IMG/VR virus record: IMGVR_UViG_3300050015_000289 | Span: 1-59,231 of that record | Length of the DNA stretch: 59,231 bases | Strand: one strand, 5' to 3' | From: a virus | Shown: positions 1 to 59,231 of the stretch, piece by piece | Layout: the number at the start of each line of letters is the position of its first letter | Position numbering within the stretch: position 1 is the first letter of the stretch | The notes under the pieces: generated by a model | Seen by the model: the letters and a program-made list of their open reading frames with translations, nothing else | The model's database searches: none | Told to the model about the DNA's origin: nothing | Position numbers and translations under genes: made by a program

Positions 1-53
1 CTGATGTTATAACTTTAGTAAAATAACGTTTTGAGGGAGTAGAATTAGAATGG

Positions 54-182
54 ATGCTTTCTTATATAAACTATAGAATTTCTACTTTATCTCAGTGGAA
101 TCCTAAATCAAATGGTATTGAATATTTTGAAAACATAAAAAATGATGCAGATACAGGATCAAAAGAAAAGTTGTATAATTAA
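54..182 (+). CDS. Possible small 42-aa protein overlapping the next gene
   Basis: An open frame from ATG at 54 to TAA at 180-182 encodes 42 residues (starting MLSYINYRISTLSQWNPK). A purine-rich GAGGGAG at 33-39 lies 14 bases upstream, a long spacing. The frame overlaps the first 41 bases of the UDG-like gene, so either that gene starts later than 142 or this ORF is not translated. Just upstream, a frame reading DVITLVK stops at 24-26 and is probably the end of a gene lying outside the window. No family is recognised. Confidence is low because the ORF is short and overlapping. Confidence 0.3.
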   Translation: MLSYINYRISTLSQWNPKSNGIEYFENIKNDADTGSKEKLYN

Positions 183-891
183 AGAGGTATACATTCAGCC
201 AAAATTATTTAATGAGTTATCCACATTTGGAACACAGGGAACTATATTAGATGAATGTCTTGGTTTTAATGATGTACAGGAAGCATTTAAATATATTAAT
301 TTATTATCTTTAACAGATAAGATGTATCCAGAACTTCCAATGAATGCATTTTCATACTGTGATTTTGCAGAAATAAAATGTGTCATTGTTGGTAGTATGC
401 CTGATATCGGCAGGTTAAATGTATGGACTGGTAGTGCATTCTGCTATAATTCACCATCAAATATTTGTCAGGGCACTATATTACATGATAAAATAGTACA
501 GGACTGTGCCTTAACTAAATATTTCCAAGGTAAAATGTCTTCAGATTTAATTAAAATGCAAGATAATGGAGTCTTACTTCTTAACGAAGCATTATCAGTT
601 ACAAAGAAGGATTTCTTTTTTTGTAAAACCTTGTGGAGACCTATTATTGCAAGAGTATTAGCACAGATATCCATATCTGATAATAAGATACCATTTATAT
701 TTACCACTGTTGCAGCATTTAACAACTTCAAATTATCAGTGATAAATTCTGATCTTGTACTATGTTTAAATGGATGTGGTGAAAAACCATTTCCAGAAAA
801 TCCCAATATATTTGATTTGGTAGAAAACCATATCAATAGGGGTGCAACTCTTAGTGATAAAATTAAATTTTTAGAATTAATCACACTGTAA
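142..891 (+). CDS. Uracil-DNA-glycosylase-like protein with degenerate active site
   Basis: This 249-aa protein follows the family 1 uracil-DNA glycosylase pattern. A CVIVG strand (residues 80-84) sits where the water-activating motif GQDPYH should be. QDNGVLLLNEALSV (G143 region) matches the family's GVLLLNTVLTV strand, a Trp-containing helix follows, and the C-terminus ends NIFDLVENHINRG, like the FFG..F..N..L...G tail. The catalytic motif reads GSMPDI instead of GQDPYH, and no HPSP motif with its catalytic His is visible. It may therefore bind DNA or uracil without normal excision, or act as a mimic or inhibitor. UDG genes are known in crAss-like phages. It is followed one base later by a nuclease gene in the same operon. 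The start at 142 is uncertain because of the overlapping small ORF. Confidence 0.6.
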   Translation: MMQIQDQKKSCIIKEVYIQPKLFNELSTFGTQGTILDECLGFNDVQEAFKYINLLSLTDKMYPELPMNAFSYCDFAEIKCVIVGSMPDIGRLNVWTGSAFCYNSPSNICQGTILHDKIVQDCALTKYFQGKMSSDLIKMQDNGVLLLNEALSVTKKDFFFCKTLWRPIIARVLAQISISDNKIPFIFTTVAAFNNFKLSVINSDLVLCLNGCGEKPFPENPNIFDLVENHINRGATLSDKIKFLELITL

Positions 892-892
892 T

Positions 893-1930
893 ATGAATAG
901 AGAAGAAATAGAATCATTACAATTATTTAAAACGGAGGAGGCTTATCGTGAGTCTCCTTCGTTAAACTATTCGACATTAAAGAATATTCCCGATGGTCCA
1001 TGGTGCTTGGTATTAGAAAGTAGAAAACACTCTGGTGGAGCTTTAGATGTGGGTAATTATGTAGATAAATATTTCACAGACAGGGAAAATCTAGAGTTAT
1101 ATTTTGACAGATCAAAACCTAAGATTGAATTAAATGCATCCTTAGAGGCATTATTACAATTATTTTTAATGGTAGGTGTATATGAACCATCAATAGATGA
1201 TTGTGTTTTAAAATGCCGTGAAAATGGAATTTATGGATCATTAGTAGACGTAGAAAAGCTTAAAGCAAAATTCACCTCAGATTTCTTTGAAAAACTAAAA
1301 AGAGCGTCATTGCCATCTGATAAGATAGAACTTACATCCGATGAATATGATAAAGCACTAAGTGCAATAGAAAATATTAAGTCGAATCCCATTGCTATGG
1401 AGATAATAGAAGAACATGAAGAAGAAATAGTAATACCACAATTTAAATGGGAATTTGAACTAGAATTAGAAGGTTCCATAAAAAGGAAGTTTAGGGTGAT
1501 GTACGATCTTTTAAAATTTAATTTCTCAAAGAAAAAGATATATGCCACAGATATTAAATCAGGAACAAAACCAGCATATAAATTCGCCGAGCAGTTAATA
1601 GATTTTAGATATGATATCCAAGGTATATTATATTATGTGGGTCTGATGGCCTTAAGAAAGAAATATTTTCCCGACTGGGAAAAGTGTGATCCTCAGGATT
1701 TTAAGTTTATATATTCTCCTAAGAAATCTAATAGAGAATGTATTATTGTTCCATTATCAGAAAAATTCATTAGAGATAATTCAGAATCTATAATATATAA
1801 CGGTAAGGCATATGATGGTATATGGAAAATTTTTAATGATGCTAATTGGTATATAGAAAATCAGGTTTTTGATAAACATAGGCTATTAGCTGAAAACAAT
1901 GGTATAGTATCAATTGATAAACTAATTTAA
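893..1930 (+). CDS. PD-(D/E)XK superfamily nuclease
   Basis: This 345-aa protein has the core of a RecB-like PD-(D/E)XK nuclease. Asp205 lies in an RVMYDLL strand, followed by D220 and K222 in YATDIKSG, which fits the D-(X)n-(D/E)XK catalytic signature. A Y-rich helix then reads DFRYDIQGILYYVGL, a common helix in this superfamily. The N-terminal 180 residues are charged and probably helical. Nucleases of this superfamily are a regular part of crAss-like replication modules and are expected to cut DNA during replication, recombination or host DNA breakdown. The gene sits between the UDG-like and nucleotidyltransferase-like genes with 1-base gaps, which indicates co-transcription. The specific substrate cannot be read from sequence. 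Confidence 0.7.
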   Translation: MNREEIESLQLFKTEEAYRESPSLNYSTLKNIPDGPWCLVLESRKHSGGALDVGNYVDKYFTDRENLELYFDRSKPKIELNASLEALLQLFLMVGVYEPSIDDCVLKCRENGIYGSLVDVEKLKAKFTSDFFEKLKRASLPSDKIELTSDEYDKALSAIENIKSNPIAMEIIEEHEEEIVIPQFKWEFELELEGSIKRKFRVMYDLLKFNFSKKKIYATDIKSGTKPAYKFAEQLIDFRYDIQGILYYVGLMALRKKYFPDWEKCDPQDFKFIYSPKKSNRECIIVPLSEKFIRDNSESIIYNGKAYDGIWKIFNDANWYIENQVFDKHRLLAENNGIVSIDKLI

Positions 1931-1931
1931 G

Positions 1932-3317
1932 ATGAATGTAAATCAAGTAATACAAATATATCCAGAGATAATTAAGCTTTTTGATGATAGGGCACCAATG
2001 GCATTAGGAGGATATCCTGCCTTAGTACGTGAAGGTATCTTAAGAGAGTCCAGAGAGACTAAAGATATTGATATATGTTTATTTGTAGATCAAAACTTTG
2101 CTTTTAATGAATCACATCTACAGTCAATAGTTAATACAAATATTAGAGAAATTAGTAATTTCCTTAAAGAAGAGCGATGGATTGTTGAAAGTCTTAAGAG
2201 ATACTGTTCTTGTGAAAGTTGTAGAGATGGTGATACTAAACACGAAGTAAACTTTAATAATCAAGAGTTAAATTTATCAAAAGATCTTGGTGTTAACAAA
2301 TTTATTGGATTTATATTAAAAAGTAAACCTATAATTACTAAAAATAAATCTAAGAAGGAAATATTAGTAAAAGAACCTATTAGTTTTTTGAAATTTGAGG
2401 AGGTTTCTGATGATTATGATGAGATCTTAGATTTATTTTCTAAAAAAGAACAACAATATAAAATAAGCAAAAAACCCAAAAATCCATTTTTTAATCCTCA
2501 AAATTGGGAGATACATGATAAAAAAGAAGCAGAACTATTAGCAGATAAAGTTATCTCTGAGTTAATATTAGAAAAAGAAGAAGCATTATTTTTAGATACC
2601 AATCTAAAAGAAAAAATCATTGCTTTTTGTTTAACTAAATATGAATACCAGCTAAATAAGACGAATATAATTCGTATATTTAATGAAAATAACATAAAAG
2701 AATTAAAAATTGATGTCTTCTTTATGGACTTTTCCAATATAGAGAAGAATACTATGCTTATTGACGGTGTTAGATATGTTAATTATTATACGATTCTCAA
2801 AGCTAAACGTGAATATTGCCTAAATCCATCCACAGATGATAATAGTTACAATAAACATCTTAAGGATATCATAGAATCTGCAACTGTTAAACATATAAAG
2901 GGTGTTAATTTTCCAGAAGATATAGATTATATAATTATCACAAGAGAGTTAAATCTAAAGTTAGCAGAAGAAGAAAAAATCATTGAAGATCGTAAAAAAG
3001 AAGAAACACAAAAAACTCTAGAGAAAATACGACTAGCGGCAATGTCTGGATTTGGACCATCGGGGTCACAAGGAGTTTCAGGTTCACAGGGAGTATCTTG
3101 GAATACGAATGTATATAATACACCACAACAGGTAACATATACAAATGCACAAGGTTCGCAATCGCTAACAGATGCTTTACGTGAGGAATTTTTATCTCAA
3201 CAACGACAATATTGGACAGGAGCAGATCCATATTTAATAACACCTAATAATCCAATTCCATATAGTTCCATAGTGGGACAAACTGGATATATACCGACTA
3301 GAGGTAATAGATTATGA
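1932..3317 (+). CDS. Nucleotidyltransferase-like protein with GSQG tail
   Basis: The first ~60 residues of this 461-aa protein read like a Pol-beta-type nucleotidyltransferase of the AbiEii/MNT kind. There is a GG pair at 26-27 (MALGGYPALV), then an Arg-rich turn and KDIDICLF with D45 and D47 as candidate metal ligands. A cysteine cluster (CSCESC) follows near residue 95. The middle is Lys/Glu-rich and helical. A long charged helix ends near residue 365, and then a low-complexity tail has two GSQGVS units followed by Asn/Gln/Tyr-rich sequence ending at 3317. The tail resembles the collagen-like fibre chemistry at the other end of the window, which is unusual for an enzyme. The gene overlaps the next by 4 bases (ATGA). 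Activity is inferred from the motif only. It could be a nucleotidyltransferase acting on RNA, protein or nucleotides. Confidence 0.45.
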   Translation: MNVNQVIQIYPEIIKLFDDRAPMALGGYPALVREGILRESRETKDIDICLFVDQNFAFNESHLQSIVNTNIREISNFLKEERWIVESLKRYCSCESCRDGDTKHEVNFNNQELNLSKDLGVNKFIGFILKSKPIITKNKSKKEILVKEPISFLKFEEVSDDYDEILDLFSKKEQQYKISKKPKNPFFNPQNWEIHDKKEAELLADKVISELILEKEEALFLDTNLKEKIIAFCLTKYEYQLNKTNIIRIFNENNIKELKIDVFFMDFSNIEKNTMLIDGVRYVNYYTILKAKREYCLNPSTDDNSYNKHLKDIIESATVKHIKGVNFPEDIDYIIITRELNLKLAEEEKIIEDRKKEETQKTLEKIRLAAMSGFGPSGSQGVSGSQGVSWNTNVYNTPQQVTYTNAQGSQSLTDALREEFLSQQRQYWTGADPYLITPNNPIPYSSIVGQTGYIPTRGNRL

Positions 3318-3769
3318 TTCCAAATAAGTCAATACTTTATATTCTGCCGTTGATAGAGGGATGGTCTGCAGATGCAGACTTCCCTCTTAATTGTTACGCT
3401 AAGATAGGAATCCCTAATAGTGTGATATTAGAATATAAGACAGAAAAAGATAATAGGTTTCATCAATATGGGATATTAATGAAACAGGTTGTGGATAGAA
3501 CTTACCTATTATATTCTATTAAATACGAATATATCAATGACTATAAGTTACTTATGTCTGGTAGATATAGTCAGGTGAGTGATGAATGTAAGACTATTTT
3601 ATTATCCCGTGCTCCCACCACAAAGAGTTTCCAAGAGATGGAAAAGATATTATATAAGAATAAAGAAGTAAAAAGAAAACTAGAGAAGTTCTTTATGGTT
3701 AATGATATAGACTCATTAGTTGATGAATATGAAAGTAAGTTTGGTAACGAAGAAACATTAAATTTATAA
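3314..3769 (+). CDS. Hypothetical protein, 151 aa
   Basis: No family is recognised. The protein starts at an ATG overlapping the previous stop (ATGA) and ends two bases before the next ATG, so it belongs to the same translationally coupled operon. The N-terminal half is rich in aromatic and beta-forming residues (ILYILPLIEGW, YLLYSIKYEY). The C-terminal ~50 residues are a charged helix (EMEKILYKNKEVKRKLEKFF) with an acidic end. There is no signal peptide or membrane segment. A soluble accessory protein of the replication module is the most that can be said. Confidence 0.7.
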   Translation: MIPNKSILYILPLIEGWSADADFPLNCYAKIGIPNSVILEYKTEKDNRFHQYGILMKQVVDRTYLLYSIKYEYINDYKLLMSGRYSQVSDECKTILLSRAPTTKSFQEMEKILYKNKEVKRKLEKFFMVNDIDSLVDEYESKFGNEETLNL

Positions 3770-3771
3770 TA

Positions 3772-3951
3772 ATGATAAAAGAAGAAAAAAATAAAATAAA
3801 TTGGAAGGAATTAAATATCTATGTAAATGATGAAATGAAAGAGGGAAAATTATTTCCTAGTACCAGTTATATAGATATACAATTTTGTGGATGGTGCGTA
3901 AGATTACTACCAAATGGAACATATTTTACAGAAGATACGACAGGGGGTTGA
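3772..3951 (+). CDS. Hypothetical small protein, 59 aa
   Basis: An ATG at 3772 opens a 59-codon frame ending with TGA at 3949-3951. The protein starts MIKEEKNKINWKELNIY and ends with an aromatic/Cys stretch (DIQFCGWCVRLLPNGTYF). It fills the gap between the 151-aa gene and the dNTP hydrolase gene with 2-base spacing on each side, which supports translation. The CGWC pair resembles a thioredoxin-like CxxC, but the rest of a thioredoxin fold is absent. Function unknown. Confidence 0.55.
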   Translation: MIKEEKNKINWKELNIYVNDEMKEGKLFPSTSYIDIQFCGWCVRLLPNGTYFTEDTTGG

Positions 3952-3953
3952 TT

Positions 3954-4286
3954 ATGACAGAAAAAGCATTAAGATATAATGAAGGAAAATTAGATTGGAC
4001 ATTGTTAGACTTTGATTCAATCAAGCCTTTAGTTGAGGTAATGACCTATGGTGCAACTAAATATGCACGAGAAAACTGGAAACTTCCTTGTGATAATCCC
4101 AGAGAACATCTAAAATCCGCTATGAGACATTTGTTGTCTTTATTTAATGGTGATGAATTCGATTTTGATCCTAACTGTGAAGAATGTAAAACAGGTAAAT
4201 GTGGTTCTCATAGCGGTAAGCGTCATTCTGGACATATAATGGCAAATATGATGATGTATAATTTTCATACTAAAAACATAAAATAA
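3954..4286 (+). CDS. dATP/dGTP diphosphohydrolase-like (DUF5664) protein
   Basis: This 110-aa protein matches the phage DUF5664 / dATP-dGTP diphosphohydrolase N-terminal family. Visible features are the start KALRYNEGKLDW, the segment MTYGATKYARENW, the helix HLKSAMRHLLSL, and a C-terminal SGKRHSGHIMANMMMY helix. The Glu and His residues on these helices are typical metal ligands of all-alpha NTP pyrophosphatases. It would remove pyrophosphate from purine dNTPs, either shaping the nucleotide pool or protecting a modified-base pathway. I placed the start at 3954: an in-frame ATG at 3885 exists but would overlap the 59-aa gene by 67 bases, and family similarity begins at 3954. It overlaps the DUF1937 gene by one base (TAATG). 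Confidence 0.75.
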   Translation: MTEKALRYNEGKLDWTLLDFDSIKPLVEVMTYGATKYARENWKLPCDNPREHLKSAMRHLLSLFNGDEFDFDPNCEECKTGKCGSHSGKRHSGHIMANMMMYNFHTKNIK

Positions 4287-4645
4287 TGACATATTTAGCA
4301 ATACCATATTCGTGGAACCCAGATAAGGCTTTTGAAATAGCAAATGTTAAAGCTGCAGAATTAATGCTTCCTAATAGAGATTCCATCTTTTCTCCTATTA
4401 GTCATTCTCATCCAATTGCCAGGCATATGCCCGAAAGCTATAGATTAGATCAGGAGTTTTGGATGGATCAAGATTTACCGATGCTTAGGTTATGCAAGAA
4501 AGTGGTTGTAATTGTGCCATGTATGGATGGAGATACAAGTAAGGGGCTTGAACTTGTGGCCAATTCTAAAGGGTGTAACAGAGAAGTTCAGGAAGCAAAT
4601 AAATGCAATATAATGGTTGAATACCATAAAGTTAATATACATTAA
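4286..4645 (+). CDS. DUF1937 / nucleoside deoxyribosyltransferase-like protein
   Basis: This 119-aa protein opens with TYLAIPYSWNPDKAFEIAN and continues with FSPISHSHPIA, the signature of DUF1937. That family resembles nucleoside 2-deoxyribosyltransferases: a Rossmann-like fold with an early Tyr, Asp (WMDQD) and a GLELVANSKGCNREVQEA segment typical of the active-site helix. A role in nucleotide salvage or remodelling is likely, especially directly behind the dNTP diphosphohydrolase-like gene, with which it shares a base. The actual reaction cannot be established from sequence. The usual length of this family is about 110-130 residues, so the protein looks complete. Confidence 0.65.
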   Translation: MTYLAIPYSWNPDKAFEIANVKAAELMLPNRDSIFSPISHSHPIARHMPESYRLDQEFWMDQDLPMLRLCKKVVVIVPCMDGDTSKGLELVANSKGCNREVQEANKCNIMVEYHKVNIH

Positions 4646-4646
4646 C

Positions 4647-4859
4647 ATGCCACGATTTATAACATGTGTTACTAATGGATCTTCAAAAAAAGTTAAGATC
4701 TATGAAGAAAATGATTACCCATCAGTATTAAAAAAAATCAGAGAAAATGAACCTAGAGAATATAGAATTAAGTACGTTAGAAATCTTGAAGCAGAAGAAC
4801 TTCCTCAGGACACAAAACTTATGCTTTATTGGAGGGAACATACCCTCGTTGAAGAATAG
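4647..4859 (+). CDS. Hypothetical protein, 70 aa
   Basis: The start at ATG 4647, one base after the previous stop, gives MPRFITCVTNGSSKKVKIYEEN and ends TLVEE before TAG at 4857-4859. An earlier in-frame ATG at 4617 lies inside the DUF1937 gene and is less likely. Small, basic then acidic, with no recognised domain and no membrane segment. Its last 113 bases overlap the longest version of the RusA-like frame. If both are translated, the RusA-like protein probably begins further in. Confidence 0.5.
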   Translation: MPRFITCVTNGSSKKVKIYEENDYPSVLKKIRENEPREYRIKYVRNLEAEELPQDTKLMLYWREHTLVEE

Positions 4860-5214
4860 CAGGATTTTTGTCAAGAGTATGAACTGTCTTATAGATTCTC
4901 CATCTGTATCTAAATATAAGAAAGAACACATCCATCAATGGAATGATGTGGAGCAGATAGAATGGTTCAGATCTCTAGCAGATAAATTGGAGAAACCTAT
5001 TCTTGTTGGATTTCACTTTATCAGAGATTCCAAGAGGCGATATGATTTTATCAACGCCTTGCAATTACCATTAGATATTATGACTAAATGTAGTTATATT
5101 GATGACGATAATATATGGGAGATTATTCCTGTCCCAATGATGATTAATGGTACATTTACTACTGTAGATAAGGAAAATGCTGGAGTATTATTTAAAATTT
5201 TAAATATCACGTGA
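4747..5214 (+). CDS. RusA-like Holliday junction resolvase
   Basis: The core reads FIGGNIPSLKNSR (like the RusA GxxPxxKNSR start), followed by a Lys-rich helix, LVGFHFIRDSKRRYDFINAL and IDDDNIWEI. That matches the RusA pattern in which Asp residues from the RRxDxxN helix and the IxDD strand bind Mg2+. RusA family enzymes are homodimers that cut four-way DNA junctions, here probably to process replication or recombination intermediates before packaging. Length up to 155 aa; the family is typically about 120. The family-like part starts near residue 28, so the true start could be the TTG at 4786 or nearby rather than ATG 4747, which would shorten the overlap with the preceding gene. It ends TGA at 5212-5214, overlapping the next start. 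Confidence 0.7.
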   Translation: MNLENIELSTLEILKQKNFLRTQNLCFIGGNIPSLKNSRIFVKSMNCLIDSPSVSKYKKEHIHQWNDVEQIEWFRSLADKLEKPILVGFHFIRDSKRRYDFINALQLPLDIMTKCSYIDDDNIWEIIPVPMMINGTFTTVDKENAGVLFKILNIT

Positions 5215-5423
5215 AAACAAAATACGAAGAAGGATTTACGGATTTAGAAATAATTGAATTATGTAAAAGTTTAAATGTAGATCCTATAAAAGTAAACAAA
5301 CAGTTATATGGCAATACCTGTAGAGTTATTGATGGAGAAATTATATCCTATAAATGGGATGTTGATTTAGCCATACGCTGTGTACAAGAAAACAGAGAAC
5401 CTTATTTAGAGGAGTGGGATTGA
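5211..5423 (+). CDS. Hypothetical protein, 70 aa (GTG start)
   Basis: It starts with GTG at 5211, overlapping the RusA-like stop as GTGA, which is a typical coupled start. The protein begins MKTKYEEGFTDLEIIELCK and ends REPYLEEWD. The N-terminal EGFTDLEIIELCKSLNVDPIK could be a short helix-turn-helix-like element, but no family is recognised. It ends one base before the zinc-ribbon gene. Confidence 0.6.
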   Translation: MKTKYEEGFTDLEIIELCKSLNVDPIKVNKQLYGNTCRVIDGEIISYKWDVDLAIRCVQENREPYLEEWD

Positions 5424-5424
5424 T

Positions 5425-5604
5425 ATGAAAAAAGCTATTTTTGAATATAATAGTGGTAACTTAGCTTTATTATGTTCTAAATGCAGAAAAATAATTAAGG
5501 TGGGATATGAATTTACTCCTCATGAATTGGAATGTTTCAATACTAATGGTAGTGATCCTAAATATTATCTTTCTCCCCAATATTGCGATAAGCATAAAAA
5601 ATGA
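5425..5604 (+). CDS. Small zinc-ribbon-like protein, 59 aa
   Basis: ATG 5425 to TGA 5602-5604. It has a CSKC pair near residue 18, a further Cys (LECF) and a C-terminal YCDKH, together a plausible four-ligand zinc site of the Cys2...Cys/His type. It overlaps the next gene as ATGA. Small zinc-ribbon proteins of this kind are common in phage operons as nucleic-acid or protein-binding adapters. The specific role is unknown. Confidence 0.6.
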   Translation: MKKAIFEYNSGNLALLCSKCRKIIKVGYEFTPHELECFNTNGSDPKYYLSPQYCDKHKK

Positions 5605-6374
5605 ATTCAATTGTTGAAAACATATTTTATCAAAGAGCAAAAATTGTTCATAATCTAGATAAGATTGTAAATTCTATTTCAAAAAAGAAGTCCAGGGGAT
5701 CTCAGTTATCACTTTTTGATTCAGAAGATTCATTAGATGTGGAGATAAAGATGGATGAACCCAAGAATTTTAATCCTCTTTTAGTAATAGAACGGGAAAA
5801 AGATTTAACAGGATTTAATTTTCTTTATTCTACATTTGATGAATTTGAGACAGTGAGATGTAGGTATTGTAATACTACTATTAATCAGTTGCTACAAGAA
5901 ACAGAACCATTTGATAATAGAACATTATTAGCTTTCATAAGAGATATAGAAGAACGTGATAGTAAATTTGGCAATAAATATGCCAAGATAACATTCTCTG
6001 ATGGAGAAGTTGATGAAAAGATGTATCTTTTCGGGAAATTATATGAAAAGATGTTTTCCAAATGTTTCGTAAATAAGATGTATCTTCTCACTGTGTCATC
6101 AAAAAATTCAGAAAGTAGGATTGATATCGTTAGTTTTATGCCTGCTGATGAAGTTCGATGTGATGCAAAATCCATATATATCACTGCGACTATGAATTCA
6201 CTACCATTGCTTAGATTATATCTTCAGTGTTATATGAAGGGTAATGAACAGAATGTGTTTATGAAGATTATTGATTTAGAAAATAGGATATTGCATTTAG
6301 ATTATAAGGTTAAAATAGATAATGATAATTTAATAGAATTACGTGAAAAAGGATTTAAAATACAACTAAGATGA
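5601..6374 (+). CDS. Stand-alone DnaE C-terminal-like protein with clamp-binding motif
   Basis: This 257-aa protein resembles only the tail of a bacterial replicative polymerase alpha subunit (DnaE/PolC group). Residues 35-39 are QLSLF, the canonical sliding-clamp-binding pentapeptide, followed by an acidic stretch. EREKDLTGFNFLYSTFDEFE recalls the DnaE segment EKExLGFYLSxHPL. Residues ~120-170 (KYAKITFSDGEVDEKMYLFGKLYEKMF) then resemble the OB-fold strand and helix. No PHP, palm or finger region is present, and the gene starts cleanly by an ATGA overlap, so it is not just the broken end of a polymerase gene in this window. It could tether a separate polymerase or nuclease to the clamp, or be the second part of a split polymerase whose main part lies outside the window. 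The assignment rests on motif order, not on a search. Confidence 0.5.
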   Translation: MNSIVENIFYQRAKIVHNLDKIVNSISKKKSRGSQLSLFDSEDSLDVEIKMDEPKNFNPLLVIEREKDLTGFNFLYSTFDEFETVRCRYCNTTINQLLQETEPFDNRTLLAFIRDIEERDSKFGNKYAKITFSDGEVDEKMYLFGKLYEKMFSKCFVNKMYLLTVSSKNSESRIDIVSFMPADEVRCDAKSIYITATMNSLPLLRLYLQCYMKGNEQNVFMKIIDLENRILHLDYKVKIDNDNLIELREKGFKIQLR

Positions 6375-6466
6375 GAGATTTTATTATTAAAAATATATCA
6401 TACTTCATTTTCATTATAGGAAGTATATGTTTTATTATTGGTAGTATATTAGCAATGAAAAAATGA
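6371..6466 (+). CDS. Single-span membrane microprotein, 31 aa
   Basis: ATG 6371 overlaps the previous TGA (ATGA), and the stop at 6464-6466 overlaps the next ATG the same way. The protein is almost entirely one hydrophobic helix (YFIFIIGSICFIIGSILA) after a short charged start, ending MKK. This makes an inner-membrane microprotein likely. The coupled overlaps on both sides support translation. Function unknown; superinfection or membrane effects are possible. Confidence 0.55.
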   Translation: MRDFIIKNISYFIFIIGSICFIIGSILAMKK

Positions 6467-6636
6467 ATATAACACAAGAAGGTGACGACTATAAAGATTT
6501 TTTACTTCGTCAAAAAATAGAAAAAGAGAAAAAAGAAATTGCTATTGATTTTGGCACTTTTATGGCAAAAGAATTTGGATTGCCACCATTAAGTATGAGA
6601 AACATTTATGAACAATTTCTAAAATCTAAGAAATGA
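6463..6636 (+). CDS. Hypothetical small protein, 57 aa
   Basis: ATG 6463 to TGA 6634-6636, overlapping its neighbours by 4 bases at both ends. It is highly charged, with a Lys/Glu-rich helix (FLLRQKIEKEKKEIAIDFG) and a C-terminal amphipathic helix ending FLKSKK. No family is recognised. Its position in a chain of ATGA overlaps supports it as a real gene. Confidence 0.55.
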   Translation: MNITQEGDDYKDFLLRQKIEKEKKEIAIDFGTFMAKEFGLPPLSMRNIYEQFLKSKK

Positions 6637-6845
6637 ATATAGGAGTAGTAAGTTGTAAGGGTTGTCCGTTTCAATATCAGGACTGGGATGACTTAGAGGG
6701 AAGCATGAGATATGTGTGTAATAGAACTGGAAGCATTATATTTCTTGACTATAAGAATATAATAAAAAGTGGTAATAAAAAGGTATTGGACAACTGCCCA
6801 TTATTAAGTGATGATATAATTGTTAAAATTTTTCAAGATGAGTAA
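6633..6845 (+). CDS. Small Cys-rich protein, 70 aa
   Basis: It begins MNIGVVSCKGCPFQYQDWDD and has four spaced cysteines: C-x2-C near residue 8, one in YVCNRTG and one in DNCPLL. This arrangement could bind zinc or an iron-sulphur cluster. The start is coupled to the previous stop (ATGA). No named family is recognised. Confidence 0.6.
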   Translation: MNIGVVSCKGCPFQYQDWDDLEGSMRYVCNRTGSIIFLDYKNIIKSGNKKVLDNCPLLSDDIIVKIFQDE

Positions 6846-7029
6846 TGAAGTGGAAACTATTATATTTAAAGATGCTTTCGGCAAAAAAATTAGAGAAATG
6901 AATGCTAACGAGAATGAAAATATGTCAATAGATGAACAAATAGGTTATTCAATGGCAGTACGTGAACTCTTGAATTGGAATTTAAAATTACTTGTAGATT
7001 ATAATAATGATAAAATAATATTAAAATAA
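6838..7029 (+). CDS. Hypothetical protein, 63 aa
   Basis: I chose ATG 6838 (MSNEVETIIFKDAFGKKIRE), which overlaps the previous stop by 8 bases, over the upstream in-frame ATG at 6820. The protein is small, charged and rich in Asn/Glu, with a helix YSMAVRELLNWNLKLLVDY. It stops immediately before the next ATG at 7030. No family is recognised. Confidence 0.55.
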   Translation: MSNEVETIIFKDAFGKKIREMNANENENMSIDEQIGYSMAVRELLNWNLKLLVDYNNDKIILK

Positions 7030-7245
7030 ATGGAAACAGAATTTTCAGTAAGAAGTACGGTAAAAAGGAAATTGTTATCAGAATATAATATCTCCATAAA
7101 CAAAAAGAACTTCTATAGGGGTATATGTGCATATAATGATAATATCGGAGGACAGGGAAATTTTACCAATATGGTGGAAAAACTAAATAGTGACGAACGA
7201 GAATTGAGTCGATTCGCTAGGTATCTTTTAACCTGGGCTCAATGA
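7030..7245 (+). CDS. Hypothetical protein, 71 aa, last gene of the plus arm
   Basis: It starts directly after the preceding stop. It is basic at the N-terminus (VRSTVKRKLLSEYN) with a C-terminal helix ELSRFARYLLTWAQ. No domain is recognised. It is the last plus-strand gene before the two arms converge and a terminator follows 47 bases later, so it marks the 3' end of the early/middle transcript. Confidence 0.6.
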   Translation: METEFSVRSTVKRKLLSEYNISINKKNFYRGICAYNDNIGGQGNFTNMVEKLNSDERELSRFARYLLTWAQ

Positions 7246-7291
7246 GTACTTTCTTTTTGATGAGATTTTAGAATTTTATGACAATTTAAAT

Positions 7292-7322
7292 AAAAAGGGG
7301 GAAAGTTAATCCCCCCTTTTTT
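7292..7322. terminator. Bidirectional intrinsic terminator between converging arms
   Basis: AAAAAGGGGG at 7292-7301 pairs with the CCCCC/TTTTT run ending at 7322 around a loop of about nine bases. A G/C stem flanked by A and T tracts works as a rho-independent terminator in both directions. It lies between the last plus-strand gene (stop 7245) and the end of the 1350-aa minus-strand gene, whose stop codon (7321-7323) overlaps the T tract. Confidence 0.85.
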
Positions 7323-10300
7323 AATGATTGACATTAGCCAATATCCTATCGGTATTATAGTTCCATTTATTATAGGCATTGAGAACTGGAAATTGTCTAG
7401 TGAAATTTTCCATTAACTTACTTTCGTCGTAATAGGCATTATCTCCCTTGACATATTGTTGAAAGGCATACATCAGTTTCCCAAAGTCGGTAAAGACACT
7501 AGCCGCTGGAATAGGATTCGTGATAAACTGATTAAAGGTTCCTGGAGAGAAGTAGAAAGACATATCACCCATAAGTTTATATGTAGAGTTCATGGCAAGA
7601 TAGATCTTCGTTTTGTCCTCATTATCATTGACCACAGCAGCAGAAAGTCCCATATATGCGGCAGTTAATCCAAGCATATAATGCATCTCTTTCATGGTTT
7701 TACGGATATTACCGACTAACATCTGTTTATCGACATCCCGCATCTTGATATTTTTAAATGCTCCTTCACCCTGAAATGCTAATAATTTAACCAATGCACC
7801 GGTACTTTTGGCAAACCCATTATCCTTAAACATATTAAAGACGGTTCTATATCTACCCTCTACGTTTCTTCCAAGAGGTTCACTGTATCTGCGTTCTCCA
7901 AAACGATCATCAATACCTTCTACGGCCCAAGAAGCTTTATACATGGATAGCATTCTACCTAGAATATGCCTTTTGGCCTCTGGCATTGTCTCCCTGTCCA
8001 TATTCCCATGTAACTTAGCATTTATCTCTGCTACCTTAATAGCAAATTTAAAATGCTCTTTATTGGCCTCAGGATCATCATAGTGACCATTCCACTCCTT
8101 AGAGTCTGCAAATTCTGCAGTGTTCCAGGTGCCATCAGCATTTCTGGCATCCCATAGACTACGTTCATTGCCTTTTAGATCTTTTATTTTTGTGGATTTT
8201 AGCATAGCATTCATAGTACCGGTACGATTTAAATATTCACTAGTATTCATAAGACCCATAGGACCTAAAATGCTCAAATCGTAACTCTCGGCCTTATATA
8301 TTGCCTCCATTGTTTCTCTATGAACGCCAAGTATCTGTGCCCAGTTCCATGTCTTATTGTTCTCTAAAGAATCTGCGCGTATTGATCTGAAGGCATCCTT
8401 ATGTGCTTGCATTATCGCCCACCTAGCATCTGATGGATTATAGTCTTGTCTTGCAGATCCATGATTTAAAATACTTATAACTCCATATGCCTCGTTTCCA
8501 AATGCTGGGAAGAATTGAAACATGAATGTTTTCTTATATCCTAATCTCATTGTTTGATCTAGCATCTTAGATATAGTAAAATTACGGCCCAAAGTAGCCT
8601 GTGCTTCTTTGTATATATTCATTCTCTTCTCGTACTCTACCTCTCCAATAGTTTTATTATCGCGAAGATCCTCCAAGTCTGACATTCTCTCATCTATATC
8701 CCTAGATGCTGTTTTCTCATTTACAGTTACAACATGATCTTTGTATTTCTCAGACATCTTTTTAGTTGCTTCTTCAACACCGATAGATTTCACCAGATTA
8801 TTATACTCTGATATAATTGGTATATCATTAACTTCTCCCAAGACCTTAAAACTTTGTTTTTTATTATCAAATGATTTGGCGCCTGTAACAAATTCAGTGT
8901 TAAATCTATCTCCATAAATATTATTATCTATAATATGCTGAAGCATTTTCTTGGCATGCGGTAACCCTCCTATAGAACCATCAGGTTTTTTCATCTCACG
9001 AAGAAAGGAGTTCATAAGTGTTACAAGTGGCTCAACAGTAGATATATGCTTATAGGCAATAGAAGTCTCTGCAAATTTATATGCCATTTCTTTTAGGTTC
9101 CTACTTCTATCCATAATATCTAATCCACCTATATGCTGAACGGGAATATTCCTCTTTACATTACCATATTGATCCAGTTTCTGATAGTATCCCTGTTCAT
9201 GTGTGCTGGTAGTGAGAGAGTCCATAAACTCTTTCTTAGCACCTGCAAGTATGCCTCTGCCGTTTTTTCTCATTAAGATATTAAATTCGGTATCTTTCAC
9301 AGATGCTAGGAAGGTAGGAGACAAACCACGTTTTGCATATGAAGGTAGATAAGATAACAATCTCTGCATTAAGTTAAAGTGGTCATTATAAAACTGAAAA
9401 GCTTTTGGATTACTTAAAATCTTGTCTTTAAAATCTTGGTTATAATAATTGGTTGGAGATCCATCTGTAAATTTATCTTTAGGAACGTGTGTAGTATATC
9501 TCTCTATATCACTCCATTCTGGGAGTCTAAGATCTTTGCCTACGTCTTTTTGTGATATGTATTTTGATAATTCCACTGGGGAATTATTTCTCTCCCAGTT
9601 GTCTATTCTACTTTTTAATTCTTTCTCACTTTTAATATCTCCATCAGCAAACTGATCTTTATAGAATTGCTTCTTTCTTTCGAAATCCCTCTTATATTGA
9701 TCATATTTCATCTGAGCATCAATGATTCTATCTTTTGCATATTCTCGATCTCCAGAGGCAGATGCCAATTTATCTTCGATACGCTTTCTTCCAGATTCAG
9801 TTAATAGTTCTTCTGGGTTAATGGTTATCATCCTAGAACGTACATAGTCGTTACGCTTATTTAAGGCCAGTTTCTGATCTCTTAGTTTATTTTCTGGTTT
9901 CTTGATTCGCATAGCATTGTCCATCTCCGTCTCAAAATCAACCTTTGATTTCTCCCAATCGTCGTAAAACTCTGGAGTATTTCTGCCTATAGCCTTTCCC
10001 GTCCATTCTCCATCTTTGTCGTAAGCCATAAACATCTCAGGTTTCAATTTATTCTTAGCAAGTTCATCGAACATATTCTTAATCATCCTACGAACTTCTA
10101 TAGTCTCTCCTTGAGTTTTTAAATTTGCCCTTTTAATGACCCCATCAGCAACACTAAGAATTTTTATTGGAGTATCAGAACCTTTCTGCAATGCCATCTT
10201 AAGATAGGATATATCTTGAGCTCTTCTGAAATCCTTACCGTCTAATATAATGGATAACTTTTCATTGGACTCCTTCGTCATCAGGTCTATAGCCTTAGCT

Positions 10301-11373
10301 TCAAGTTTGTTAAACATCTCATCAGTAGCTCCAGTACTTATTTCCTTCAATCCTCGGATTACATCTGGATGTATGATATCGCCTTGTTCCATAACCATCT
10401 CTGGAGCATTTTTCCACATTTTCATTGCTTGATAAGCTATGTTAATGTCATCCCAGGAAGGGTCTTTGGCATTAGCTATTTTCATCGCAAAATCTTTATG
10501 GAAATCGAATAATTTTCTAAGACCAGGAATTGTCAGATTATTGGGATTGCTTCCCATATCCAATATCTGAGTCTTAAATTCTTTCATAGAGGCAGTCTGA
10601 GATCTCATCTTATCCTCTATGGCATCACGTCTTTTTATTCTCGACAAAATATCTTCGCTGGAATCAGAAACTCCTTTCTTCTTTAGATCGCCAATCTCCC
10701 TGTTAAGAATTGATTTGTTTGTGTTTAACCTTGTTAGTGACTTTTGTATATCTTCAATCTTAGCCGTTGCCTGTGATAACACTTGCATAATTCCGCTATC
10801 CTGACCAAAGTTTGTTCCTCTGATCTTATATCTGGTATGCAACTGTTCTGGATCCATAAAACTGGATAATGCATCCTCCTCTACATCTGTGAATACGTGA
10901 TAATCATTTAATGTAGGATCATCAAAATTTTCCTTTTTTGTATCAAATTCTCTTGGATTTATATCTTCAGCATTAAGAAAGTACATAGCATCCCTAGTTG
11001 GATCTTCGTCACCGATAGATTCCAATGATGGAGCATTTAATCTATTATCTTCTGGCTTTAATGAATCTCCATAATCAATATTCATCTTAACCTCATATTT
11101 TGCACTATCAGAAAGCTTCTTGCTTCCATATGGAATATCTTCACCACCTTTTCTTATAAGTAGAGAATGATTAGTGCCATTGATAGCATTATATGACCCA
11201 AGAGATTTATGTAACTCCGAGATATCCTTTACCTTAATAGGTTCCTTCGGCTCAAACTGTTTTATCAACTGAGCATGTTCCACCAGAAACCTCTGAGTAC
11301 CCTTTTCTGCCCCTAATTTATCAATATAATCTCGAAGTTTCTCGTCTTGTACGTTTTCTATTCTACACGCCAT
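7321..11373 (-). CDS. Giant virion cargo protein, 1350 aa
   Basis: This very large, mostly helical protein lies downstream of the virion RNA polymerase gene and is the last gene of the late arm. Residues ~190-290 and ~550-640 are Lys/Glu-rich coiled-coil-like segments. Two hydrophobic patches occur in the second half (FMFQFFPAFGNEAYG and, near the C-terminus, LGLTAAYMGLSAAVV), which could contact a membrane during DNA injection. No enzyme motif is visible. In crAss-like phages, two to four such giant proteins are packaged in the head and tail and ejected with the DNA, and this gene has that size and position. It shares the promoter at 26033-26064 with the two genes upstream and ends at the 7292-7322 terminator. 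Confidence 0.7.
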   Translation of the reverse strand: MACRIENVQDEKLRDYIDKLGAEKGTQRFLVEHAQLIKQFEPKEPIKVKDISELHKSLGSYNAINGTNHSLLIRKGGEDIPYGSKKLSDSAKYEVKMNIDYGDSLKPEDNRLNAPSLESIGDEDPTRDAMYFLNAEDINPREFDTKKENFDDPTLNDYHVFTDVEEDALSSFMDPEQLHTRYKIRGTNFGQDSGIMQVLSQATAKIEDIQKSLTRLNTNKSILNREIGDLKKKGVSDSSEDILSRIKRRDAIEDKMRSQTASMKEFKTQILDMGSNPNNLTIPGLRKLFDFHKDFAMKIANAKDPSWDDINIAYQAMKMWKNAPEMVMEQGDIIHPDVIRGLKEISTGATDEMFNKLEAKAIDLMTKESNEKLSIILDGKDFRRAQDISYLKMALQKGSDTPIKILSVADGVIKRANLKTQGETIEVRRMIKNMFDELAKNKLKPEMFMAYDKDGEWTGKAIGRNTPEFYDDWEKSKVDFETEMDNAMRIKKPENKLRDQKLALNKRNDYVRSRMITINPEELLTESGRKRIEDKLASASGDREYAKDRIIDAQMKYDQYKRDFERKKQFYKDQFADGDIKSEKELKSRIDNWERNNSPVELSKYISQKDVGKDLRLPEWSDIERYTTHVPKDKFTDGSPTNYYNQDFKDKILSNPKAFQFYNDHFNLMQRLLSYLPSYAKRGLSPTFLASVKDTEFNILMRKNGRGILAGAKKEFMDSLTTSTHEQGYYQKLDQYGNVKRNIPVQHIGGLDIMDRSRNLKEMAYKFAETSIAYKHISTVEPLVTLMNSFLREMKKPDGSIGGLPHAKKMLQHIIDNNIYGDRFNTEFVTGAKSFDNKKQSFKVLGEVNDIPIISEYNNLVKSIGVEEATKKMSEKYKDHVVTVNEKTASRDIDERMSDLEDLRDNKTIGEVEYEKRMNIYKEAQATLGRNFTISKMLDQTMRLGYKKTFMFQFFPAFGNEAYGVISILNHGSARQDYNPSDARWAIMQAHKDAFRSIRADSLENNKTWNWAQILGVHRETMEAIYKAESYDLSILGPMGLMNTSEYLNRTGTMNAMLKSTKIKDLKGNERSLWDARNADGTWNTAEFADSKEWNGHYDDPEANKEHFKFAIKVAEINAKLHGNMDRETMPEAKRHILGRMLSMYKASWAVEGIDDRFGERRYSEPLGRNVEGRYRTVFNMFKDNGFAKSTGALVKLLAFQGEGAFKNIKMRDVDKQMLVGNIRKTMKEMHYMLGLTAAYMGLSAAVVNDNEDKTKIYLAMNSTYKLMGDMSFYFSPGTFNQFITNPIPAASVFTDFGKLMYAFQQYVKGDNAYYDESKLMENFTRQFPVLNAYNKWNYNTDRILANVNH

Positions 11374-11392
11374 AATATTGATTTTAAATTAG

Positions 11393-14300
11393 TTAACACT
11401 TCGTTTTGAATAGTCCTTTTGCTATTGCATCACGAAATGCAAAGGTAGCATCTTTTTCGGTTCCCCGCAATAGATCAGTAACAGTACCTGGAAGATCAAT
11501 GGAAGTCTTACTATTAGCAAGTATATCTGCAGTTCTTATTGCCCTTGGAAGATCTGAGGTTATGATATTTGAGATGTTGGAAATATTCTTACCCATATCT
11601 CGTGCCTGCTTTAATCCCGAAGGTGTCAATGGCGTATCATCAGATCTGAAATTACCATTTACATTATCTTCTGTCTCTCCGTGTCTGGCAATACGTATCT
11701 CCCCATTATCACCTTTTATAACAAAGGAATCACTGGGGTGACTATCTTGCTTCACATATTCTTCCCTGAATTCTTTAGACAGTTCATCGGGCCTATGCAT
11801 TTCGTCCCAAAGATGTATTAGCCCAAATACGGTGTTATGTGTTACTATAACTGTGCTATCTGGAGCAGTTTTTATTGTTCTTCCTATACCTTCTAACACC
11901 CTATTACTGAAGTCGTTAAATGATTCTCCGCCGTGAATATTTTCCTCTGGGTGGTTAATTATAATATTATCCACCTCTTTAACTTTAGACTTGGATTGTT
12001 CGGTACCAGCAAGATCATTAAGATTCAGAGTTTTAAAACTATTGTCAACCTCTATATGCGGACGATTAGATTCTATGTTTGGAGAGAATAAATTGTTTCT
12101 ATCTTCTCCATTCACTATATCTCTTAATGCATCTGCGTGAGAATAATATTCCCCCTTATCTTTCATGTATAATAATTTCTGGTTGTCCAGTTTACCCTGA
12201 GATATCTGTGATTGAATCCATGATAATTGATCGTCCTGGTCCCGTAATTTGTCATACTCTTTCACCGATAATCTATTTTCTCCGCCCTCAAATCCAAAGA
12301 AACCCGATCCGTGATGTAACCAATCTTTATACGCTTGAACTGCATCAGGAATATTTTCCATCTGTATGAGAGATGTTAATTGCGGATTTGCTGTAAATGG
12401 ATTTCCAAAATGTTCATCAGTTCCCTGTTTTCTCATAACATTAACTCCAGCTTCGGAATAAACTGGCATATCTTTTATTTGGCCCCAAGATAATGATTTA
12501 TCTACCACGGCAGGTCCAAATGGCATATTTTTAAGACGTTCAGACTCTTCATTATTAGAATTCACAACTGGCTTTCCCTTCATCTTGTCCACCAATATCA
12601 TCGAATTAATGAATCGCGCCTCCAGAACGTTCTTAGGGATCAATTCCTGGCTGTTTTTATCTCCAGCGAATAGATTATGCATCTTTGAGAAAAAGCCTGC
12701 AAAATGATCTAAAAAGGCCCTTAAAATGGATTTGTTGTTTTCTGTGCTTAATTTACCCGCAGTTTCTGGGGATATATTAACGGTTTCCATCAATGACTGC
12801 AATTTTGGCCTAGAATTAAGATCTGCCATAAATTCCTCTGGATTAGAGAAGCTATAGAGACTTAATTTCAGGTCATTCCTTTTATCCATATCTTTGGGAT
12901 ATATCTCTCTGGCCACCGCTTCTGCCCCCTTATTTTTGACACTATCAAACAATTTCTGGTCATAGATAATGGTTTTCGAAGGATCATTGTCTAAAGTAAA
13001 AGTTCCACCATCAGTAACACTTACCACTGGACGATCTTTCAATCCTTCCTTAGCGTCAGCAAATATAGAATTTACATTATCATAGACTTCCTTGAATTTA
13101 GGATCACCATTTTTACCAGCTTTGTATGCCTCGTGTTCAATGGAATGTGAAATTTCATGAGCCAGCGTTTCATGAGCGTGATCGAGACCATATTTATTAA
13201 TAAGATCTGACATCTCTTTCTTATAGATTATGATCTTGTTTTTCTTGAAGTCATATTCTGCAGAAGAAGAGCCATCGGGAGAAGCATCTTTATAGGTTAT
13301 CCCCGTCTTAGATGTAGATTCTGGCAACTGATCTACTATATTCCCCAGCCAGTTGAGAATTGGGCTCTTAGATTCTCTTAGGAAATTATTGATCCCTGAT
13401 ACGGTACTGTTATCTGGGATGGTTTTCATCATCCGATCAGAAGCCTTAGGTGTAGCAGGTATCTCTGGAACGATAGGATCTACGGAGCCAATAGTAGGCT
13501 TGATATCCTCCATGTATGGTTTAGAATAGTCGGAAAACATTGGCTTCCCAATGGTGCTAACAGATTCTGCACCTCTTAATGGTATCTGATTGTAGCGTAT
13601 TGAACCATCATCAAATCTTTCATTATCTAATTTGAAAAGTGTGGTAATACCGTTTTTAACCATCCTGACATAATCCTTATATTTTATATCGTCTCCATCG
13701 GCAGTTTTAGTTACCAACTTAGATACTATATCATCGCCAGCATAATATTTAGATTTTGGATCTACGATTATCTTTGCATATATCTCCTTGGTTTCCTTAT
13801 CTTTACTTAATCTGGATTCAAGACCCTTTATAAATGTTGCCTCATCAGGGTTATTCTGGAAATATTTTTCTCTAAACTCTGGATGGTCATAAGTTATTCT
13901 TGCCTCATTCATGACATTTTTAATCTGCCTATTGATACCCAATGCTTCAATAATATTGGAATCAATATATTTAAGGGCACTAGTCCTTCCCTGTATGCCT
14001 CCAGTCATATATTCATAGCGAATCCTGTTCTCAGCGTAATCCCTATATCTTGGGTTTTCGCTAGTAGCTAATTCCAGAAATCCACGTATAATACTTGCAG
14101 AAGAACTGCCATCTTGAACCCTTGAATCCATCTGTAGATATTTAAGGCTAGTATCGGTCTGATCTGTCTGGATGAAAAGGTTATTACGCAGATTAGGATC
14201 TTTCTTTAGATCAATAAGCTCATTAGCTAGTGAGTGATTTTCCACCAGATTTTTATATGGATTTTCCCCCAAGAATGGTAACTTGGAGTAAATGAATGAC

Positions 14301-17300
14301 TTATATCCATTGGAAATATTCTTTCTTCCTTTGGCAATAGCCTTATTCATGTCGCCATTGGTGAGACCCTTAGTGGATTCTATGGATGCAATAGCATCAT
14401 TTAAGAAACTACTGTCGTAACCCATAAGTTTACCAAGTGCATTGTGTTTCTCTATGGCAATCCTTATGTTATTTCCAGATGCTGTCATCTTATCGATAGG
14501 ATCTATCTTTGTCCAATATTGATTCTTGTCGTTCTTATATACCCTCATACTTCCATCACGAGACCATAGTTTACCAGCATTTTGTAGCTGAGGAGAGTTA
14601 ACAGCCTTAGCCACTCTACTTAATAGATTTTGATTCTCGTAGTAGTTGATACCGAGACCCTTAGGATCTATATTTGTGGCGTCTGTAGCATTGGAATATA
14701 ACCATGCCTTATCGTTGAGATCTGCGAATGTCTTAACTAGATCTATCTGTTTTCCAAGATATTCTTTTGACCCTCTATCTGCAAATGGAGTCTGTTCTAA
14801 TTCTAAAAGATCAGATGGTGAGTATGACTCTCGTGCTATGGAATCTACGTATTTATTTAGTTCATCCATATCACCATGGAAGTGAGTCTTTAGCTTATCA
14901 ATAGTTGCCTGCATGGCCTCACGTACATCACTATTGGCAGATTCATCGAAAGTTGCCAAGGTGTCTTTTGATTTTGTGATTAATTCGGACAACATCTTAA
15001 TGCCAGGCTGTCTTAAAAACCTAGTATTAGTATCTAATGCTACTCCGTTGCCATGTCCATCTGAAAGAGATGATAACATTGCGGACACATTGAAAGTATT
15101 TGAATTTAAATTATTAGGTGCAGCGACTGGCTTGTTGGCATTATCAACCATCCCTGACAACTGAATACTAAGATTTTCTATACCAGTTCTATTGTTTTTT
15201 TCACCATTAGGATCTACATATACACTTTTTGCAAGTGGATTAATTTTATACAGATCTAATTGATTCCCTTCACTATCTTTAAATTTAGATATGGTATCTG
15301 GAAGATATTTATCGCTATCATTGTCATATTTTACCATCTTAATATCCTTTCCCTCCATATTGGCGAGAGCTGGTAATGCCTTCGCAAATATTGCCCTACC
15401 AGAACGAGAGGCCGCCTGATCCATATAATCCTGTGCCTGACGAATATAATCGCCATATTCTCTCTTAGGTCTCTTGGATGTAACCTCATTGGCTAAGTCG
15501 GTAAGATCTGGTCTCTCAAGAGGGGTTAATGATTTCTCTATAACTTCTGGGTCAGAAAGTACGCTATCAAACATCTCAAAATAAGAATCTTGCAATGCCT
15601 TCTTGGTGAGAGTTTTCATACTAGGGAATTGAGTATCTTCCTTCGTAATTCCAAGATCCTCTAGTGCAAACTGAGTATTTTCAGAATCAGATATCTCTGT
15701 GTCAAGGAAATCCTCTGCTTCACTCCTTTTTACTGTAGCCTCTTCACCGACTTTTTCTGGTGCAATCTTTTGTGCTACTGCCTTACTTAGATCTTCTAAC
15801 CTCTGATATTCATCAAGTTTATCTTGTAGCGCCTTTTTATTTTCTATTTTATCTCCAAATACACCATATCTCCATTCAGCAAGGGCAATCTTCTTAACAT
15901 CGAGATTGTTATCCTTATCAAATCCTATTATATTAGAAGGTATACTGGTAAGTTTCCCATCTTTCGTAAGGAAAGAATTTCTCCAGTACATATATAACTT
16001 GTCAATATCGAAGTCAGATCCCATCTGGGTAGTGATCTCTGGAGGAACAATACAAGAGTCTCCATACCAAGCAGGTAGAAATCCTACAATCTTCGCCATG
16101 GTCATAGAGGAATGCAACTGGTTTGGGATTCTAAATCCAGCAATTCTCAATAATTCCTCAGGTACCTTATTTATATTTAATAGCTTAGTGTCTGGATCAT
16201 AAAATTCCTTTGCACTAAGAATATTCCCCATCTGATCCCAGAACTTAAACGGAACCATAATCTGCATTATCTTTCCACCCTTAGACTCTGACATTTGCAA
16301 TCCCTTATCAGGATCATATTCTTTAGTTTTAATTATGCCATTAATGTCATTTATCCTATCTCCAGTAAGACCTTCTACTCCTTTACCAAGACTCGGCAAT
16401 TGTACTCCAGAACCCCCTGGTTGATCCTGTTTAATAGCTCTATCTGAATACTTAGTATATATGGCAGTCTCCAACTTGGGAGCCATAGATGACATCATAA
16501 GTGGAACATCTCCTTTTATGGCATTCTTAAGACCTAAAACTGCATTTGGAGACCATTTTCTAATAGAGGCATTCTTTTCAATGTCATCTAATATCTTGTT
16601 CTTATCAAATTTCTCACCACCAATAACATCTGGATAATCATTGGAAAATCCCATGTCCTTATCTACGCCTTCCTCTTCAAAATTGGAAAGCTGAGTTCTT
16701 ATGGAGTTTTTCCTATCATCCAATATAGCACCAGAAACTTGTTCACCTTTATAGTTAAATGTCTTATCGGTAAATCCAGAGAAAAGAGTCTTATCAGCCT
16801 GAGTAACTAAAGGGCTTTTCTGTTTTTCTGCGTCATATGGTTGATCTTGCTGATATCCAAATCCAGCCCAATCCATCTCAGATCCATTATTTTTGAATAG
16901 TTTTCCCAGCTCCGTCTTAGGGAGTATGTTCCCACTCTTATCGTATATGCTAATAAGATTTTCTGCTCCATATTTTGCGGCGCTAAGATGTATAACCCTA
17001 TCAATATTATTATCTTCCATAGACTGTCTCATCGCATCAAGCTGACCGTTTAAGGTGCTAGTCATCTGTTTAAGAAGAGGCATCTCTGCAGATTTTACGT
17101 AGATATTTTTACTGAACAGCTTTCCATTAACATTGACAAATTTCTGAGGAACCTGTACTGGTTTCCCTGCTCCCAGGATTAGTGTTTTAATGTCATCGCT
17201 AGATAATGGTCCTTTGTTGTATTTAGATTTAAGATCTAAATATTGTTTTTCATCTATTGCTCCATCTCTGAGTAAAGCATCAAGTTTATGTGGAAAGGAA

Positions 17301-20300
17301 ATAAACTCAAGAGCATCAGATCCCTTACTAGTTACCTGATCTGCCGTTAAATGTAGGGATTTGCTAATTGATTCCAAGTACTTCTTCCCATCAGTATTCA
17401 TATCACTGGTAAATATAACCCTATATTTAGACGGCAATTTAGTACCATCGCTAAGAGTTACGTCGGTGACGGCACTCCTAGAAGGAGCTATATCAGATGC
17501 TAAACGTTTCTGATATTCAGCCATTGCCTTGTCGATGCCCAGTTCTATGTGTAGGTTATTCTCAGTGCCATATTTATCCTTAGCACCGCCAATGAACGTT
17601 TTAACAGATTTATTCATAATGGCGGGATCTCCAGAGATGAGCATCATGGAGTTATGAATCCCTATCTGAGAATTTAGATTCATATCTAATGCCAGATGAA
17701 GCAGTGCCTTATCTTTATCCTTATAAGTCATAAATGGCTGTCTGGTCTCTGGGTCTATCTCATATTTACCTAACCCATTAAGCTTGGCATATTCAGAATT
17801 CACAGGCATCTTAGTAATCTTACCCTTGGAGTCCCTGAATATTAAGTCATTATCTCCCCAAAATTGTATGTCATCCTTGGCTTTACCTATAAACCAATCC
17901 GCTATCTTACCCTTTAAGAATTTTTCATTCCTGGGATCTGAAAGAGTTAAAAAGTCAGATGTTTTAACCTTGGTCTTCCTACCGTCTACGTCCACTTCGA
18001 TCATATGATCTGGTACCATATTGTGATCATTATCGAATTTGAACATACGATTCAGAAATTTGTATCCATAGAAGAACTGACCGTTATTGTCATAATGTGT
18101 GGAAAATTCATTTCTAAGTTGATTTCTCTCTTCCGTTGTCAAGAGCATAGTAGAAAGTATCCTTTCTGTCTCACCCCTAACTATACCAAAAGCATCATCT
18201 AATATATCACTCTTAATAAGATTTTCTCTATTTACTATTGGCTTACCATCAACGCCAGATATAACAACGCCAGGCTCCAATCCATTCCTTGGTTGATTAA
18301 ATACGGTGGTAATTGGTTTATCTGACTTAGTGGTATCCCACGTAAACATATTATTCTTCCCGTTATTTTGGAAGTCTGTTATCTGGCTCAATAAGCTCTC
18401 AGACAGTGACATAGCTTTCCTAGTGGTAGATTTTGGTGATCCTAATTTAGTCATACCATCCTTATACCCAATCTTAAACATATCCTTAAATGGGGTATTA
18501 TTGCTAGTTCCTAAATTCTTATCCTTAAGCCAAGACGCGTGTTTTGTATAGATAGTACTCTCACCTCTCAGGGCATTAACAAACCCTTGATCTGACAATA
18601 ATCTTCCAGCCTTGATAGTTTGCGCTGTTGGTATTCCGAAATTATAGTGTGTATTGCCATCTACGCCTATACTACTGTTTGCAATATATTTCTTAGATGA
18701 CTTAGCTTCTATCTTAGATAAAAATGACAATGCCGATTGATTCAGTTTGTCAAAAACAGTATCTATGGTGTCATCTTTCTCTATATGTTTGAAGGCGTTC
18801 TCCATAGCAGAGAATATACCCAATGGTTTTGTTCCATCCATCCTAAACTGTGCAGCCAAAGACTTTCCGCCATTGAACGAATAACCCTGTCTTTTGTTGT
18901 AAGACTTGGGGTCATTGAGAAATGAATATGACTGATCGGCAAGTTTAATGCCAAGGGTATCAAGGGCATCTTTTATATATTCGCCCAACTTAGCGTTTAG
19001 CTTGTCAGGATTCATTTTTGCGTTTGCCTTTGCAAATTCTCTGGCACCCTGTAGTATGCTCCCAGCGTCTTCAAATAACTTACCCTGATATTCTTTATTC
19101 CTATATAAAGTATTGGCTATCTTAGACTTCCATTCGTTAAGCACCACCCTATCCGCTCTCTTAGTCTCTGAGTCAAAAGTTATTAGTTTTCCGAATCTAC
19201 TGTCCCATCCATTTGTTACAAACATATTACGATTTTTATTCATCGTAGATGCGAACTGAATCTGGGTCTGTAGATCAGCATTGGATATTTTATCGTGAAG
19301 TTGTCTAAATATATTGCCGCCAAAGCCACCACGTTCCATGGAAGAAGCTTCATCGTCTAAAGATTGAATGAGACCTTTTGCTGTTCTATCTGACGACTGA
19401 CTGGCTATATTTAATACCTGCTCATAAGCCTTTTCTGGGTCTACCATCTGGGCTAATCCTATTGCATCTCCACTAGGATCTCTAAGAGACCACATAAGCA
19501 TCTTAATGGTCTTACTCGACGTATCCATTGGATCAAGTGAAAATACAGCATTATTATTCCAATCTTCCCCCTCCATCTTGCCACTTTCCAATTCTATTCT
19601 ATCAGTAGAATCTGAATATTCATCCTCTGGAGCCTTGATAAATTGCTCTGAATTGTTGATGTCCCTTAGACCATTTTTGTCGATAGAGATTCCCATCTCT
19701 TGCATTCTATTGATGGTGTTCTTGGCAATCTTATTCCAAGCATCCTTATCCAGTATTCTATCTAAACTATCAATTCGTGATTCTGCAAGATCCCTAAATG
19801 ACTGAGATGCTGATTCGTTATTATAATCGTCAATTAATGTGTTGTAATAGCCAGATAATGAGTTATATGCATCCCGTAATGTTTGATTTACGTTAATAGA
19901 TCCATCATTTTTCATCATCTTGTCTGAGAAGTTGGTGAGAATAGAACCTGCCCCAGCATCCTCTTCTGATGTTGAAAGCATCTTATTGTCAGACGTTCTG
20001 ATTATATAATCGCTGTCAGAATTTCTAATTTTCTGAGCAGTTTCTATTGAAATAGAAGGAAGTTTGTCTCCTATATCCGAGCGTTGCAATTCTGCTCCAC
20101 CACCAGGCACCTCTCTTTTTGTAAATACTCTTTTTGCTGGTATAGCCGATTCGACCTTTGGGGCCTCAACCCTAGACGATATTTCTTTAGACTCTGCAAC
20201 ATTGGAGGCATATTTTGGAGGTTCAGTAGGTTTTACTTCCTCCACCTTAGGGGCAATAATTGCTTTTGAACCTTTAGATATGTCAGTGTCTATGGAAATG

Positions 20301-23300
20301 GTGGGCTGTATAAGATATATGTTTTTCCCGTCACTCTTCCCGGCTGGTATGATATTGGTCTGCAACGTGTTCATATATCTCTCGGTATATGAATTGGCAA
20401 GCTTCTCGAATCCCTTATCAGTTATACCTATAAAACTATTGGGCTTATTAAGCATATCAGACTGAAAATTGTGCCTTATATCTCCAATAAAATCTGTTAT
20501 CTTTTTAAGGCCTTCATAGGCTGCCTGTTTGACACTAATATTAGGTGATTGCATATCCATACCTATCTGGGTCAGGTCTACATCAGATGGAATGCCAGGA
20601 GCATTACCATATCTTAAAATAGTGTGCCTATCACTATCCTCATGTATGGTAACCGCAGGTCTCTGTGAAGAACCTGTATTATCAAATATACTGGTTGGCT
20701 CCATATATATAAAGTATTTAAGATAGTCTCTCAACCCTTCAGCTGAATCTATATTCTTAAGTTCATTGACCCTGGCAAATTCATTGTATTTCTTAGCCGC
20801 AACATCATTCACTCCAATATGAGCAAGTAATCCATTTTTAATGTGCTTATTGTCAGCACTTATCTCATTCACCTTCTTGGATTTTACTGGCATAGCATAA
20901 AACTTACCATTTTGAGAAGGTAATATTACAACTGGGGTCCCAGACGTTGTATCTCTTATCATGTCCAGATTAGAAATATCAGAGACCTCCTGATCTCCAA
21001 TGAACACTGAACCATTAATTACTACGCCAAAAGGCTTTTTCTCTTTAGTATCTTTTAATATATCTGGCAATGACTCACGCACCGACTGGAATCCTTTAGA
21101 ATTTGTAAGTGGATGGCCATCTGATATATCTCCAAGTTTTGTGTATAATGGATCACTATCTCCCTTTAAATATCTATCAGTTATGTCTTTTCTAACTTTG
21201 CCCATTTGAGAAACCATCTCATTGACAAAATCTACATCATTCTCTGCGATATTTTTTCTATGACCTATGCCTCCTTCGTTAAGCCAATTGTTTTCTCTTA
21301 AGAATCCTATATGATCCCCACGCTCACCGTTTTTATCAACGAGATATATGGCAATTGGTATCTCTCTCTCCTCCTTAGATGCTGAATCGGCATTGTGCAT
21401 GGAGAAAGTTTTTGCGCCACCTTCTTCTATTGCATTCCCATTTTTATCATAGTTGTACATGGCGATTCTTTCCTCGTCATGAGGGACAAGCATTACCTGA
21501 GCTCCGTTGAATACTTTTCTATTGTCAGATCCTACTAGGTATTTCTGGTTTATTTCTCCAGTACCGATCTTCTTGCCGTCTACAATGGTATACTTCTCGA
21601 CCAGATTGGCCACTGAATTAGGAGTTGTCAATAATGCTCCATTAGGTATTGCTTTCGCCTTTTCGATTATTGCATTATCATCAAAATCTTCCTTGGGTTC
21701 ATGAATAGTCTCCCTAATAGGGTCTATCTTTACCCTATTAGTGGCAGGTGCTATATCAGTGGATTTTATACTTCCCAGAAAATCAAATAGTTGAGATTTG
21801 GTAAAAGCCTCAGCGGTATTCATGTTATTAATGCCACTCTTATCTTTCATATAATCCGAAAGATCGTTATATGTGAAAGACTTATTACCAATCTTCATCT
21901 TAATATCGTTGGGATTTTCTTTTAGAGTACCAGATACCAAATCTCGTATCATCCCCATATGTGGAACGAGTCCATTAGATTCTTTCTTATCTATTGATGC
22001 AATCTGTGGTGGTGCAGTTATAGTGCCATCTTCTGAATGAGTTGTTATAGAAGGGGTAACTAGATAACCTCTATCGCCATCTTTCAATAAAGATATAGTC
22101 TTAGTATCTCCAGTTAATGTTTTTAAATCTTCTTCTGGTATATCTGAAACCTTGGATTCCAACTTATATTTATCAAACAGAGACCGCTGAATACCAGTTT
22201 CTGAATCCTTAATAGACACATTATGAATCAAATCTGCAGGTTCCTTAGGTTCTAGATCTTGGGTAAATGTTACATCGCCAATATTGGAACTTACAGTAGA
22301 AGCGCCGTTCTCATCTGGGATAGATTTTGGAGGTACGGGCAGAGTATTTTTAGACGCAGCTCTCTTCTTATCTTTCTCCTCATCTATTATCTTTTGGTCC
22401 TCTGCATCTTTTTGCGCCTGAATAGTTTTCTGGTATTCAGGTGATGTAACTGATAGAAAATTGTTGGCTAATTGTATCTCATTCAGTTTAGCTTTATCCA
22501 CCTCATCTTGTAGCGGTTTTGCCTGACTGTTAATCTTGCTTTCAGTATCTGCATCTACTATTGGATAACTCTTCCTTAGCTCAGCCTTAAAACTCTCAAG
22601 ATTGGTCTCTGACTTTGCGCGTTTCTCCACGGCATCATTGAGATCCATCTTGGAACTAAGTACTTCTGACGGGTTAAGATAGTCATTAGCCTTAGACTCG
22701 TCTCCAGCTTTTTTAACCTTATTTACCACGTCAAGAGCTAACTTTGCCCTATCTATACTATCCTGTACTATATTTATTGGTTTTCCGGATACTTCGCTTT
22801 CTTTTTTAGCATCTAACTTAGAGATATCTGTGAGCGTAGAAATTTCACCTTCTAATGTATTATCGTTGTAAGATATTTTTGCCAGATCTGTTATACTTTT
22901 ATTGTCAACATCTGCATGTTCCCCTTCCGAAGAAGCTGACTGCTTCCCTTGGAACATCTCATCCATAATCTTTGACTTCCCATATATACTATCTACTAAA
23001 TCTGGAGCCTTTGGATTAATCTTTTTTATGGCATTTTTCATATCTCCATATGTGGACATTGCCTTATCCTTAACAGAGCCCATCATACCCTTAACGGCCT
23101 GAAAAGCATGAGACTGAATAAGTCCCGTCTGTACACCGCCAGCAAGACCACCCCAGAACATTGATTCTAATCCCTGAGGATCAGTGAAATGACCGATGAT
23201 ACGCTCTGGATCTATGCTATAATTATCTCCATCTTGTGCCTGTCGCATAGCCTCCATATCAGAGGCATGATACATACCCATCTCTAATGCCTGCTGACCA

Positions 23301-24310
23301 GTTTCCCCAACGATTGCCCTGCCTATACCGCCATAATTTTTCATTATGGCTGCATTAGCCTTAGTGAACATACCAGAAGATGTAAAATTAACAAGCATAT
23401 TAAGCCTGTTAAGATTGATATTTAGCGCTGCAGCATCGGCAGCCTTCTGTTTAGCCGTTTCATCATCATCACCTTCTGCCAACTTCATGTCGTACACGTT
23501 CTTATATATTCCAGAGGCAGACTGTATCGAGAATGCCTGGTTCATTGCCAAGGTATTGACGGCAGTGGTCATCTTGCTCATTAACGGTATATGTTTTTCA
23601 ACCAGACCTTGAATAAATGCAGGAGCATCTTCTGATGCAAGTTTACCAGCTTCTACCAGCTTATTTGCCTTTGTGTTAAAGGCTTTCAGCACCCATGGAG
23701 CTATTTCTCCATCTCCTAATGTTTGTGCTAATTTACCCAATATCCCTCCAGTGATAAGGCCAGTAAGAGCAAAACTTCCAGCCATATTAACTAGATTAGA
23801 TGCATTTTCCATCCACCAACCAGAGTTTCCAATATCGAATGTCTTATCTGGATTTGTTCTATATATGGGAAACAACTTATTTGTTTCTTCCTGAAAATCT
23901 TGTGCCCATCTTGACACAGCATTTCCAACTTCATGGTCCACATTAAGATAATCCTCAACATCGCCAATAGCCGCTAAATTACCCAAAGTTCCAGCTAATA
24001 TATCTGGTATTGCTCTTGCGGCTATATTACCTATCTGCTGGGCAACTGGTTGATTTTGCGCCCTTACCTGATTGATATTGGTTCCAGCCGTTATCTGTTG
24101 AGGATTACTTATGTACGAACTATACATACCAGCCTCATCAACATTGGATTTATTTTCTGGTCCAAGATTCATGGTTCTCTTTGACGGATCTTCTGCAAAT
24201 GCAGGAACATATAGAGAATTGCTATCCTGCTGAGGAGTAGACAATATATTCCTATTCTCGTTTTGAGCCTGTTTGTTTTGCTTATATAAAATATCTAGTG
24301 GATCTGGCAT
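11393..24310 (-). CDS. Giant virion RNA polymerase fusion, 4305 aa
   Basis: Residues 2766-2770 are DFDID, the catalytic Mg2+ loop of the single-chain crAss-type (QDE-1/YonO-like) RNA polymerase. It is preceded by RIAGFRIPNQLHSSM and FLPAWYGDSCIVPPE, sequence typical of that double-psi-barrel core. The enzyme is packaged in the virion and, by analogy with phage phi14:2 gp66, should transcribe early genes after injection. The first ~420 residues are a separate cargo-like region with glycine-rich hydrophobic stretches (FALTGLITGGILGKLA), followed by charged coiled-coil sequence to ~650. Downstream of the core are three more modules: a zincin (HEISH, H3718-E3719, with NPEEFMAD further on), a DUF4326-like module (~3945-4065; HFGNPFT, then GEYYSHADAL), and a C-terminal histidine-phosphatase-like module (~4090-4300) whose motifs are permuted. 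The gene is uninterrupted, and at 4305 aa it is about twice the length of phi14:2 gp66. Confidence 0.85.
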   Translation of the reverse strand: MPDPLDILYKQNKQAQNENRNILSTPQQDSNSLYVPAFAEDPSKRTMNLGPENKSNVDEAGMYSSYISNPQQITAGTNINQVRAQNQPVAQQIGNIAARAIPDILAGTLGNLAAIGDVEDYLNVDHEVGNAVSRWAQDFQEETNKLFPIYRTNPDKTFDIGNSGWWMENASNLVNMAGSFALTGLITGGILGKLAQTLGDGEIAPWVLKAFNTKANKLVEAGKLASEDAPAFIQGLVEKHIPLMSKMTTAVNTLAMNQAFSIQSASGIYKNVYDMKLAEGDDDETAKQKAADAAALNINLNRLNMLVNFTSSGMFTKANAAIMKNYGGIGRAIVGETGQQALEMGMYHASDMEAMRQAQDGDNYSIDPERIIGHFTDPQGLESMFWGGLAGGVQTGLIQSHAFQAVKGMMGSVKDKAMSTYGDMKNAIKKINPKAPDLVDSIYGKSKIMDEMFQGKQSASSEGEHADVDNKSITDLAKISYNDNTLEGEISTLTDISKLDAKKESEVSGKPINIVQDSIDRAKLALDVVNKVKKAGDESKANDYLNPSEVLSSKMDLNDAVEKRAKSETNLESFKAELRKSYPIVDADTESKINSQAKPLQDEVDKAKLNEIQLANNFLSVTSPEYQKTIQAQKDAEDQKIIDEEKDKKRAASKNTLPVPPKSIPDENGASTVSSNIGDVTFTQDLEPKEPADLIHNVSIKDSETGIQRSLFDKYKLESKVSDIPEEDLKTLTGDTKTISLLKDGDRGYLVTPSITTHSEDGTITAPPQIASIDKKESNGLVPHMGMIRDLVSGTLKENPNDIKMKIGNKSFTYNDLSDYMKDKSGINNMNTAEAFTKSQLFDFLGSIKSTDIAPATNRVKIDPIRETIHEPKEDFDDNAIIEKAKAIPNGALLTTPNSVANLVEKYTIVDGKKIGTGEINQKYLVGSDNRKVFNGAQVMLVPHDEERIAMYNYDKNGNAIEEGGAKTFSMHNADSASKEEREIPIAIYLVDKNGERGDHIGFLRENNWLNEGGIGHRKNIAENDVDFVNEMVSQMGKVRKDITDRYLKGDSDPLYTKLGDISDGHPLTNSKGFQSVRESLPDILKDTKEKKPFGVVINGSVFIGDQEVSDISNLDMIRDTTSGTPVVILPSQNGKFYAMPVKSKKVNEISADNKHIKNGLLAHIGVNDVAAKKYNEFARVNELKNIDSAEGLRDYLKYFIYMEPTSIFDNTGSSQRPAVTIHEDSDRHTILRYGNAPGIPSDVDLTQIGMDMQSPNISVKQAAYEGLKKITDFIGDIRHNFQSDMLNKPNSFIGITDKGFEKLANSYTERYMNTLQTNIIPAGKSDGKNIYLIQPTISIDTDISKGSKAIIAPKVEEVKPTEPPKYASNVAESKEISSRVEAPKVESAIPAKRVFTKREVPGGGAELQRSDIGDKLPSISIETAQKIRNSDSDYIIRTSDNKMLSTSEEDAGAGSILTNFSDKMMKNDGSINVNQTLRDAYNSLSGYYNTLIDDYNNESASQSFRDLAESRIDSLDRILDKDAWNKIAKNTINRMQEMGISIDKNGLRDINNSEQFIKAPEDEYSDSTDRIELESGKMEGEDWNNNAVFSLDPMDTSSKTIKMLMWSLRDPSGDAIGLAQMVDPEKAYEQVLNIASQSSDRTAKGLIQSLDDEASSMERGGFGGNIFRQLHDKISNADLQTQIQFASTMNKNRNMFVTNGWDSRFGKLITFDSETKRADRVVLNEWKSKIANTLYRNKEYQGKLFEDAGSILQGAREFAKANAKMNPDKLNAKLGEYIKDALDTLGIKLADQSYSFLNDPKSYNKRQGYSFNGGKSLAAQFRMDGTKPLGIFSAMENAFKHIEKDDTIDTVFDKLNQSALSFLSKIEAKSSKKYIANSSIGVDGNTHYNFGIPTAQTIKAGRLLSDQGFVNALRGESTIYTKHASWLKDKNLGTSNNTPFKDMFKIGYKDGMTKLGSPKSTTRKAMSLSESLLSQITDFQNNGKNNMFTWDTTKSDKPITTVFNQPRNGLEPGVVISGVDGKPIVNRENLIKSDILDDAFGIVRGETERILSTMLLTTEERNQLRNEFSTHYDNNGQFFYGYKFLNRMFKFDNDHNMVPDHMIEVDVDGRKTKVKTSDFLTLSDPRNEKFLKGKIADWFIGKAKDDIQFWGDNDLIFRDSKGKITKMPVNSEYAKLNGLGKYEIDPETRQPFMTYKDKDKALLHLALDMNLNSQIGIHNSMMLISGDPAIMNKSVKTFIGGAKDKYGTENNLHIELGIDKAMAEYQKRLASDIAPSRSAVTDVTLSDGTKLPSKYRVIFTSDMNTDGKKYLESISKSLHLTADQVTSKGSDALEFISFPHKLDALLRDGAIDEKQYLDLKSKYNKGPLSSDDIKTLILGAGKPVQVPQKFVNVNGKLFSKNIYVKSAEMPLLKQMTSTLNGQLDAMRQSMEDNNIDRVIHLSAAKYGAENLISIYDKSGNILPKTELGKLFKNNGSEMDWAGFGYQQDQPYDAEKQKSPLVTQADKTLFSGFTDKTFNYKGEQVSGAILDDRKNSIRTQLSNFEEEGVDKDMGFSNDYPDVIGGEKFDKNKILDDIEKNASIRKWSPNAVLGLKNAIKGDVPLMMSSMAPKLETAIYTKYSDRAIKQDQPGGSGVQLPSLGKGVEGLTGDRINDINGIIKTKEYDPDKGLQMSESKGGKIMQIMVPFKFWDQMGNILSAKEFYDPDTKLLNINKVPEELLRIAGFRIPNQLHSSMTMAKIVGFLPAWYGDSCIVPPEITTQMGSDFDIDKLYMYWRNSFLTKDGKLTSIPSNIIGFDKDNNLDVKKIALAEWRYGVFGDKIENKKALQDKLDEYQRLEDLSKAVAQKIAPEKVGEEATVKRSEAEDFLDTEISDSENTQFALEDLGITKEDTQFPSMKTLTKKALQDSYFEMFDSVLSDPEVIEKSLTPLERPDLTDLANEVTSKRPKREYGDYIRQAQDYMDQAASRSGRAIFAKALPALANMEGKDIKMVKYDNDSDKYLPDTISKFKDSEGNQLDLYKINPLAKSVYVDPNGEKNNRTGIENLSIQLSGMVDNANKPVAAPNNLNSNTFNVSAMLSSLSDGHGNGVALDTNTRFLRQPGIKMLSELITKSKDTLATFDESANSDVREAMQATIDKLKTHFHGDMDELNKYVDSIARESYSPSDLLELEQTPFADRGSKEYLGKQIDLVKTFADLNDKAWLYSNATDATNIDPKGLGINYYENQNLLSRVAKAVNSPQLQNAGKLWSRDGSMRVYKNDKNQYWTKIDPIDKMTASGNNIRIAIEKHNALGKLMGYDSSFLNDAIASIESTKGLTNGDMNKAIAKGRKNISNGYKSFIYSKLPFLGENPYKNLVENHSLANELIDLKKDPNLRNNLFIQTDQTDTSLKYLQMDSRVQDGSSSASIIRGFLELATSENPRYRDYAENRIRYEYMTGGIQGRTSALKYIDSNIIEALGINRQIKNVMNEARITYDHPEFREKYFQNNPDEATFIKGLESRLSKDKETKEIYAKIIVDPKSKYYAGDDIVSKLVTKTADGDDIKYKDYVRMVKNGITTLFKLDNERFDDGSIRYNQIPLRGAESVSTIGKPMFSDYSKPYMEDIKPTIGSVDPIVPEIPATPKASDRMMKTIPDNSTVSGINNFLRESKSPILNWLGNIVDQLPESTSKTGITYKDASPDGSSSAEYDFKKNKIIIYKKEMSDLINKYGLDHAHETLAHEISHSIEHEAYKAGKNGDPKFKEVYDNVNSIFADAKEGLKDRPVVSVTDGGTFTLDNDPSKTIIYDQKLFDSVKNKGAEAVAREIYPKDMDKRNDLKLSLYSFSNPEEFMADLNSRPKLQSLMETVNISPETAGKLSTENNKSILRAFLDHFAGFFSKMHNLFAGDKNSQELIPKNVLEARFINSMILVDKMKGKPVVNSNNEESERLKNMPFGPAVVDKSLSWGQIKDMPVYSEAGVNVMRKQGTDEHFGNPFTANPQLTSLIQMENIPDAVQAYKDWLHHGSGFFGFEGGENRLSVKEYDKLRDQDDQLSWIQSQISQGKLDNQKLLYMKDKGEYYSHADALRDIVNGEDRNNLFSPNIESNRPHIEVDNSFKTLNLNDLAGTEQSKSKVKEVDNIIINHPEENIHGGESFNDFSNRVLEGIGRTIKTAPDSTVIVTHNTVFGLIHLWDEMHRPDELSKEFREEYVKQDSHPSDSFVIKGDNGEIRIARHGETEDNVNGNFRSDDTPLTPSGLKQARDMGKNISNISNIITSDLPRAIRTADILANSKTSIDLPGTVTDLLRGTEKDATFAFRDAIAKGLFKTKC

Positions 24311-24321
24311 GTGTTTTTTAT

Positions 24322-26016
24322 TTATTTTTGAGATTCTTTCATAATAGCAGGTTGAACTACCTCGTAATATCTTTTCATTAAATTTACCGCATTCGCGATG
24401 GCTAATGTGTTAGGATCATTCGGGTTGGTACCGCCCAATAACTCCTCTTTCGTAAAAAGGTTTGCAGCACTTATTGCATGCTTATATGGAACGCGAACAT
24501 ATACAGTCTTATCCTTAACCTCGTTTTTAACTTTACCAGACTTATCATCGTAAGATAAACCTAACTCCATTACTGGTGCTCCATGTCCAAGATTTATGTT
24601 TAACCCTTTGAATGATATCTTGCGATTAGACGATTTGTCAGATAAAAATGTTCCATCTTCATTTGATTTTCCTATGGCATCAATATCTGTTTGGTTTGCT
24701 CCGCCCCATTGAGCATCATTATTCCCAAGGTTTGGGTACTCGCTTAATATATTATCTCCAATAGCCTCTGAGTAGTTGTTTATATATTTTTTCATATCTT
24801 CGCCTCCCTTGGCAGCACCTACCCAGTCCGGAGATATATTCAATGAGTTTTTCCAATCCTTGGATTCTTCTGCATATTTCAGAACATTATCCTTTATATC
24901 TTGTAGACTTTGAATATTATCTGGCATAATAATTCTACGCATACCAACTGCACTTCTATTCGGGGCCAATCTACCAGCCACTAATGCATTAGATGGTCCC
25001 ATGGGATTACTAGCCTTCCATTCGTCTATATTTTTATCTATATCACTCAATGTCTTGAATCTACCACCAGTTAGAGATGAAACCCTAGAATCCACATCTC
25101 TTAATAATTCGGGAGAATTTTTCAATAAACTTTCTGTTGAACCCACTTGCATGTTAGACACTTCTGTTGGATTGATCGTGGCCAAAGTAGGTTTTTGCAT
25201 TGGAACGTTTCCATGTAGATAGTTTTTCAATATCTCACCAGGAAGTGACTTGCGCTCAATACCACCGACAACAGATGAGAAAATTCCACTTCTAATTGTA
25301 TTTAGTACATCTGGATTGGCATCTTTTACGCCGTGAGACTGTGCAATCTCCTGAGTCCTAGCGTCAACCCAATTTCTGAATTTAGGATCATTTTGATATG
25401 CCACTGGAACTTCATCTGCATTTTTAAACCCTTTGACAGTGTTTAGTTCCCCAGTTTTAATATCTACCCAAGATTTAGTAGGATCATTGGGGTCAACACT
25501 CTCCGCCCATTGCTTGCCATTGATCATCCCCTGTGTTAGCAATTCTTTTCTGTCTACTATTTGATATGGATTTAGGATCTTACCATTTTTATTCCACTGA
25601 TCAAAAGACTGATCTAGCGGAGACTGCCCCATAACAATCTTATCATTGTTAGACTTATCTTTCAGCATCTGTGAATATTGTTCCTGCCGTTGTTTGGCGA
25701 ACTCCTGCATAGGAACTACCTGTTGGATATATGTCTGTCTAAGCCCTCGTAATTGATCCAGCAATTGTGGAGAACTACCCTGACTGGCAAGTTTACCCAT
25801 TATATTCTGAGATTTATCTTCGAAATCCTGAGCAGTATTAGCCTTATCTCCAAGCATAGACTTAAGAGACATATTAGATTCATTCATAGCATCAATCTGA
25901 GCCTGAGCTTCTTTATCTCTGGCATACATCTGCTGTGGAATAAATGATGCTTCCTGCATTGATGTGGGAGTGAATTCAGCAACTGGTGCCTGTCCCCAAA
26001 ATCTATTTACTGCCAT
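24322..26016 (-). CDS. Virion cargo protein, 564 aa
   Basis: It starts MAVNRFWGQAPVAEFTPTS, then has a long Gln/Lys/Glu helical region (residues ~30-125) typical of crAss-like internal virion proteins, followed by a mixed alpha/beta region and a final helix (NLMKRYYEVVQPAIM). No enzyme motif is visible. It is the first gene of the transcript that includes the RNA polymerase and the 1350-aa protein, with only 11 bases to the next gene, so the three products are probably packaged together. It follows a strong promoter-like sequence at 26033-26064. Confidence 0.65.
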   Translation of the reverse strand: MAVNRFWGQAPVAEFTPTSMQEASFIPQQMYARDKEAQAQIDAMNESNMSLKSMLGDKANTAQDFEDKSQNIMGKLASQGSSPQLLDQLRGLRQTYIQQVVPMQEFAKQRQEQYSQMLKDKSNNDKIVMGQSPLDQSFDQWNKNGKILNPYQIVDRKELLTQGMINGKQWAESVDPNDPTKSWVDIKTGELNTVKGFKNADEVPVAYQNDPKFRNWVDARTQEIAQSHGVKDANPDVLNTIRSGIFSSVVGGIERKSLPGEILKNYLHGNVPMQKPTLATINPTEVSNMQVGSTESLLKNSPELLRDVDSRVSSLTGGRFKTLSDIDKNIDEWKASNPMGPSNALVAGRLAPNRSAVGMRRIIMPDNIQSLQDIKDNVLKYAEESKDWKNSLNISPDWVGAAKGGEDMKKYINNYSEAIGDNILSEYPNLGNNDAQWGGANQTDIDAIGKSNEDGTFLSDKSSNRKISFKGLNINLGHGAPVMELGLSYDDKSGKVKNEVKDKTVYVRVPYKHAISAANLFTKEELLGGTNPNDPNTLAIANAVNLMKRYYEVVQPAIMKESQK

Positions 26017-26032
26017 AATTATTTATTTTTCA

Positions 26033-26064
26033 CAAAAGTACATAATTTTTCTCACTTTGCCAAA
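26033..26064 (-). promoter_or_regulatory. Bacteroidota-type promoter for the RNA polymerase operon
   Basis: On the minus strand the -7 element is TACTTTTG (26033-26040, consensus TAnnTTTG), and a perfect TTTG -33 element (26061-26064) lies exactly 20 bases upstream. The ATG of the 564-aa gene starts at 26016, leaving a very short leader. The -33 box abuts the stop codon of the upstream gene. Recognition by the host primary sigma factor is inferred from the consensus. Confidence 0.75.
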
Positions 26065-28878
26065 TTAGTCCTGACCGTAGTATCCAAATCCACCACTAGT
26101 AGTTGTTGGTGAAGGCTTCTTATCTTTCCTTGCATTCTGCCTTTTAGCTTTTGCCATCTCAGCTGGAGTGAATAGATTACTATTAAATTTAGCGGCCTCC
26201 TGACCTGGAACTATTTTCTTCCCAGTTTTAGGGTCATAACCATAAAAAGCTGCGATAAGCTTACCGTTACGTTCCTGTTTTGATAACTGTCCTAATCCAG
26301 ACATTGAAGCTGCTAAAGACTGCATCCTTGCTTGATCTCTTGCGGCCAGATCCTGTTGATTGAAGATCTGATTTTCCCTGGAAAGTTCTGCAGCATGAGT
26401 CTTCTGGCCAAGGTTAGTTCTATTTGCTGCATCTACAGAAGATGCGTTAAACTTATCTGCCTCACCTTTTAGCATTGCATTCTTAGTATAGATATCATTC
26501 AGAGCTTCGCTAGAACCTTTTGCGCCTGACAAAGCTAACCCAGTCAAACCACTACGCATTGCAGCAGCAGACCCACCAGTCATGCCAGAAAGAGCATTTA
26601 CATTTCCACGATACTGACTATTAACAGCCTCCTGAGTTGGAGATACAGATAACTGTTGTGGAGATATCTGAGCAGCATTCATCGTAGGTAGCGAAACATT
26701 TGCAGGTAATGGTCTTCCTTTTCTTGCGAATGCACCAGATAAAGCGTTAAATGCAATTGGCGCATATTGAAGAAGGCTATTTATATCAGTCTTATTCTCG
26801 TTAGGATTAAAATTTGCCATCACATCCCTAGCAAATGTACTATTCCTTAATCCTTCTGTATTGTTAAATGGTTTTGCGTTCGCATCCCATCGTGTTCCAA
26901 TTTTAGACGTGGAATCTGCGACAGTGTTACCGGTGGATGTTGATGCACCCATAGGAAGTCCAGTCATGGTATTAATAGTAGGCAACTTTTGATCTGCCTG
27001 CTTTTGTGTTTCAGTAACGTTAGGCGTTGACGATGGACTCCCAAATACCTTAGAATAAGTAGACCATTCCTTCCATCCATTTCCCTTTCCCCTACTTGCT
27101 TCTGCCTGATGATAAATATCAGAAGCATATTTTATGTTTGCCTCTGGATCATATGGATCTGGCCCGTATTTTAGCATATTCCAAGGATGATACTTGTCAT
27201 TTATTTGGAATAACCCACGGTCGAAACCATCCTTATTGTGACCTATGGCATATGGATTTCCTTCTGACTCAGCATTCATTATTTTGTATGCGTTTCCTGC
27301 TTCATCACCAAAATATTTTTGAATCAGGTTATAATATTTTCTGTTGTTTCCAGTATCCGTGCCCTGCATCCTAAATCCATTTGTAGTATCATATGGCATA
27401 TTTGTGGGTGTTATTGCCGGTACAGATATGTTAGGAATAGTTTCCTGATTAATATCGACTTGTTTATTTTGATTAGGCAGGAGATCGGTTCTCATTGGTC
27501 CGAATCCAGTCATAGTTGTATGATATCCAATATTCCTTCCTGGATTTAGCATATCTAATTGTCCGCTATTTGTATTTAATCCATCGTATTTAATTCCACC
27601 ATTAGCGTATATCACAGACCCCTGATTACCAAATGTTCCAGGAGCGATAAGACCGCCAACTTGAAATCTGTTCCCAACAGTTTGTTCTCTGCCCAATTCT
27701 CCACCATCCTCGTGCTTCCATTTCGCAGCATTTCGTGCGAAATTTGCCATCTGCCGTACGTGTGGATCGCTACTTTTCAATGCTTCTGCGGTAGTATTAC
27801 CTGTACGTTTTTTATATTCGGTAAATCGTCCTTCGTGAGACTTTTTGATATGAATATCGCCACCGCTACCAAACTGATTCAATTCCCCTCCTTCTTCAAA
27901 CCCATAGTGACTTGCACCTGGGACGTCTTTTATCATTGGTTTATATAGTAATGACCTGGGGCCATCATAGTTATATCCTTTGCCATATTCCTTAGTGCCT
28001 AGTACGTCTGGATTAACTCCTAACCCAATACCCATATTCACATAATTTTGAATAGCACTTTTGCTCTCAGGGGTTGTCTTGATCTCTGGAAGTTGCATGC
28101 CAGTGGTTCTAAGGGAGTCTACGGTATGATTTAGGTTGCTATTGTTGAAATATGGATTTAAATCCGTTCTCTGAGCAAAAGATTTGAATTCTGGATATTG
28201 TTCAAAAGCCTGTTGCCTTACTGGATTTATCACTCTCTGCATATTAGCAGAAAGAGAGTCTAGTCTAGCATCCTGTTCTGGTGTAGAATTAAAACTTACA
28301 CCTGGACCTCCAGATATAACGTTACCCCTAGAAAGATCTCCACCAATAGGAAAACTAGAACCACCAATTCCACCCTGCAGGGCTAGACCATCCAGAATAG
28401 ACATCTGACCACCCGGTTCATAACTCCTAATCTGTTCCAGTTGGGCATCAGAAATGTTTAATGGATGTATATTACCACCATAGGCATACTCAGATTTTTC
28501 ATCTGATAGACCACTCTCTATCAGCCCCTTATAATATGATTCATCTTGTCTATTAGGATTTATCTTAAAATCTTCAAGATGATCTGTGGCTATAGACTTG
28601 GCAAATTTATTCAATGACGGGAATTTACCCTTTTCCTTGTAATATTTTTTTATGAAGTCTAAAGTAGATTTATGTTCCTTTTCCACGGTGATCCCATCTT
28701 TCATCTCTCTATCCATAGTAACATCTCCGCCATATGCCATAGCATTAGGATTCTGCAACTGTTGTTCATGGGCAAACTGTTCCCTACGAAGAGCATCAAG
28801 CTCCTGCATAGCAGCTTTTTTATCCTTACCATGTTTGGCAACAATCTGTTTAGCCCTTTGAGCAAAATTAGTATTCAT
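26065..28878 (-). CDS. Internal virion protein with lytic transglycosylase domain, 937 aa
   Basis: Residues ~515-610 form an SLT/goose-lysozyme-type transglycosylase: MNAESEGNPYA with catalytic Glu537, then DRGLFQIN and a helix of the form NIKYASDIYHQA. It would open peptidoglycan so that DNA and cargo can cross the envelope. Before it lie several GG-containing motifs (AYGGDV, AYGGNI, SGGDI, EDGGEL) and a conserved-looking module IKKSHEGRFTEYKKRTGN...HVRQMANFARNAAKW (residues ~341-390) that I associate with crAss-like virion proteins. The C-terminal third is Ala/Ser/Gln-rich and helical, as in podovirus internal head proteins. It is 10 bases from the 817-aa gene in the same orientation. Confidence 0.75.
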   Translation of the reverse strand: MNTNFAQRAKQIVAKHGKDKKAAMQELDALRREQFAHEQQLQNPNAMAYGGDVTMDREMKDGITVEKEHKSTLDFIKKYYKEKGKFPSLNKFAKSIATDHLEDFKINPNRQDESYYKGLIESGLSDEKSEYAYGGNIHPLNISDAQLEQIRSYEPGGQMSILDGLALQGGIGGSSFPIGGDLSRGNVISGGPGVSFNSTPEQDARLDSLSANMQRVINPVRQQAFEQYPEFKSFAQRTDLNPYFNNSNLNHTVDSLRTTGMQLPEIKTTPESKSAIQNYVNMGIGLGVNPDVLGTKEYGKGYNYDGPRSLLYKPMIKDVPGASHYGFEEGGELNQFGSGGDIHIKKSHEGRFTEYKKRTGNTTAEALKSSDPHVRQMANFARNAAKWKHEDGGELGREQTVGNRFQVGGLIAPGTFGNQGSVIYANGGIKYDGLNTNSGQLDMLNPGRNIGYHTTMTGFGPMRTDLLPNQNKQVDINQETIPNISVPAITPTNMPYDTTNGFRMQGTDTGNNRKYYNLIQKYFGDEAGNAYKIMNAESEGNPYAIGHNKDGFDRGLFQINDKYHPWNMLKYGPDPYDPEANIKYASDIYHQAEASRGKGNGWKEWSTYSKVFGSPSSTPNVTETQKQADQKLPTINTMTGLPMGASTSTGNTVADSTSKIGTRWDANAKPFNNTEGLRNSTFARDVMANFNPNENKTDINSLLQYAPIAFNALSGAFARKGRPLPANVSLPTMNAAQISPQQLSVSPTQEAVNSQYRGNVNALSGMTGGSAAAMRSGLTGLALSGAKGSSEALNDIYTKNAMLKGEADKFNASSVDAANRTNLGQKTHAAELSRENQIFNQQDLAARDQARMQSLAASMSGLGQLSKQERNGKLIAAFYGYDPKTGKKIVPGQEAAKFNSNLFTPAEMAKAKRQNARKDKKPSPTTTSGGFGYYGQD

Positions 28879-28888
28879 AGTATCTTAA

Positions 28889-31342
28889 TTAATAGTCATT
28901 GAATATAAAGCCACCATATTTAAAGGTTTTCCCTTTCTTCGTTTTCATCATTCCACCACACTTCATCTGCTGACTCTGATCTTCGAACTGCTTCATCTGA
29001 ATTGCGTCATCATTGGCCTGTTTAAGGCGTTCTAATGAACGATCTTGACCGACCTTGGCAATTGGATCATTTGGTCTTTCTTCGATGGATTTTGACAGTT
29101 TCTTGCTTATTGCGGAAAATGTTTTACCCTCCAGCGATCCACCGAGATTATATTCTTTTGGGTCTTGCAATCTTAATCTATCTGAAAATATATAGTTATT
29201 GAACTTAGTCTCTCCCTGTTCTACTAGATTAGGCTCTCCATTCTTACCTGCCACCCCCTGTGGTATACCACCGTTAGGATTCTGCTCGTGAGAACCACCA
29301 GTATTAAATTGTGTTAGACGTGGCATAATTCCCCCGATAGAGCCTCCTTTGTCGTATATGTGCGCCTGTGGACTGATATTGACTGTTCCAGCGGCTAACG
29401 CCTGATTAGATTTTGCGATCATAGCAGCCCTATCAGCCTCTTCCTGTTTGTTGCTACCCATAACACTTGATACTCCCCCCAATACTGCTCCTGCTGCGGC
29501 ACCCCAAGGACCTAGTGCCATACCAGCCTGAGCACCACTCATAGCACCTTTTATACCAGCGGTAGTACTGTTATGTCCACCCAAAGTGTCAAGTGCCATA
29601 TTAGCAAGGCCCATGCCAGAGTTTACCTGTCCCATAGATATACCAGGACTAGATTTAATATTATCCAGGGCATGAGACGTCTGCAACCCTGGCTGTGGTG
29701 CTTCTGGTAATACAGGAGAGATACCTTGCATATTACCATCGCCAAGATATCCTGGCTGTCCTGGAAGAAATTGTTCTCTTCCACCCAGATCGTACATCCT
29801 TCCTCCACCCCAATACATCTGGGGTTGCTGAGGTTGATCAGTATTTTGTACTGGAGTGTTGGCATCACTTATATTGTTATGCATAAAACTCATCATAGCT
29901 CCGCCAGTGAAGAATTTCTTTCCGCCAAGGGAATATAGATCTCCACCATGCCATTGTATGGTAGGTAGATCACCGCCGTATTGTTTTTTAGTCGCCATAT
30001 CTCCACCATATTTATATTGTTTTACCCCATAGTGAGGAAGCATTACATTATCATTCTTTAAGAATGGTCTTTGTATGTTATCGGGAATAACTCCACGTTT
30101 AATCTGTTGATCTATCTCTGAATTTAGATATTTAGATATTTCTCCCTTGTCATATCCGTACTGGGACAGAAAACCCATTGAATTCATTGGTCTATACCCC
30201 AAAAAAGTGGGTTGACCTTCTTTGTATTTAAATACTTGTTTAAGTTGTGGAAGATATGAACTATGAGAAGTATTAGTACTTCCTGTAAATACATCTCCAC
30301 GGGATATTCCCTCCGCTGCATCACCAACTTTCTTGGATACGTTTTTCAAATTACCCTCTCCAGATAATGTTAACAACGGCACTTTTTGCTTCACCGTTCC
30401 ACCATAATACGGATAATCCTGCAATTTATTTGGTATCCAGTTGTCAATTTTTCTTCCCAGGTTATCTATTCCACGCAATGCGGAGCTAGCGGTTTGGTCT
30501 ATTGCGTCTTTATTAGAAATTGAACTGGCATGAGACATTATTCCTTCACCAGCCTGAGGTGTAAAACTCCTGCGTAGTATATCGTCGAAAATCTCATCAT
30601 GCTGAACATATCTCCTTCCACTATTCTGCATAGCATTACGTAATCTATCAACATCAAAGTTATTTACATATTGGCTAATTCTATCAATATTATTTCCGCC
30701 TAATGGCTCTCTAATGACGCTAGCGCCCTTAAATGGATTGGTACTATCTTGAATATTTTTAAGATAATCAGCGCCCTCTGATCTAGACTTATTAAATAAT
30801 TGTTGAAAATGTTCTTCTGGGAGATTATTATCTAAGGCATATTTCATTCTTTCTGGCATTTGTGTTCCAGTGGCCTGCAATCGGCCAATTTCCTGTACCT
30901 GCCTTAATGCCTTAACATCTTCCATTGGCATTCTGGGAATGGTATTTTCAACAGGAATACCCATAACCCTTCTCAACGCTTCTCCAGTATTTTTAGCCTT
31001 AGATAAATCACCTATTAAAGGGCCTATGGTACTAAATCCCTTCTGTACTAATGCGGGAGCCATTTCATTCATTAATCCTTGAGTAACAGCGCCAGTTAAT
31101 AGCGGAGTCCTATCATTCCATGATCCCCTTCCCTGTTGGATTTCTTCGTCCGATGGTGGACGTAATCCAGTACCCCAGGTCAATATACCAGTTCCTACAT
31201 CATTTATGTCATTGCCCACATCCTCAAGTTTTTTCCACATTGGTTTTTCCCCATATACCTCAACCTCTGGAAGCATTGTTCCCCCATCTGGAAATTTTCT
31301 TCCGCGTATGATCTTCCTTGGGATGCGTGATTTAACCTTCAT
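28889..31342 (-). CDS. Internal virion protein with YGG motifs, 817 aa
   Basis: Near residue 20 it has LPEVEVYGEKPMW, an opening common in Bacteroidota phage proteins. Several short GG motifs follow (KYGGDM, QYGGDL, WHGGDLYSLGG, MYDLGG, FKYGGF), the same chemistry as in the neighbouring 937-aa protein. Residues ~610-640 form a glycine-zipper hydrophobic segment (ALGPWGAAAGAVLGGVSS) like those in podovirus internal core proteins that insert into membranes. No catalytic motif is visible. A role as cargo or ejection-channel protein is inferred from position (between the muzzle-like gene and the other cargo genes), size and composition. Confidence 0.65.
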   Translation of the reverse strand: MKVKSRIPRKIIRGRKFPDGGTMLPEVEVYGEKPMWKKLEDVGNDINDVGTGILTWGTGLRPPSDEEIQQGRGSWNDRTPLLTGAVTQGLMNEMAPALVQKGFSTIGPLIGDLSKAKNTGEALRRVMGIPVENTIPRMPMEDVKALRQVQEIGRLQATGTQMPERMKYALDNNLPEEHFQQLFNKSRSEGADYLKNIQDSTNPFKGASVIREPLGGNNIDRISQYVNNFDVDRLRNAMQNSGRRYVQHDEIFDDILRRSFTPQAGEGIMSHASSISNKDAIDQTASSALRGIDNLGRKIDNWIPNKLQDYPYYGGTVKQKVPLLTLSGEGNLKNVSKKVGDAAEGISRGDVFTGSTNTSHSSYLPQLKQVFKYKEGQPTFLGYRPMNSMGFLSQYGYDKGEISKYLNSEIDQQIKRGVIPDNIQRPFLKNDNVMLPHYGVKQYKYGGDMATKKQYGGDLPTIQWHGGDLYSLGGKKFFTGGAMMSFMHNNISDANTPVQNTDQPQQPQMYWGGGRMYDLGGREQFLPGQPGYLGDGNMQGISPVLPEAPQPGLQTSHALDNIKSSPGISMGQVNSGMGLANMALDTLGGHNSTTAGIKGAMSGAQAGMALGPWGAAAGAVLGGVSSVMGSNKQEEADRAAMIAKSNQALAAGTVNISPQAHIYDKGGSIGGIMPRLTQFNTGGSHEQNPNGGIPQGVAGKNGEPNLVEQGETKFNNYIFSDRLRLQDPKEYNLGGSLEGKTFSAISKKLSKSIEERPNDPIAKVGQDRSLERLKQANDDAIQMKQFEDQSQQMKCGGMMKTKKGKTFKYGGFIFNDY

Positions 31343-31349
31343 ATCTTAA

Positions 31350-34300
31350 TTAATCAAATACTGAAATATTTTTCCCTGTCTTATAATCAAAATGAGAGAA
31401 TAATGTCCTCTGGTCATTGTAATATAAGACTACATCATTCAAAAGAATCGTTTTATCTGGATTATCAGGTGTGTATGTTAACTTTATAAATAAATAATGA
31501 CCCCTTATCCTAGATATATTATCCGCATTAGATCTTGGTATATATAACCTAGACATCCTGTATCTACGCTTGATAGCATTAGGCATATCTGTTGAATTGA
31601 TAGGCACTGCCGTTAGATAGTCATTATATGCATCAAACGTGCTCAGGTTATCATTGTAATGAATGGTCGGATTGGTAGTGTTAACAATATCATGAGTCCA
31701 TTCTAAGGAATTAAAGAAACAGTCACCCTCAGCATTCTCAGGATTTAGACAAAGAACCAATTCTAAAGGATATTGTACACCGTAAAAATTGCAGGAGTTA
31801 TTACCGATGAAATGGTTCCACACAGTATTCTTCTGTGTATTAGATATGGAATGTAACTTACCATCAATAGTAAACACAAATTCTGCAGGCATATCTAAGA
31901 TGGTAGTAAATCGTTTTATTCCTTCGTCATAGACTAGGGATTCCGTGTCACCCTCGTGAACCAACCCATCGGTAGACTGTCTCTTAATAGTAAAATATAC
32001 ATCATCTGTAATAGGATTGAATCCTAATACAAATTTAGGTTTATATTGTTCATCCGTATCATAACCCTTAACATATTGAGATATTCCAAGTGTATCACTA
32101 AGACCAGAGACTGTTGCCCCTTCTATAAGATTTATAGTTCTACGAATCCTATCCCCATAATATGTTGCAGATGATGTAGATACTATACCATTGAAATCAT
32201 CACACCCAGAATTAGTATTTATATACTGATAGGTATTCAGAACCTGACCAGTGCCAAGTTCTATCGCAATAGCATCAGTAGCCGATACCTGAACCCTTGG
32301 CAAAACACTTACCACGCATACTCCATCTCTCTGGAATACATACAGGATATCGTTAAACTTAACCATCCTGTTTATTCTACCATATTCACCCTCCACATAA
32401 ATCTCCTCGTTAAGAAGCACATCTGTCCAGGAATCTATTATTTCTCCAGCAACCTTAGGTTTAGTGGCAAGAATCCTATTCGCAAAATGTGTGTTCTTAA
32501 TAAGAAGAAATGGGTCTGGCTGAGAAATTATTGCGTTTCCCAACTGAGAGTATACGTTGTTGTATTTATGAAATTGCGCATTAGTGGGTAAGAATATTGC
32601 CTTCCATCCTCCAAAGGAATCGTCAGATCTCTGTGTAATATTGTAAGATGTCTCAACTGGGATCTTAACAATCTCATTCATTTGAATTCTATTACCAGAG
32701 AATGAGACACCGTCTATCCTGGTAATACGAGAAAACAAGAAATCTCCCACGAAGGTGTCACCACAGTTAATAATGTTATATACATCATCGCCAGCAATAT
32801 ACGATCCATCTGAATTTACCAATGATTGATATTTACCGACGTCTATATATTTATTGATAGACCTATCTTCATAATATTTACCACCATATTGATTTTCAAT
32901 GTCTACCACTAGTTCAGCAAGCAAAACATTATCATATGATCCAGGTAATCCGCTAGTTACCGCATCTACTGCATTTTTAAATATAGTTTCATATGGAACC
33001 TGTGTTGACTCCATGAAGGTTATATTCTGAGATGCTATTGCATCAACACCGTATATAGGCTGATTCCATGCAGCAACATTGTTACCTCCATCATGAACAA
33101 ACTCGGTTCTACCGTCTGCAATTATTGACTGCAGAGAATTGGTGAATCTGTAGTTGTCGTTACCATTATATGTGTATATATTAGAATCCAATTTTCCAAT
33201 CAAGGGAGATCCCGCAACATTTATTTCATTTGCAGTACCATCAGATTTCTTCGCCAGAACTGTATATACCTTATATTCTCTATTGTATTGTATTAGCTGC
33301 TCCGTACTAATACCTGGAGCAGATGGATAAGGCTTATTAGGACCTATGTATCCATTAGCGTGTAAGAAATTGCTATCTTCTCCTATAACATCCACAGCGG
33401 GATATAAACTGGGAAGAAATAGATTAGTTGTTGCATCACTAGTTCTTTCTTTGATAAGATTTGTAAGATCTGTATTTACAAGTCTTCCATGTGACGCTCT
33501 ATTAACCTGCTGCAGTGTGGCAACATTTCTTACCCTCATATTGCCATACACGGCAGGATTACCAAAGATGGTCTCTGGAGAGAATAGTTGCATTATCCTG
33601 TTATCCTGAAACGATAACTGTAATCCAGCCCAGGGAGCCAATGTATTACTTGCCTGAGTATCCCTATATATCTCTGTCCATGGAAGAGGGTTTCTATCTC
33701 TTGTATCTTTAGTACTCCTGACATTTATACAAGAGTTCGTATCCAACTTAAAGATTTTAATGTCCTGCGCATCACCTTGCCAATTGATAGTCGATCCTAA
33801 TAGGTCTACTTGATCTTGGTAATGTCTAACCCATGGGGAAGAAATCTTAACATTCCTATCCTTGTATAAATTTCCATTGCTCTCGTTAGCATTAATCTTT
33901 GCATCCGCAGAAGTCTCCTGAAAAATCATGGGAGTTACAATACCTTGAGCAACAATAGATTTGTCAGACTCCAATCTCTCTACTCTTAGAAACTTATATC
34001 CAATGATACCCTGTGCCTTCAATATTGCTATTCCTGCAGATGATATTGTGAATTCAATGGTTGTCCTATATGGCTGAAGATATCCAAAATCTGGTGGTAC
34101 CTTAACGTCGGCTATCCATTGTGGTGTTGATTTTCTAGACTGGGAATCGTAGAACTCTATTCCCCAACGATAAACTTCCCCACTCTTTAGATATCTAGAT
34201 TCATCTACATCAAATCCTTGAGACTCAATGCTGTCCGATGTACCATATGTAAAAGTCTTCCTAACCTTATAAGACACAAACCGTCCTTCGCCACCTGGAT

Positions 34301-35681
34301 CACCAGAACCATCTGGATGTAGGTAATAAAATATTCCATCACCAGCGGGAACAGGCATATTCTTATTCTGTATAGCGTCGTGCTTAATTGAAACATTATC
34401 GCCCGAAATGGTATATGCCCTTGCAGTAGTATCTAGTGCATATGAATTCCCCTCTTTATCTTTTATTATTACATCTCCGCTCTCATTTGCAGAATATGCC
34501 CTTGAATCGAAGAAGTTTTCATCGTCTATGAGAAGATTGAGGTTAACATCCCACACCTGTTCGTTGATATTTCCAAGAATTAACCTATTTTTCTTTGCTA
34601 CTATACACCTAGGGATGATTTCAGATCCTCCAAGAAAGGTGAGTTCTTCTATGGATATCATTGATTGCGCACGTCCATCGTCGATAACAGTGATAGATCC
34701 AGTATTTGGCGATACCCCTTTAGGAGTTGCAAATTCACCAATAATACTTACTATTGGGGTGGTATTTAGATCATTGTACTTTATAGAATAGACCTTCATG
34801 TAGTCGTAATTCGAATCTATATTGTCTATCCGTATAACATTAGACTTACCAACTATCTCATTTACATCTCCACCATTACTTGTCTTACCTATGAAGATAA
34901 GATCTGAAGCTGGCGATATCTTTGTCTGCCCCCCACTGACATTGAATAAATTATATACATATTGTATTGCCCCAGATGTCAACTGACCACCTGGAATCTG
35001 TTGTTTTAAATATGGCTCGGATATAATATACTGTGGAACCATATATAATACTTTCTTGGTCTTGGCGAGATCACTAGTACCTATCGTATTGATTGAAAAT
35101 ACTTGATGTTCTCCATCTGCAACATATAACTTAACAACTTTTTCACTTTCTACATTAATAACTATATCTAGATTTTGTTCCACCAGTGAATTCCATCCAA
35201 GATCGTTTATATATAATAATTTAAGTCCATCATATTTTGCATAAGACCATATACAGTCTATACTATGTTCTGAATATGTTACACTATTAGTCGTAGTTAA
35301 GAAATATGTAATAGGCCCCTCATTGGTGGTGGCAATAATTTCTATATGTGACACTGGGAGATATGTCGCCAGGTCTACAATTTCCTGATTCACAACTCCA
35401 TCGAAAGTAGGTGTTACGGTATCCCCATCAATCTTATATGAAACCTGCAGACTACCACTATTGGCATATATATTGTCTATAGAGGTGAATTCAAATAACA
35501 CAGTATTACCATTCTGGCATCTTACGATGCCATTACTGGGAATATTTAATGACTCTCCGTTGGAATATCCAGACGTAATCCTCCCATTTCTAAGTGTAAA
35601 ATATTGGTTCTTAGAACGTTTAGACGGAGGCATGTCTACATTTGCGCCTCCAAGATAACTATAGACTTCTTTCTTAATCAT
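31350..35681 (-). CDS. Large beta-rich tail 'muzzle'/stabilisation protein, 1443 aa
   Basis: It starts MIKKEVYSYLGGANVDMPPSKR and is rich in beta strands, Asn, Asp and Tyr throughout, with no long coiled coils. Size and position, directly downstream of the ring-protein candidates and upstream of the cargo genes, match the crAss-like tail muzzle protein (PhicrAss001 gp44, from memory), earlier annotated as a P22 gp10-like stabilisation protein. It would cap the end of the short tail and be released or opened on infection. The start overlaps the end of the GIY-YIG gene by 8 bases. No enzymatic motif is visible. Confidence 0.65.
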   Translation of the reverse strand: MIKKEVYSYLGGANVDMPPSKRSKNQYFTLRNGRITSGYSNGESLNIPSNGIVRCQNGNTVLFEFTSIDNIYANSGSLQVSYKIDGDTVTPTFDGVVNQEIVDLATYLPVSHIEIIATTNEGPITYFLTTTNSVTYSEHSIDCIWSYAKYDGLKLLYINDLGWNSLVEQNLDIVINVESEKVVKLYVADGEHQVFSINTIGTSDLAKTKKVLYMVPQYIISEPYLKQQIPGGQLTSGAIQYVYNLFNVSGGQTKISPASDLIFIGKTSNGGDVNEIVGKSNVIRIDNIDSNYDYMKVYSIKYNDLNTTPIVSIIGEFATPKGVSPNTGSITVIDDGRAQSMISIEELTFLGGSEIIPRCIVAKKNRLILGNINEQVWDVNLNLLIDDENFFDSRAYSANESGDVIIKDKEGNSYALDTTARAYTISGDNVSIKHDAIQNKNMPVPAGDGIFYYLHPDGSGDPGGEGRFVSYKVRKTFTYGTSDSIESQGFDVDESRYLKSGEVYRWGIEFYDSQSRKSTPQWIADVKVPPDFGYLQPYRTTIEFTISSAGIAILKAQGIIGYKFLRVERLESDKSIVAQGIVTPMIFQETSADAKINANESNGNLYKDRNVKISSPWVRHYQDQVDLLGSTINWQGDAQDIKIFKLDTNSCINVRSTKDTRDRNPLPWTEIYRDTQASNTLAPWAGLQLSFQDNRIMQLFSPETIFGNPAVYGNMRVRNVATLQQVNRASHGRLVNTDLTNLIKERTSDATTNLFLPSLYPAVDVIGEDSNFLHANGYIGPNKPYPSAPGISTEQLIQYNREYKVYTVLAKKSDGTANEINVAGSPLIGKLDSNIYTYNGNDNYRFTNSLQSIIADGRTEFVHDGGNNVAAWNQPIYGVDAIASQNITFMESTQVPYETIFKNAVDAVTSGLPGSYDNVLLAELVVDIENQYGGKYYEDRSINKYIDVGKYQSLVNSDGSYIAGDDVYNIINCGDTFVGDFLFSRITRIDGVSFSGNRIQMNEIVKIPVETSYNITQRSDDSFGGWKAIFLPTNAQFHKYNNVYSQLGNAIISQPDPFLLIKNTHFANRILATKPKVAGEIIDSWTDVLLNEEIYVEGEYGRINRMVKFNDILYVFQRDGVCVVSVLPRVQVSATDAIAIELGTGQVLNTYQYINTNSGCDDFNGIVSTSSATYYGDRIRRTINLIEGATVSGLSDTLGISQYVKGYDTDEQYKPKFVLGFNPITDDVYFTIKRQSTDGLVHEGDTESLVYDEGIKRFTTILDMPAEFVFTIDGKLHSISNTQKNTVWNHFIGNNSCNFYGVQYPLELVLCLNPENAEGDCFFNSLEWTHDIVNTTNPTIHYNDNLSTFDAYNDYLTAVPINSTDMPNAIKRRYRMSRLYIPRSNADNISRIRGHYLFIKLTYTPDNPDKTILLNDVVLYYNDQRTLFSHFDYKTGKNISVFD

Positions 35682-36252
35682 TTAAAGCATTTTTCTTATT
35701 AATATAGAATTTCTTCAAAGATTCAGATATCTTTTCTCGTGTTTCAGTAGACATAGTTGGATTGGCGAGTCTTCTTAATTTCCATCCATCGCTTATTCTG
35801 CGTTTAGTTTCTTCGCTTAATCTCTTTGATTTCTGGAATGCTGATATTTTTCTTCTAGTTTCATCAGAATAAGTTTGTAGTTTTCTTTTCTCTTTCATTA
35901 TGGCCTTAGTTTCCTCCGTATGCTTATATCCTGGAGCACCATCTCCGCCCATAGTTATATTAGTGAGATTATACCCATGAGATCTATAATATCCTATAAG
36001 TTCTATCTCAATTTCCAATGCCTCCTCGAATGAGTCCACCGAATCTAATAATATTATCTCAACCCTAACTCCATCATTCTTAAGTTTTCTGACCCAATTC
36101 TCCCGATGGGTATTGTGGTTTTTCTTGCTATTTAACTTTAAATGATCAGCAAGTCTTTTATTTAAATCCTGACTGGTCACGCCTATATAACGTGGATTGA
36201 ATTCTTCGTCCCGCGGATCAATAAGCGCATATATACTTGTTTTTTTTATCAT
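35674..36252 (-). CDS. GIY-YIG homing endonuclease, 192 aa
   Basis: The N-terminus reads SIYALIDPRDEEFNPRYIGVT, a GIY-YIG nuclease core, followed by a conserved Arg/His helix and a catalytic Glu candidate in ALEIEIELIGYYR. The C-terminal half has tandem NUMOD3-type DNA-binding units (KHTEETKAIMKEK, SDETRRKISAF, SEETKRRIS, STETREKISES). It sits between two structural genes, overlapping both (4 bases upstream, 8 downstream), without breaking either. It is therefore a free-standing homing endonuclease rather than an intron or intein passenger. It is more distant from the other two GIY-YIG genes in the window than they are from each other. Confidence 0.85.
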   Translation of the reverse strand: MIKKTSIYALIDPRDEEFNPRYIGVTSQDLNKRLADHLKLNSKKNHNTHRENWVRKLKNDGVRVEIILLDSVDSFEEALEIEIELIGYYRSHGYNLTNITMGGDGAPGYKHTEETKAIMKEKRKLQTYSDETRRKISAFQKSKRLSEETKRRISDGWKLRRLANPTMSTETREKISESLKKFYINKKNALND

Positions 36253-37082
36253 TGCTTCCTGATTCTTTCTGGATGACCCATATTACGATAGAAGGTCTTA
36301 GATTGTTTTTCGTTTAGTATAAGCCTGTTCATGGTATTGCTAAGAGACTCTCTCTTGTCAAGAGACATATTGGATGCATTAGCCTGAGACTTACCTACAT
36401 ACCAGCAATATTCTTTCTCTGCATGTTCGCAGGCATATCTAACATCTTTACCCATATCTGCCATAATACCTAGATATTGAGATTTTATATAGTTCTCGAT
36501 GGCCTTTTCTACAGAAGGGTCATTGGGTATCATTGGAAAACCCTCTTCGTCTAAGAGTATACCATCATATGCTATATCTATAGTCCCATGAGAGAAAGAG
36601 GTGTATATATAGTTGCCATTAAACTTATATGTATTACCTGCGGTTATGCCATGCATATATGACTTACCATAGAACTCGTGGAATGGATCGGTAGATTCAA
36701 ACATCTGCATATACTCTTCTCCTCTAACCGTGGGATTCTGAACTATATTTTCAGAGTTATAGATCCACATACCATCCTCTGGATAGTTAATGATGACATT
36801 GGGATCTACGCTTTCGAACGTCCATGTGTCGTGTTTATAGTCATCGCTGGGATTCATAACCCTTCTGGCGGCTCGCATAAAGACCATATCCTCAGGTTTA
36901 AAACATCTATTATCATCTATCCTGAGCCTCATGACCTTAGCCTGCATAAAATCCGCAGAACCTATCAGGCGTATGACATCTATAGCCCATAATATGCCAG
37001 ACTCTATTGGCATATCTGTACACATAGGATTTCGATATACCCTATCTATTACAGATTTTAATGATATGAATGAAGTATACAT
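36249..37082 (-). CDS. Tail ring / tubular protein candidate, 277 aa
   Basis: It starts MYTSFISLKSVIDRVYRNP, which is typical in my recollection of a conserved crAss-like ring (neck/tail) protein near gp43 of PhicrAss001. Mixed alpha/beta, with a Tyr-rich central region (NGNYIYTSFSHGTIDIAY) and a C-terminal helical part (MNRLILNEKQSKTFYRNMG). No enzyme motif is visible. Position between the 176-aa gene and the muzzle-like gene supports a connector role joining portal to tail. Its stop overlaps the GIY-YIG start (ATGA). Confidence 0.6.
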   Translation of the reverse strand: MYTSFISLKSVIDRVYRNPMCTDMPIESGILWAIDVIRLIGSADFMQAKVMRLRIDDNRCFKPEDMVFMRAARRVMNPSDDYKHDTWTFESVDPNVIINYPEDGMWIYNSENIVQNPTVRGEEYMQMFESTDPFHEFYGKSYMHGITAGNTYKFNGNYIYTSFSHGTIDIAYDGILLDEEGFPMIPNDPSVEKAIENYIKSQYLGIMADMGKDVRYACEHAEKEYCWYVGKSQANASNMSLDKRESLSNTMNRLILNEKQSKTFYRNMGHPERIRKQ

Positions 37083-37088
37083 AATTTC

Positions 37089-37619
37089 TTATTTGGTATT
37101 TGTTTCCAATGAGTCAAACTCATTATTGATAATCTTCTTCGCTATATTTCGCTTTATGGCTCTATTAACCTGTGCGGTATAATATAATCTGTTGTGAAAC
37201 ATACACCCTCTCTTCCTGTATATAATGACAAAAACATAGCCATTACTATGAGGATTGGTGTGATATACGAACTGTATTTTCTTTAGATGTGGATAGTCTA
37301 CCCATAATTGTTTCGTTGACTTCCAGTCTATAGGTCTTTTAATAAACACTTCTCCATGTTCATCATATTGAACAAGTGGTTTATATTTTCTTGTTATAAT
37401 ACGACCAAGACTGTACGGCAGTTTAAAGTCATACATCTGATTAGACATTGCATCTGAGATGCCTAATAATATACCATCAAGAACATTACCATAGGTATTT
37501 CTATCTACTTCATGTTTGGTGTCTTTATATGTCTTGAGATAGTTTTTATAGTAATCGCTAATACCATAATCACTGATCACTTTGTGCAACCTTATCTGGC
37601 CTTTCCTCTGTCGCATCAT
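37089..37619 (-). CDS. Conserved structural-region protein, 176 aa
   Basis: It is basic and probably mixed alpha/beta, starting MMRQRKGQIRLHKVISDYG and ending with a helix ANRAIKRNIAKK-like segment. It overlaps the upstream 221-aa gene by 50 bases in another frame, a long overlap that may mean a downstream start, although no good in-frame Met follows soon. Position inside the ring/tail block suggests a connector or assembly protein. No family is recognised with confidence. Confidence 0.55.
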   Translation of the reverse strand: MMRQRKGQIRLHKVISDYGISDYYKNYLKTYKDTKHEVDRNTYGNVLDGILLGISDAMSNQMYDFKLPYSLGRIITRKYKPLVQYDEHGEVFIKRPIDWKSTKQLWVDYPHLKKIQFVYHTNPHSNGYVFVIIYRKRGCMFHNRLYYTAQVNRAIKRNIAKKIINNEFDSLETNTK

Positions 37620-38235
37620 TAAATTCGTCTTTAGGAATTTTTAACATATTCATCACCTTAACATCCACTATCTTTCTAACGTCTATAAGGTTAGCCTCTG
37701 ACAATGGATATTTTACCGTATAGAAATCTTCTATGCCACCAGAAGCAAGATATACAGCCTCTGGATCTTCAAATAATCCTCTGGCAACAACAGAATTTAT
37801 CAATCTATATAAGTTATTCTTACTATTGAATATTAATGTGCCATCCTCATCTATTGCACAATATATCTGGTCTGCATTATATGGGTTATTACCAACGAAT
37901 GGCAACCTCTCAAGATGTACTACGTTCAATGGAATTCTCAACATTGTATCTGCCATACCAGTACCATATACCTTTAATGAAGCATGAGCATTGCCAGTAG
38001 TTTTTATCACCGAAGGAATCTGTATCGTAGACCTGGCATCATCGCCAATAGGCACCGTAAGACTCTGGTATTCTACTGGAGGAACTATATTTCTTGGATC
38101 AGAATATCTCTGCTGTAATACTAATGCTCTGGCATTACGAATCATATAGGCAAACAGTTCTTGTGTCTGATCAGAATCATCACTCATAAGACGAAAGTCT
38201 TCACGAATTGAATAGATTATTTCCTTAAGCGTCAT
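37570..38235 (-). CDS. Tail ring / P22 gp4-like connector candidate, 221 aa
   Basis: It starts MTLKEIIYSIREDFRLMSDDS, followed by IRNARALVLQQRYSDPRN. This helical opening resembles podovirus head-tail adaptor proteins and crAss ring proteins. The middle is beta-rich (VEYQSLTVPIGDD, FVGNNPYNADQIYCAIDEDG). The C-terminal segment is acidic and ends DKVAQSDQ. The assignment rests on position in the tail block and general pattern rather than a decisive motif. It is preceded by a GIY-YIG gene 3 bases upstream. Confidence 0.55.
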   Translation of the reverse strand: MTLKEIIYSIREDFRLMSDDSDQTQELFAYMIRNARALVLQQRYSDPRNIVPPVEYQSLTVPIGDDARSTIQIPSVIKTTGNAHASLKVYGTGMADTMLRIPLNVVHLERLPFVGNNPYNADQIYCAIDEDGTLIFNSKNNLYRLINSVVARGLFEDPEAVYLASGGIEDFYTVKYPLSEANLIDVRKIVDVKVMNMLKIPKDEFNDATEERPDKVAQSDQ

Positions 38236-38238
38236 GAT

Positions 38239-38826
38239 TTACAGTGTTTTATGTTTACATTTTTCGAAATGCCACCTATGCATTGCAGCTTTCCCTCCAA
38301 TTAATCCGCAATGAGGACATTCTATTTTCTTAATAATGCATTTTCGTCCTATCTTACTTTTTGCCATATTCAATTTAGCCTCTTCTGACATAGGGCCATG
38401 CTTCTTATGCTTTTTATGTTTCTTATGTGTTCGGTGAGGATGCTTACCAACGTGAGCCAATCTTATTCTTTCTTTAGCATCATCGGAAAGTAATCGTTTT
38501 TTCCCTATCTTGGATTCTGATATTTTGTGTCTAGATTCTTCTGACATGTTAATTACTCCATCTCCACCATCCGTATGATTGCAAAGAGATCCATTACCAA
38601 TATCACCTCGTCCATAGAATGAAATCAATTCCCTCTCTTTAATACATGCATCTTCCCATGATAAATCTCTAAATAGAATTTCAACAGAATAACCTGTCTT
38701 ATTAACAATGTTATTCCAATGAGCATTATATCTATATTTCCAATATGCTCTCTTTTCTGTTTTCCCAATGCCAATGTAAAAGACCTCGTTTGTATCTAAT
38801 CTTATATGAGAATATACAATTGCCAT
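38239..38826 (-). CDS. GIY-YIG homing endonuclease with C-terminal zinc finger, 195 aa
   Basis: The start IVYSHIRLDTNEVFYIGIG is a GIY-YIG core, followed by the catalytic-helix region KERELISFYGRGDIGNG and the TDGGDG motif, then NUMOD3-type repeats (SEESRHKISESKIG, SDDAKERIRLAHVG, SEEAKLNMAKSKIG). A basic linker with repeated HKK units lies between repeats. The C-terminus CPHCG...HRWHFEKC adds a Cys/His zinc-finger-like DNA-binding element. It has its own promoter-like sequence at 38848-38879 and is inserted between structural genes without disrupting them. Closely related to the 165-aa gene at 45062-45559. Confidence 0.85.
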   Translation of the reverse strand: MAIVYSHIRLDTNEVFYIGIGKTEKRAYWKYRYNAHWNNIVNKTGYSVEILFRDLSWEDACIKERELISFYGRGDIGNGSLCNHTDGGDGVINMSEESRHKISESKIGKKRLLSDDAKERIRLAHVGKHPHRTHKKHKKHKKHGPMSEEAKLNMAKSKIGRKCIIKKIECPHCGLIGGKAAMHRWHFEKCKHKTL

Positions 38827-38847
38827 ATGTTTTCTATAAATATCCTA

Positions 38848-38879
38848 CAAAGATACTCATTTTTATTAAAATATACAAC
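38848..38879 (-). promoter_or_regulatory. Bacteroidota-type promoter
   Basis: On the minus strand TATCTTTG (38848-38855) matches TAnnTTTG, with GTTG (38876-38879) 20 bases upstream matching three of four -33 positions. It lies just upstream of the GIY-YIG start (38826) and just after the terminator at 38884-38912. It would restart transcription for the endonuclease gene and the tail block behind it. Confidence 0.6.
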
Positions 38880-38883
38880 ACGT

Positions 38884-38912
38884 AAAAAGGGTGTCTTGCG
38901 AACACCCCCTTT
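38884..38912 (-). terminator. Intrinsic terminator after the 314-aa gene
   Basis: GGGTGT (38889-38894) pairs with ACACCC (38902-38907) across a 7-base loop, and on the minus strand the stem is followed by TTTTT (38888-38884). It lies 21 bases past the stop of the 314-aa gene. Confidence 0.75.
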
Positions 38913-38932
38913 ATAGCTAAAAATAGTTAAAT

Positions 38933-39877
38933 TTATAGACTTCCATAGGTACTACCAAGTTCCGAACTCAACAGAGTGCTGAGTATAGCATCAAAAGCTG
39001 TTACACTAGCGGCAGGCACTGCGATAGTAAGGTGACGAGGTGACTGTTGAACTGCATGATTATGTTCGTCGCCATCATAGAAGTCGATCTCATACAGCGT
39101 GTAAGTTGTACCATCGACAACATCTGATTGTATCGCAAAATCATATGGATACATCAATCCACGATATGTGTCACCGAAGGCACCACGAGTCTGCCATTCC
39201 AGATCTTTAATGAAATTTAAAGAACATGGATTAGGGGTGTACCCAGTAAGTGCTATCACCATTGTAGCACCAAGGACGAGGGTACTTGCAGTATATTCGC
39301 TAGCTTTCACTGCGAATTCAATTGCACGACCATCTTTCTTTCCTACCACAAACGGTAACGCAGTAGACTGCAGAGTAATAACTGCCGCATTAGGAGTAAT
39401 AGTGAACCATGATTGACCCATCTTGGTCTGTGCGGCCTTCAAGTTATTAGCAAGAGCTAATGCGATAGACGTGGTGGTATCACCAGTGACGGCTGTGTAT
39501 GATCCGTTTAGGAACATAACATCATCTTTGCCTAGAGATCCGTCATTCCAAATTCTGATCATAATCTCATACAGATCGCCAACAACTGCGGCACCTACCG
39601 TAACGGTAGCAGATGGTAATGTTTCACCAGTGGGACTAACCTTTTTGAAATATGTAATCTTTTCAGGATTAATGGTGTCCGATTTACGAACGCGACCATC
39701 CAGATGTTTTACATAAACTGCAAATTTATCTTCCCCCGTAGGAGCATTACCATATTGGTTAAAAACCTGCCCCTCACCGGCTGACGCAGTTGCGACGAAG
39801 GTGGCGGCAGTTTGTTCTGAGGCTATTGCACTAAGAACAATGAGATCTCGTTCATTTCTAATTGAAAAAAGAGCCAT
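38933..39877 (-). CDS. Structural protein, 314 aa (tail or capsid auxiliary)
   Basis: It starts MALFSIRNERDLIVLSAIASEQTAATF and is Thr/Ala/Val-rich with beta-strand character, typical of a tail-tube, tail-hub or capsid-decorating protein. No signal peptide, membrane helix or enzyme motif. It is preceded by the paralogous 243-aa pair and ends in its own terminator, so its level may be set apart from the tail block. Composition and place in the capsid-tail interval support a virion role; the exact position in the particle is not deducible. Confidence 0.6.
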   Translation of the reverse strand: MALFSIRNERDLIVLSAIASEQTAATFVATASAGEGQVFNQYGNAPTGEDKFAVYVKHLDGRVRKSDTINPEKITYFKKVSPTGETLPSATVTVGAAVVGDLYEIMIRIWNDGSLGKDDVMFLNGSYTAVTGDTTTSIALALANNLKAAQTKMGQSWFTITPNAAVITLQSTALPFVVGKKDGRAIEFAVKASEYTASTLVLGATMVIALTGYTPNPCSLNFIKDLEWQTRGAFGDTYRGLMYPYDFAIQSDVVDGTTYTLYEIDFYDGDEHNHAVQQSPRHLTIAVPAASVTAFDAILSTLLSSELGSTYGSL

Positions 39878-39919
39878 AATGTATAATTATTAAATTGTGA
39901 TTTTATTATTTATATCTTT

Positions 39920-40651
39920 TTAACTGTTTATGGATAAGTTTGACGCAGCAACTTTCGCATTGGGATCATCGGTTTTTGACATATATCCCAGGACTATCGC
40001 TGCATCAAGTATCTTCTCGTGAAGCATATCCAATGGAGCGGTAGCATTTAAATTGTTATTAGTCGAGACACCTTCTATTGATGCATCTTCCAAAGAATCT
40101 GTAACTATAAATGGTGGAATCTTTGATATATATTTGAGATAATATCGCGGGGAATCGGTAACCTGAATATCTGTTATTATCTCAGAATATTTCTTAGTAA
40201 CTCCACCATCCACAAGTGTTATACTGTCGCGCCATGCATATCCTCGTTCTGAAGCCCTAAAAGGATTATCGAAGGAATAATATGCCTCATCATCTTTCAG
40301 TGGCTTAATCTTTCTTAGAATGGCGTTATCGGCATCCCTGATAGACTCCGCAACAACATATAAGACATCATCTGGTAGCTCAAAGACTATACTATCTGCC
40401 CTCACCAGTAATGAGGGATCTGCTGCAAATATAGTACCTATCTGTGCTGACTTGGTTATAGAAAGCAACTGTTTCTTGATCTTTTCATTTCTATCATAAG
40501 AGACCATAATCTGCTTAACGATATCATTGGCAGCCTTGGTGAGCAACAGAGACTTCTCATATTCGTCAAATACAGCTAATGACACGTTTTTTGTCTGAGC
40601 GTATCTGTTGGATAGAACATCCATTGCATCTGATAGTTCGCTATATGTCAT
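39920..40651 (-). CDS. Structural protein, 243 aa, paralogue of the preceding gene (copy 2)
   Basis: Equal in length to the upstream neighbour (243 aa) and similar in pattern. Both have an early helix with [DN]xYEKS..LT.A (here FDEYEKSLLLTKAANDIV), a central strand with DDVL(Y/F), a YI[SK].[PI]P.[IF]IV stretch and a late MLHEKILDAAI helix that mirrors PPEIHDEILDRAI. The two were probably made by duplication and may form alternating subunits of a ring or tail hub (compare the two tail-hub proteins of PhicrAss001). The start overlaps the stop of copy 1 by one base. Confidence 0.6.
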   Translation of the reverse strand: MTYSELSDAMDVLSNRYAQTKNVSLAVFDEYEKSLLLTKAANDIVKQIMVSYDRNEKIKKQLLSITKSAQIGTIFAADPSLLVRADSIVFELPDDVLYVVAESIRDADNAILRKIKPLKDDEAYYSFDNPFRASERGYAWRDSITLVDGGVTKKYSEIITDIQVTDSPRYYLKYISKIPPFIVTDSLEDASIEGVSTNNNLNATAPLDMLHEKILDAAIVLGYMSKTDDPNAKVAASNLSINS

Positions 40652-41382
40652 TATTCGTTTCTTTGATCAAGTTGTAACATCCCAGCATAATCGCCCGCAT
40701 AATCTACACGACAGATCTCAATTGCCCTATCCAATATCTCATCGTGTATCTCAGGTGGAAGAGCACATTCAGTTATGGCAGTAAGTCCCCCTATCTGTAG
40801 AGGAGAAGATAACGTGCCAACAATGATGGGAGTAGGTCTTTTAATATACCTTGCAGTATATGTAAATGGCTTCGTCTTGTCTATGTTAGACTTTGGAATT
40901 ATCTCTACTATAATATTACCACTAATATTTCCACCCTTTACTATTCTCCATGACTGTCTCTTAGGCGGACTAGTATAAGCCTTAGATAATATCCTTTCAA
41001 GATCTTTATATTCTATTGGAAAGACAGATGTCAACACATCAATTTCATCCTGCGTTTGATATAAAAACCTCTCATTTAATATAAACAAAACATCATCATC
41101 TATTCTAAATATAAGACCGTTATCCGTAAAAGGTGTTCCACCATTTTCCGTAGATAATGAAACGGTATTAGTGACAGAAGAGAAGTCGATATGCCTTTTC
41201 TCTGACATATCGAATCCCTCTGCATATTTATTCCCCTTAGGATTAAAATAGTTACTCAAGATCTGCTCCTGTGCCGTAGTGAGGTACATTGACTTTTCAT
41301 AGTCATTTAACCCGTAGGCAAGATTACTATTGATCTGAGAAAACCGTGTTTCAAACCTCTGGGAAAATTCGGCTACGTTCAT
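40651..41382 (-). CDS. Structural protein, 243 aa (copy 1 of a paralogous pair)
   Basis: It begins MNVAEFSQRFETRFSQINSNL, followed by GLNDYEKSMYLTTAQEQIL, which aligns by eye with FDEYEKSLLLTKAANDIV in the next gene. A central strand VLFILNERFLY and the closing PPEIHDEILDRAIEI helix also match. No enzyme motif. A tail-hub or neck role is inferred from the duplication, length and position between the capsid and ring genes. The start overlaps the upstream gene's stop (ATGA). Confidence 0.6.
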   Translation of the reverse strand: MNVAEFSQRFETRFSQINSNLAYGLNDYEKSMYLTTAQEQILSNYFNPKGNKYAEGFDMSEKRHIDFSSVTNTVSLSTENGGTPFTDNGLIFRIDDDVLFILNERFLYQTQDEIDVLTSVFPIEYKDLERILSKAYTSPPKRQSWRIVKGGNISGNIIVEIIPKSNIDKTKPFTYTARYIKRPTPIIVGTLSSPLQIGGLTAITECALPPEIHDEILDRAIEICRVDYAGDYAGMLQLDQRNE

Positions 41383-42257
41383 TGATTGGCTATTGCTATT
41401 CTGTTTTCTATCTTTAGTCGAATTGGTTGATTGACGGGAGCATCAATGAAATTGGCGGCGGCGGCAAGTGAGGCATTACCCTCAGTTGACAGTGGCTTGC
41501 CTTCATCAGTATAATACTGACCATCGACAAACCTTACAGCACCACATCTTACACCTTTATCAATCAACATTTTAGTCTTAAGTTGTTTATCGCTAGCAAC
41601 CTGAACGAATTCCTTGGTCTGACCTTCTATGATATCTCCCATCCAACCCTGGAGAGTAGATAACTTGGTACTCTCAGAAACATTTGCGCCCCTGACAACC
41701 TTACAGATATATCCAAGTACATCACGATCTTCCTCAAATCTTCCGTATAACTTATATGCTTCTTGTTTGGCGGTAAGCTTACGATGACTTTCTTGTTCTC
41801 TTTCACCATCTCTTACTGCATAAAACATATATGTCACCCTGTTATTAACTTCATCAATAGAAGGGGCTACAATATTCTCATGAGATAAAACAACCTTGGC
41901 TTTTATATAATCCTCTGGAGATGATAGATCGAAAAAGTTTTCACCCTTCTCTAGTTTTATCTTAATAGAATCCCAATAGTTATTTTCCTTTTTGTAAACA
42001 CTAAGTCCATCTTTTCCAAGACCCATATAGTCTTCCAAAAAAGCTTTTTCATCATTGGTTAATACATTCTTATAGTCACCATTTTTCAGTAATGGGGTGG
42101 ACAGTATCCTACAGGCACCCTCCATCATTCCACCATACAAAATATGTTTTGGATTAGTAATAAACCCTCTTGGACGAGGATAAAATTTAATCACCAATCT
42201 CTTTTGTTCTAAACAATTCGTCAGCGTCTGTTCTTCCTTATTATCATTCTTTGCCAT
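41379..42257 (-). CDS. Conserved capsid-adjacent structural protein, 292 aa
   Basis: It starts with a charged segment and then LVIKFYPRPRGFITNPKHILYGGMMEG. Mixed alpha/beta, with a beta-rich first half and a helical QGWMGDIIEGQTKEFVQVASDKQLKTK region later. It follows the major capsid gene after a terminator hairpin (42269-42303) and overlaps the next gene. crAss-like genomes generally have a conserved structural gene right after the capsid gene, and this matches that place. The actual role (head completion, neck) is not visible in the sequence. Confidence 0.6.
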   Translation of the reverse strand: MAKNDNKEEQTLTNCLEQKRLVIKFYPRPRGFITNPKHILYGGMMEGACRILSTPLLKNGDYKNVLTNDEKAFLEDYMGLGKDGLSVYKKENNYWDSIKIKLEKGENFFDLSSPEDYIKAKVVLSHENIVAPSIDEVNNRVTYMFYAVRDGEREQESHRKLTAKQEAYKLYGRFEEDRDVLGYICKVVRGANVSESTKLSTLQGWMGDIIEGQTKEFVQVASDKQLKTKMLIDKGVRCGAVRFVDGQYYTDEGKPLSTEGNASLAAAANFIDAPVNQPIRLKIENRIAIANQ

Positions 42258-42268
42258 ATGATATTTTT

Positions 42269-42303
42269 AAAAATAAAACAAATGGAAGGGGTTGCCCCCT
42301 TCC
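42269..42303 (-). terminator. Intrinsic terminator after the major capsid gene
   Basis: GGAAGGGG (42284-42291) pairs with CCCCTTCC (42296-42303) around a TTGC loop, a perfect 8-bp stem. On the minus strand it is followed by a T-rich tract. It lies 8 bases after the capsid stop codon. Because no promoter-like sequence precedes the next gene, it is probably a partial terminator that keeps capsid mRNA above downstream genes. Confidence 0.85.
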
Positions 42304-42310
42304 TTGTTAA

Positions 42311-43825
42311 TTATGCAAGCTCAATAGGTATTAAACTAGCCGTACGAGACGGATCTAAAACCAAAGCACCAAGAGTACACTGTTTGTGAATAACAGCCTT
42401 GTCTTCATCGAATGACATATTGTCATTGTTGATAGCACCAGTAAAAGGATTACGGAAACCCCATTGATAACCACGAATTTCTTCCTGCCCTTTAATCTTG
42501 GCAATCTGAATATTCGGCTCATCCATAGTACCAATGTAGAGAATATCATAACGATATGACTCTGCAGGTATGATAACTGATCCACGAAAATCAGATGCAT
42601 AGATCTTATTACGTACTGGATCATCATAGAAAGGATCTACCTCAACACTTACAATGACACCATTGGGGGCACGCCATTCAACGAACTGGAACCCAACAGA
42701 CAATGCATTGTCATGTAATTGAGACGACACACTCTTAATGGAAGCACCATTCTCGAAACGAGATCCGGTGGTTACGCTTCCCAGCCATCCTGTAGCTATG
42801 TCAGTGATTGCTTTATGAAATTGAGCTGCACCACCTTCACCCGTTCTTAACATAAACCGACGTTCACCCATACCTAACTTAGCATGAGCTAAACTGTAAA
42901 GCATATCTTCAATCAATTTGATTGAGAATTTGCCATAATATTGGGTGTTAGAAACCTCCATTTGTTCACGAATACCAGAACCCATCTTGATGACGTTACC
43001 AGACTTACCAATATTCTGATATTCACCAGCCTGGTCACGGTTAGACCTTGAATAGATGATGGCGTGATTCTTCTCTTCAGAAAATTCCTCTTCTAGTTTA
43101 AAGTCAACGTAGTGCATCCACCCATTCATAACGGTTTTGTTACCAGCTTTGTCAACAACAGGGATACCCATCTGGATCTTCATGTCATCAATATTACCTG
43201 GAACTTCGTGTTTTATACGAAGAGTAGTCCATTCATTACGCATAGATGTAGGAGAGGTAAAATGAATATCACCAACTTGGCGAGACATTTTCTCTTCTAC
43301 TGGAGAGAAGTCTTTAGAGAACTTCTTACCTGCGACAAGTTCGGCACCTGGCATACCACCAGTAACATTACCCAGTAATTCTACTGTGTATACTGCATAC
43401 ATACCATCAGGACGACCATCGCCAATAACACGTAATGGATATAATTCATTCTTTTCTCCAACGATCTGATTCCCATCAGCAAACCAATCTTCCGCAAAAT
43501 ACAGGTCGAACCGTGTATTAACAGCACCTACACCATTGTCACTACCCGTAATAGTTGATCCAGCACTTACTGCCTTCACCAACTGAATGTTACGCCTAGA
43601 TGATCCGATAAGTTGCCATACAAATTCGTCAGATGTGTCAAAATATTTGGTTGGAAATTGGGAGAGATAGTTCTCCAACGATTTACCACGATTATAGGCC
43701 AGGAGTTGTATCATATTCTTGGCAGCCGCTTGAGGTTGCCCGTGAAAGATGGCCCTAACATGGTTTTTGTCGGTAAGTCCCTGCCACGCCTTAGGGGCAG
43801 TCATTTGAAATTTACCTAAACTCAT
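42311..43825 (-). CDS. Major capsid protein, crAss-like, 504 aa
   Basis: HK97-fold major capsid protein of the crAss-like group. Recognisable segments include MSLGKFQMTAPKAWQGL at the start, SNTQYYGKFSIKLIEDM, GERRFMLRTGEGGAAQFHKA near residue 330, and EWRAPNGVIVSVEVDPFYDD near 390. Length matches the family (~490-510 aa). No protease-cleavage prodomain is evident. It lies downstream of a scaffold-like gene and is followed by a strong hairpin terminator, consistent with the need for many copies. The start is clear: the 29-base gap after the scaffold gene contains only A/T-rich sequence. Confidence 0.9.
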   Translation of the reverse strand: MSLGKFQMTAPKAWQGLTDKNHVRAIFHGQPQAAAKNMIQLLAYNRGKSLENYLSQFPTKYFDTSDEFVWQLIGSSRRNIQLVKAVSAGSTITGSDNGVGAVNTRFDLYFAEDWFADGNQIVGEKNELYPLRVIGDGRPDGMYAVYTVELLGNVTGGMPGAELVAGKKFSKDFSPVEEKMSRQVGDIHFTSPTSMRNEWTTLRIKHEVPGNIDDMKIQMGIPVVDKAGNKTVMNGWMHYVDFKLEEEFSEEKNHAIIYSRSNRDQAGEYQNIGKSGNVIKMGSGIREQMEVSNTQYYGKFSIKLIEDMLYSLAHAKLGMGERRFMLRTGEGGAAQFHKAITDIATGWLGSVTTGSRFENGASIKSVSSQLHDNALSVGFQFVEWRAPNGVIVSVEVDPFYDDPVRNKIYASDFRGSVIIPAESYRYDILYIGTMDEPNIQIAKIKGQEEIRGYQWGFRNPFTGAINNDNMSFDEDKAVIHKQCTLGALVLDPSRTASLIPIELA

Positions 43826-43854
43826 AGTTAATTAATTAAAATTTAAAAAAATTG

Positions 43855-44952
43855 TTAAGCCTCCTCGTCAAATTTATAATCGCGAATTCCATAAATCGCT
43901 GCGTCATCATGTTCGGGGGTGGAGACGTTCCCCAATGAATCAAAGTTCGTTGAATTCAATACTGACTCTAATTCTCTAGCCGCTTTCGTTTTAGCTTTTG
44001 TGGTAACAAAGGTATCAAATTTTTTAAAACCATCTGTTATTGCATACAGCCATGCCATTTTATGCTGGAAATCAATTGGATTCTCCATCTGATATTTGGT
44101 TATAGCATTTACCAACGTGCCATCTTCTGTTTTAGCAACTGGCTTTGTTATAACACTATACATCTTGTCTTTCAACTGTCTGGTAATCTCAAATGTTTCC
44201 CCTATTTTATCAGTATTGTAAAATGAATTTCTTAAAGATTCTTCGTATTCTTTTTGTTGTTTTATATTTTCCTCATATAATGTCTTCTGATATTCAAATT
44301 CCTGTTGATTCCTATATTGTATTGCAGCCCTGATCTCGTTTCTTGCAGCCTTAGCCTCTTCTACATCTTCTGCGAGATCTATGTGCATCTGAGCCATCTT
44401 CTCTGCTTTAGCCTGTGTTATACCCTTTGCAACATAACCGTCAATTATAATATTCTTCCTTAACTCTTCATTGCTCTCGATGAGATCGTCAGTAATGGAA
44501 TCTATAGATTGCTCAGTTCTCTTTGCCTCAACGAATGTCTCCGCAGGGATACCTTGATTCAATGCTTGAAGATACTGTTTCTGTAAATCATTGAGTTCGT
44601 TAACATTATCTAAACTAAATCCAAGTGACTCTGTTAAGGTTTTCTTGTTAGCCTGTTTAATCCTGTCACCCAACTTATCAAAACTATCAATAGCCTTGAC
44701 ATCTTCATCGTTGAGGTCGGGGAGGAATCCTTCTTCTCCAAGGGCTTTGGCTAAGGAAGAATATAGATTCGGCAAAGATTCACTTCCACTCTCGGTGGAT
44801 TCCTCGCCCTCGTCCTCTTCTTTGCCAACTACTTTCTCTGGAGTTGCCTCCTCGTTGGGTTTCTCTTCTTCTGATGGAGTAATATCCTCATCTATAAGAA
44901 CATACTCATCATCAAATATACTTGTATTCAAATTTTCCAATAAATTACTCAT
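43855..44952 (-). CDS. Probable capsid scaffolding protein, 365 aa
   Basis: Highly acidic N-terminal ~60 residues (many Glu/Asp/Ser/Pro), then long Gln/Lys/Glu/Ala-rich helices likely to be coiled coil (residues ~150-245), ending in a more structured C-terminal part. This composition and the place directly upstream of the capsid gene are typical of scaffolding proteins that guide procapsid assembly. No protease catalytic motif is seen, so the scaffold would be released or cut by another enzyme. A promoter-like -7 element at 44974-44981 precedes it. Confidence 0.7.
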   Translation of the reverse strand: MSNLLENLNTSIFDDEYVLIDEDITPSEEEKPNEEATPEKVVGKEEDEGEESTESGSESLPNLYSSLAKALGEEGFLPDLNDEDVKAIDSFDKLGDRIKQANKKTLTESLGFSLDNVNELNDLQKQYLQALNQGIPAETFVEAKRTEQSIDSITDDLIESNEELRKNIIIDGYVAKGITQAKAEKMAQMHIDLAEDVEEAKAARNEIRAAIQYRNQQEFEYQKTLYEENIKQQKEYEESLRNSFYNTDKIGETFEITRQLKDKMYSVITKPVAKTEDGTLVNAITKYQMENPIDFQHKMAWLYAITDGFKKFDTFVTTKAKTKAARELESVLNSTNFDSLGNVSTPEHDDAAIYGIRDYKFDEEA

Positions 44953-44973
44953 GCCGAATTCTTTTTAATGGTA

Positions 44974-45005
44974 CAAAGATAACAAAATTTTTTCTGATAA
45001 TGTAT
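44974..45005 (-). promoter_or_regulatory. Weak Bacteroidota-type promoter before scaffold and capsid genes
   Basis: On the minus strand TATCTTTG (44974-44981) matches the TAnnTTTG -7 consensus. The expected -33 position, 20 bases upstream, is not a good TTTG match. The element lies 22 bases before the scaffold start and is the only promoter-like sequence between the lysis genes and the capsid gene. Confidence 0.45.
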
Positions 45006-45061
45006 ATGAATGGAACGCATATAGTCAATTGAGCCCCATCTATCGCTAAAATATATGATAG

Positions 45062-45559
45062 TCAAGAATAGCATTCTTCTGGATATGGTGTCCCATCGCT
45101 AAAAAATAATTTTTTGTAATATTTACTGATGAAATTACCGTTATTTTTCAAGGCTTCTATCGCATTCCTATCATGAATTTTATTAATAATCCGTTCTGAT
45201 CTATGTGTCCCTTTTGTGGAACGATGTTTACCTATCTGTGATATAGACATTTTTTGCCTGGTTTTGTCAGAAACTATCACATTAATAGTACCCTCTCCGC
45301 CATCTGTCAAATTACAAAGAGTTCCATTTCCCAAATTGGCTCTTCCGTGAAAATTAATAAGTTCTTTTTCTTTAACACATGCCTCATCCCATGATATATC
45401 GCTTAATAGTATTTCTACTATATATCCATATTTTTTAACAATCCTCTTCCACCATTCACTCCTATGCTGTATAACATATGCCCTACGTTCTGATCTACCT
45501 ATCCCGACATAGAAAACATCACCTGTATCTTTTCTCTTATGGATATATACTACTGCCAT
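45062..45559 (-). CDS. GIY-YIG homing endonuclease, 165 aa
   Basis: The start VVYIHKRKDTGDVFYVGIG is a GIY-YIG core. KEKELINFHGRANLGNG and TDGGEG follow, mirroring the 195-aa gene at 38239-38826. A single NUMOD3-type unit (SDKTRQKMSISQIGKH) remains and the protein ends soon after (YPEECYS), so it lacks the repeated DNA-binding units and zinc finger of its paralogue and may be a shortened version. It lies between the lysis cassette and the scaffold promoter, 3 bases after the spanin gene, without interrupting either. Confidence 0.8.
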   Translation of the reverse strand: MAVVYIHKRKDTGDVFYVGIGRSERRAYVIQHRSEWWKRIVKKYGYIVEILLSDISWDEACVKEKELINFHGRANLGNGTLCNLTDGGEGTINVIVSDKTRQKMSISQIGKHRSTKGTHRSERIINKIHDRNAIEALKNNGNFISKYYKKLFFSDGTPYPEECYS

Positions 45560-45562
45560 GCT

Positions 45563-46099
45563 CTATATGATTTTACCTATCCACCCAATCAGGTCGAATA
45601 TCCCAAATTTTTTTAATAGGACTACTATGCCAACAGCCAATTCAGCAATAAACAACCAAAATGTAAACTTATAAAACTTGGGAATAAACTTAACGGGGGT
45701 AACCTTATTAATCACTGTCTCTCGTATAGCTCCCGGTATCTTCAGTGTATCAGTATGGGGAAAGAGCATGCTTGGCTTATTTATCCAAGCATATAGATCT
45801 AATTTACTATTAGATATGGAAGCAGTGGCAGATACAATACCAAATGTTTTAGTCACTGGAGCCATAGTAGCAATACCATCTTTAACGTAGACAGTCTCCT
45901 TAATCTTTACGGTGTCAGATGGTAGTTTAACGGTAACAGTGTCATGAACTAAAATGGTGGTATCTTTCTTGGTAGAAGTGGAACTGACAGTAGTTCCACA
46001 TACCTGTGCAAATCGTTGGCAGTTACGACCTATTTTAGCGTCTGTGAGACACGATCCCATTGTCAGCAATAGTAATAGTCCGATTAATAATTTCTTCAT
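45563..46099 (-). CDS. Unimolecular spanin candidate (lipoprotein with C-terminal TM), 178 aa
   Basis: The N-terminus is a lipoprotein signal (LLIGLLLLLTMGSC, lipobox Cys17), which would anchor the mature protein in the outer membrane. The C-terminus has a strong hydrophobic helix (FWLFIAELAVGIVVLL, ~residues 146-162) that could sit in the inner membrane. Between them is a Thr/Val-rich, beta-prone stretch. This arrangement is that of a unimolecular spanin (T1 gp11 type), which fuses the two membranes at the end of lysis. It is directly downstream of the holin and GH24 lysozyme genes, which strengthens the call. It ends with TAG. Confidence 0.7.
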   Translation of the reverse strand: MKKLLIGLLLLLTMGSCLTDAKIGRNCQRFAQVCGTTVSSTSTKKDTTILVHDTVTVKLPSDTVKIKETVYVKDGIATMAPVTKTFGIVSATASISNSKLDLYAWINKPSMLFPHTDTLKIPGAIRETVINKVTPVKFIPKFYKFTFWLFIAELAVGIVVLLKKFGIFDLIGWIGKII

Positions 46100-46100
46100 G

Positions 46101-46370
46101 TTATTTGCCCTTATTTTGTTCTTCGTATATATTGGATGGGTCTTTTATGGTGAACTGTGAAGCCACACCAACACCTGCACCATATGCTATGACATATTTG
46201 ATGATAGTCATAGCTACATCATCAAGTCCAAGATTCATCGTGGTATTTGCCACCCATACGGCAGTACACGAACTGACGACGATTAAGGCTACCTTCCTCA
46301 CCTGAGACCAGAAAAAAGGTATCTCTGCCTTCCACCGTATAATCAGCTCCTTTAAAAAAGTTATTTTCAT
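46101..46370 (-). CDS. Holin candidate, 89 aa
   Basis: Small protein with two predicted membrane helices: VALIVVSSCTAVWVANTTM (~27-45) and IIKYVIAYGAGVGVASQF (~56-73), with a charged N-terminus and a hydrophilic C-terminal tail. Size, membrane layout and place between the GH24 lysozyme and the spanin candidate fit a holin that times release of the endolysin. Holins share little sequence, so the exact class is not assigned. Confidence 0.75.
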   Translation of the reverse strand: MKITFLKELIIRWKAEIPFFWSQVRKVALIVVSSCTAVWVANTTMNLGLDDVAMTIIKYVIAYGAGVGVASQFTIKDPSNIYEEQNKGK

Positions 46371-46380
46371 AGTTTAATTT

Positions 46381-46866
46381 TTAGTCGAAGAATTTAATTT
46401 CTCCTGTTGTATATAATAATGCCTCAGACTTTCTTCGATTAATTAGACCTTGGCTAACTTTTCCGCCTGCCTTATTCCATAATAGAAAAGCCTCAGTTAT
46501 ATCTCCTATTCCCAGCTTTATCCTTTTTAACAGGGTAGATGTTAAAAAAGCACCCCATCCAACGTTATAAATGAAATCTATCAGCGCATCGAACTGATCC
46601 TGATTAATATCAATATTGGTCCTACTTAGTTTACCCTCCCTATCTGTAAGATCCATCCTTAATAGATTTTCTGCATCGTCTATATTAAAATTAGGATACA
46701 AACTAAATGCAAGATCCTTATCTTCAGGACCCTTTAATTGGTTGCCATTATTAACGATTGCGTGACCATATCCTATGGTCCATACTTTAGCCACGTCCAT
46801 ATATGGATGTAAAACACATCCCTCATAATTCTTTAGTAATTTAATTCCTACGTCGCTAGTTTTCAT
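46381..46866 (-). CDS. GH24 (T4-type) lysozyme, endolysin
   Basis: This 161-aa protein has the T4 lysozyme catalytic triad in the right spacing: Glu15 in KNYEG, Asp24 in PYMDVAK and Thr30 in WTIGYGH (compare E11-D20-T26 of T4). NVGWGAFLTSTLLKRI and a C-terminal GLINRRKSEALL helix also match the family. It cleaves the glycan strand of peptidoglycan. There is no signal peptide, so export would depend on the neighbouring holin. Full length for the family. Confidence 0.9.
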   Translation of the reverse strand: MKTSDVGIKLLKNYEGCVLHPYMDVAKVWTIGYGHAIVNNGNQLKGPEDKDLAFSLYPNFNIDDAENLLRMDLTDREGKLSRTNIDINQDQFDALIDFIYNVGWGAFLTSTLLKRIKLGIGDITEAFLLWNKAGGKVSQGLINRRKSEALLYTTGEIKFFD

Positions 46867-46878
46867 TGAATGTATTTT

Positions 46879-47376
46879 TTAGTGTACTCCTATACCAAAT
46901 ATATGATAAAGCAGGGCAAGAAATAAAGCTCCAGCAGCAGCTATGAACCATTTATTAGTATTTTTAACGTTATTCATTAAAATGATAACCTGAGCGTATC
47001 CATCCTCAAGCTTTTTTACCCTATCTTCCCTGACAGTATGTATCTCATTTTTTAGATCTTCAAAGTCTTTCTTGTCTACCTTATTTTTTTCTAGTTCTGA
47101 TATCTTCGAAGATAACCCATTTGTTAAATCCCTTATATCAGACCTGACATAATCCATTATCGTTTTTAACTCAATCAATAGATCATGGTCTTCTGCATCT
47201 TTTGCATTGACAACTTTTACTGCTACCGCCGCAGCTTCTAATACAACCTTAGCAGCTAATGATGCTGCATCTGCTATTAGCCTTACAGCATCCTCTGATG
47301 CTTGTCTCAACTCCTGTTTGTGCTGATCTAGTAAGATAGATATGTCAGCATCTTCATTCATTTTCTTAACTGCCAT
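46879..47376 (-). CDS. Coiled-coil protein with C-terminal membrane helix, 165 aa
   Basis: The protein is mostly an Ala/Glu/Lys-rich coiled coil (residues ~15-140) followed by a single hydrophobic helix WFIAAAGALFLALLYHIFG (~143-161) and a short tail. A tail-anchored inner-membrane protein is likely. It lies immediately upstream of the lysozyme gene in the lysis cassette, so an accessory lysis role such as an antiholin or holin partner is possible, but no such family is recognised. Confidence 0.6.
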   Translation of the reverse strand: MAVKKMNEDADISILLDQHKQELRQASEDAVRLIADAASLAAKVVLEAAAVAVKVVNAKDAEDHDLLIELKTIMDYVRSDIRDLTNGLSSKISELEKNKVDKKDFEDLKNEIHTVREDRVKKLEDGYAQVIILMNNVKNTNKWFIAAAGALFLALLYHIFGIGVH

Positions 47377-47405
47377 GTTATAATATATTTAAACATTAGT
47401 ATTAT

Positions 47406-47807
47406 CTATTCTCCTAGTAATATTAATTGTAATATATTAGAGGTGTCGTATCCAAGTTCTACATTTGAAAGGGATTCCATGGAAATGTTTAATTTGAAAA
47501 AATCCACATCTGATACATCTTCTAAAAATTTATTCACTTCAGCGTTGTATTGTTTTGTCAAATCAGCTTTTGTCTCTATCTCATCAGTAGACAATTGATC
47601 TTTTTTTTCGTTTAACTTTCGAAGTTCATCTGGCATAAACTCACTAATCTCTTTTCTAAATGTCTGACATAGATCAGATACAAGTTTTAAATTTCTAGCT
47701 ACTACAGTATTCAAGCCCAGGCTTTTAACAGCAGACTTTCTAAGTTCCTCAACAGCGAGTCTTAAACCATTTTCAACCACAAAAATTTCACCATTTGTCA
47801 ATTTCAT
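47406..47807 (-). CDS. Hypothetical helical protein, 133 aa
   Basis: Entirely helical-looking, with heptad-like stretches (VENGLRLAVEELRKSAV, MPDELRKLNEKKDQL) and an acidic end (DTSNILQLILLGE). No membrane segment or enzyme motif. It is the first gene after the promoter at 47836-47867 and so begins the lysis transcript. It ends with TAG. A small tail-assembly or lysis accessory protein is possible; no family is recognised. Confidence 0.6.
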   Translation of the reverse strand: MKLTNGEIFVVENGLRLAVEELRKSAVKSLGLNTVVARNLKLVSDLCQTFRKEISEFMPDELRKLNEKKDQLSTDEIETKADLTKQYNAEVNKFLEDVSDVDFFKLNISMESLSNVELGYDTSNILQLILLGE

Positions 47808-47835
47808 ATTTTATATTTTATTATTAATAATTTTG

Positions 47836-47867
47836 CAAATATAGTCATTAATATTCTATTTTGCAAT
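47836..47867 (-). promoter_or_regulatory. Bacteroidota-type promoter for the lysis cassette
   Basis: On the minus strand TATATTTG (47836-47843) matches TAnnTTTG, with ATTG (47864-47867, three of four -33 positions) 20 bases upstream. It lies 29 bases before the start of the 133-aa gene, in the gap after the glycosyltransferase cluster. Confidence 0.6.
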
Positions 47868-47871
47868 AGCA

Positions 47872-49146
47872 TTATGTTTCCCATTTAGATTTCTGGGAAA
47901 ACTTATCCCTCAGCCAGTTAACTAGAGAAGCACATAATCCCGTATCATTGAAAGCTAAAAATGTGCACTCCTTATAATTATTATATAGAGAATTTATATT
48001 AAATTTTTTAAATATAGTTCCTTCTTGTCCAGTTAATGATTCACTATTTAGTGGTTGTACCATGTTACCATATAGACTTTTTATCGTATATCCTATGTCA
48101 GACGAATAATCATATATAGACATAGCATCTATAAAATGCCTTTTATTAAATACCATGGGGACATGACAATCATAGTGATATGTGGTGTATCCATTTTTAG
48201 ACAGTACATCAGCAGTTCTAATCAACCTTCTATGCCATAGGTTATCTTCCGATAAAATAGCGTTATATATATTACCTTTATGATACGATGGGATATCCTC
48301 TATGTTTATTGGTTTCATAAATATATGATCATCATTTATGAACAGAAAATCGTCAGATAAACGTTCGTCTTTACACGCTTCCAAGACCTTATGAATTATG
48401 TTACCGTCAGCATTAATCCTTGGGTCGAAAATATCTTTTGAAGGTATGTGTATTATTTCGTCTGAAAGAAACGATGGAAACTCCCCGACAATAAAAATTT
48501 TCCCAAAGCCACCACAATATTTTTCAAGACTGCGAAGACTGACTTTTATCTCATTGTTATTCCATTTAGACCCTGTACCAAGTACATATAGTACATCAAA
48601 TGTCTTCTTAAATACTTTTTCGTTAACATACTGACGGAAATAGTGAAACACATTAAGACCTTGCATTAATAATATTTTCTCGCTATGTTTCAGTAACACA
48701 TAAGAAATGGCCGTATCAACCCCCAAAATATTTCTAGATATTGCTAATCTGGAAATCTCATCGCGATACTTCAGCCATGTAGATTTTTTTATGACCATTA
48801 GGAACCCAGCAACATGTTTCTCTATAGGTTCAACATCTAAGTGGTTATTGTCGTGTAGTTCATCGGACTTTAAATATATGCTCTTTATGGAATCACTATC
48901 CTGATTGACCTCGGGATGTACTTGAAACGAATATGGGCTTCTGCTACCATAACAAATAAACATACCCGTATCCGGGTATTTATTAGTATATTCTTGTATG
49001 TGATTTCCAAAGTCATTTTTTAAAAATGCCATATCACCATCCATCAGACATATCCAATCATCGACATTATTAATCAAACCTATATAATTGTCGTATGCTT
49101 CGAATAATTTTTTCTCAAAACTGTATGGAGTGAAAAACCATATCAT
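47872..49146 (-). CDS. Two-domain glycosyltransferase / stealth-like protein, 424 aa
   Basis: The N-terminal ~170 residues are a GT-A-type glycosyltransferase of the short 'FTPYSFEKK' kind: LMDGDMAFL carries the DxD metal motif (Asp36, Asp38), and VAGFLMVIKK lies further on. From ~residue 184 a second module begins, DVLYVLGTGSKWNNNEIKVSL, continuing with FLFINDDHIFMKPI and HYDCHVPMVFNKRHF. It resembles the stealth family of sugar-phosphate transferases by its DD(H) motif. The protein could transfer two sugars or build a sugar-phosphate linkage. It is the last gene of the glycan cluster, 11 bases after the preceding glycosyltransferase. The second-domain call is by motif only. Confidence 0.65.
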   Translation of the reverse strand: MIWFFTPYSFEKKLFEAYDNYIGLINNVDDWICLMDGDMAFLKNDFGNHIQEYTNKYPDTGMFICYGSRSPYSFQVHPEVNQDSDSIKSIYLKSDELHDNNHLDVEPIEKHVAGFLMVIKKSTWLKYRDEISRLAISRNILGVDTAISYVLLKHSEKILLMQGLNVFHYFRQYVNEKVFKKTFDVLYVLGTGSKWNNNEIKVSLRSLEKYCGGFGKIFIVGEFPSFLSDEIIHIPSKDIFDPRINADGNIIHKVLEACKDERLSDDFLFINDDHIFMKPINIEDIPSYHKGNIYNAILSEDNLWHRRLIRTADVLSKNGYTTYHYDCHVPMVFNKRHFIDAMSIYDYSSDIGYTIKSLYGNMVQPLNSESLTGQEGTIFKKFNINSLYNNYKECTFLAFNDTGLCASLVNWLRDKFSQKSKWET

Positions 49147-49157
49147 AACATCATCAT

Positions 49158-49742
49158 TTAATTGTGAACGAATAATGGACGCTTAACGTGAATAGTCTTT
49201 AAATCATTCATAACGCAATAGTTACTGCATTCTGTTGCATATCTACCATCTGCAGTTTCGTGCATATAATTAAAACCTATCTTTTTCGCAATAGGATATT
49301 TTACTATAAACGCTCCCATATCAATGCCACATTCAAAAAGTGAACTTTCGTGAACTGCATAATTTATATATGAGTGAACAGTATTACAGAACACAATTCC
49401 AGTATTATCATCTGTCATAGATAACATCTGCTCAATGAAAGTAGGAACATAATAATTATCATCATTGGTTAATAAAACATAATCATCAGTTTCTCCCGTT
49501 AAATTCATCAACGCCTGTCTTCTGTTGGGATGTCCAAATCTACCGTTTCTCTTATCTGAATGTGTAAAATAAATTCTTTTGTCATTGTAAAAATTAATAA
49601 CGTCGTTTATATATGAGGGCACTGGTCCATCGTATATAATGTGCAATTGCCATCTTCCATCAGTCTGTACCAAGAAACTACTGATAAGTATCATTAATGG
49701 AATTGGTCTTTCATATGCCACTACTATAACCTTCAATGTCAT
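49158..49742 (-). CDS. GT2-like glycosyltransferase, 194 aa
   Basis: Starts with the Rossmann-like strand KVIVVAYERPIPLMILISSFL, followed by WQLHIIYDG and LLTNDDNYYVP. This is the GT2 (GT-A fold) pattern in which the NDD acts as the metal/nucleotide-sugar motif. Shorter than typical GT2 enzymes, as often in phages. It overlaps the upstream gene by 4 bases, so it is translated with the other transferases. The acceptor is unknown. Confidence 0.75.
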   Translation of the reverse strand: MTLKVIVVAYERPIPLMILISSFLVQTDGRWQLHIIYDGPVPSYINDVINFYNDKRIYFTHSDKRNGRFGHPNRRQALMNLTGETDDYVLLTNDDNYYVPTFIEQMLSMTDDNTGIVFCNTVHSYINYAVHESSLFECGIDMGAFIVKYPIAKKIGFNYMHETADGRYATECSNYCVMNDLKTIHVKRPLFVHN

Positions 49743-50437
49743 ATAATTTTTTCTGCCAATGCAAAATTATCATCGAACCACTTGCCTGTTTCTTCATCTG
49801 AAGAAACGTAATGAATGGCCCAACCGTTTTTTTTATCATTTTCACACCTTCGGACAGAATATATTTTATTCCTATTAAAAATATAATCTTTTCCTAGATT
49901 TCTGAAATGAAGTGTCTTTATTTTTTCTGTTCCCCATATCAGATTTCCTTCAGGATTTGATGAATGGCATCCGGGGGCGTAGTTGATTTCCTTGATTTCT
50001 TTAGGACGAAAAAGATTGACTTTAGCCCCACCTTCGATACCATCTGTAACTTCTTCGTATATCTGACCCTGAGTCACAGGAAAGTTCTCGGAGAACATAT
50101 TAAATAGTTGAGGTTTGAAAATCGTCGCTTGGGTATTTTCTAAGATTCCAACAATGTTAGGATGATAAACAAACTCATCGGCATCAACAACGATAACCCA
50201 ATCAGCGAGAGATACCTTCCATATATTATCTTTTAGGTCTATGTACCACTGGTTGTCTATTACGTCGGGCATATTAAATTCCCATACTTTAGCTCCCAAA
50301 GATTTGGCTATCTTATTTTGATTATCAGTTGTATTATTAGATAAGATGACAACGTCGGAGAATTGAGAATAATGTCTCATAGTATAAGAGATCAATCTTT
50401 CCTCATTCCATGCCAGTATAAAAGTTTCAATTTTCAT
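49739..50437 (-). CDS. GT2-like glycosyltransferase, 232 aa
   Basis: The N-terminus KIETFILAWNEERLISYTM matches the Glyco_tranf_2_4-type opening. Residues 81-89 read VIVVDADEF, the DxD-like motif (Asp85, Asp87). The C-terminal half has a conserved His region (YAPGCHSSNP, LHFRNLG). It directly follows another glycosyltransferase with no gap and overlaps the next by 4 bases. The donor and acceptor are not deducible. Confidence 0.75.
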   Translation of the reverse strand: MKIETFILAWNEERLISYTMRHYSQFSDVVILSNNTTDNQNKIAKSLGAKVWEFNMPDVIDNQWYIDLKDNIWKVSLADWVIVVDADEFVYHPNIVGILENTQATIFKPQLFNMFSENFPVTQGQIYEEVTDGIEGGAKVNLFRPKEIKEINYAPGCHSSNPEGNLIWGTEKIKTLHFRNLGKDYIFNRNKIYSVRRCENDKKNGWAIHYVSSDEETGKWFDDNFALAEKII

Positions 50438-51100
50438 TTAGAAGATTTTTGTTCCTGTATATTCAGATTGTCCTATTCCTATATTTGTCACGTATTCATC
50501 CAGCAATATTGCCGATTTATATCCAAGTTGATGATAAACCTCTCCAATATTACGTTCCCATTCCCAAATATTATTTCCTGTCGGGATATTACTGTATAAC
50601 CTAACATCCATATAAGCTTTTAAACTTTTTAACCCACATGCAGTAGCGAATCCGTGCCATCCATTCTGATTTTCTTTGACAAGATGGTAAGGTGTTTTAT
50701 CTGCACAATAAATTTCAGAATAAAAACCATGATTATTCATATTGGCAAGCCATACATTTTCAATAATTGGGTTAGATTTCATTATCTTAAGAGATTTCTC
50801 AATAAAACCGCCCTTACCATTATTGCACCAATCATCCTCACTATGATAAAAATATGGTGTCTTAATATGAGAATAACCTAAGTCAATACTTTTCATCAGT
50901 CCTACATTTTTTTCATGTAATACTAAAGTAAAATCAGGATAGTCGTGTTTTAGTGTGTCGTGTATTTTATCATTTCCTGAATCATTTACTATGATAATCT
51001 CCTTAACAGGATAGGTGTTTGATGCCACAAAAGCCCCTACTGTCTGCTTTAAAAGATGTAGACGTGTACAGGAAAAAAATATTGCAGTTACATCTTTCAT
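50438..51100 (-). CDS. GT2-like glycosyltransferase, 220 aa
   Basis: Typical GT2 features: TAIFFSCTRLHLLKQTV and VKEIIIVNDSGNDK near the start, EKNVGLMKSIDLGYSH in the middle, and YFYHSEDDWCN carrying the acidic metal motif. Length 220 aa, consistent with a single GT-A domain. It overlaps the methyltransferase gene upstream by 4 bases, implying coupled translation. The sugar and acceptor are unknown. Confidence 0.8.
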   Translation of the reverse strand: MKDVTAIFFSCTRLHLLKQTVGAFVASNTYPVKEIIIVNDSGNDKIHDTLKHDYPDFTLVLHEKNVGLMKSIDLGYSHIKTPYFYHSEDDWCNNGKGGFIEKSLKIMKSNPIIENVWLANMNNHGFYSEIYCADKTPYHLVKENQNGWHGFATACGLKSLKAYMDVRLYSNIPTGNNIWEWERNIGEVYHQLGYKSAILLDEYVTNIGIGQSEYTGTKIF

Positions 51101-51642
51101 CGTGTGAAGACCATTATCGTATTAATAAACCATGGCAATGAACTTCTTATTCTAAGATATGATGATTGTTCATTGTCAAATATAAATCTCCTTTTTGCAA
51201 ATTCACCTATCACATAGTCATTATTGCGTTCATTAAAATGTCCAGTGCCACCCTGTCCCTCTACAGCCCAACTAAGGATTATAAGATTTTTTGCAGCGTT
51301 GCAGATGTTATCAATAAATATTTGTTCATATTTAGATGGTATATGTTCACCCACTTCGAGACTTAAAACTAAGTCATATTTTCCTATTTCAACATCTGTT
51401 GAAAAATCTTTTATTTCACATATTCCATACGTTATTTTTTCAGTAAGAGGTGAACCATCATAACCCTTACATTTTATACCACTATTTGAAAAATTAAACA
51501 CATAAGCACCGTTACCACATCCTATGTCAACGAGAGTGCCGGTATCTTTGTATCTTTCTATTATAGCACCACATAGTGTCTTATCAAACTCGTGAGTATT
51601 TATCTCCTCCATTGACTGCCAATAACCTCTTTCGTTTATCAT
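51097..51642 (-). CDS. SAM-dependent methyltransferase, 181 aa
   Basis: Class I methyltransferase: VDIGCGNGAYVFNF is the glycine-rich SAM-binding motif I, followed by CKGYDGSP (acidic motif II), KYDLVLSLEVGEHIP (motif IV) and an ILSWA strand. The position in an operon of glycosyltransferases suggests it methylates a sugar or a lipid-linked acceptor, though DNA or protein cannot be excluded. It is the first of five tightly spaced glycan-cluster genes after the spike gene. Confidence 0.8.
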   Translation of the reverse strand: MINERGYWQSMEEINTHEFDKTLCGAIIERYKDTGTLVDIGCGNGAYVFNFSNSGIKCKGYDGSPLTEKITYGICEIKDFSTDVEIGKYDLVLSLEVGEHIPSKYEQIFIDNICNAAKNLIILSWAVEGQGGTGHFNERNNDYVIGEFAKRRFIFDNEQSSYLRIRSSLPWFINTIMVFTR

Positions 51643-51660
51643 TTATGATATTTTAAATTA

Positions 51661-54228
51661 TCATGTTCTTCTAATTAACGTGCATCTACCATGCGCATTG
51701 GCATAGGTCTGTTTATTGGCAGCAAGATCTGCTGTAGCCTTGGCTTGTGCGTCAGCCTGGGATATATAAGAACTGTATTTTTTTGCTGGAACTATATATG
51801 TTACAGATGAACCCTTGTATCCAGAACTACAATTGTTTCTTGTTACAACAGCATATACCTGTTTACTATAATATTTCGTAGATGGTGCAACTGTACATGT
51901 TCCATTTGCATTGGCATAAGCTTGTTTGTTAGTAGTAAGATCTGCTTGAGCCTGAGCATCAGCATCAGACTGAGATATAGCAGATGTATATACATTATCA
52001 AGAACAGTATAAGTAACCACAGATCCCACATATCCACTGCCACAATCGTCTTTTGTGGCGGTCGCCGACACCTGGCTATTGTAATATATTACTGGTGGAA
52101 TTTCAGTACATACACCATTTAGATTAGCATACGCCTGTTTATTGTTGTTTACATCTGTAGACGCAAGAGCGTCAGCGGCAGCCTGACTAACAGTGGAACT
52201 ATATGTATTGGCCGCAACTACATATGTAACCTGAGATCCAGTATATCCAATTCCACAGTTATTTCTCGTGGCTATACCAGAAGCTTGTGCATTCCAATAA
52301 ACTGGAGTGGCGGTACATGTTCCATTCGAATTCGCATAAGATTGAGCATTTGCAGATAAATCTGTAGTTGCCTTAGACTGTGCGTCTGACTGTGAAATAG
52401 TTGATGAATAAGTATTAGCAGGAATAGTATATGTAACTAAGGAGCCTATATATCCATCACCACAATTATTTCTATTAACAGAGGTAGACACCTGAGTGTT
52501 ATAATATACTGGAATTAACGTACAAGTACCATTGGTATTTGCATATGTTTGTTTGTTAGCCAATAAGTCTGCCTGTGCTTGGGCATCGGCATCTGCCTGT
52601 GACACCAAAGAAGAATATGTTGAAGCTGCTACCGTGTATGTTACAGTTGACCCTCTATATCCTGCAGAACAATTATTTCTTGTTGCCGTGGCACTAGCCA
52701 CAACATTGTGATATGTTACTGGAGGAGGAGTGGTACAGGTGCCATAGGTATTCGCATATGCCTGCTTGTTGGCATTCACATCTGCTGCTGCCTGTGCGTT
52801 GGCATCTGACTGAGAAATGATGGAAGAATATGTTCCAGCCAATACAGTATATGTTACGGATGATGCAGTCTGACCTTCTGCACAGTTATTTCTAGTTGCT
52901 ATTCCAGATGTGGCAACATTATAATATACTGGTATTAACGTACAGGTGCCATTGGTATTGGCATACGTTTGTTTATTAGCAGCAACATCAGCTATTGCCT
53001 GATTGTCTGCATCTACCTGACTGGTAATAGAACTATATGTATGTGCTGGTACTGTATACGTGACAGTAGAACCAGTATATCCTGCCCCACAATTATTTTT
53101 TGTGGCAGTACCTGTTTGTATAGTATTATAGAAAACTGATTGATATTCATATGCCCCAAGATCTGGTAACCCAACTATTCCATTGCCAACAACATCAGTC
53201 GTGAGACCAACATTCAATCCAGCGTTTATGGCTGGACTATTAGACTGCAATGTGAAGTCATGAGTTCCTGGACTAACCATCTTAGGATCAGTATCTGCTA
53301 AATTATTTGTAAGTGTTATACCAGTCTTAGTCGCTGTTACAATATCACCATCTTCATAATAGGCGATATTATTGGCTATAACTACATTAGTGTATGTATA
53401 ATATGCAACATCAACAGCAATACCCGCACGAATCTGACCATAAAAAATATTGTTTTTTATATTTGCAGTGGTAAGGGTACCAGCTATTGTGATATGACCA
53501 CCATCCCTGTAAGTATTGCCATATGCAAAGGTATTATTATATACATTTAAATTAGTTAAAGTATAACTAGATCCACTGTATACTTGGATTGCCCATCCCC
53601 TGTTACAATTGTAAAACACATTATATCTAATAGATATTGAATCACCCCCATCTATATAAATAGCCTGATCGTGATTTTTATAATTCTCGGTTGTCATTGT
53701 GCAACCACTTTCACCTGGCTCATAACGACCTATATCATGAAAGAAATTTCTCTCAAAAGTAACATACGTCGCCTTGTGCATATACACACCACAATGCCCC
53801 TGATTACTGTCATCGCATACCCTGCCAATATCATGTATGATATTGTCGGTCAACGTAATATGTGTATTGGGATTAGAGGTGTTATTTAAATTAATGGCAA
53901 ACCATATAAAATTTTTAATTTCAAATCCAATGAAATTTATATATGATACGCCAGCACCTAACACAAAACAATAACTACCAATATTATTTCCAGTTAAAAC
54001 CGCCATACCATTATGTTCAGCCTTGAAAGTTATAAGACTAGACGATGTGCCAGTTTTCGTTATATTGGTGCCTATTGTTGATGTTGTAGTATAGGTTCCA
54101 TCTTTTACTATCACCGTATCACCAGCAACTACAACATTTGCGGCCTTTTGTATGGTTGCAAATGGAGCTACCGTTGTTCCAGCATTATTGTCACTACCTG
54201 TCGTAGCTACGTAATATGTCTTTGCCAT
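51661..54228 (-). CDS. Beta-helix spike with seven DUF5977-type repeats, 855 aa
   Basis: Residues 1-~360 start KTYYVATTGSDNNAGT...ATIQKAANVVVAGDTVIV, the DUF1565-like opening of a right-handed beta-helix, continue with Asn/Ile-rich parallel-strand repeats and close with GLPDLGAYEYQS. This is the architecture of many phage tailspike depolymerases and polysaccharide lyases. From residue ~365 to the end come seven repeats of about 70 aa (YYN...TRNNC..GY.GS.VTYTV...YSS..SQ.DA...A..D...NKQ.YAN..GTC), matching the DUF5977 family. The helix is likely the receptor- or capsule-binding part and the repeats a stalk or binding array. No catalytic residue can be assigned by eye. It is driven by its own promoter. 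Confidence 0.75.
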   Translation of the reverse strand: MAKTYYVATTGSDNNAGTTVAPFATIQKAANVVVAGDTVIVKDGTYTTTSTIGTNITKTGTSSSLITFKAEHNGMAVLTGNNIGSYCFVLGAGVSYINFIGFEIKNFIWFAINLNNTSNPNTHITLTDNIIHDIGRVCDDSNQGHCGVYMHKATYVTFERNFFHDIGRYEPGESGCTMTTENYKNHDQAIYIDGGDSISIRYNVFYNCNRGWAIQVYSGSSYTLTNLNVYNNTFAYGNTYRDGGHITIAGTLTTANIKNNIFYGQIRAGIAVDVAYYTYTNVVIANNIAYYEDGDIVTATKTGITLTNNLADTDPKMVSPGTHDFTLQSNSPAINAGLNVGLTTDVVGNGIVGLPDLGAYEYQSVFYNTIQTGTATKNNCGAGYTGSTVTYTVPAHTYSSITSQVDADNQAIADVAANKQTYANTNGTCTLIPVYYNVATSGIATRNNCAEGQTASSVTYTVLAGTYSSIISQSDANAQAAADVNANKQAYANTYGTCTTPPPVTYHNVVASATATRNNCSAGYRGSTVTYTVAASTYSSLVSQADADAQAQADLLANKQTYANTNGTCTLIPVYYNTQVSTSVNRNNCGDGYIGSLVTYTIPANTYSSTISQSDAQSKATTDLSANAQSYANSNGTCTATPVYWNAQASGIATRNNCGIGYTGSQVTYVVAANTYSSTVSQAAADALASTDVNNNKQAYANLNGVCTEIPPVIYYNSQVSATATKDDCGSGYVGSVVTYTVLDNVYTSAISQSDADAQAQADLTTNKQAYANANGTCTVAPSTKYYSKQVYAVVTRNNCSSGYKGSSVTYIVPAKKYSSYISQADAQAKATADLAANKQTYANAHGRCTLIRRT
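51676..53136 (-). repeat. Seven tandem ~70-aa DUF5977-type repeats within the spike gene
   Basis: Seven consecutive coding repeats, each with two cysteines (NNC near the start and GTC at the end) and alternating conserved VTYTV, YSS, SQ.DA and NKQ.YAN blocks. DNA identity between units is moderate, not near-identical, so these look like old domain duplications rather than a recent amplification. Confidence 0.85.
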
Positions 54229-54250
54229 CTTTGGAATTTAAGGAGTTTCA

Positions 54251-54282
54251 CAAAAGTATGTTAAATTTTTCATATATCCAAA
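54251..54282 (-). promoter_or_regulatory. Bacteroidota-type promoter for the spike and glycan cluster
   Basis: On the minus strand TACTTTTG (54251-54258, matching TAnnTTTG) has a perfect TTTG (54279-54282) 20 bases upstream. The layout is identical to the RNA polymerase operon promoter at 26033-26064. The spike ATG is at 54228, giving a leader of roughly 15 bases. Confidence 0.75.
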
Positions 54283-54303
54283 CACACCAAATATAATACC
54301 CTA

Positions 54304-55554
54304 TTATAGCTGTAGTGTATTGTCTTTATAATATCCCAGCATATACATCTCTGCCTGTTTAATGGAATCATTATTTGCCATTAACCTGTCTACAATTTTC
54401 ATATCTACTATATCTGGGCATACCCACCAATCTTCAAAGGGACTATTTTCATTAGGGGATATATTGCTGACTACAAGTAGATATCCCTGTGATTTTAAAA
54501 ATTTTCTAGATAACGTTCTAAATTTTCTTGACGCATCAGCATAGTAATCGTGTTCAAAGGTGATAACCCTAAACTTATATTGTTCAAATGGAATAGATAA
54601 CAGTATGTTATAAGTTGTCTCTGGTGGTTCACAGTCTAGTTGGAGATAGTCTATAACCTTTCTGTCCGTCATACCTTTAATGAACTTAGAGTAGTTTATC
54701 TCCGTGGCATCCCTGCATACCACTGGGTTTTTTCTGTAACTTTTAAATGGTTTTATAAATTTCTCATCTATTTCTATTGATACACCATCCCATCCAAAAC
54801 TATGTTCCAAAAGTGCTGTATTACTTCCAAGATAAGGTTCTGCAGATCCTATCTCCAGATAATATCCACCACGCTTACCATCTAATACGGATAAGATAAA
54901 CATATCCTGATATGTCTGGGAGAAATTTTTTTCAATAGTCTCACATCCCTTAAATTTAAATATTAATTTGTCGAATTTATCTTTGGTATATGGAAGAAAT
55001 GGATCTGGACCACTTCCTATTTTGCTCATATTCTGCTGTACAGATTTCCTATATTCCTCATTTAAAGGATATTCTGGAAGAGAAAACAAAAGTCTCCTGC
55101 ATTCTAACTGCCTACCAATCCACCATGCAGCAATTGTCTTTTGGAAAACAAGCATATATTTCTCATATCCAATTTTCATTGGAGACTTCTCCTTAGCAAA
55201 ATGTAATCCCATGCATGCCATAGTATATGATTCCTGCCATCTATATTGCGTTTCGTAAAATCTACTTAAAAGCCAATAAGCCTCGAATCTATTTGGCATA
55301 AAGGCGACAGCCTGTAATAGATATCCCTCTTCTATAAATCTCCTATCACCTAAAACTTTGAAACATAGGGATATCTGTAACAATGACTCATAGATTATCA
55401 GTGCATCATCTATCTTGTTACCAAACTCTGCACATCTCTGGAAATGAGATATGGCTCCAGCATAATGTTTTATATCCAAATATGAAAAGGCAAGATCAAA
55501 GTTTGATCTTGCATCTTCTGGATTATTTATATATTTGTATATTAATTGTTCCAT
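54304..55554 (-). CDS. TPR + FkbM-like methyltransferase fusion, 416 aa
   Basis: The first ~180 residues are helical with TPR-like spacing (FDLAFSYLDIKHYAGAISHFQRC, YWLLSRFYETQYRWQESY). From ~residue 225 an FkbM-type methyltransferase appears: GYYLEIGSAEPYLGSNTALLE (SAM motif I) and GVSIEIDEKF, then IDYLQLDCEPP and FEHDYYA. FkbM enzymes O-methylate sugars or lipids. The TPR part may hold the substrate or a partner. It overlaps the GH130-like gene by 13 bases and lies just before the spike promoter, so it fits the glycan-modification cluster. Confidence 0.75.
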   Translation of the reverse strand: MEQLIYKYINNPEDARSNFDLAFSYLDIKHYAGAISHFQRCAEFGNKIDDALIIYESLLQISLCFKVLGDRRFIEEGYLLQAVAFMPNRFEAYWLLSRFYETQYRWQESYTMACMGLHFAKEKSPMKIGYEKYMLVFQKTIAAWWIGRQLECRRLLFSLPEYPLNEEYRKSVQQNMSKIGSGPDPFLPYTKDKFDKLIFKFKGCETIEKNFSQTYQDMFILSVLDGKRGGYYLEIGSAEPYLGSNTALLEHSFGWDGVSIEIDEKFIKPFKSYRKNPVVCRDATEINYSKFIKGMTDRKVIDYLQLDCEPPETTYNILLSIPFEQYKFRVITFEHDYYADASRKFRTLSRKFLKSQGYLLVVSNISPNENSPFEDWWVCPDIVDMKIVDRLMANNDSIKQAEMYMLGYYKDNTLQL

Positions 55555-56531
55555 ACAAAATCCTCCCAGAATTTAAATGGCATCTCCATTATATATGCAC
55601 AATTATCTTGATATCCAAATGTCATCAACACCTTATCATCTGTTATCGCCAATCCACAACAAAACTCCACCCTTGCCTGCATAAAATTAAATCTCTTTGT
55701 CACCCTTATAAGATTAAAGTCCTCATCCCAGACCACAAACCTGTGCCAGTAGAACGCATCTTTTTGACCCAATTCGTTATTAAACAAATATACATCATGA
55801 ACCACTGCATAATATTTGTCTCCCCAGTGAATGACTGATGAACCACCCCTTAAATCACTATTTAAAGGAATAATATCGGCACTCAAATGTACAGTTTTAG
55901 AACTAAGTGTATCAATATCTACCTCGACAACTTCTGTTGGATTTGTCCATTTTACAAAATGGAATGGTTTATCCAGAACTGGCATCCAATTTTTTTCGCA
56001 GTACGATTTAACTGGGGGTTGAATTCTATATCTATTAATTTCTTTTACACCATCTGAAGTAATTTCTATTTCAGACATTTCCATGCGTCCTTCGCCATTA
56101 TCCGTAGTATCTCTTCTAACTCCACACGCCCAATATTTATCATTCCATTTAGTTAGCCTAACATCCTCTAATCCAATAAACTCCCAAAGTGGAGTAACAT
56201 CTAATTTTGATGTGTCTACCTTATCTGTTTTTATGACAGATAAGTCATTATCTAATTTTAGTATGAAATTTGTTGTTGTGAGATGTCTGTCACTTTCTGG
56301 ATTCATATATGCAAGAGGACCCCATCGGCTAGAAAACTCTTGGGTATTTTCTGCGTGTAGTATCACATACTGAACACACCTTAGATTAACTAAAATGTTT
56401 TCCCCGTCTAAGAGTATTGATGGGTTAGTTTGTCCCGTGCCGTGGGATAATTCAAACGGGACAATTAGTGGTCTGATCTTCCCTCCGTTATCAATAACAG
56501 TCTTTGCAAAATTCTTCAATTCCTCATTCAT
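55542..56531 (-). CDS. GH130-like five-bladed propeller protein, 329 aa
   Basis: The sequence shows family GH130 landmarks: QTNPSILLDGENILVNLRCVQY near residue 33, GLEDVRL (G120-L126) where GH130 has G(I/Q)EDPR, CEKNWMPV later, and a closing ARVEFCCGLAI strand. GH130 enzymes are mannoside phosphorylases or hydrolases with a five-bladed beta-propeller. The DPR becomes DVR here, which could alter activity. In this setting it may act on mannosyl or N-glycan-like host or dietary glycans, or on a phage glycan. A promoter-like element precedes it. Confidence 0.65.
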   Translation of the reverse strand: MNEELKNFAKTVIDNGGKIRPLIVPFELSHGTGQTNPSILLDGENILVNLRCVQYVILHAENTQEFSSRWGPLAYMNPESDRHLTTTNFILKLDNDLSVIKTDKVDTSKLDVTPLWEFIGLEDVRLTKWNDKYWACGVRRDTTDNGEGRMEMSEIEITSDGVKEINRYRIQPPVKSYCEKNWMPVLDKPFHFVKWTNPTEVVEVDIDTLSSKTVHLSADIIPLNSDLRGGSSVIHWGDKYYAVVHDVYLFNNELGQKDAFYWHRFVVWDEDFNLIRVTKRFNFMQARVEFCCGLAITDDKVLMTFGYQDNCAYIMEMPFKFWEDFVWNN

Positions 56532-56553
56532 AATTTCTTATAAATTATTTCTG

Positions 56554-56585
56554 CAAAGATACGAAAAATAATTGACTTATGCTAA
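56554..56585 (-). promoter_or_regulatory. Bacteroidota-type promoter before the GH130-like gene
   Basis: On the minus strand TATCTTTG (56554-56561) matches TAnnTTTG, with TTAG (56582-56585, three of four) 20 bases upstream. It lies in the short gap before the GH130-like start and partly overlaps the end of the jelly-roll-like gene. Confidence 0.5.
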
Positions 56586-57314
56586 TCCATTAACATCTTT
56601 TACACTTGCCATCGCCAATCCATCTGAATCTTTTAACGATGCATATGCAAGACCATTGATGTCTTTTATGTTTGAAGTAACTGGAGCAGCTCTTAAACAT
56701 GCCATAAATGCATGTTTGAGAGTACAATTAGCACCTGCCGTAGCATCTTTATTGCCAGTTGCGGCTGCAGTGGTATATGCTAAATCATCAAGGTGAATAA
56801 TGCTGTTGGCATTTGCCTGGCTCTGTCTGGCATTCATACCAGCAGGTGTAGTTAATGAAATGGTTCCTGCAAGTGAATAACCTCCCCCGAACACTAACAT
56901 TCCATTATTGTATGTTGGGGTAACAGTTGCCCCTCTTACTGTTGTATTATTGGTAGTATATAGTGTTGACGACCCTGTGTCAACTGGACTTCCCGTAGTA
57001 TAACAACCTCTATATAATCCAATAGCTCCCTGCATCTGATTAGCAGAAGTAGATCCAAATGTGTAATCACCAGATTCGCTGGATGCTCTTTTATATAAAA
57101 TAGAGAGTGTGTAATATGTGGCTAGATCAGTTTGTAGTGCCAACTGTGTCCATCCAGCGGGATATGTACAGTCGCCAATAGCCGTTCCCCCTGAATGTAA
57201 TGCAGATACAATACACATTAAAATATCATTATTCTGAATACCAGCAGGAGCTGGTATGACAACTGACGTTGTTGTTGATTTATTCGAACTACTGCTTACA
57301 TATGATACTGCCAT
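56577..57314 (-). CDS. Jelly-roll-like fibre protein with C-terminal 11-aa repeats, 245 aa
   Basis: Starts MAVSYVSSSSNKSTTTSVVIPAPAGIQNNDILM; this opening and the later PAGWTQL, SILYKRASSESGDYTF and AIGLYRG segments are typical of beta-sandwich domains in phage fibres and surface proteins. The C-terminus carries three copies of an 11-residue unit (IKDINGLAYAS, LKDSDGLAMAS, VKDVNGLA). A receptor-binding or fibre-tip protein is likely. It is 3 bases after the collagen-like gene, so the two may form one fibre. Confidence 0.6.
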   Translation of the reverse strand: MAVSYVSSSSNKSTTTSVVIPAPAGIQNNDILMCIVSALHSGGTAIGDCTYPAGWTQLALQTDLATYYTLSILYKRASSESGDYTFGSTSANQMQGAIGLYRGCYTTGSPVDTGSSTLYTTNNTTVRGATVTPTYNNGMLVFGGGYSLAGTISLTTPAGMNARQSQANANSIIHLDDLAYTTAAATGNKDATAGANCTLKHAFMACLRAAPVTSNIKDINGLAYASLKDSDGLAMASVKDVNGLA

Positions 57315-57317
57315 AAC

Positions 57318-59231
57318 TTAAACTTTTGTTGTGTAATCTGGACTCGGATAAAAGAATAGTATGTCAGCATTTACGCCCCATCCAACAACCCTGTTTACAT
57401 GGTTAGACGCGTCTGGCCTTGTCACTACTATTGCCCCGGCAGCATCCATCCACGCCTTCGATCCTACGGTTAATGTAGGAAAAGCTGTGGCATAAACATA
57501 TGACCCCGGAAGTGCCACTTTTAATGCATTTGCCGCTGCCTTTACTTCTAATGCTATACCCAGAAATCCACCATATGTTGCCTCTGATGTTCCATTGTCA
57601 CATTTTTGCCAGGTAGCAGAGGAATCTAAATAAACCAAATCTCCAATTGCAGAACTTGAATATCCTGAGTTAAATGAACTTGTATATGGTCCTGTTGACG
57701 TACCATCAGCTACTGGTAATACAACCGCTATAGGTCCAGTAATTCCCTGTATACCCTGTAATCCCTGAATAGATAATCCCTGTATTCCCTGGAGTCCCTG
57801 GACTCCCTGAGACCCTGTACCAGTGGAACCTTGCGATCCTGTGGCACCCTGAGATCCATTGGTTCCAGATGTCCCTTGAGACCCAGTGCCAGTAGTGCCC
57901 TGAGATCCTGTTGTACCCTGTTTTCCTTGAATACCTTGTATTCCCTGTATGGAAGATCCAGTAGTTCCTTGCGATCCTGTGGCACCCTGAGATCCATTGG
58001 TTCCTGAAGTGCCCTGTGTTCCAGTAGTGCCCTGTATAGTGCTTCCCGTTAAACCTTGTATTCCCTGTATACCCTGGGACGTACCAGATTGTCCTTGAAC
58101 ACCCTGAACAGATGACCCCTGTATCCCCTGTATTCCTTGTATTCCTTGAGTGGCAGTTCCAGTAGTCCCTTGACTACCAGTAAAACCCTGTAATCCTTGT
58201 ATACCTTGAGATGAACCTGCATTACCTTGAATTCCAAATGTTCCCTGTAACCCCTGAATACCCTGAGTAGCGGTACCAGTAGATCCTTGAATACTAATAC
58301 CCTGAATACCCTGGATACCCTGCAAACCAGTAGATCCCTGACTTCCAGTAGTTCCTTGTATTGACGCTCCAGTTGTTCCCTGAACACCTGTTGTACCTGT
58401 CGTACCCTGTGACCCATTGGTTCCAGAAGTACCCTGACTTCCTATTGAGCCCTGAATACTTGCTCCAGTAGCACCCTGCGATCCCGTTGTTCCTTGACTG
58501 CCGTTTGTGCCACTAGTCCCCTGACTACCCGTGATTCCCTGTGATCCATTAGTGCCAGACGTTCCTTGTGATCCAGCACTGCCCTGTGTTGCTGTTCCAG
58601 TAGTTCCCTGAGACCCAGTGGCACCCTGAATTGACGACCCAGTAGTTCCCTGTAGTCCCTGTATGCCCTGTATTGATGCCCCATTAGTTCCCTGTAAACC
58701 TGTAAGTCCCTGGCTACCATCTGTGCCAGAAGAACCCTGTATGCTGGCACCAGTTGTACCCTGGTTTCCAATAATACCCTGTATACCCTGAGTGCCATTA
58801 GTTCCTGATGTGCCCTGGGCCCCCGTACCAGTGGTACCTTGACTTCCACTGGCACCTTGCGTCCCAATACCAGTTGCGCCTTGTATACCCTGAATTCCCT
58901 GTTTTCCCTGTATGCCTTGAATTCCCTGAACAGAAAGACCCTGTATACCTTGTATTCCCTGTATGCCTTGCGTAGTAGTCCCAGTAGAACCTTGTGATCC
59001 AGTAGATCCTTGGACCGTTGACCCTGTTGTTCCCTGACTACCAGTTAACCCCTGAATGCCTTGGATTGAACTGCCAGTAGTGCCCTGCGCACCAGTTGAT
59101 CCCTGCGTTGCTGTTCCAATGATTCCCTGTATGCCCTGAACAGATGTGCCTGTAGTACCCTGGGGTCCAATAGAACCCTGTAAACCAGTGCCAGTTGTAC
59201 CCTGCGAGCCATTATTTCCTTGCGTTCCCTG
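57318..59231 (-). CDS. Collagen-like fibre protein (5' end outside window), at least 637 aa
   Basis: The frame stays open to the right edge, so the gene starts outside the window; only its stop (57318-57320) is inside. I count 637 codons from the edge. Residues from the edge to about 500 are collagen-like G-x-x triplets dominated by QG-I-QG, G-T-T-G and G-S-QG, rich in Thr, Ser and Gln. The last ~140 residues are a non-repetitive beta domain (VLPVADGTSTGPYTSSF...PGSYVYATAF...FFYPSPDYTTKV), likely a trimerising or knob region. The protein is a long fibre, a candidate for glycosylation by the neighbouring transferases. Frames shifted by one or two bases in the repeats are also open but are artefacts. 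Confidence 0.8.
   Translation of the reverse strand, partial: QGTQGNNGSQGTTGTGLQGSIGPQGTTGTSVQGIQGIIGTATQGSTGAQGTTGSSIQGIQGLTGSQGTTGSTVQGSTGSQGSTGTTTQGIQGIQGIQGLSVQGIQGIQGKQGIQGIQGATGIGTQGASGSQGTTGTGAQGTSGTNGTQGIQGIIGNQGTTGASIQGSSGTDGSQGLTGLQGTNGASIQGIQGLQGTTGSSIQGATGSQGTTGTATQGSAGSQGTSGTNGSQGITGSQGTSGTNGSQGTTGSQGATGASIQGSIGSQGTSGTNGSQGTTGTTGVQGTTGASIQGTTGSQGSTGLQGIQGIQGISIQGSTGTATQGIQGLQGTFGIQGNAGSSQGIQGLQGFTGSQGTTGTATQGIQGIQGIQGSSVQGVQGQSGTSQGIQGIQGLTGSTIQGTTGTQGTSGTNGSQGATGSQGTTGSSIQGIQGIQGKQGTTGSQGTTGTGSQGTSGTNGSQGATGSQGSTGTGSQGVQGLQGIQGLSIQGLQGIQGITGPIAVVLPVADGTSTGPYTSSFNSGYSSSAIGDLVYLDSSATWQKCDNGTSEATYGGFLGIALEVKAAANALKVALPGSYVYATAFPTLTVGSKAWMDAAGAIVVTRPDASNHVNRVVGWGVNADILFFYPSPDYTTKV
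57720..59231 (-). repeat. Collagen-like G-x-x coding repeat
   Basis: Minus-strand triplet repeat of about 500 codons, with Gly every third position. Frequent units are QGIQG, QGTTG, GSQG and TGSQG. It is low-complexity at both DNA and protein level and continues beyond the right edge. Tandem copies of near-identical 9-27-base units are visible, so length polymorphism between related phages is expected. Confidence 0.85.

Follow-up and report, generated by a model that had tools for sequence, protein, structure and literature searches.

Residues 4085-4271 of a 4305-aa open reading frame (ORF) from a metagenomic virus record form a branch-1 histidine phosphatase (HP) domain that is naturally circularly permuted. 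The window, i.e., the whole 59,231-nucleotide (59 kb) stretch of record IMGVR_UViG_3300050015_000289 that was analysed, also encodes a major head protein matching phrog_11589. A permuted phosphatase had been proposed in the initial annotation and was borne out by swapped profile matches, a rotated-sequence test, a confident structural model, at least 11 further records, and a canonical-order sister serving as the control. The same rotated domain was found at several sites in other crAss-like phages and is therefore a real, conserved, and apparently undescribed enzyme family. The features of the giant ORF and its neighbor were:

11393..24310, minus strand: crAss-like virion RNA polymerase (RNAP) giant, 4305 aa; the ORF is open and its RNAP core matches the crAss001 and phi14:2 RNAPs
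16001..16015, minus strand: RNAP catalytic DFDID motif, residues 2766-2770, by homology to the crAss001 and phi14:2 RNAPs
13061..13207, minus strand: SprT-like zincin segment HETLAHEISH, E 0.018, below the cut-off
12284..12454, minus strand: weak DUF4326-like stretch, residues ~3953-4009, E 0.011, below the cut-off; upstream of the HP
11498..12058, minus strand: circularly permuted HP domain, residues 4085-4271 (Pfam, relatives, model, and PhoE profile match)
11393..11488, minus strand: C-terminal tail ..FAFRDAIAKGLFKTKC plus stop, carrying junction Cys4305; common to crAss RNAP giants without an HP
7321..11373, minus strand: the ORF that follows in the RNAP chain (1350 aa), beginning MACRIENVQD, with a single Cys at residue 3

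Around the DFDID motif, the giant was 32-52% identical to crAss001 gp50, phi14:2 gp66, and other crAss-like RNAPs. By sequence, the motif at residue 2766 and this homology identify the 4305-aa ORF as a crAss-like virion RNAP, in agreement with the host protein originally named. The giant shared with phi14:2 gp66 and crAss001 gp50 a DFDID core and a very large, Cys-poor chain, and differed in its accessory HP module: no RHG motif was seen in most of the crAss RNAPs examined. The phosphatase had been placed at 11676-12030 (residues ~4090-4300). Its location stood and its extent did not, as the domain is wider (11498-12058) and the last ~30 aa of the giant (11393-11488) are a tail containing no phosphatase, which the HP domain directly precedes.

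The sequence of the slot preceding the RNAP C-terminal tail differed between crAss-like phages (L004, L013, L014, L018, and L024), and this position may therefore be a general module slot. By eye, a helicase motif VI-like sequence was seen there, namely YVALSRA in L013 and L014 and YVAFSRS in L004. A role in the processing of ADP-ribose phosphates has been proposed for DUF4326 (PMC9503650). A region homologous to the DUF4326-like stretch of the window was present in L008, whose RNAP frame showed no RHG motif. DUF4326 was dropped as a functional partner of the HP, given the weak match and a region that is not kept beside the HP in the nearest relative.

The permuted domain was divided as follows:

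11717..12058, minus strand: first encoded half, equivalent to the canonical C-terminal half (beta3, GES helix, VTH strand, terminal strand)
11711..11716, minus strand: new covalent link from the old C-terminus to the old N-terminus (..FVI-KG-DNGEIRIARHG); predicted as a beta-hairpin (strands 120-125 and 128-134 of the model)
11498..11710, minus strand: second encoded half, equivalent to the canonical N-terminal half (RHGET, LTxxGxxQA, SDLxRAxxTA)

All of the motifs listed in the initial annotation were found, in the order it gave, within the open ORF: LNLND (4095), GGES (4127), VIVTH (4154, containing the second-pocket His, His4158), RHGETEDN (4209, containing the RHG His, His4210), LTPSG (4228), and SDLPRA (4252). 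The canonical order, RHG first and VTH last, was found neither in the window domain nor in its relatives. Pfam His_Phos_1 (PF00300) matched residues 4085-4271 in two swapped stretches at 79.7 bits (cut-off 21.7), far above chance. Each half also matched above the cut-off when searched alone, the first encoded half over profile positions 71-154 (E 1e-6) and the second over positions 3-68 (E 3e-14). When the halves were rejoined in silico in rotated order, they gave one collinear match to profile positions 3-153 at 84.0 bits.

A profile built from 11 permuted sequences matched PhoE (1ebb and 1h2e, from Bacillus stearothermophilus) in two swapped pieces: profile 133-195 aligned with chain residues 4-67, and profile 10-90 with residues 74-157. 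For 1ebb each piece was significant alone (1.5e-10 and 1e-6). Among the PDB chains shown, the RHG half matched the start of the HP domain, i.e., the canonical order. The swapped PhoE pieces therefore place the new termini in the loop that leads from RAxxTA to the following core strand (PhoE residues 67/74), where the break between RAxxTA and NxGxxEG had been predicted. A short predicted hairpin (FVIKGDNGEIRIARHG) bridges the old termini; the new ones were opened in the loop after SDLPRAIRTADIL.

The AlphaFold model of the domain was confident (pLDDT 89.7, pTM 0.84); its helices and strands followed the rotated order, and both halves were predicted to fold together. In a sequential fold search of the PDB (E<=1e-3) the permuted model had zero matches, with only local HP pieces aligning (2qni, 56 columns, rmsd 2.1; TIGAR, 77 columns, rmsd 2.2). 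The lack of a full fold match is expected because a permutant was compared by a sequential aligner. The canonical-order phage sister L062, put through the same search, had 299 matches at E<=1e-3, the top ones all HPs with TM ~0.7, even though its model was less confident (pLDDT 80.4) than that of the permutant. A giant-virus HP-family protein from Yasminevirus (BFVD A0A5K0UBI2) was the sole viral-structure match to the permuted model at E<1e-3 (TMq 0.33).

A viral-contig search with the RNAP core returned 51 loci, and the domain was made visible through these RNAP neighbors and a two-row alignment; only one of the 51 loci, L002, contained the HP (53% identity over 221 aa). A domain-based search added L053 (from the same record as L002), L054, L055, L056, L057, L058, L059, L060, L061, L112, L113, and L120, every one in permuted order. 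In total, at least 12 phage records (the window and at least 11 more) contained the permuted HP with the same order and spacing at varied insertion sites. Eleven permuted members were aligned, at ~31-51% identity to the window.

In the window, L053, and L059, the permuted HP was C-terminal to the RNAP, and in L058 it was N-terminal to it. In L054 it ended an upstream giant, where the region preceding it was homologous to window residues 983-1361, and in L057 it formed the N-terminus of another giant, whose far end resembled the 1350-aa ORF of the window. The HP sat mid-giant in L056, L060, L061, L112, and L113; these giants and that of L057 contained no DFDID motif. In L112 (8259-8795) an insert of ~175 aa fell exactly between the HP halves, where the ancestral termini were joined. 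Among the records of the relatives, 10 encoded a crAss-type TerL and nine a portal, while the crAss head protein family was found, of all records with a permuted HP, only in those of the window, L053, L054, L057, L058, and L059. The remaining records thus represent either a deep crAss-like lineage or a sister lineage. Among unsaturated comparisons, dN/dS was ~0.05 (L061-L113) and ~0.19 (window-L053, near saturation), indicating purifying selection.

Several loci required individual inspection. L105 (profile match 70-181) was rejected as a member, being a short chance frame. In L120 (8001-9800) an insert directly follows the RHGETVDN codons and splits the HP gene; it has a reading frame for a GIY-YIG-like endonuclease (..YKITNPKEAFYIGQTQ..). 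This locus was rejected as a decayed copy: the remaining domain was found ~1.3 kb downstream, and the HP is therefore interrupted and not lost. The insert is likely a homing intron within the active-site motif; a search of the insert region against Rfam found no intron family. In L055 (8001-8543, record G003), TGA is read as Trp, and 12 in-frame TGA codons were counted in the terminase encoded by that record. Reading TAG as Gln was rejected for this locus, as its in-frame stops were TGA and fell on a conserved Trp column.

Two further phage loci, L062 and L063 (IMGVR_UViG_3300015245_000187 and IMGVR_UViG_3300012944_000171), resembled the permutants in RHGETEDN, GxESFNDFKDR, THS, and a Thr at the general-acid position. 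They differed in having the canonical order and one collinear Pfam match, and both are short fragments. In a tree of the 11 rotated permutants and canonical HPs, the permutants and L062 formed one clade (100/100), apart from 45 cellular sequences; the placement of L062 within the clade was unsure (long branch). A single permutation, within a lineage of phage HPs, is the simplest reading.

The cellular set comprised 45 bacterial and archaeal loci found by the shared RHGETED signature. With one chance-like exception, their match to the permuted query was confined to its RHGET half, and none of the 45 had the permuted order. VTH was located 126-163 aa after RHG in the 33 cellular loci with a recognised VTH; in the permuted family it lay ~50 residues before RHG. 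No match was found in 793 genomes of two bacterial phyla by a profile search at 1e-18; the same profile recovered the window (2e-86) and also L112 (2e-35 for its better half), a member on which it had not been built. None of the catalogued phage and plasmid records tested covered both halves, and a single-sequence viral scan and a tblastn search of catalogued phages gave no matches. A first scan of cellular genome contigs was empty and a second gave canonical HPs only; the collection scans were seeded by short conserved peptides, from which members without RHGETED could escape. The active-site residues were:

11681..11686, minus strand: Arg4209-His4210 of RHG, predicted phosphate pocket and nucleophile; invariant in 11/11 permuted and 45/45 cellular sequences
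11837..11839, minus strand: His4158 of VTH, second pocket His; invariant in 11/11 aligned members, Asn in L120
11543..11545, minus strand: Arg4256 of SDLPRA, pocket Arg; invariant in 11/11
11924..11926, minus strand: Glu4129 of GGES; invariant in 11/11
12029..12031, minus strand: Thr4094 at the canonical general-acid Glu position (LRE, PhoE Glu83), by rotated alignment

The domain is predicted to fold as the usual HP core, in which Arg4209/His4210, Arg4256, and His4158 would converge into the phosphate pocket. In the PhoE alignment, the Thr4094 column corresponded to PhoE Glu83, presumably the general acid of that enzyme. This position was Thr in nine and Ala in two of the 11 permuted sequences, Thr in L062, and Glu in all 45 cellular sequences. 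Since Thr is also found in the canonical sister, loss of the Glu predates or accompanied the permutation, and it marks the phage subfamily as chemically different. The phage subfamily thus probably combines a rotated topology with altered chemistry. The replacement of Glu by Thr or Ala, on which the initial annotation had not remarked, probably means either a substrate with a good leaving group or a proton supplied by the substrate or by some other residue. Possible explanations for the loss include good-leaving-group or phosphoramidate substrates, substrate-assisted protonation, another donor, or lost catalysis.

Lost catalysis underlies the strongest alternative, in which the permuted fold binds a phosphorylated ligand or protein as a regulatory or decoy pocket. 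Loss of the general-acid Glu across the phage subfamily is consistent with binding alone, as is the 12th member, L120, where VTH is changed to ISN and Asn replaces the second His; catalysis may therefore not be needed in all members. The nucleophile His, both Arg residues, and the second His were nevertheless unchanged in every one of the 11 aligned members, whose identity to the window was ~31-51%, and purifying selection was strong, which makes binding without catalysis unlikely, though it deserves serious weight.

Published work has shown that virions of crAss-like phages contain the RNAP and deliver it along with the DNA (PMC7886860; PMC10172136), and that ejected cargo needs at least partial unfolding to traverse the tail (PMC10172136). 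By homology to these relatives, the window giant would also be present in virions and ejected. The cysteine content of the RNAP chain was surveyed in 53 distinct crAss-like records (loci L002-L052, L054, L057, L127, and L128). The chain consisted of one to three consecutive giant ORFs and was nearly Cys-free, with 20 Cys in 257,676 interior residues. Cys was present on both sides of 63 of 64 ORF junctions (last 12 residues upstream, first 15 downstream) and at the outer C-terminus of the chain in 1/43. At the window junction (11393-11395 and 7321-11373) the giant ends ..GLFKTKC and the next ORF starts MACRIENVQD. The pattern was also found in cultured phi14:2 (g067, g066, and g065), and crAss001 (gp47, gp50, and gp49) keeps the junction Cys, with gp47 ending ..ALRCNS despite lying on the opposite strand. 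As a hypothesis, these terminal residues suggest an end-to-end disulfide, or other Cys-based, linkage of the ejected cargo; an end-to-end disulfide chain would open in the reducing host cytoplasm.

The permuted HP would be an accessory module of giants belonging to the ejected RNAP chain and should therefore reach the cell as infection begins. Inside the host, it would most likely dephosphorylate a small molecule or signal, with phospho-His4210 as the intermediate; a host phospho-metabolite as the possible target had been suggested in the initial annotation. Taken as a whole, a permuted branch-1 HP that is injected as an accessory module and dephosphorylates a small phospho-compound or signal of the host via phospho-His4210 is, on balance, the probable reading.

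A less likely possibility than a binding pocket is that the HP assists the RNAP in cis, either by removing an inhibitory phosphate product or by acting on RNA ends or nucleotides beside the active enzyme. This role fits the window, L053, L058, and L059, where the HP is part of an RNAP giant, and phosphate clearing has been proposed for the InPase domains of polyvalent proteins (PMC5512222). Against it, the HP also occurred in giants with no DFDID motif (L056, L060, L061, L112, L113, and L057) and was absent from most crAss RNAPs examined. That the domain is two unrelated half-domains, remnants of separate HPs adjoining by chance, is very improbable: Pfam does report two separate stretches, but this arrangement, spacing included, was seen in 11 more phage records with differing insertion sites, and both halves fold together in one confident model. 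Misordering of the halves by an assembly artefact, conceivable for a metagenomic record, is refuted by the same order in independent records from different samples and by an open reading frame under purifying selection.

The domain shared with HP branch 1 (PhoE 1h2e/1ebb, CobC, and TIGAR) the RHG, SDLxRAxxTA, GES, and VTH motifs, the Arg/His/Arg/His pocket, and matches in both halves. Branch-1 HPs have the canonical order and a general-acid Glu, whereas the phage domain has the permuted order and Thr or Ala. In cellular HPs the TH is followed mostly by Gly, and in the permuted domain by Asn or Ser. Branch-1 HPs are also stand-alone enzymes, whereas the permuted HP is a module of giant phage proteins. 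As neither the canonical order nor the general acid was found, the domain should be kept apart from ordinary branch-1 HPs. A PHROG family of unknown function, phrog_12933, matched the window, L056, L058, and L060; the RHGET half of the window aligned to positions 4-72 of its 197-position profile as part of a two-stretch match, and this profile is therefore canonical.

The Pfam, PHROG, and PDB matches shown were all to canonical-order profiles or structures. Polyvalent proteins of phages and conjugative elements are likewise injected multidomain proteins, with phosphoesterase, InPase, and other effector domains (PMC5512222); the text of that paper never mentions phosphatase, phosphoglycerate mutase, crAss, or permuted. 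In an open literature collection, itself incomplete, no paper joined circular permutation with histidine phosphatase, and the few pairing circular permutation with phosphoglycerate mutase were unrelated, judging by their titles. Natural circular permutation thus appears to be undescribed for the histidine phosphatase superfamily.

The canonical sister, with the same altered active site, provides a before-and-after pair for the origin and benefit of the permutation. More tentatively, and with somewhat less than an even chance in our estimation, the phage permuted HP, which lacks the standard general acid, may target one specific phospho-compound or signal of the host (such as a nucleotide-type alarm signal or a phosphoramidate) during the opening minutes of infection, as a ready-to-insert effector that has moved between giants. 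CrAss-like phages are the most abundant gut viruses, and the permuted HP offers a direct handle on how they may act on the host besides early transcription.
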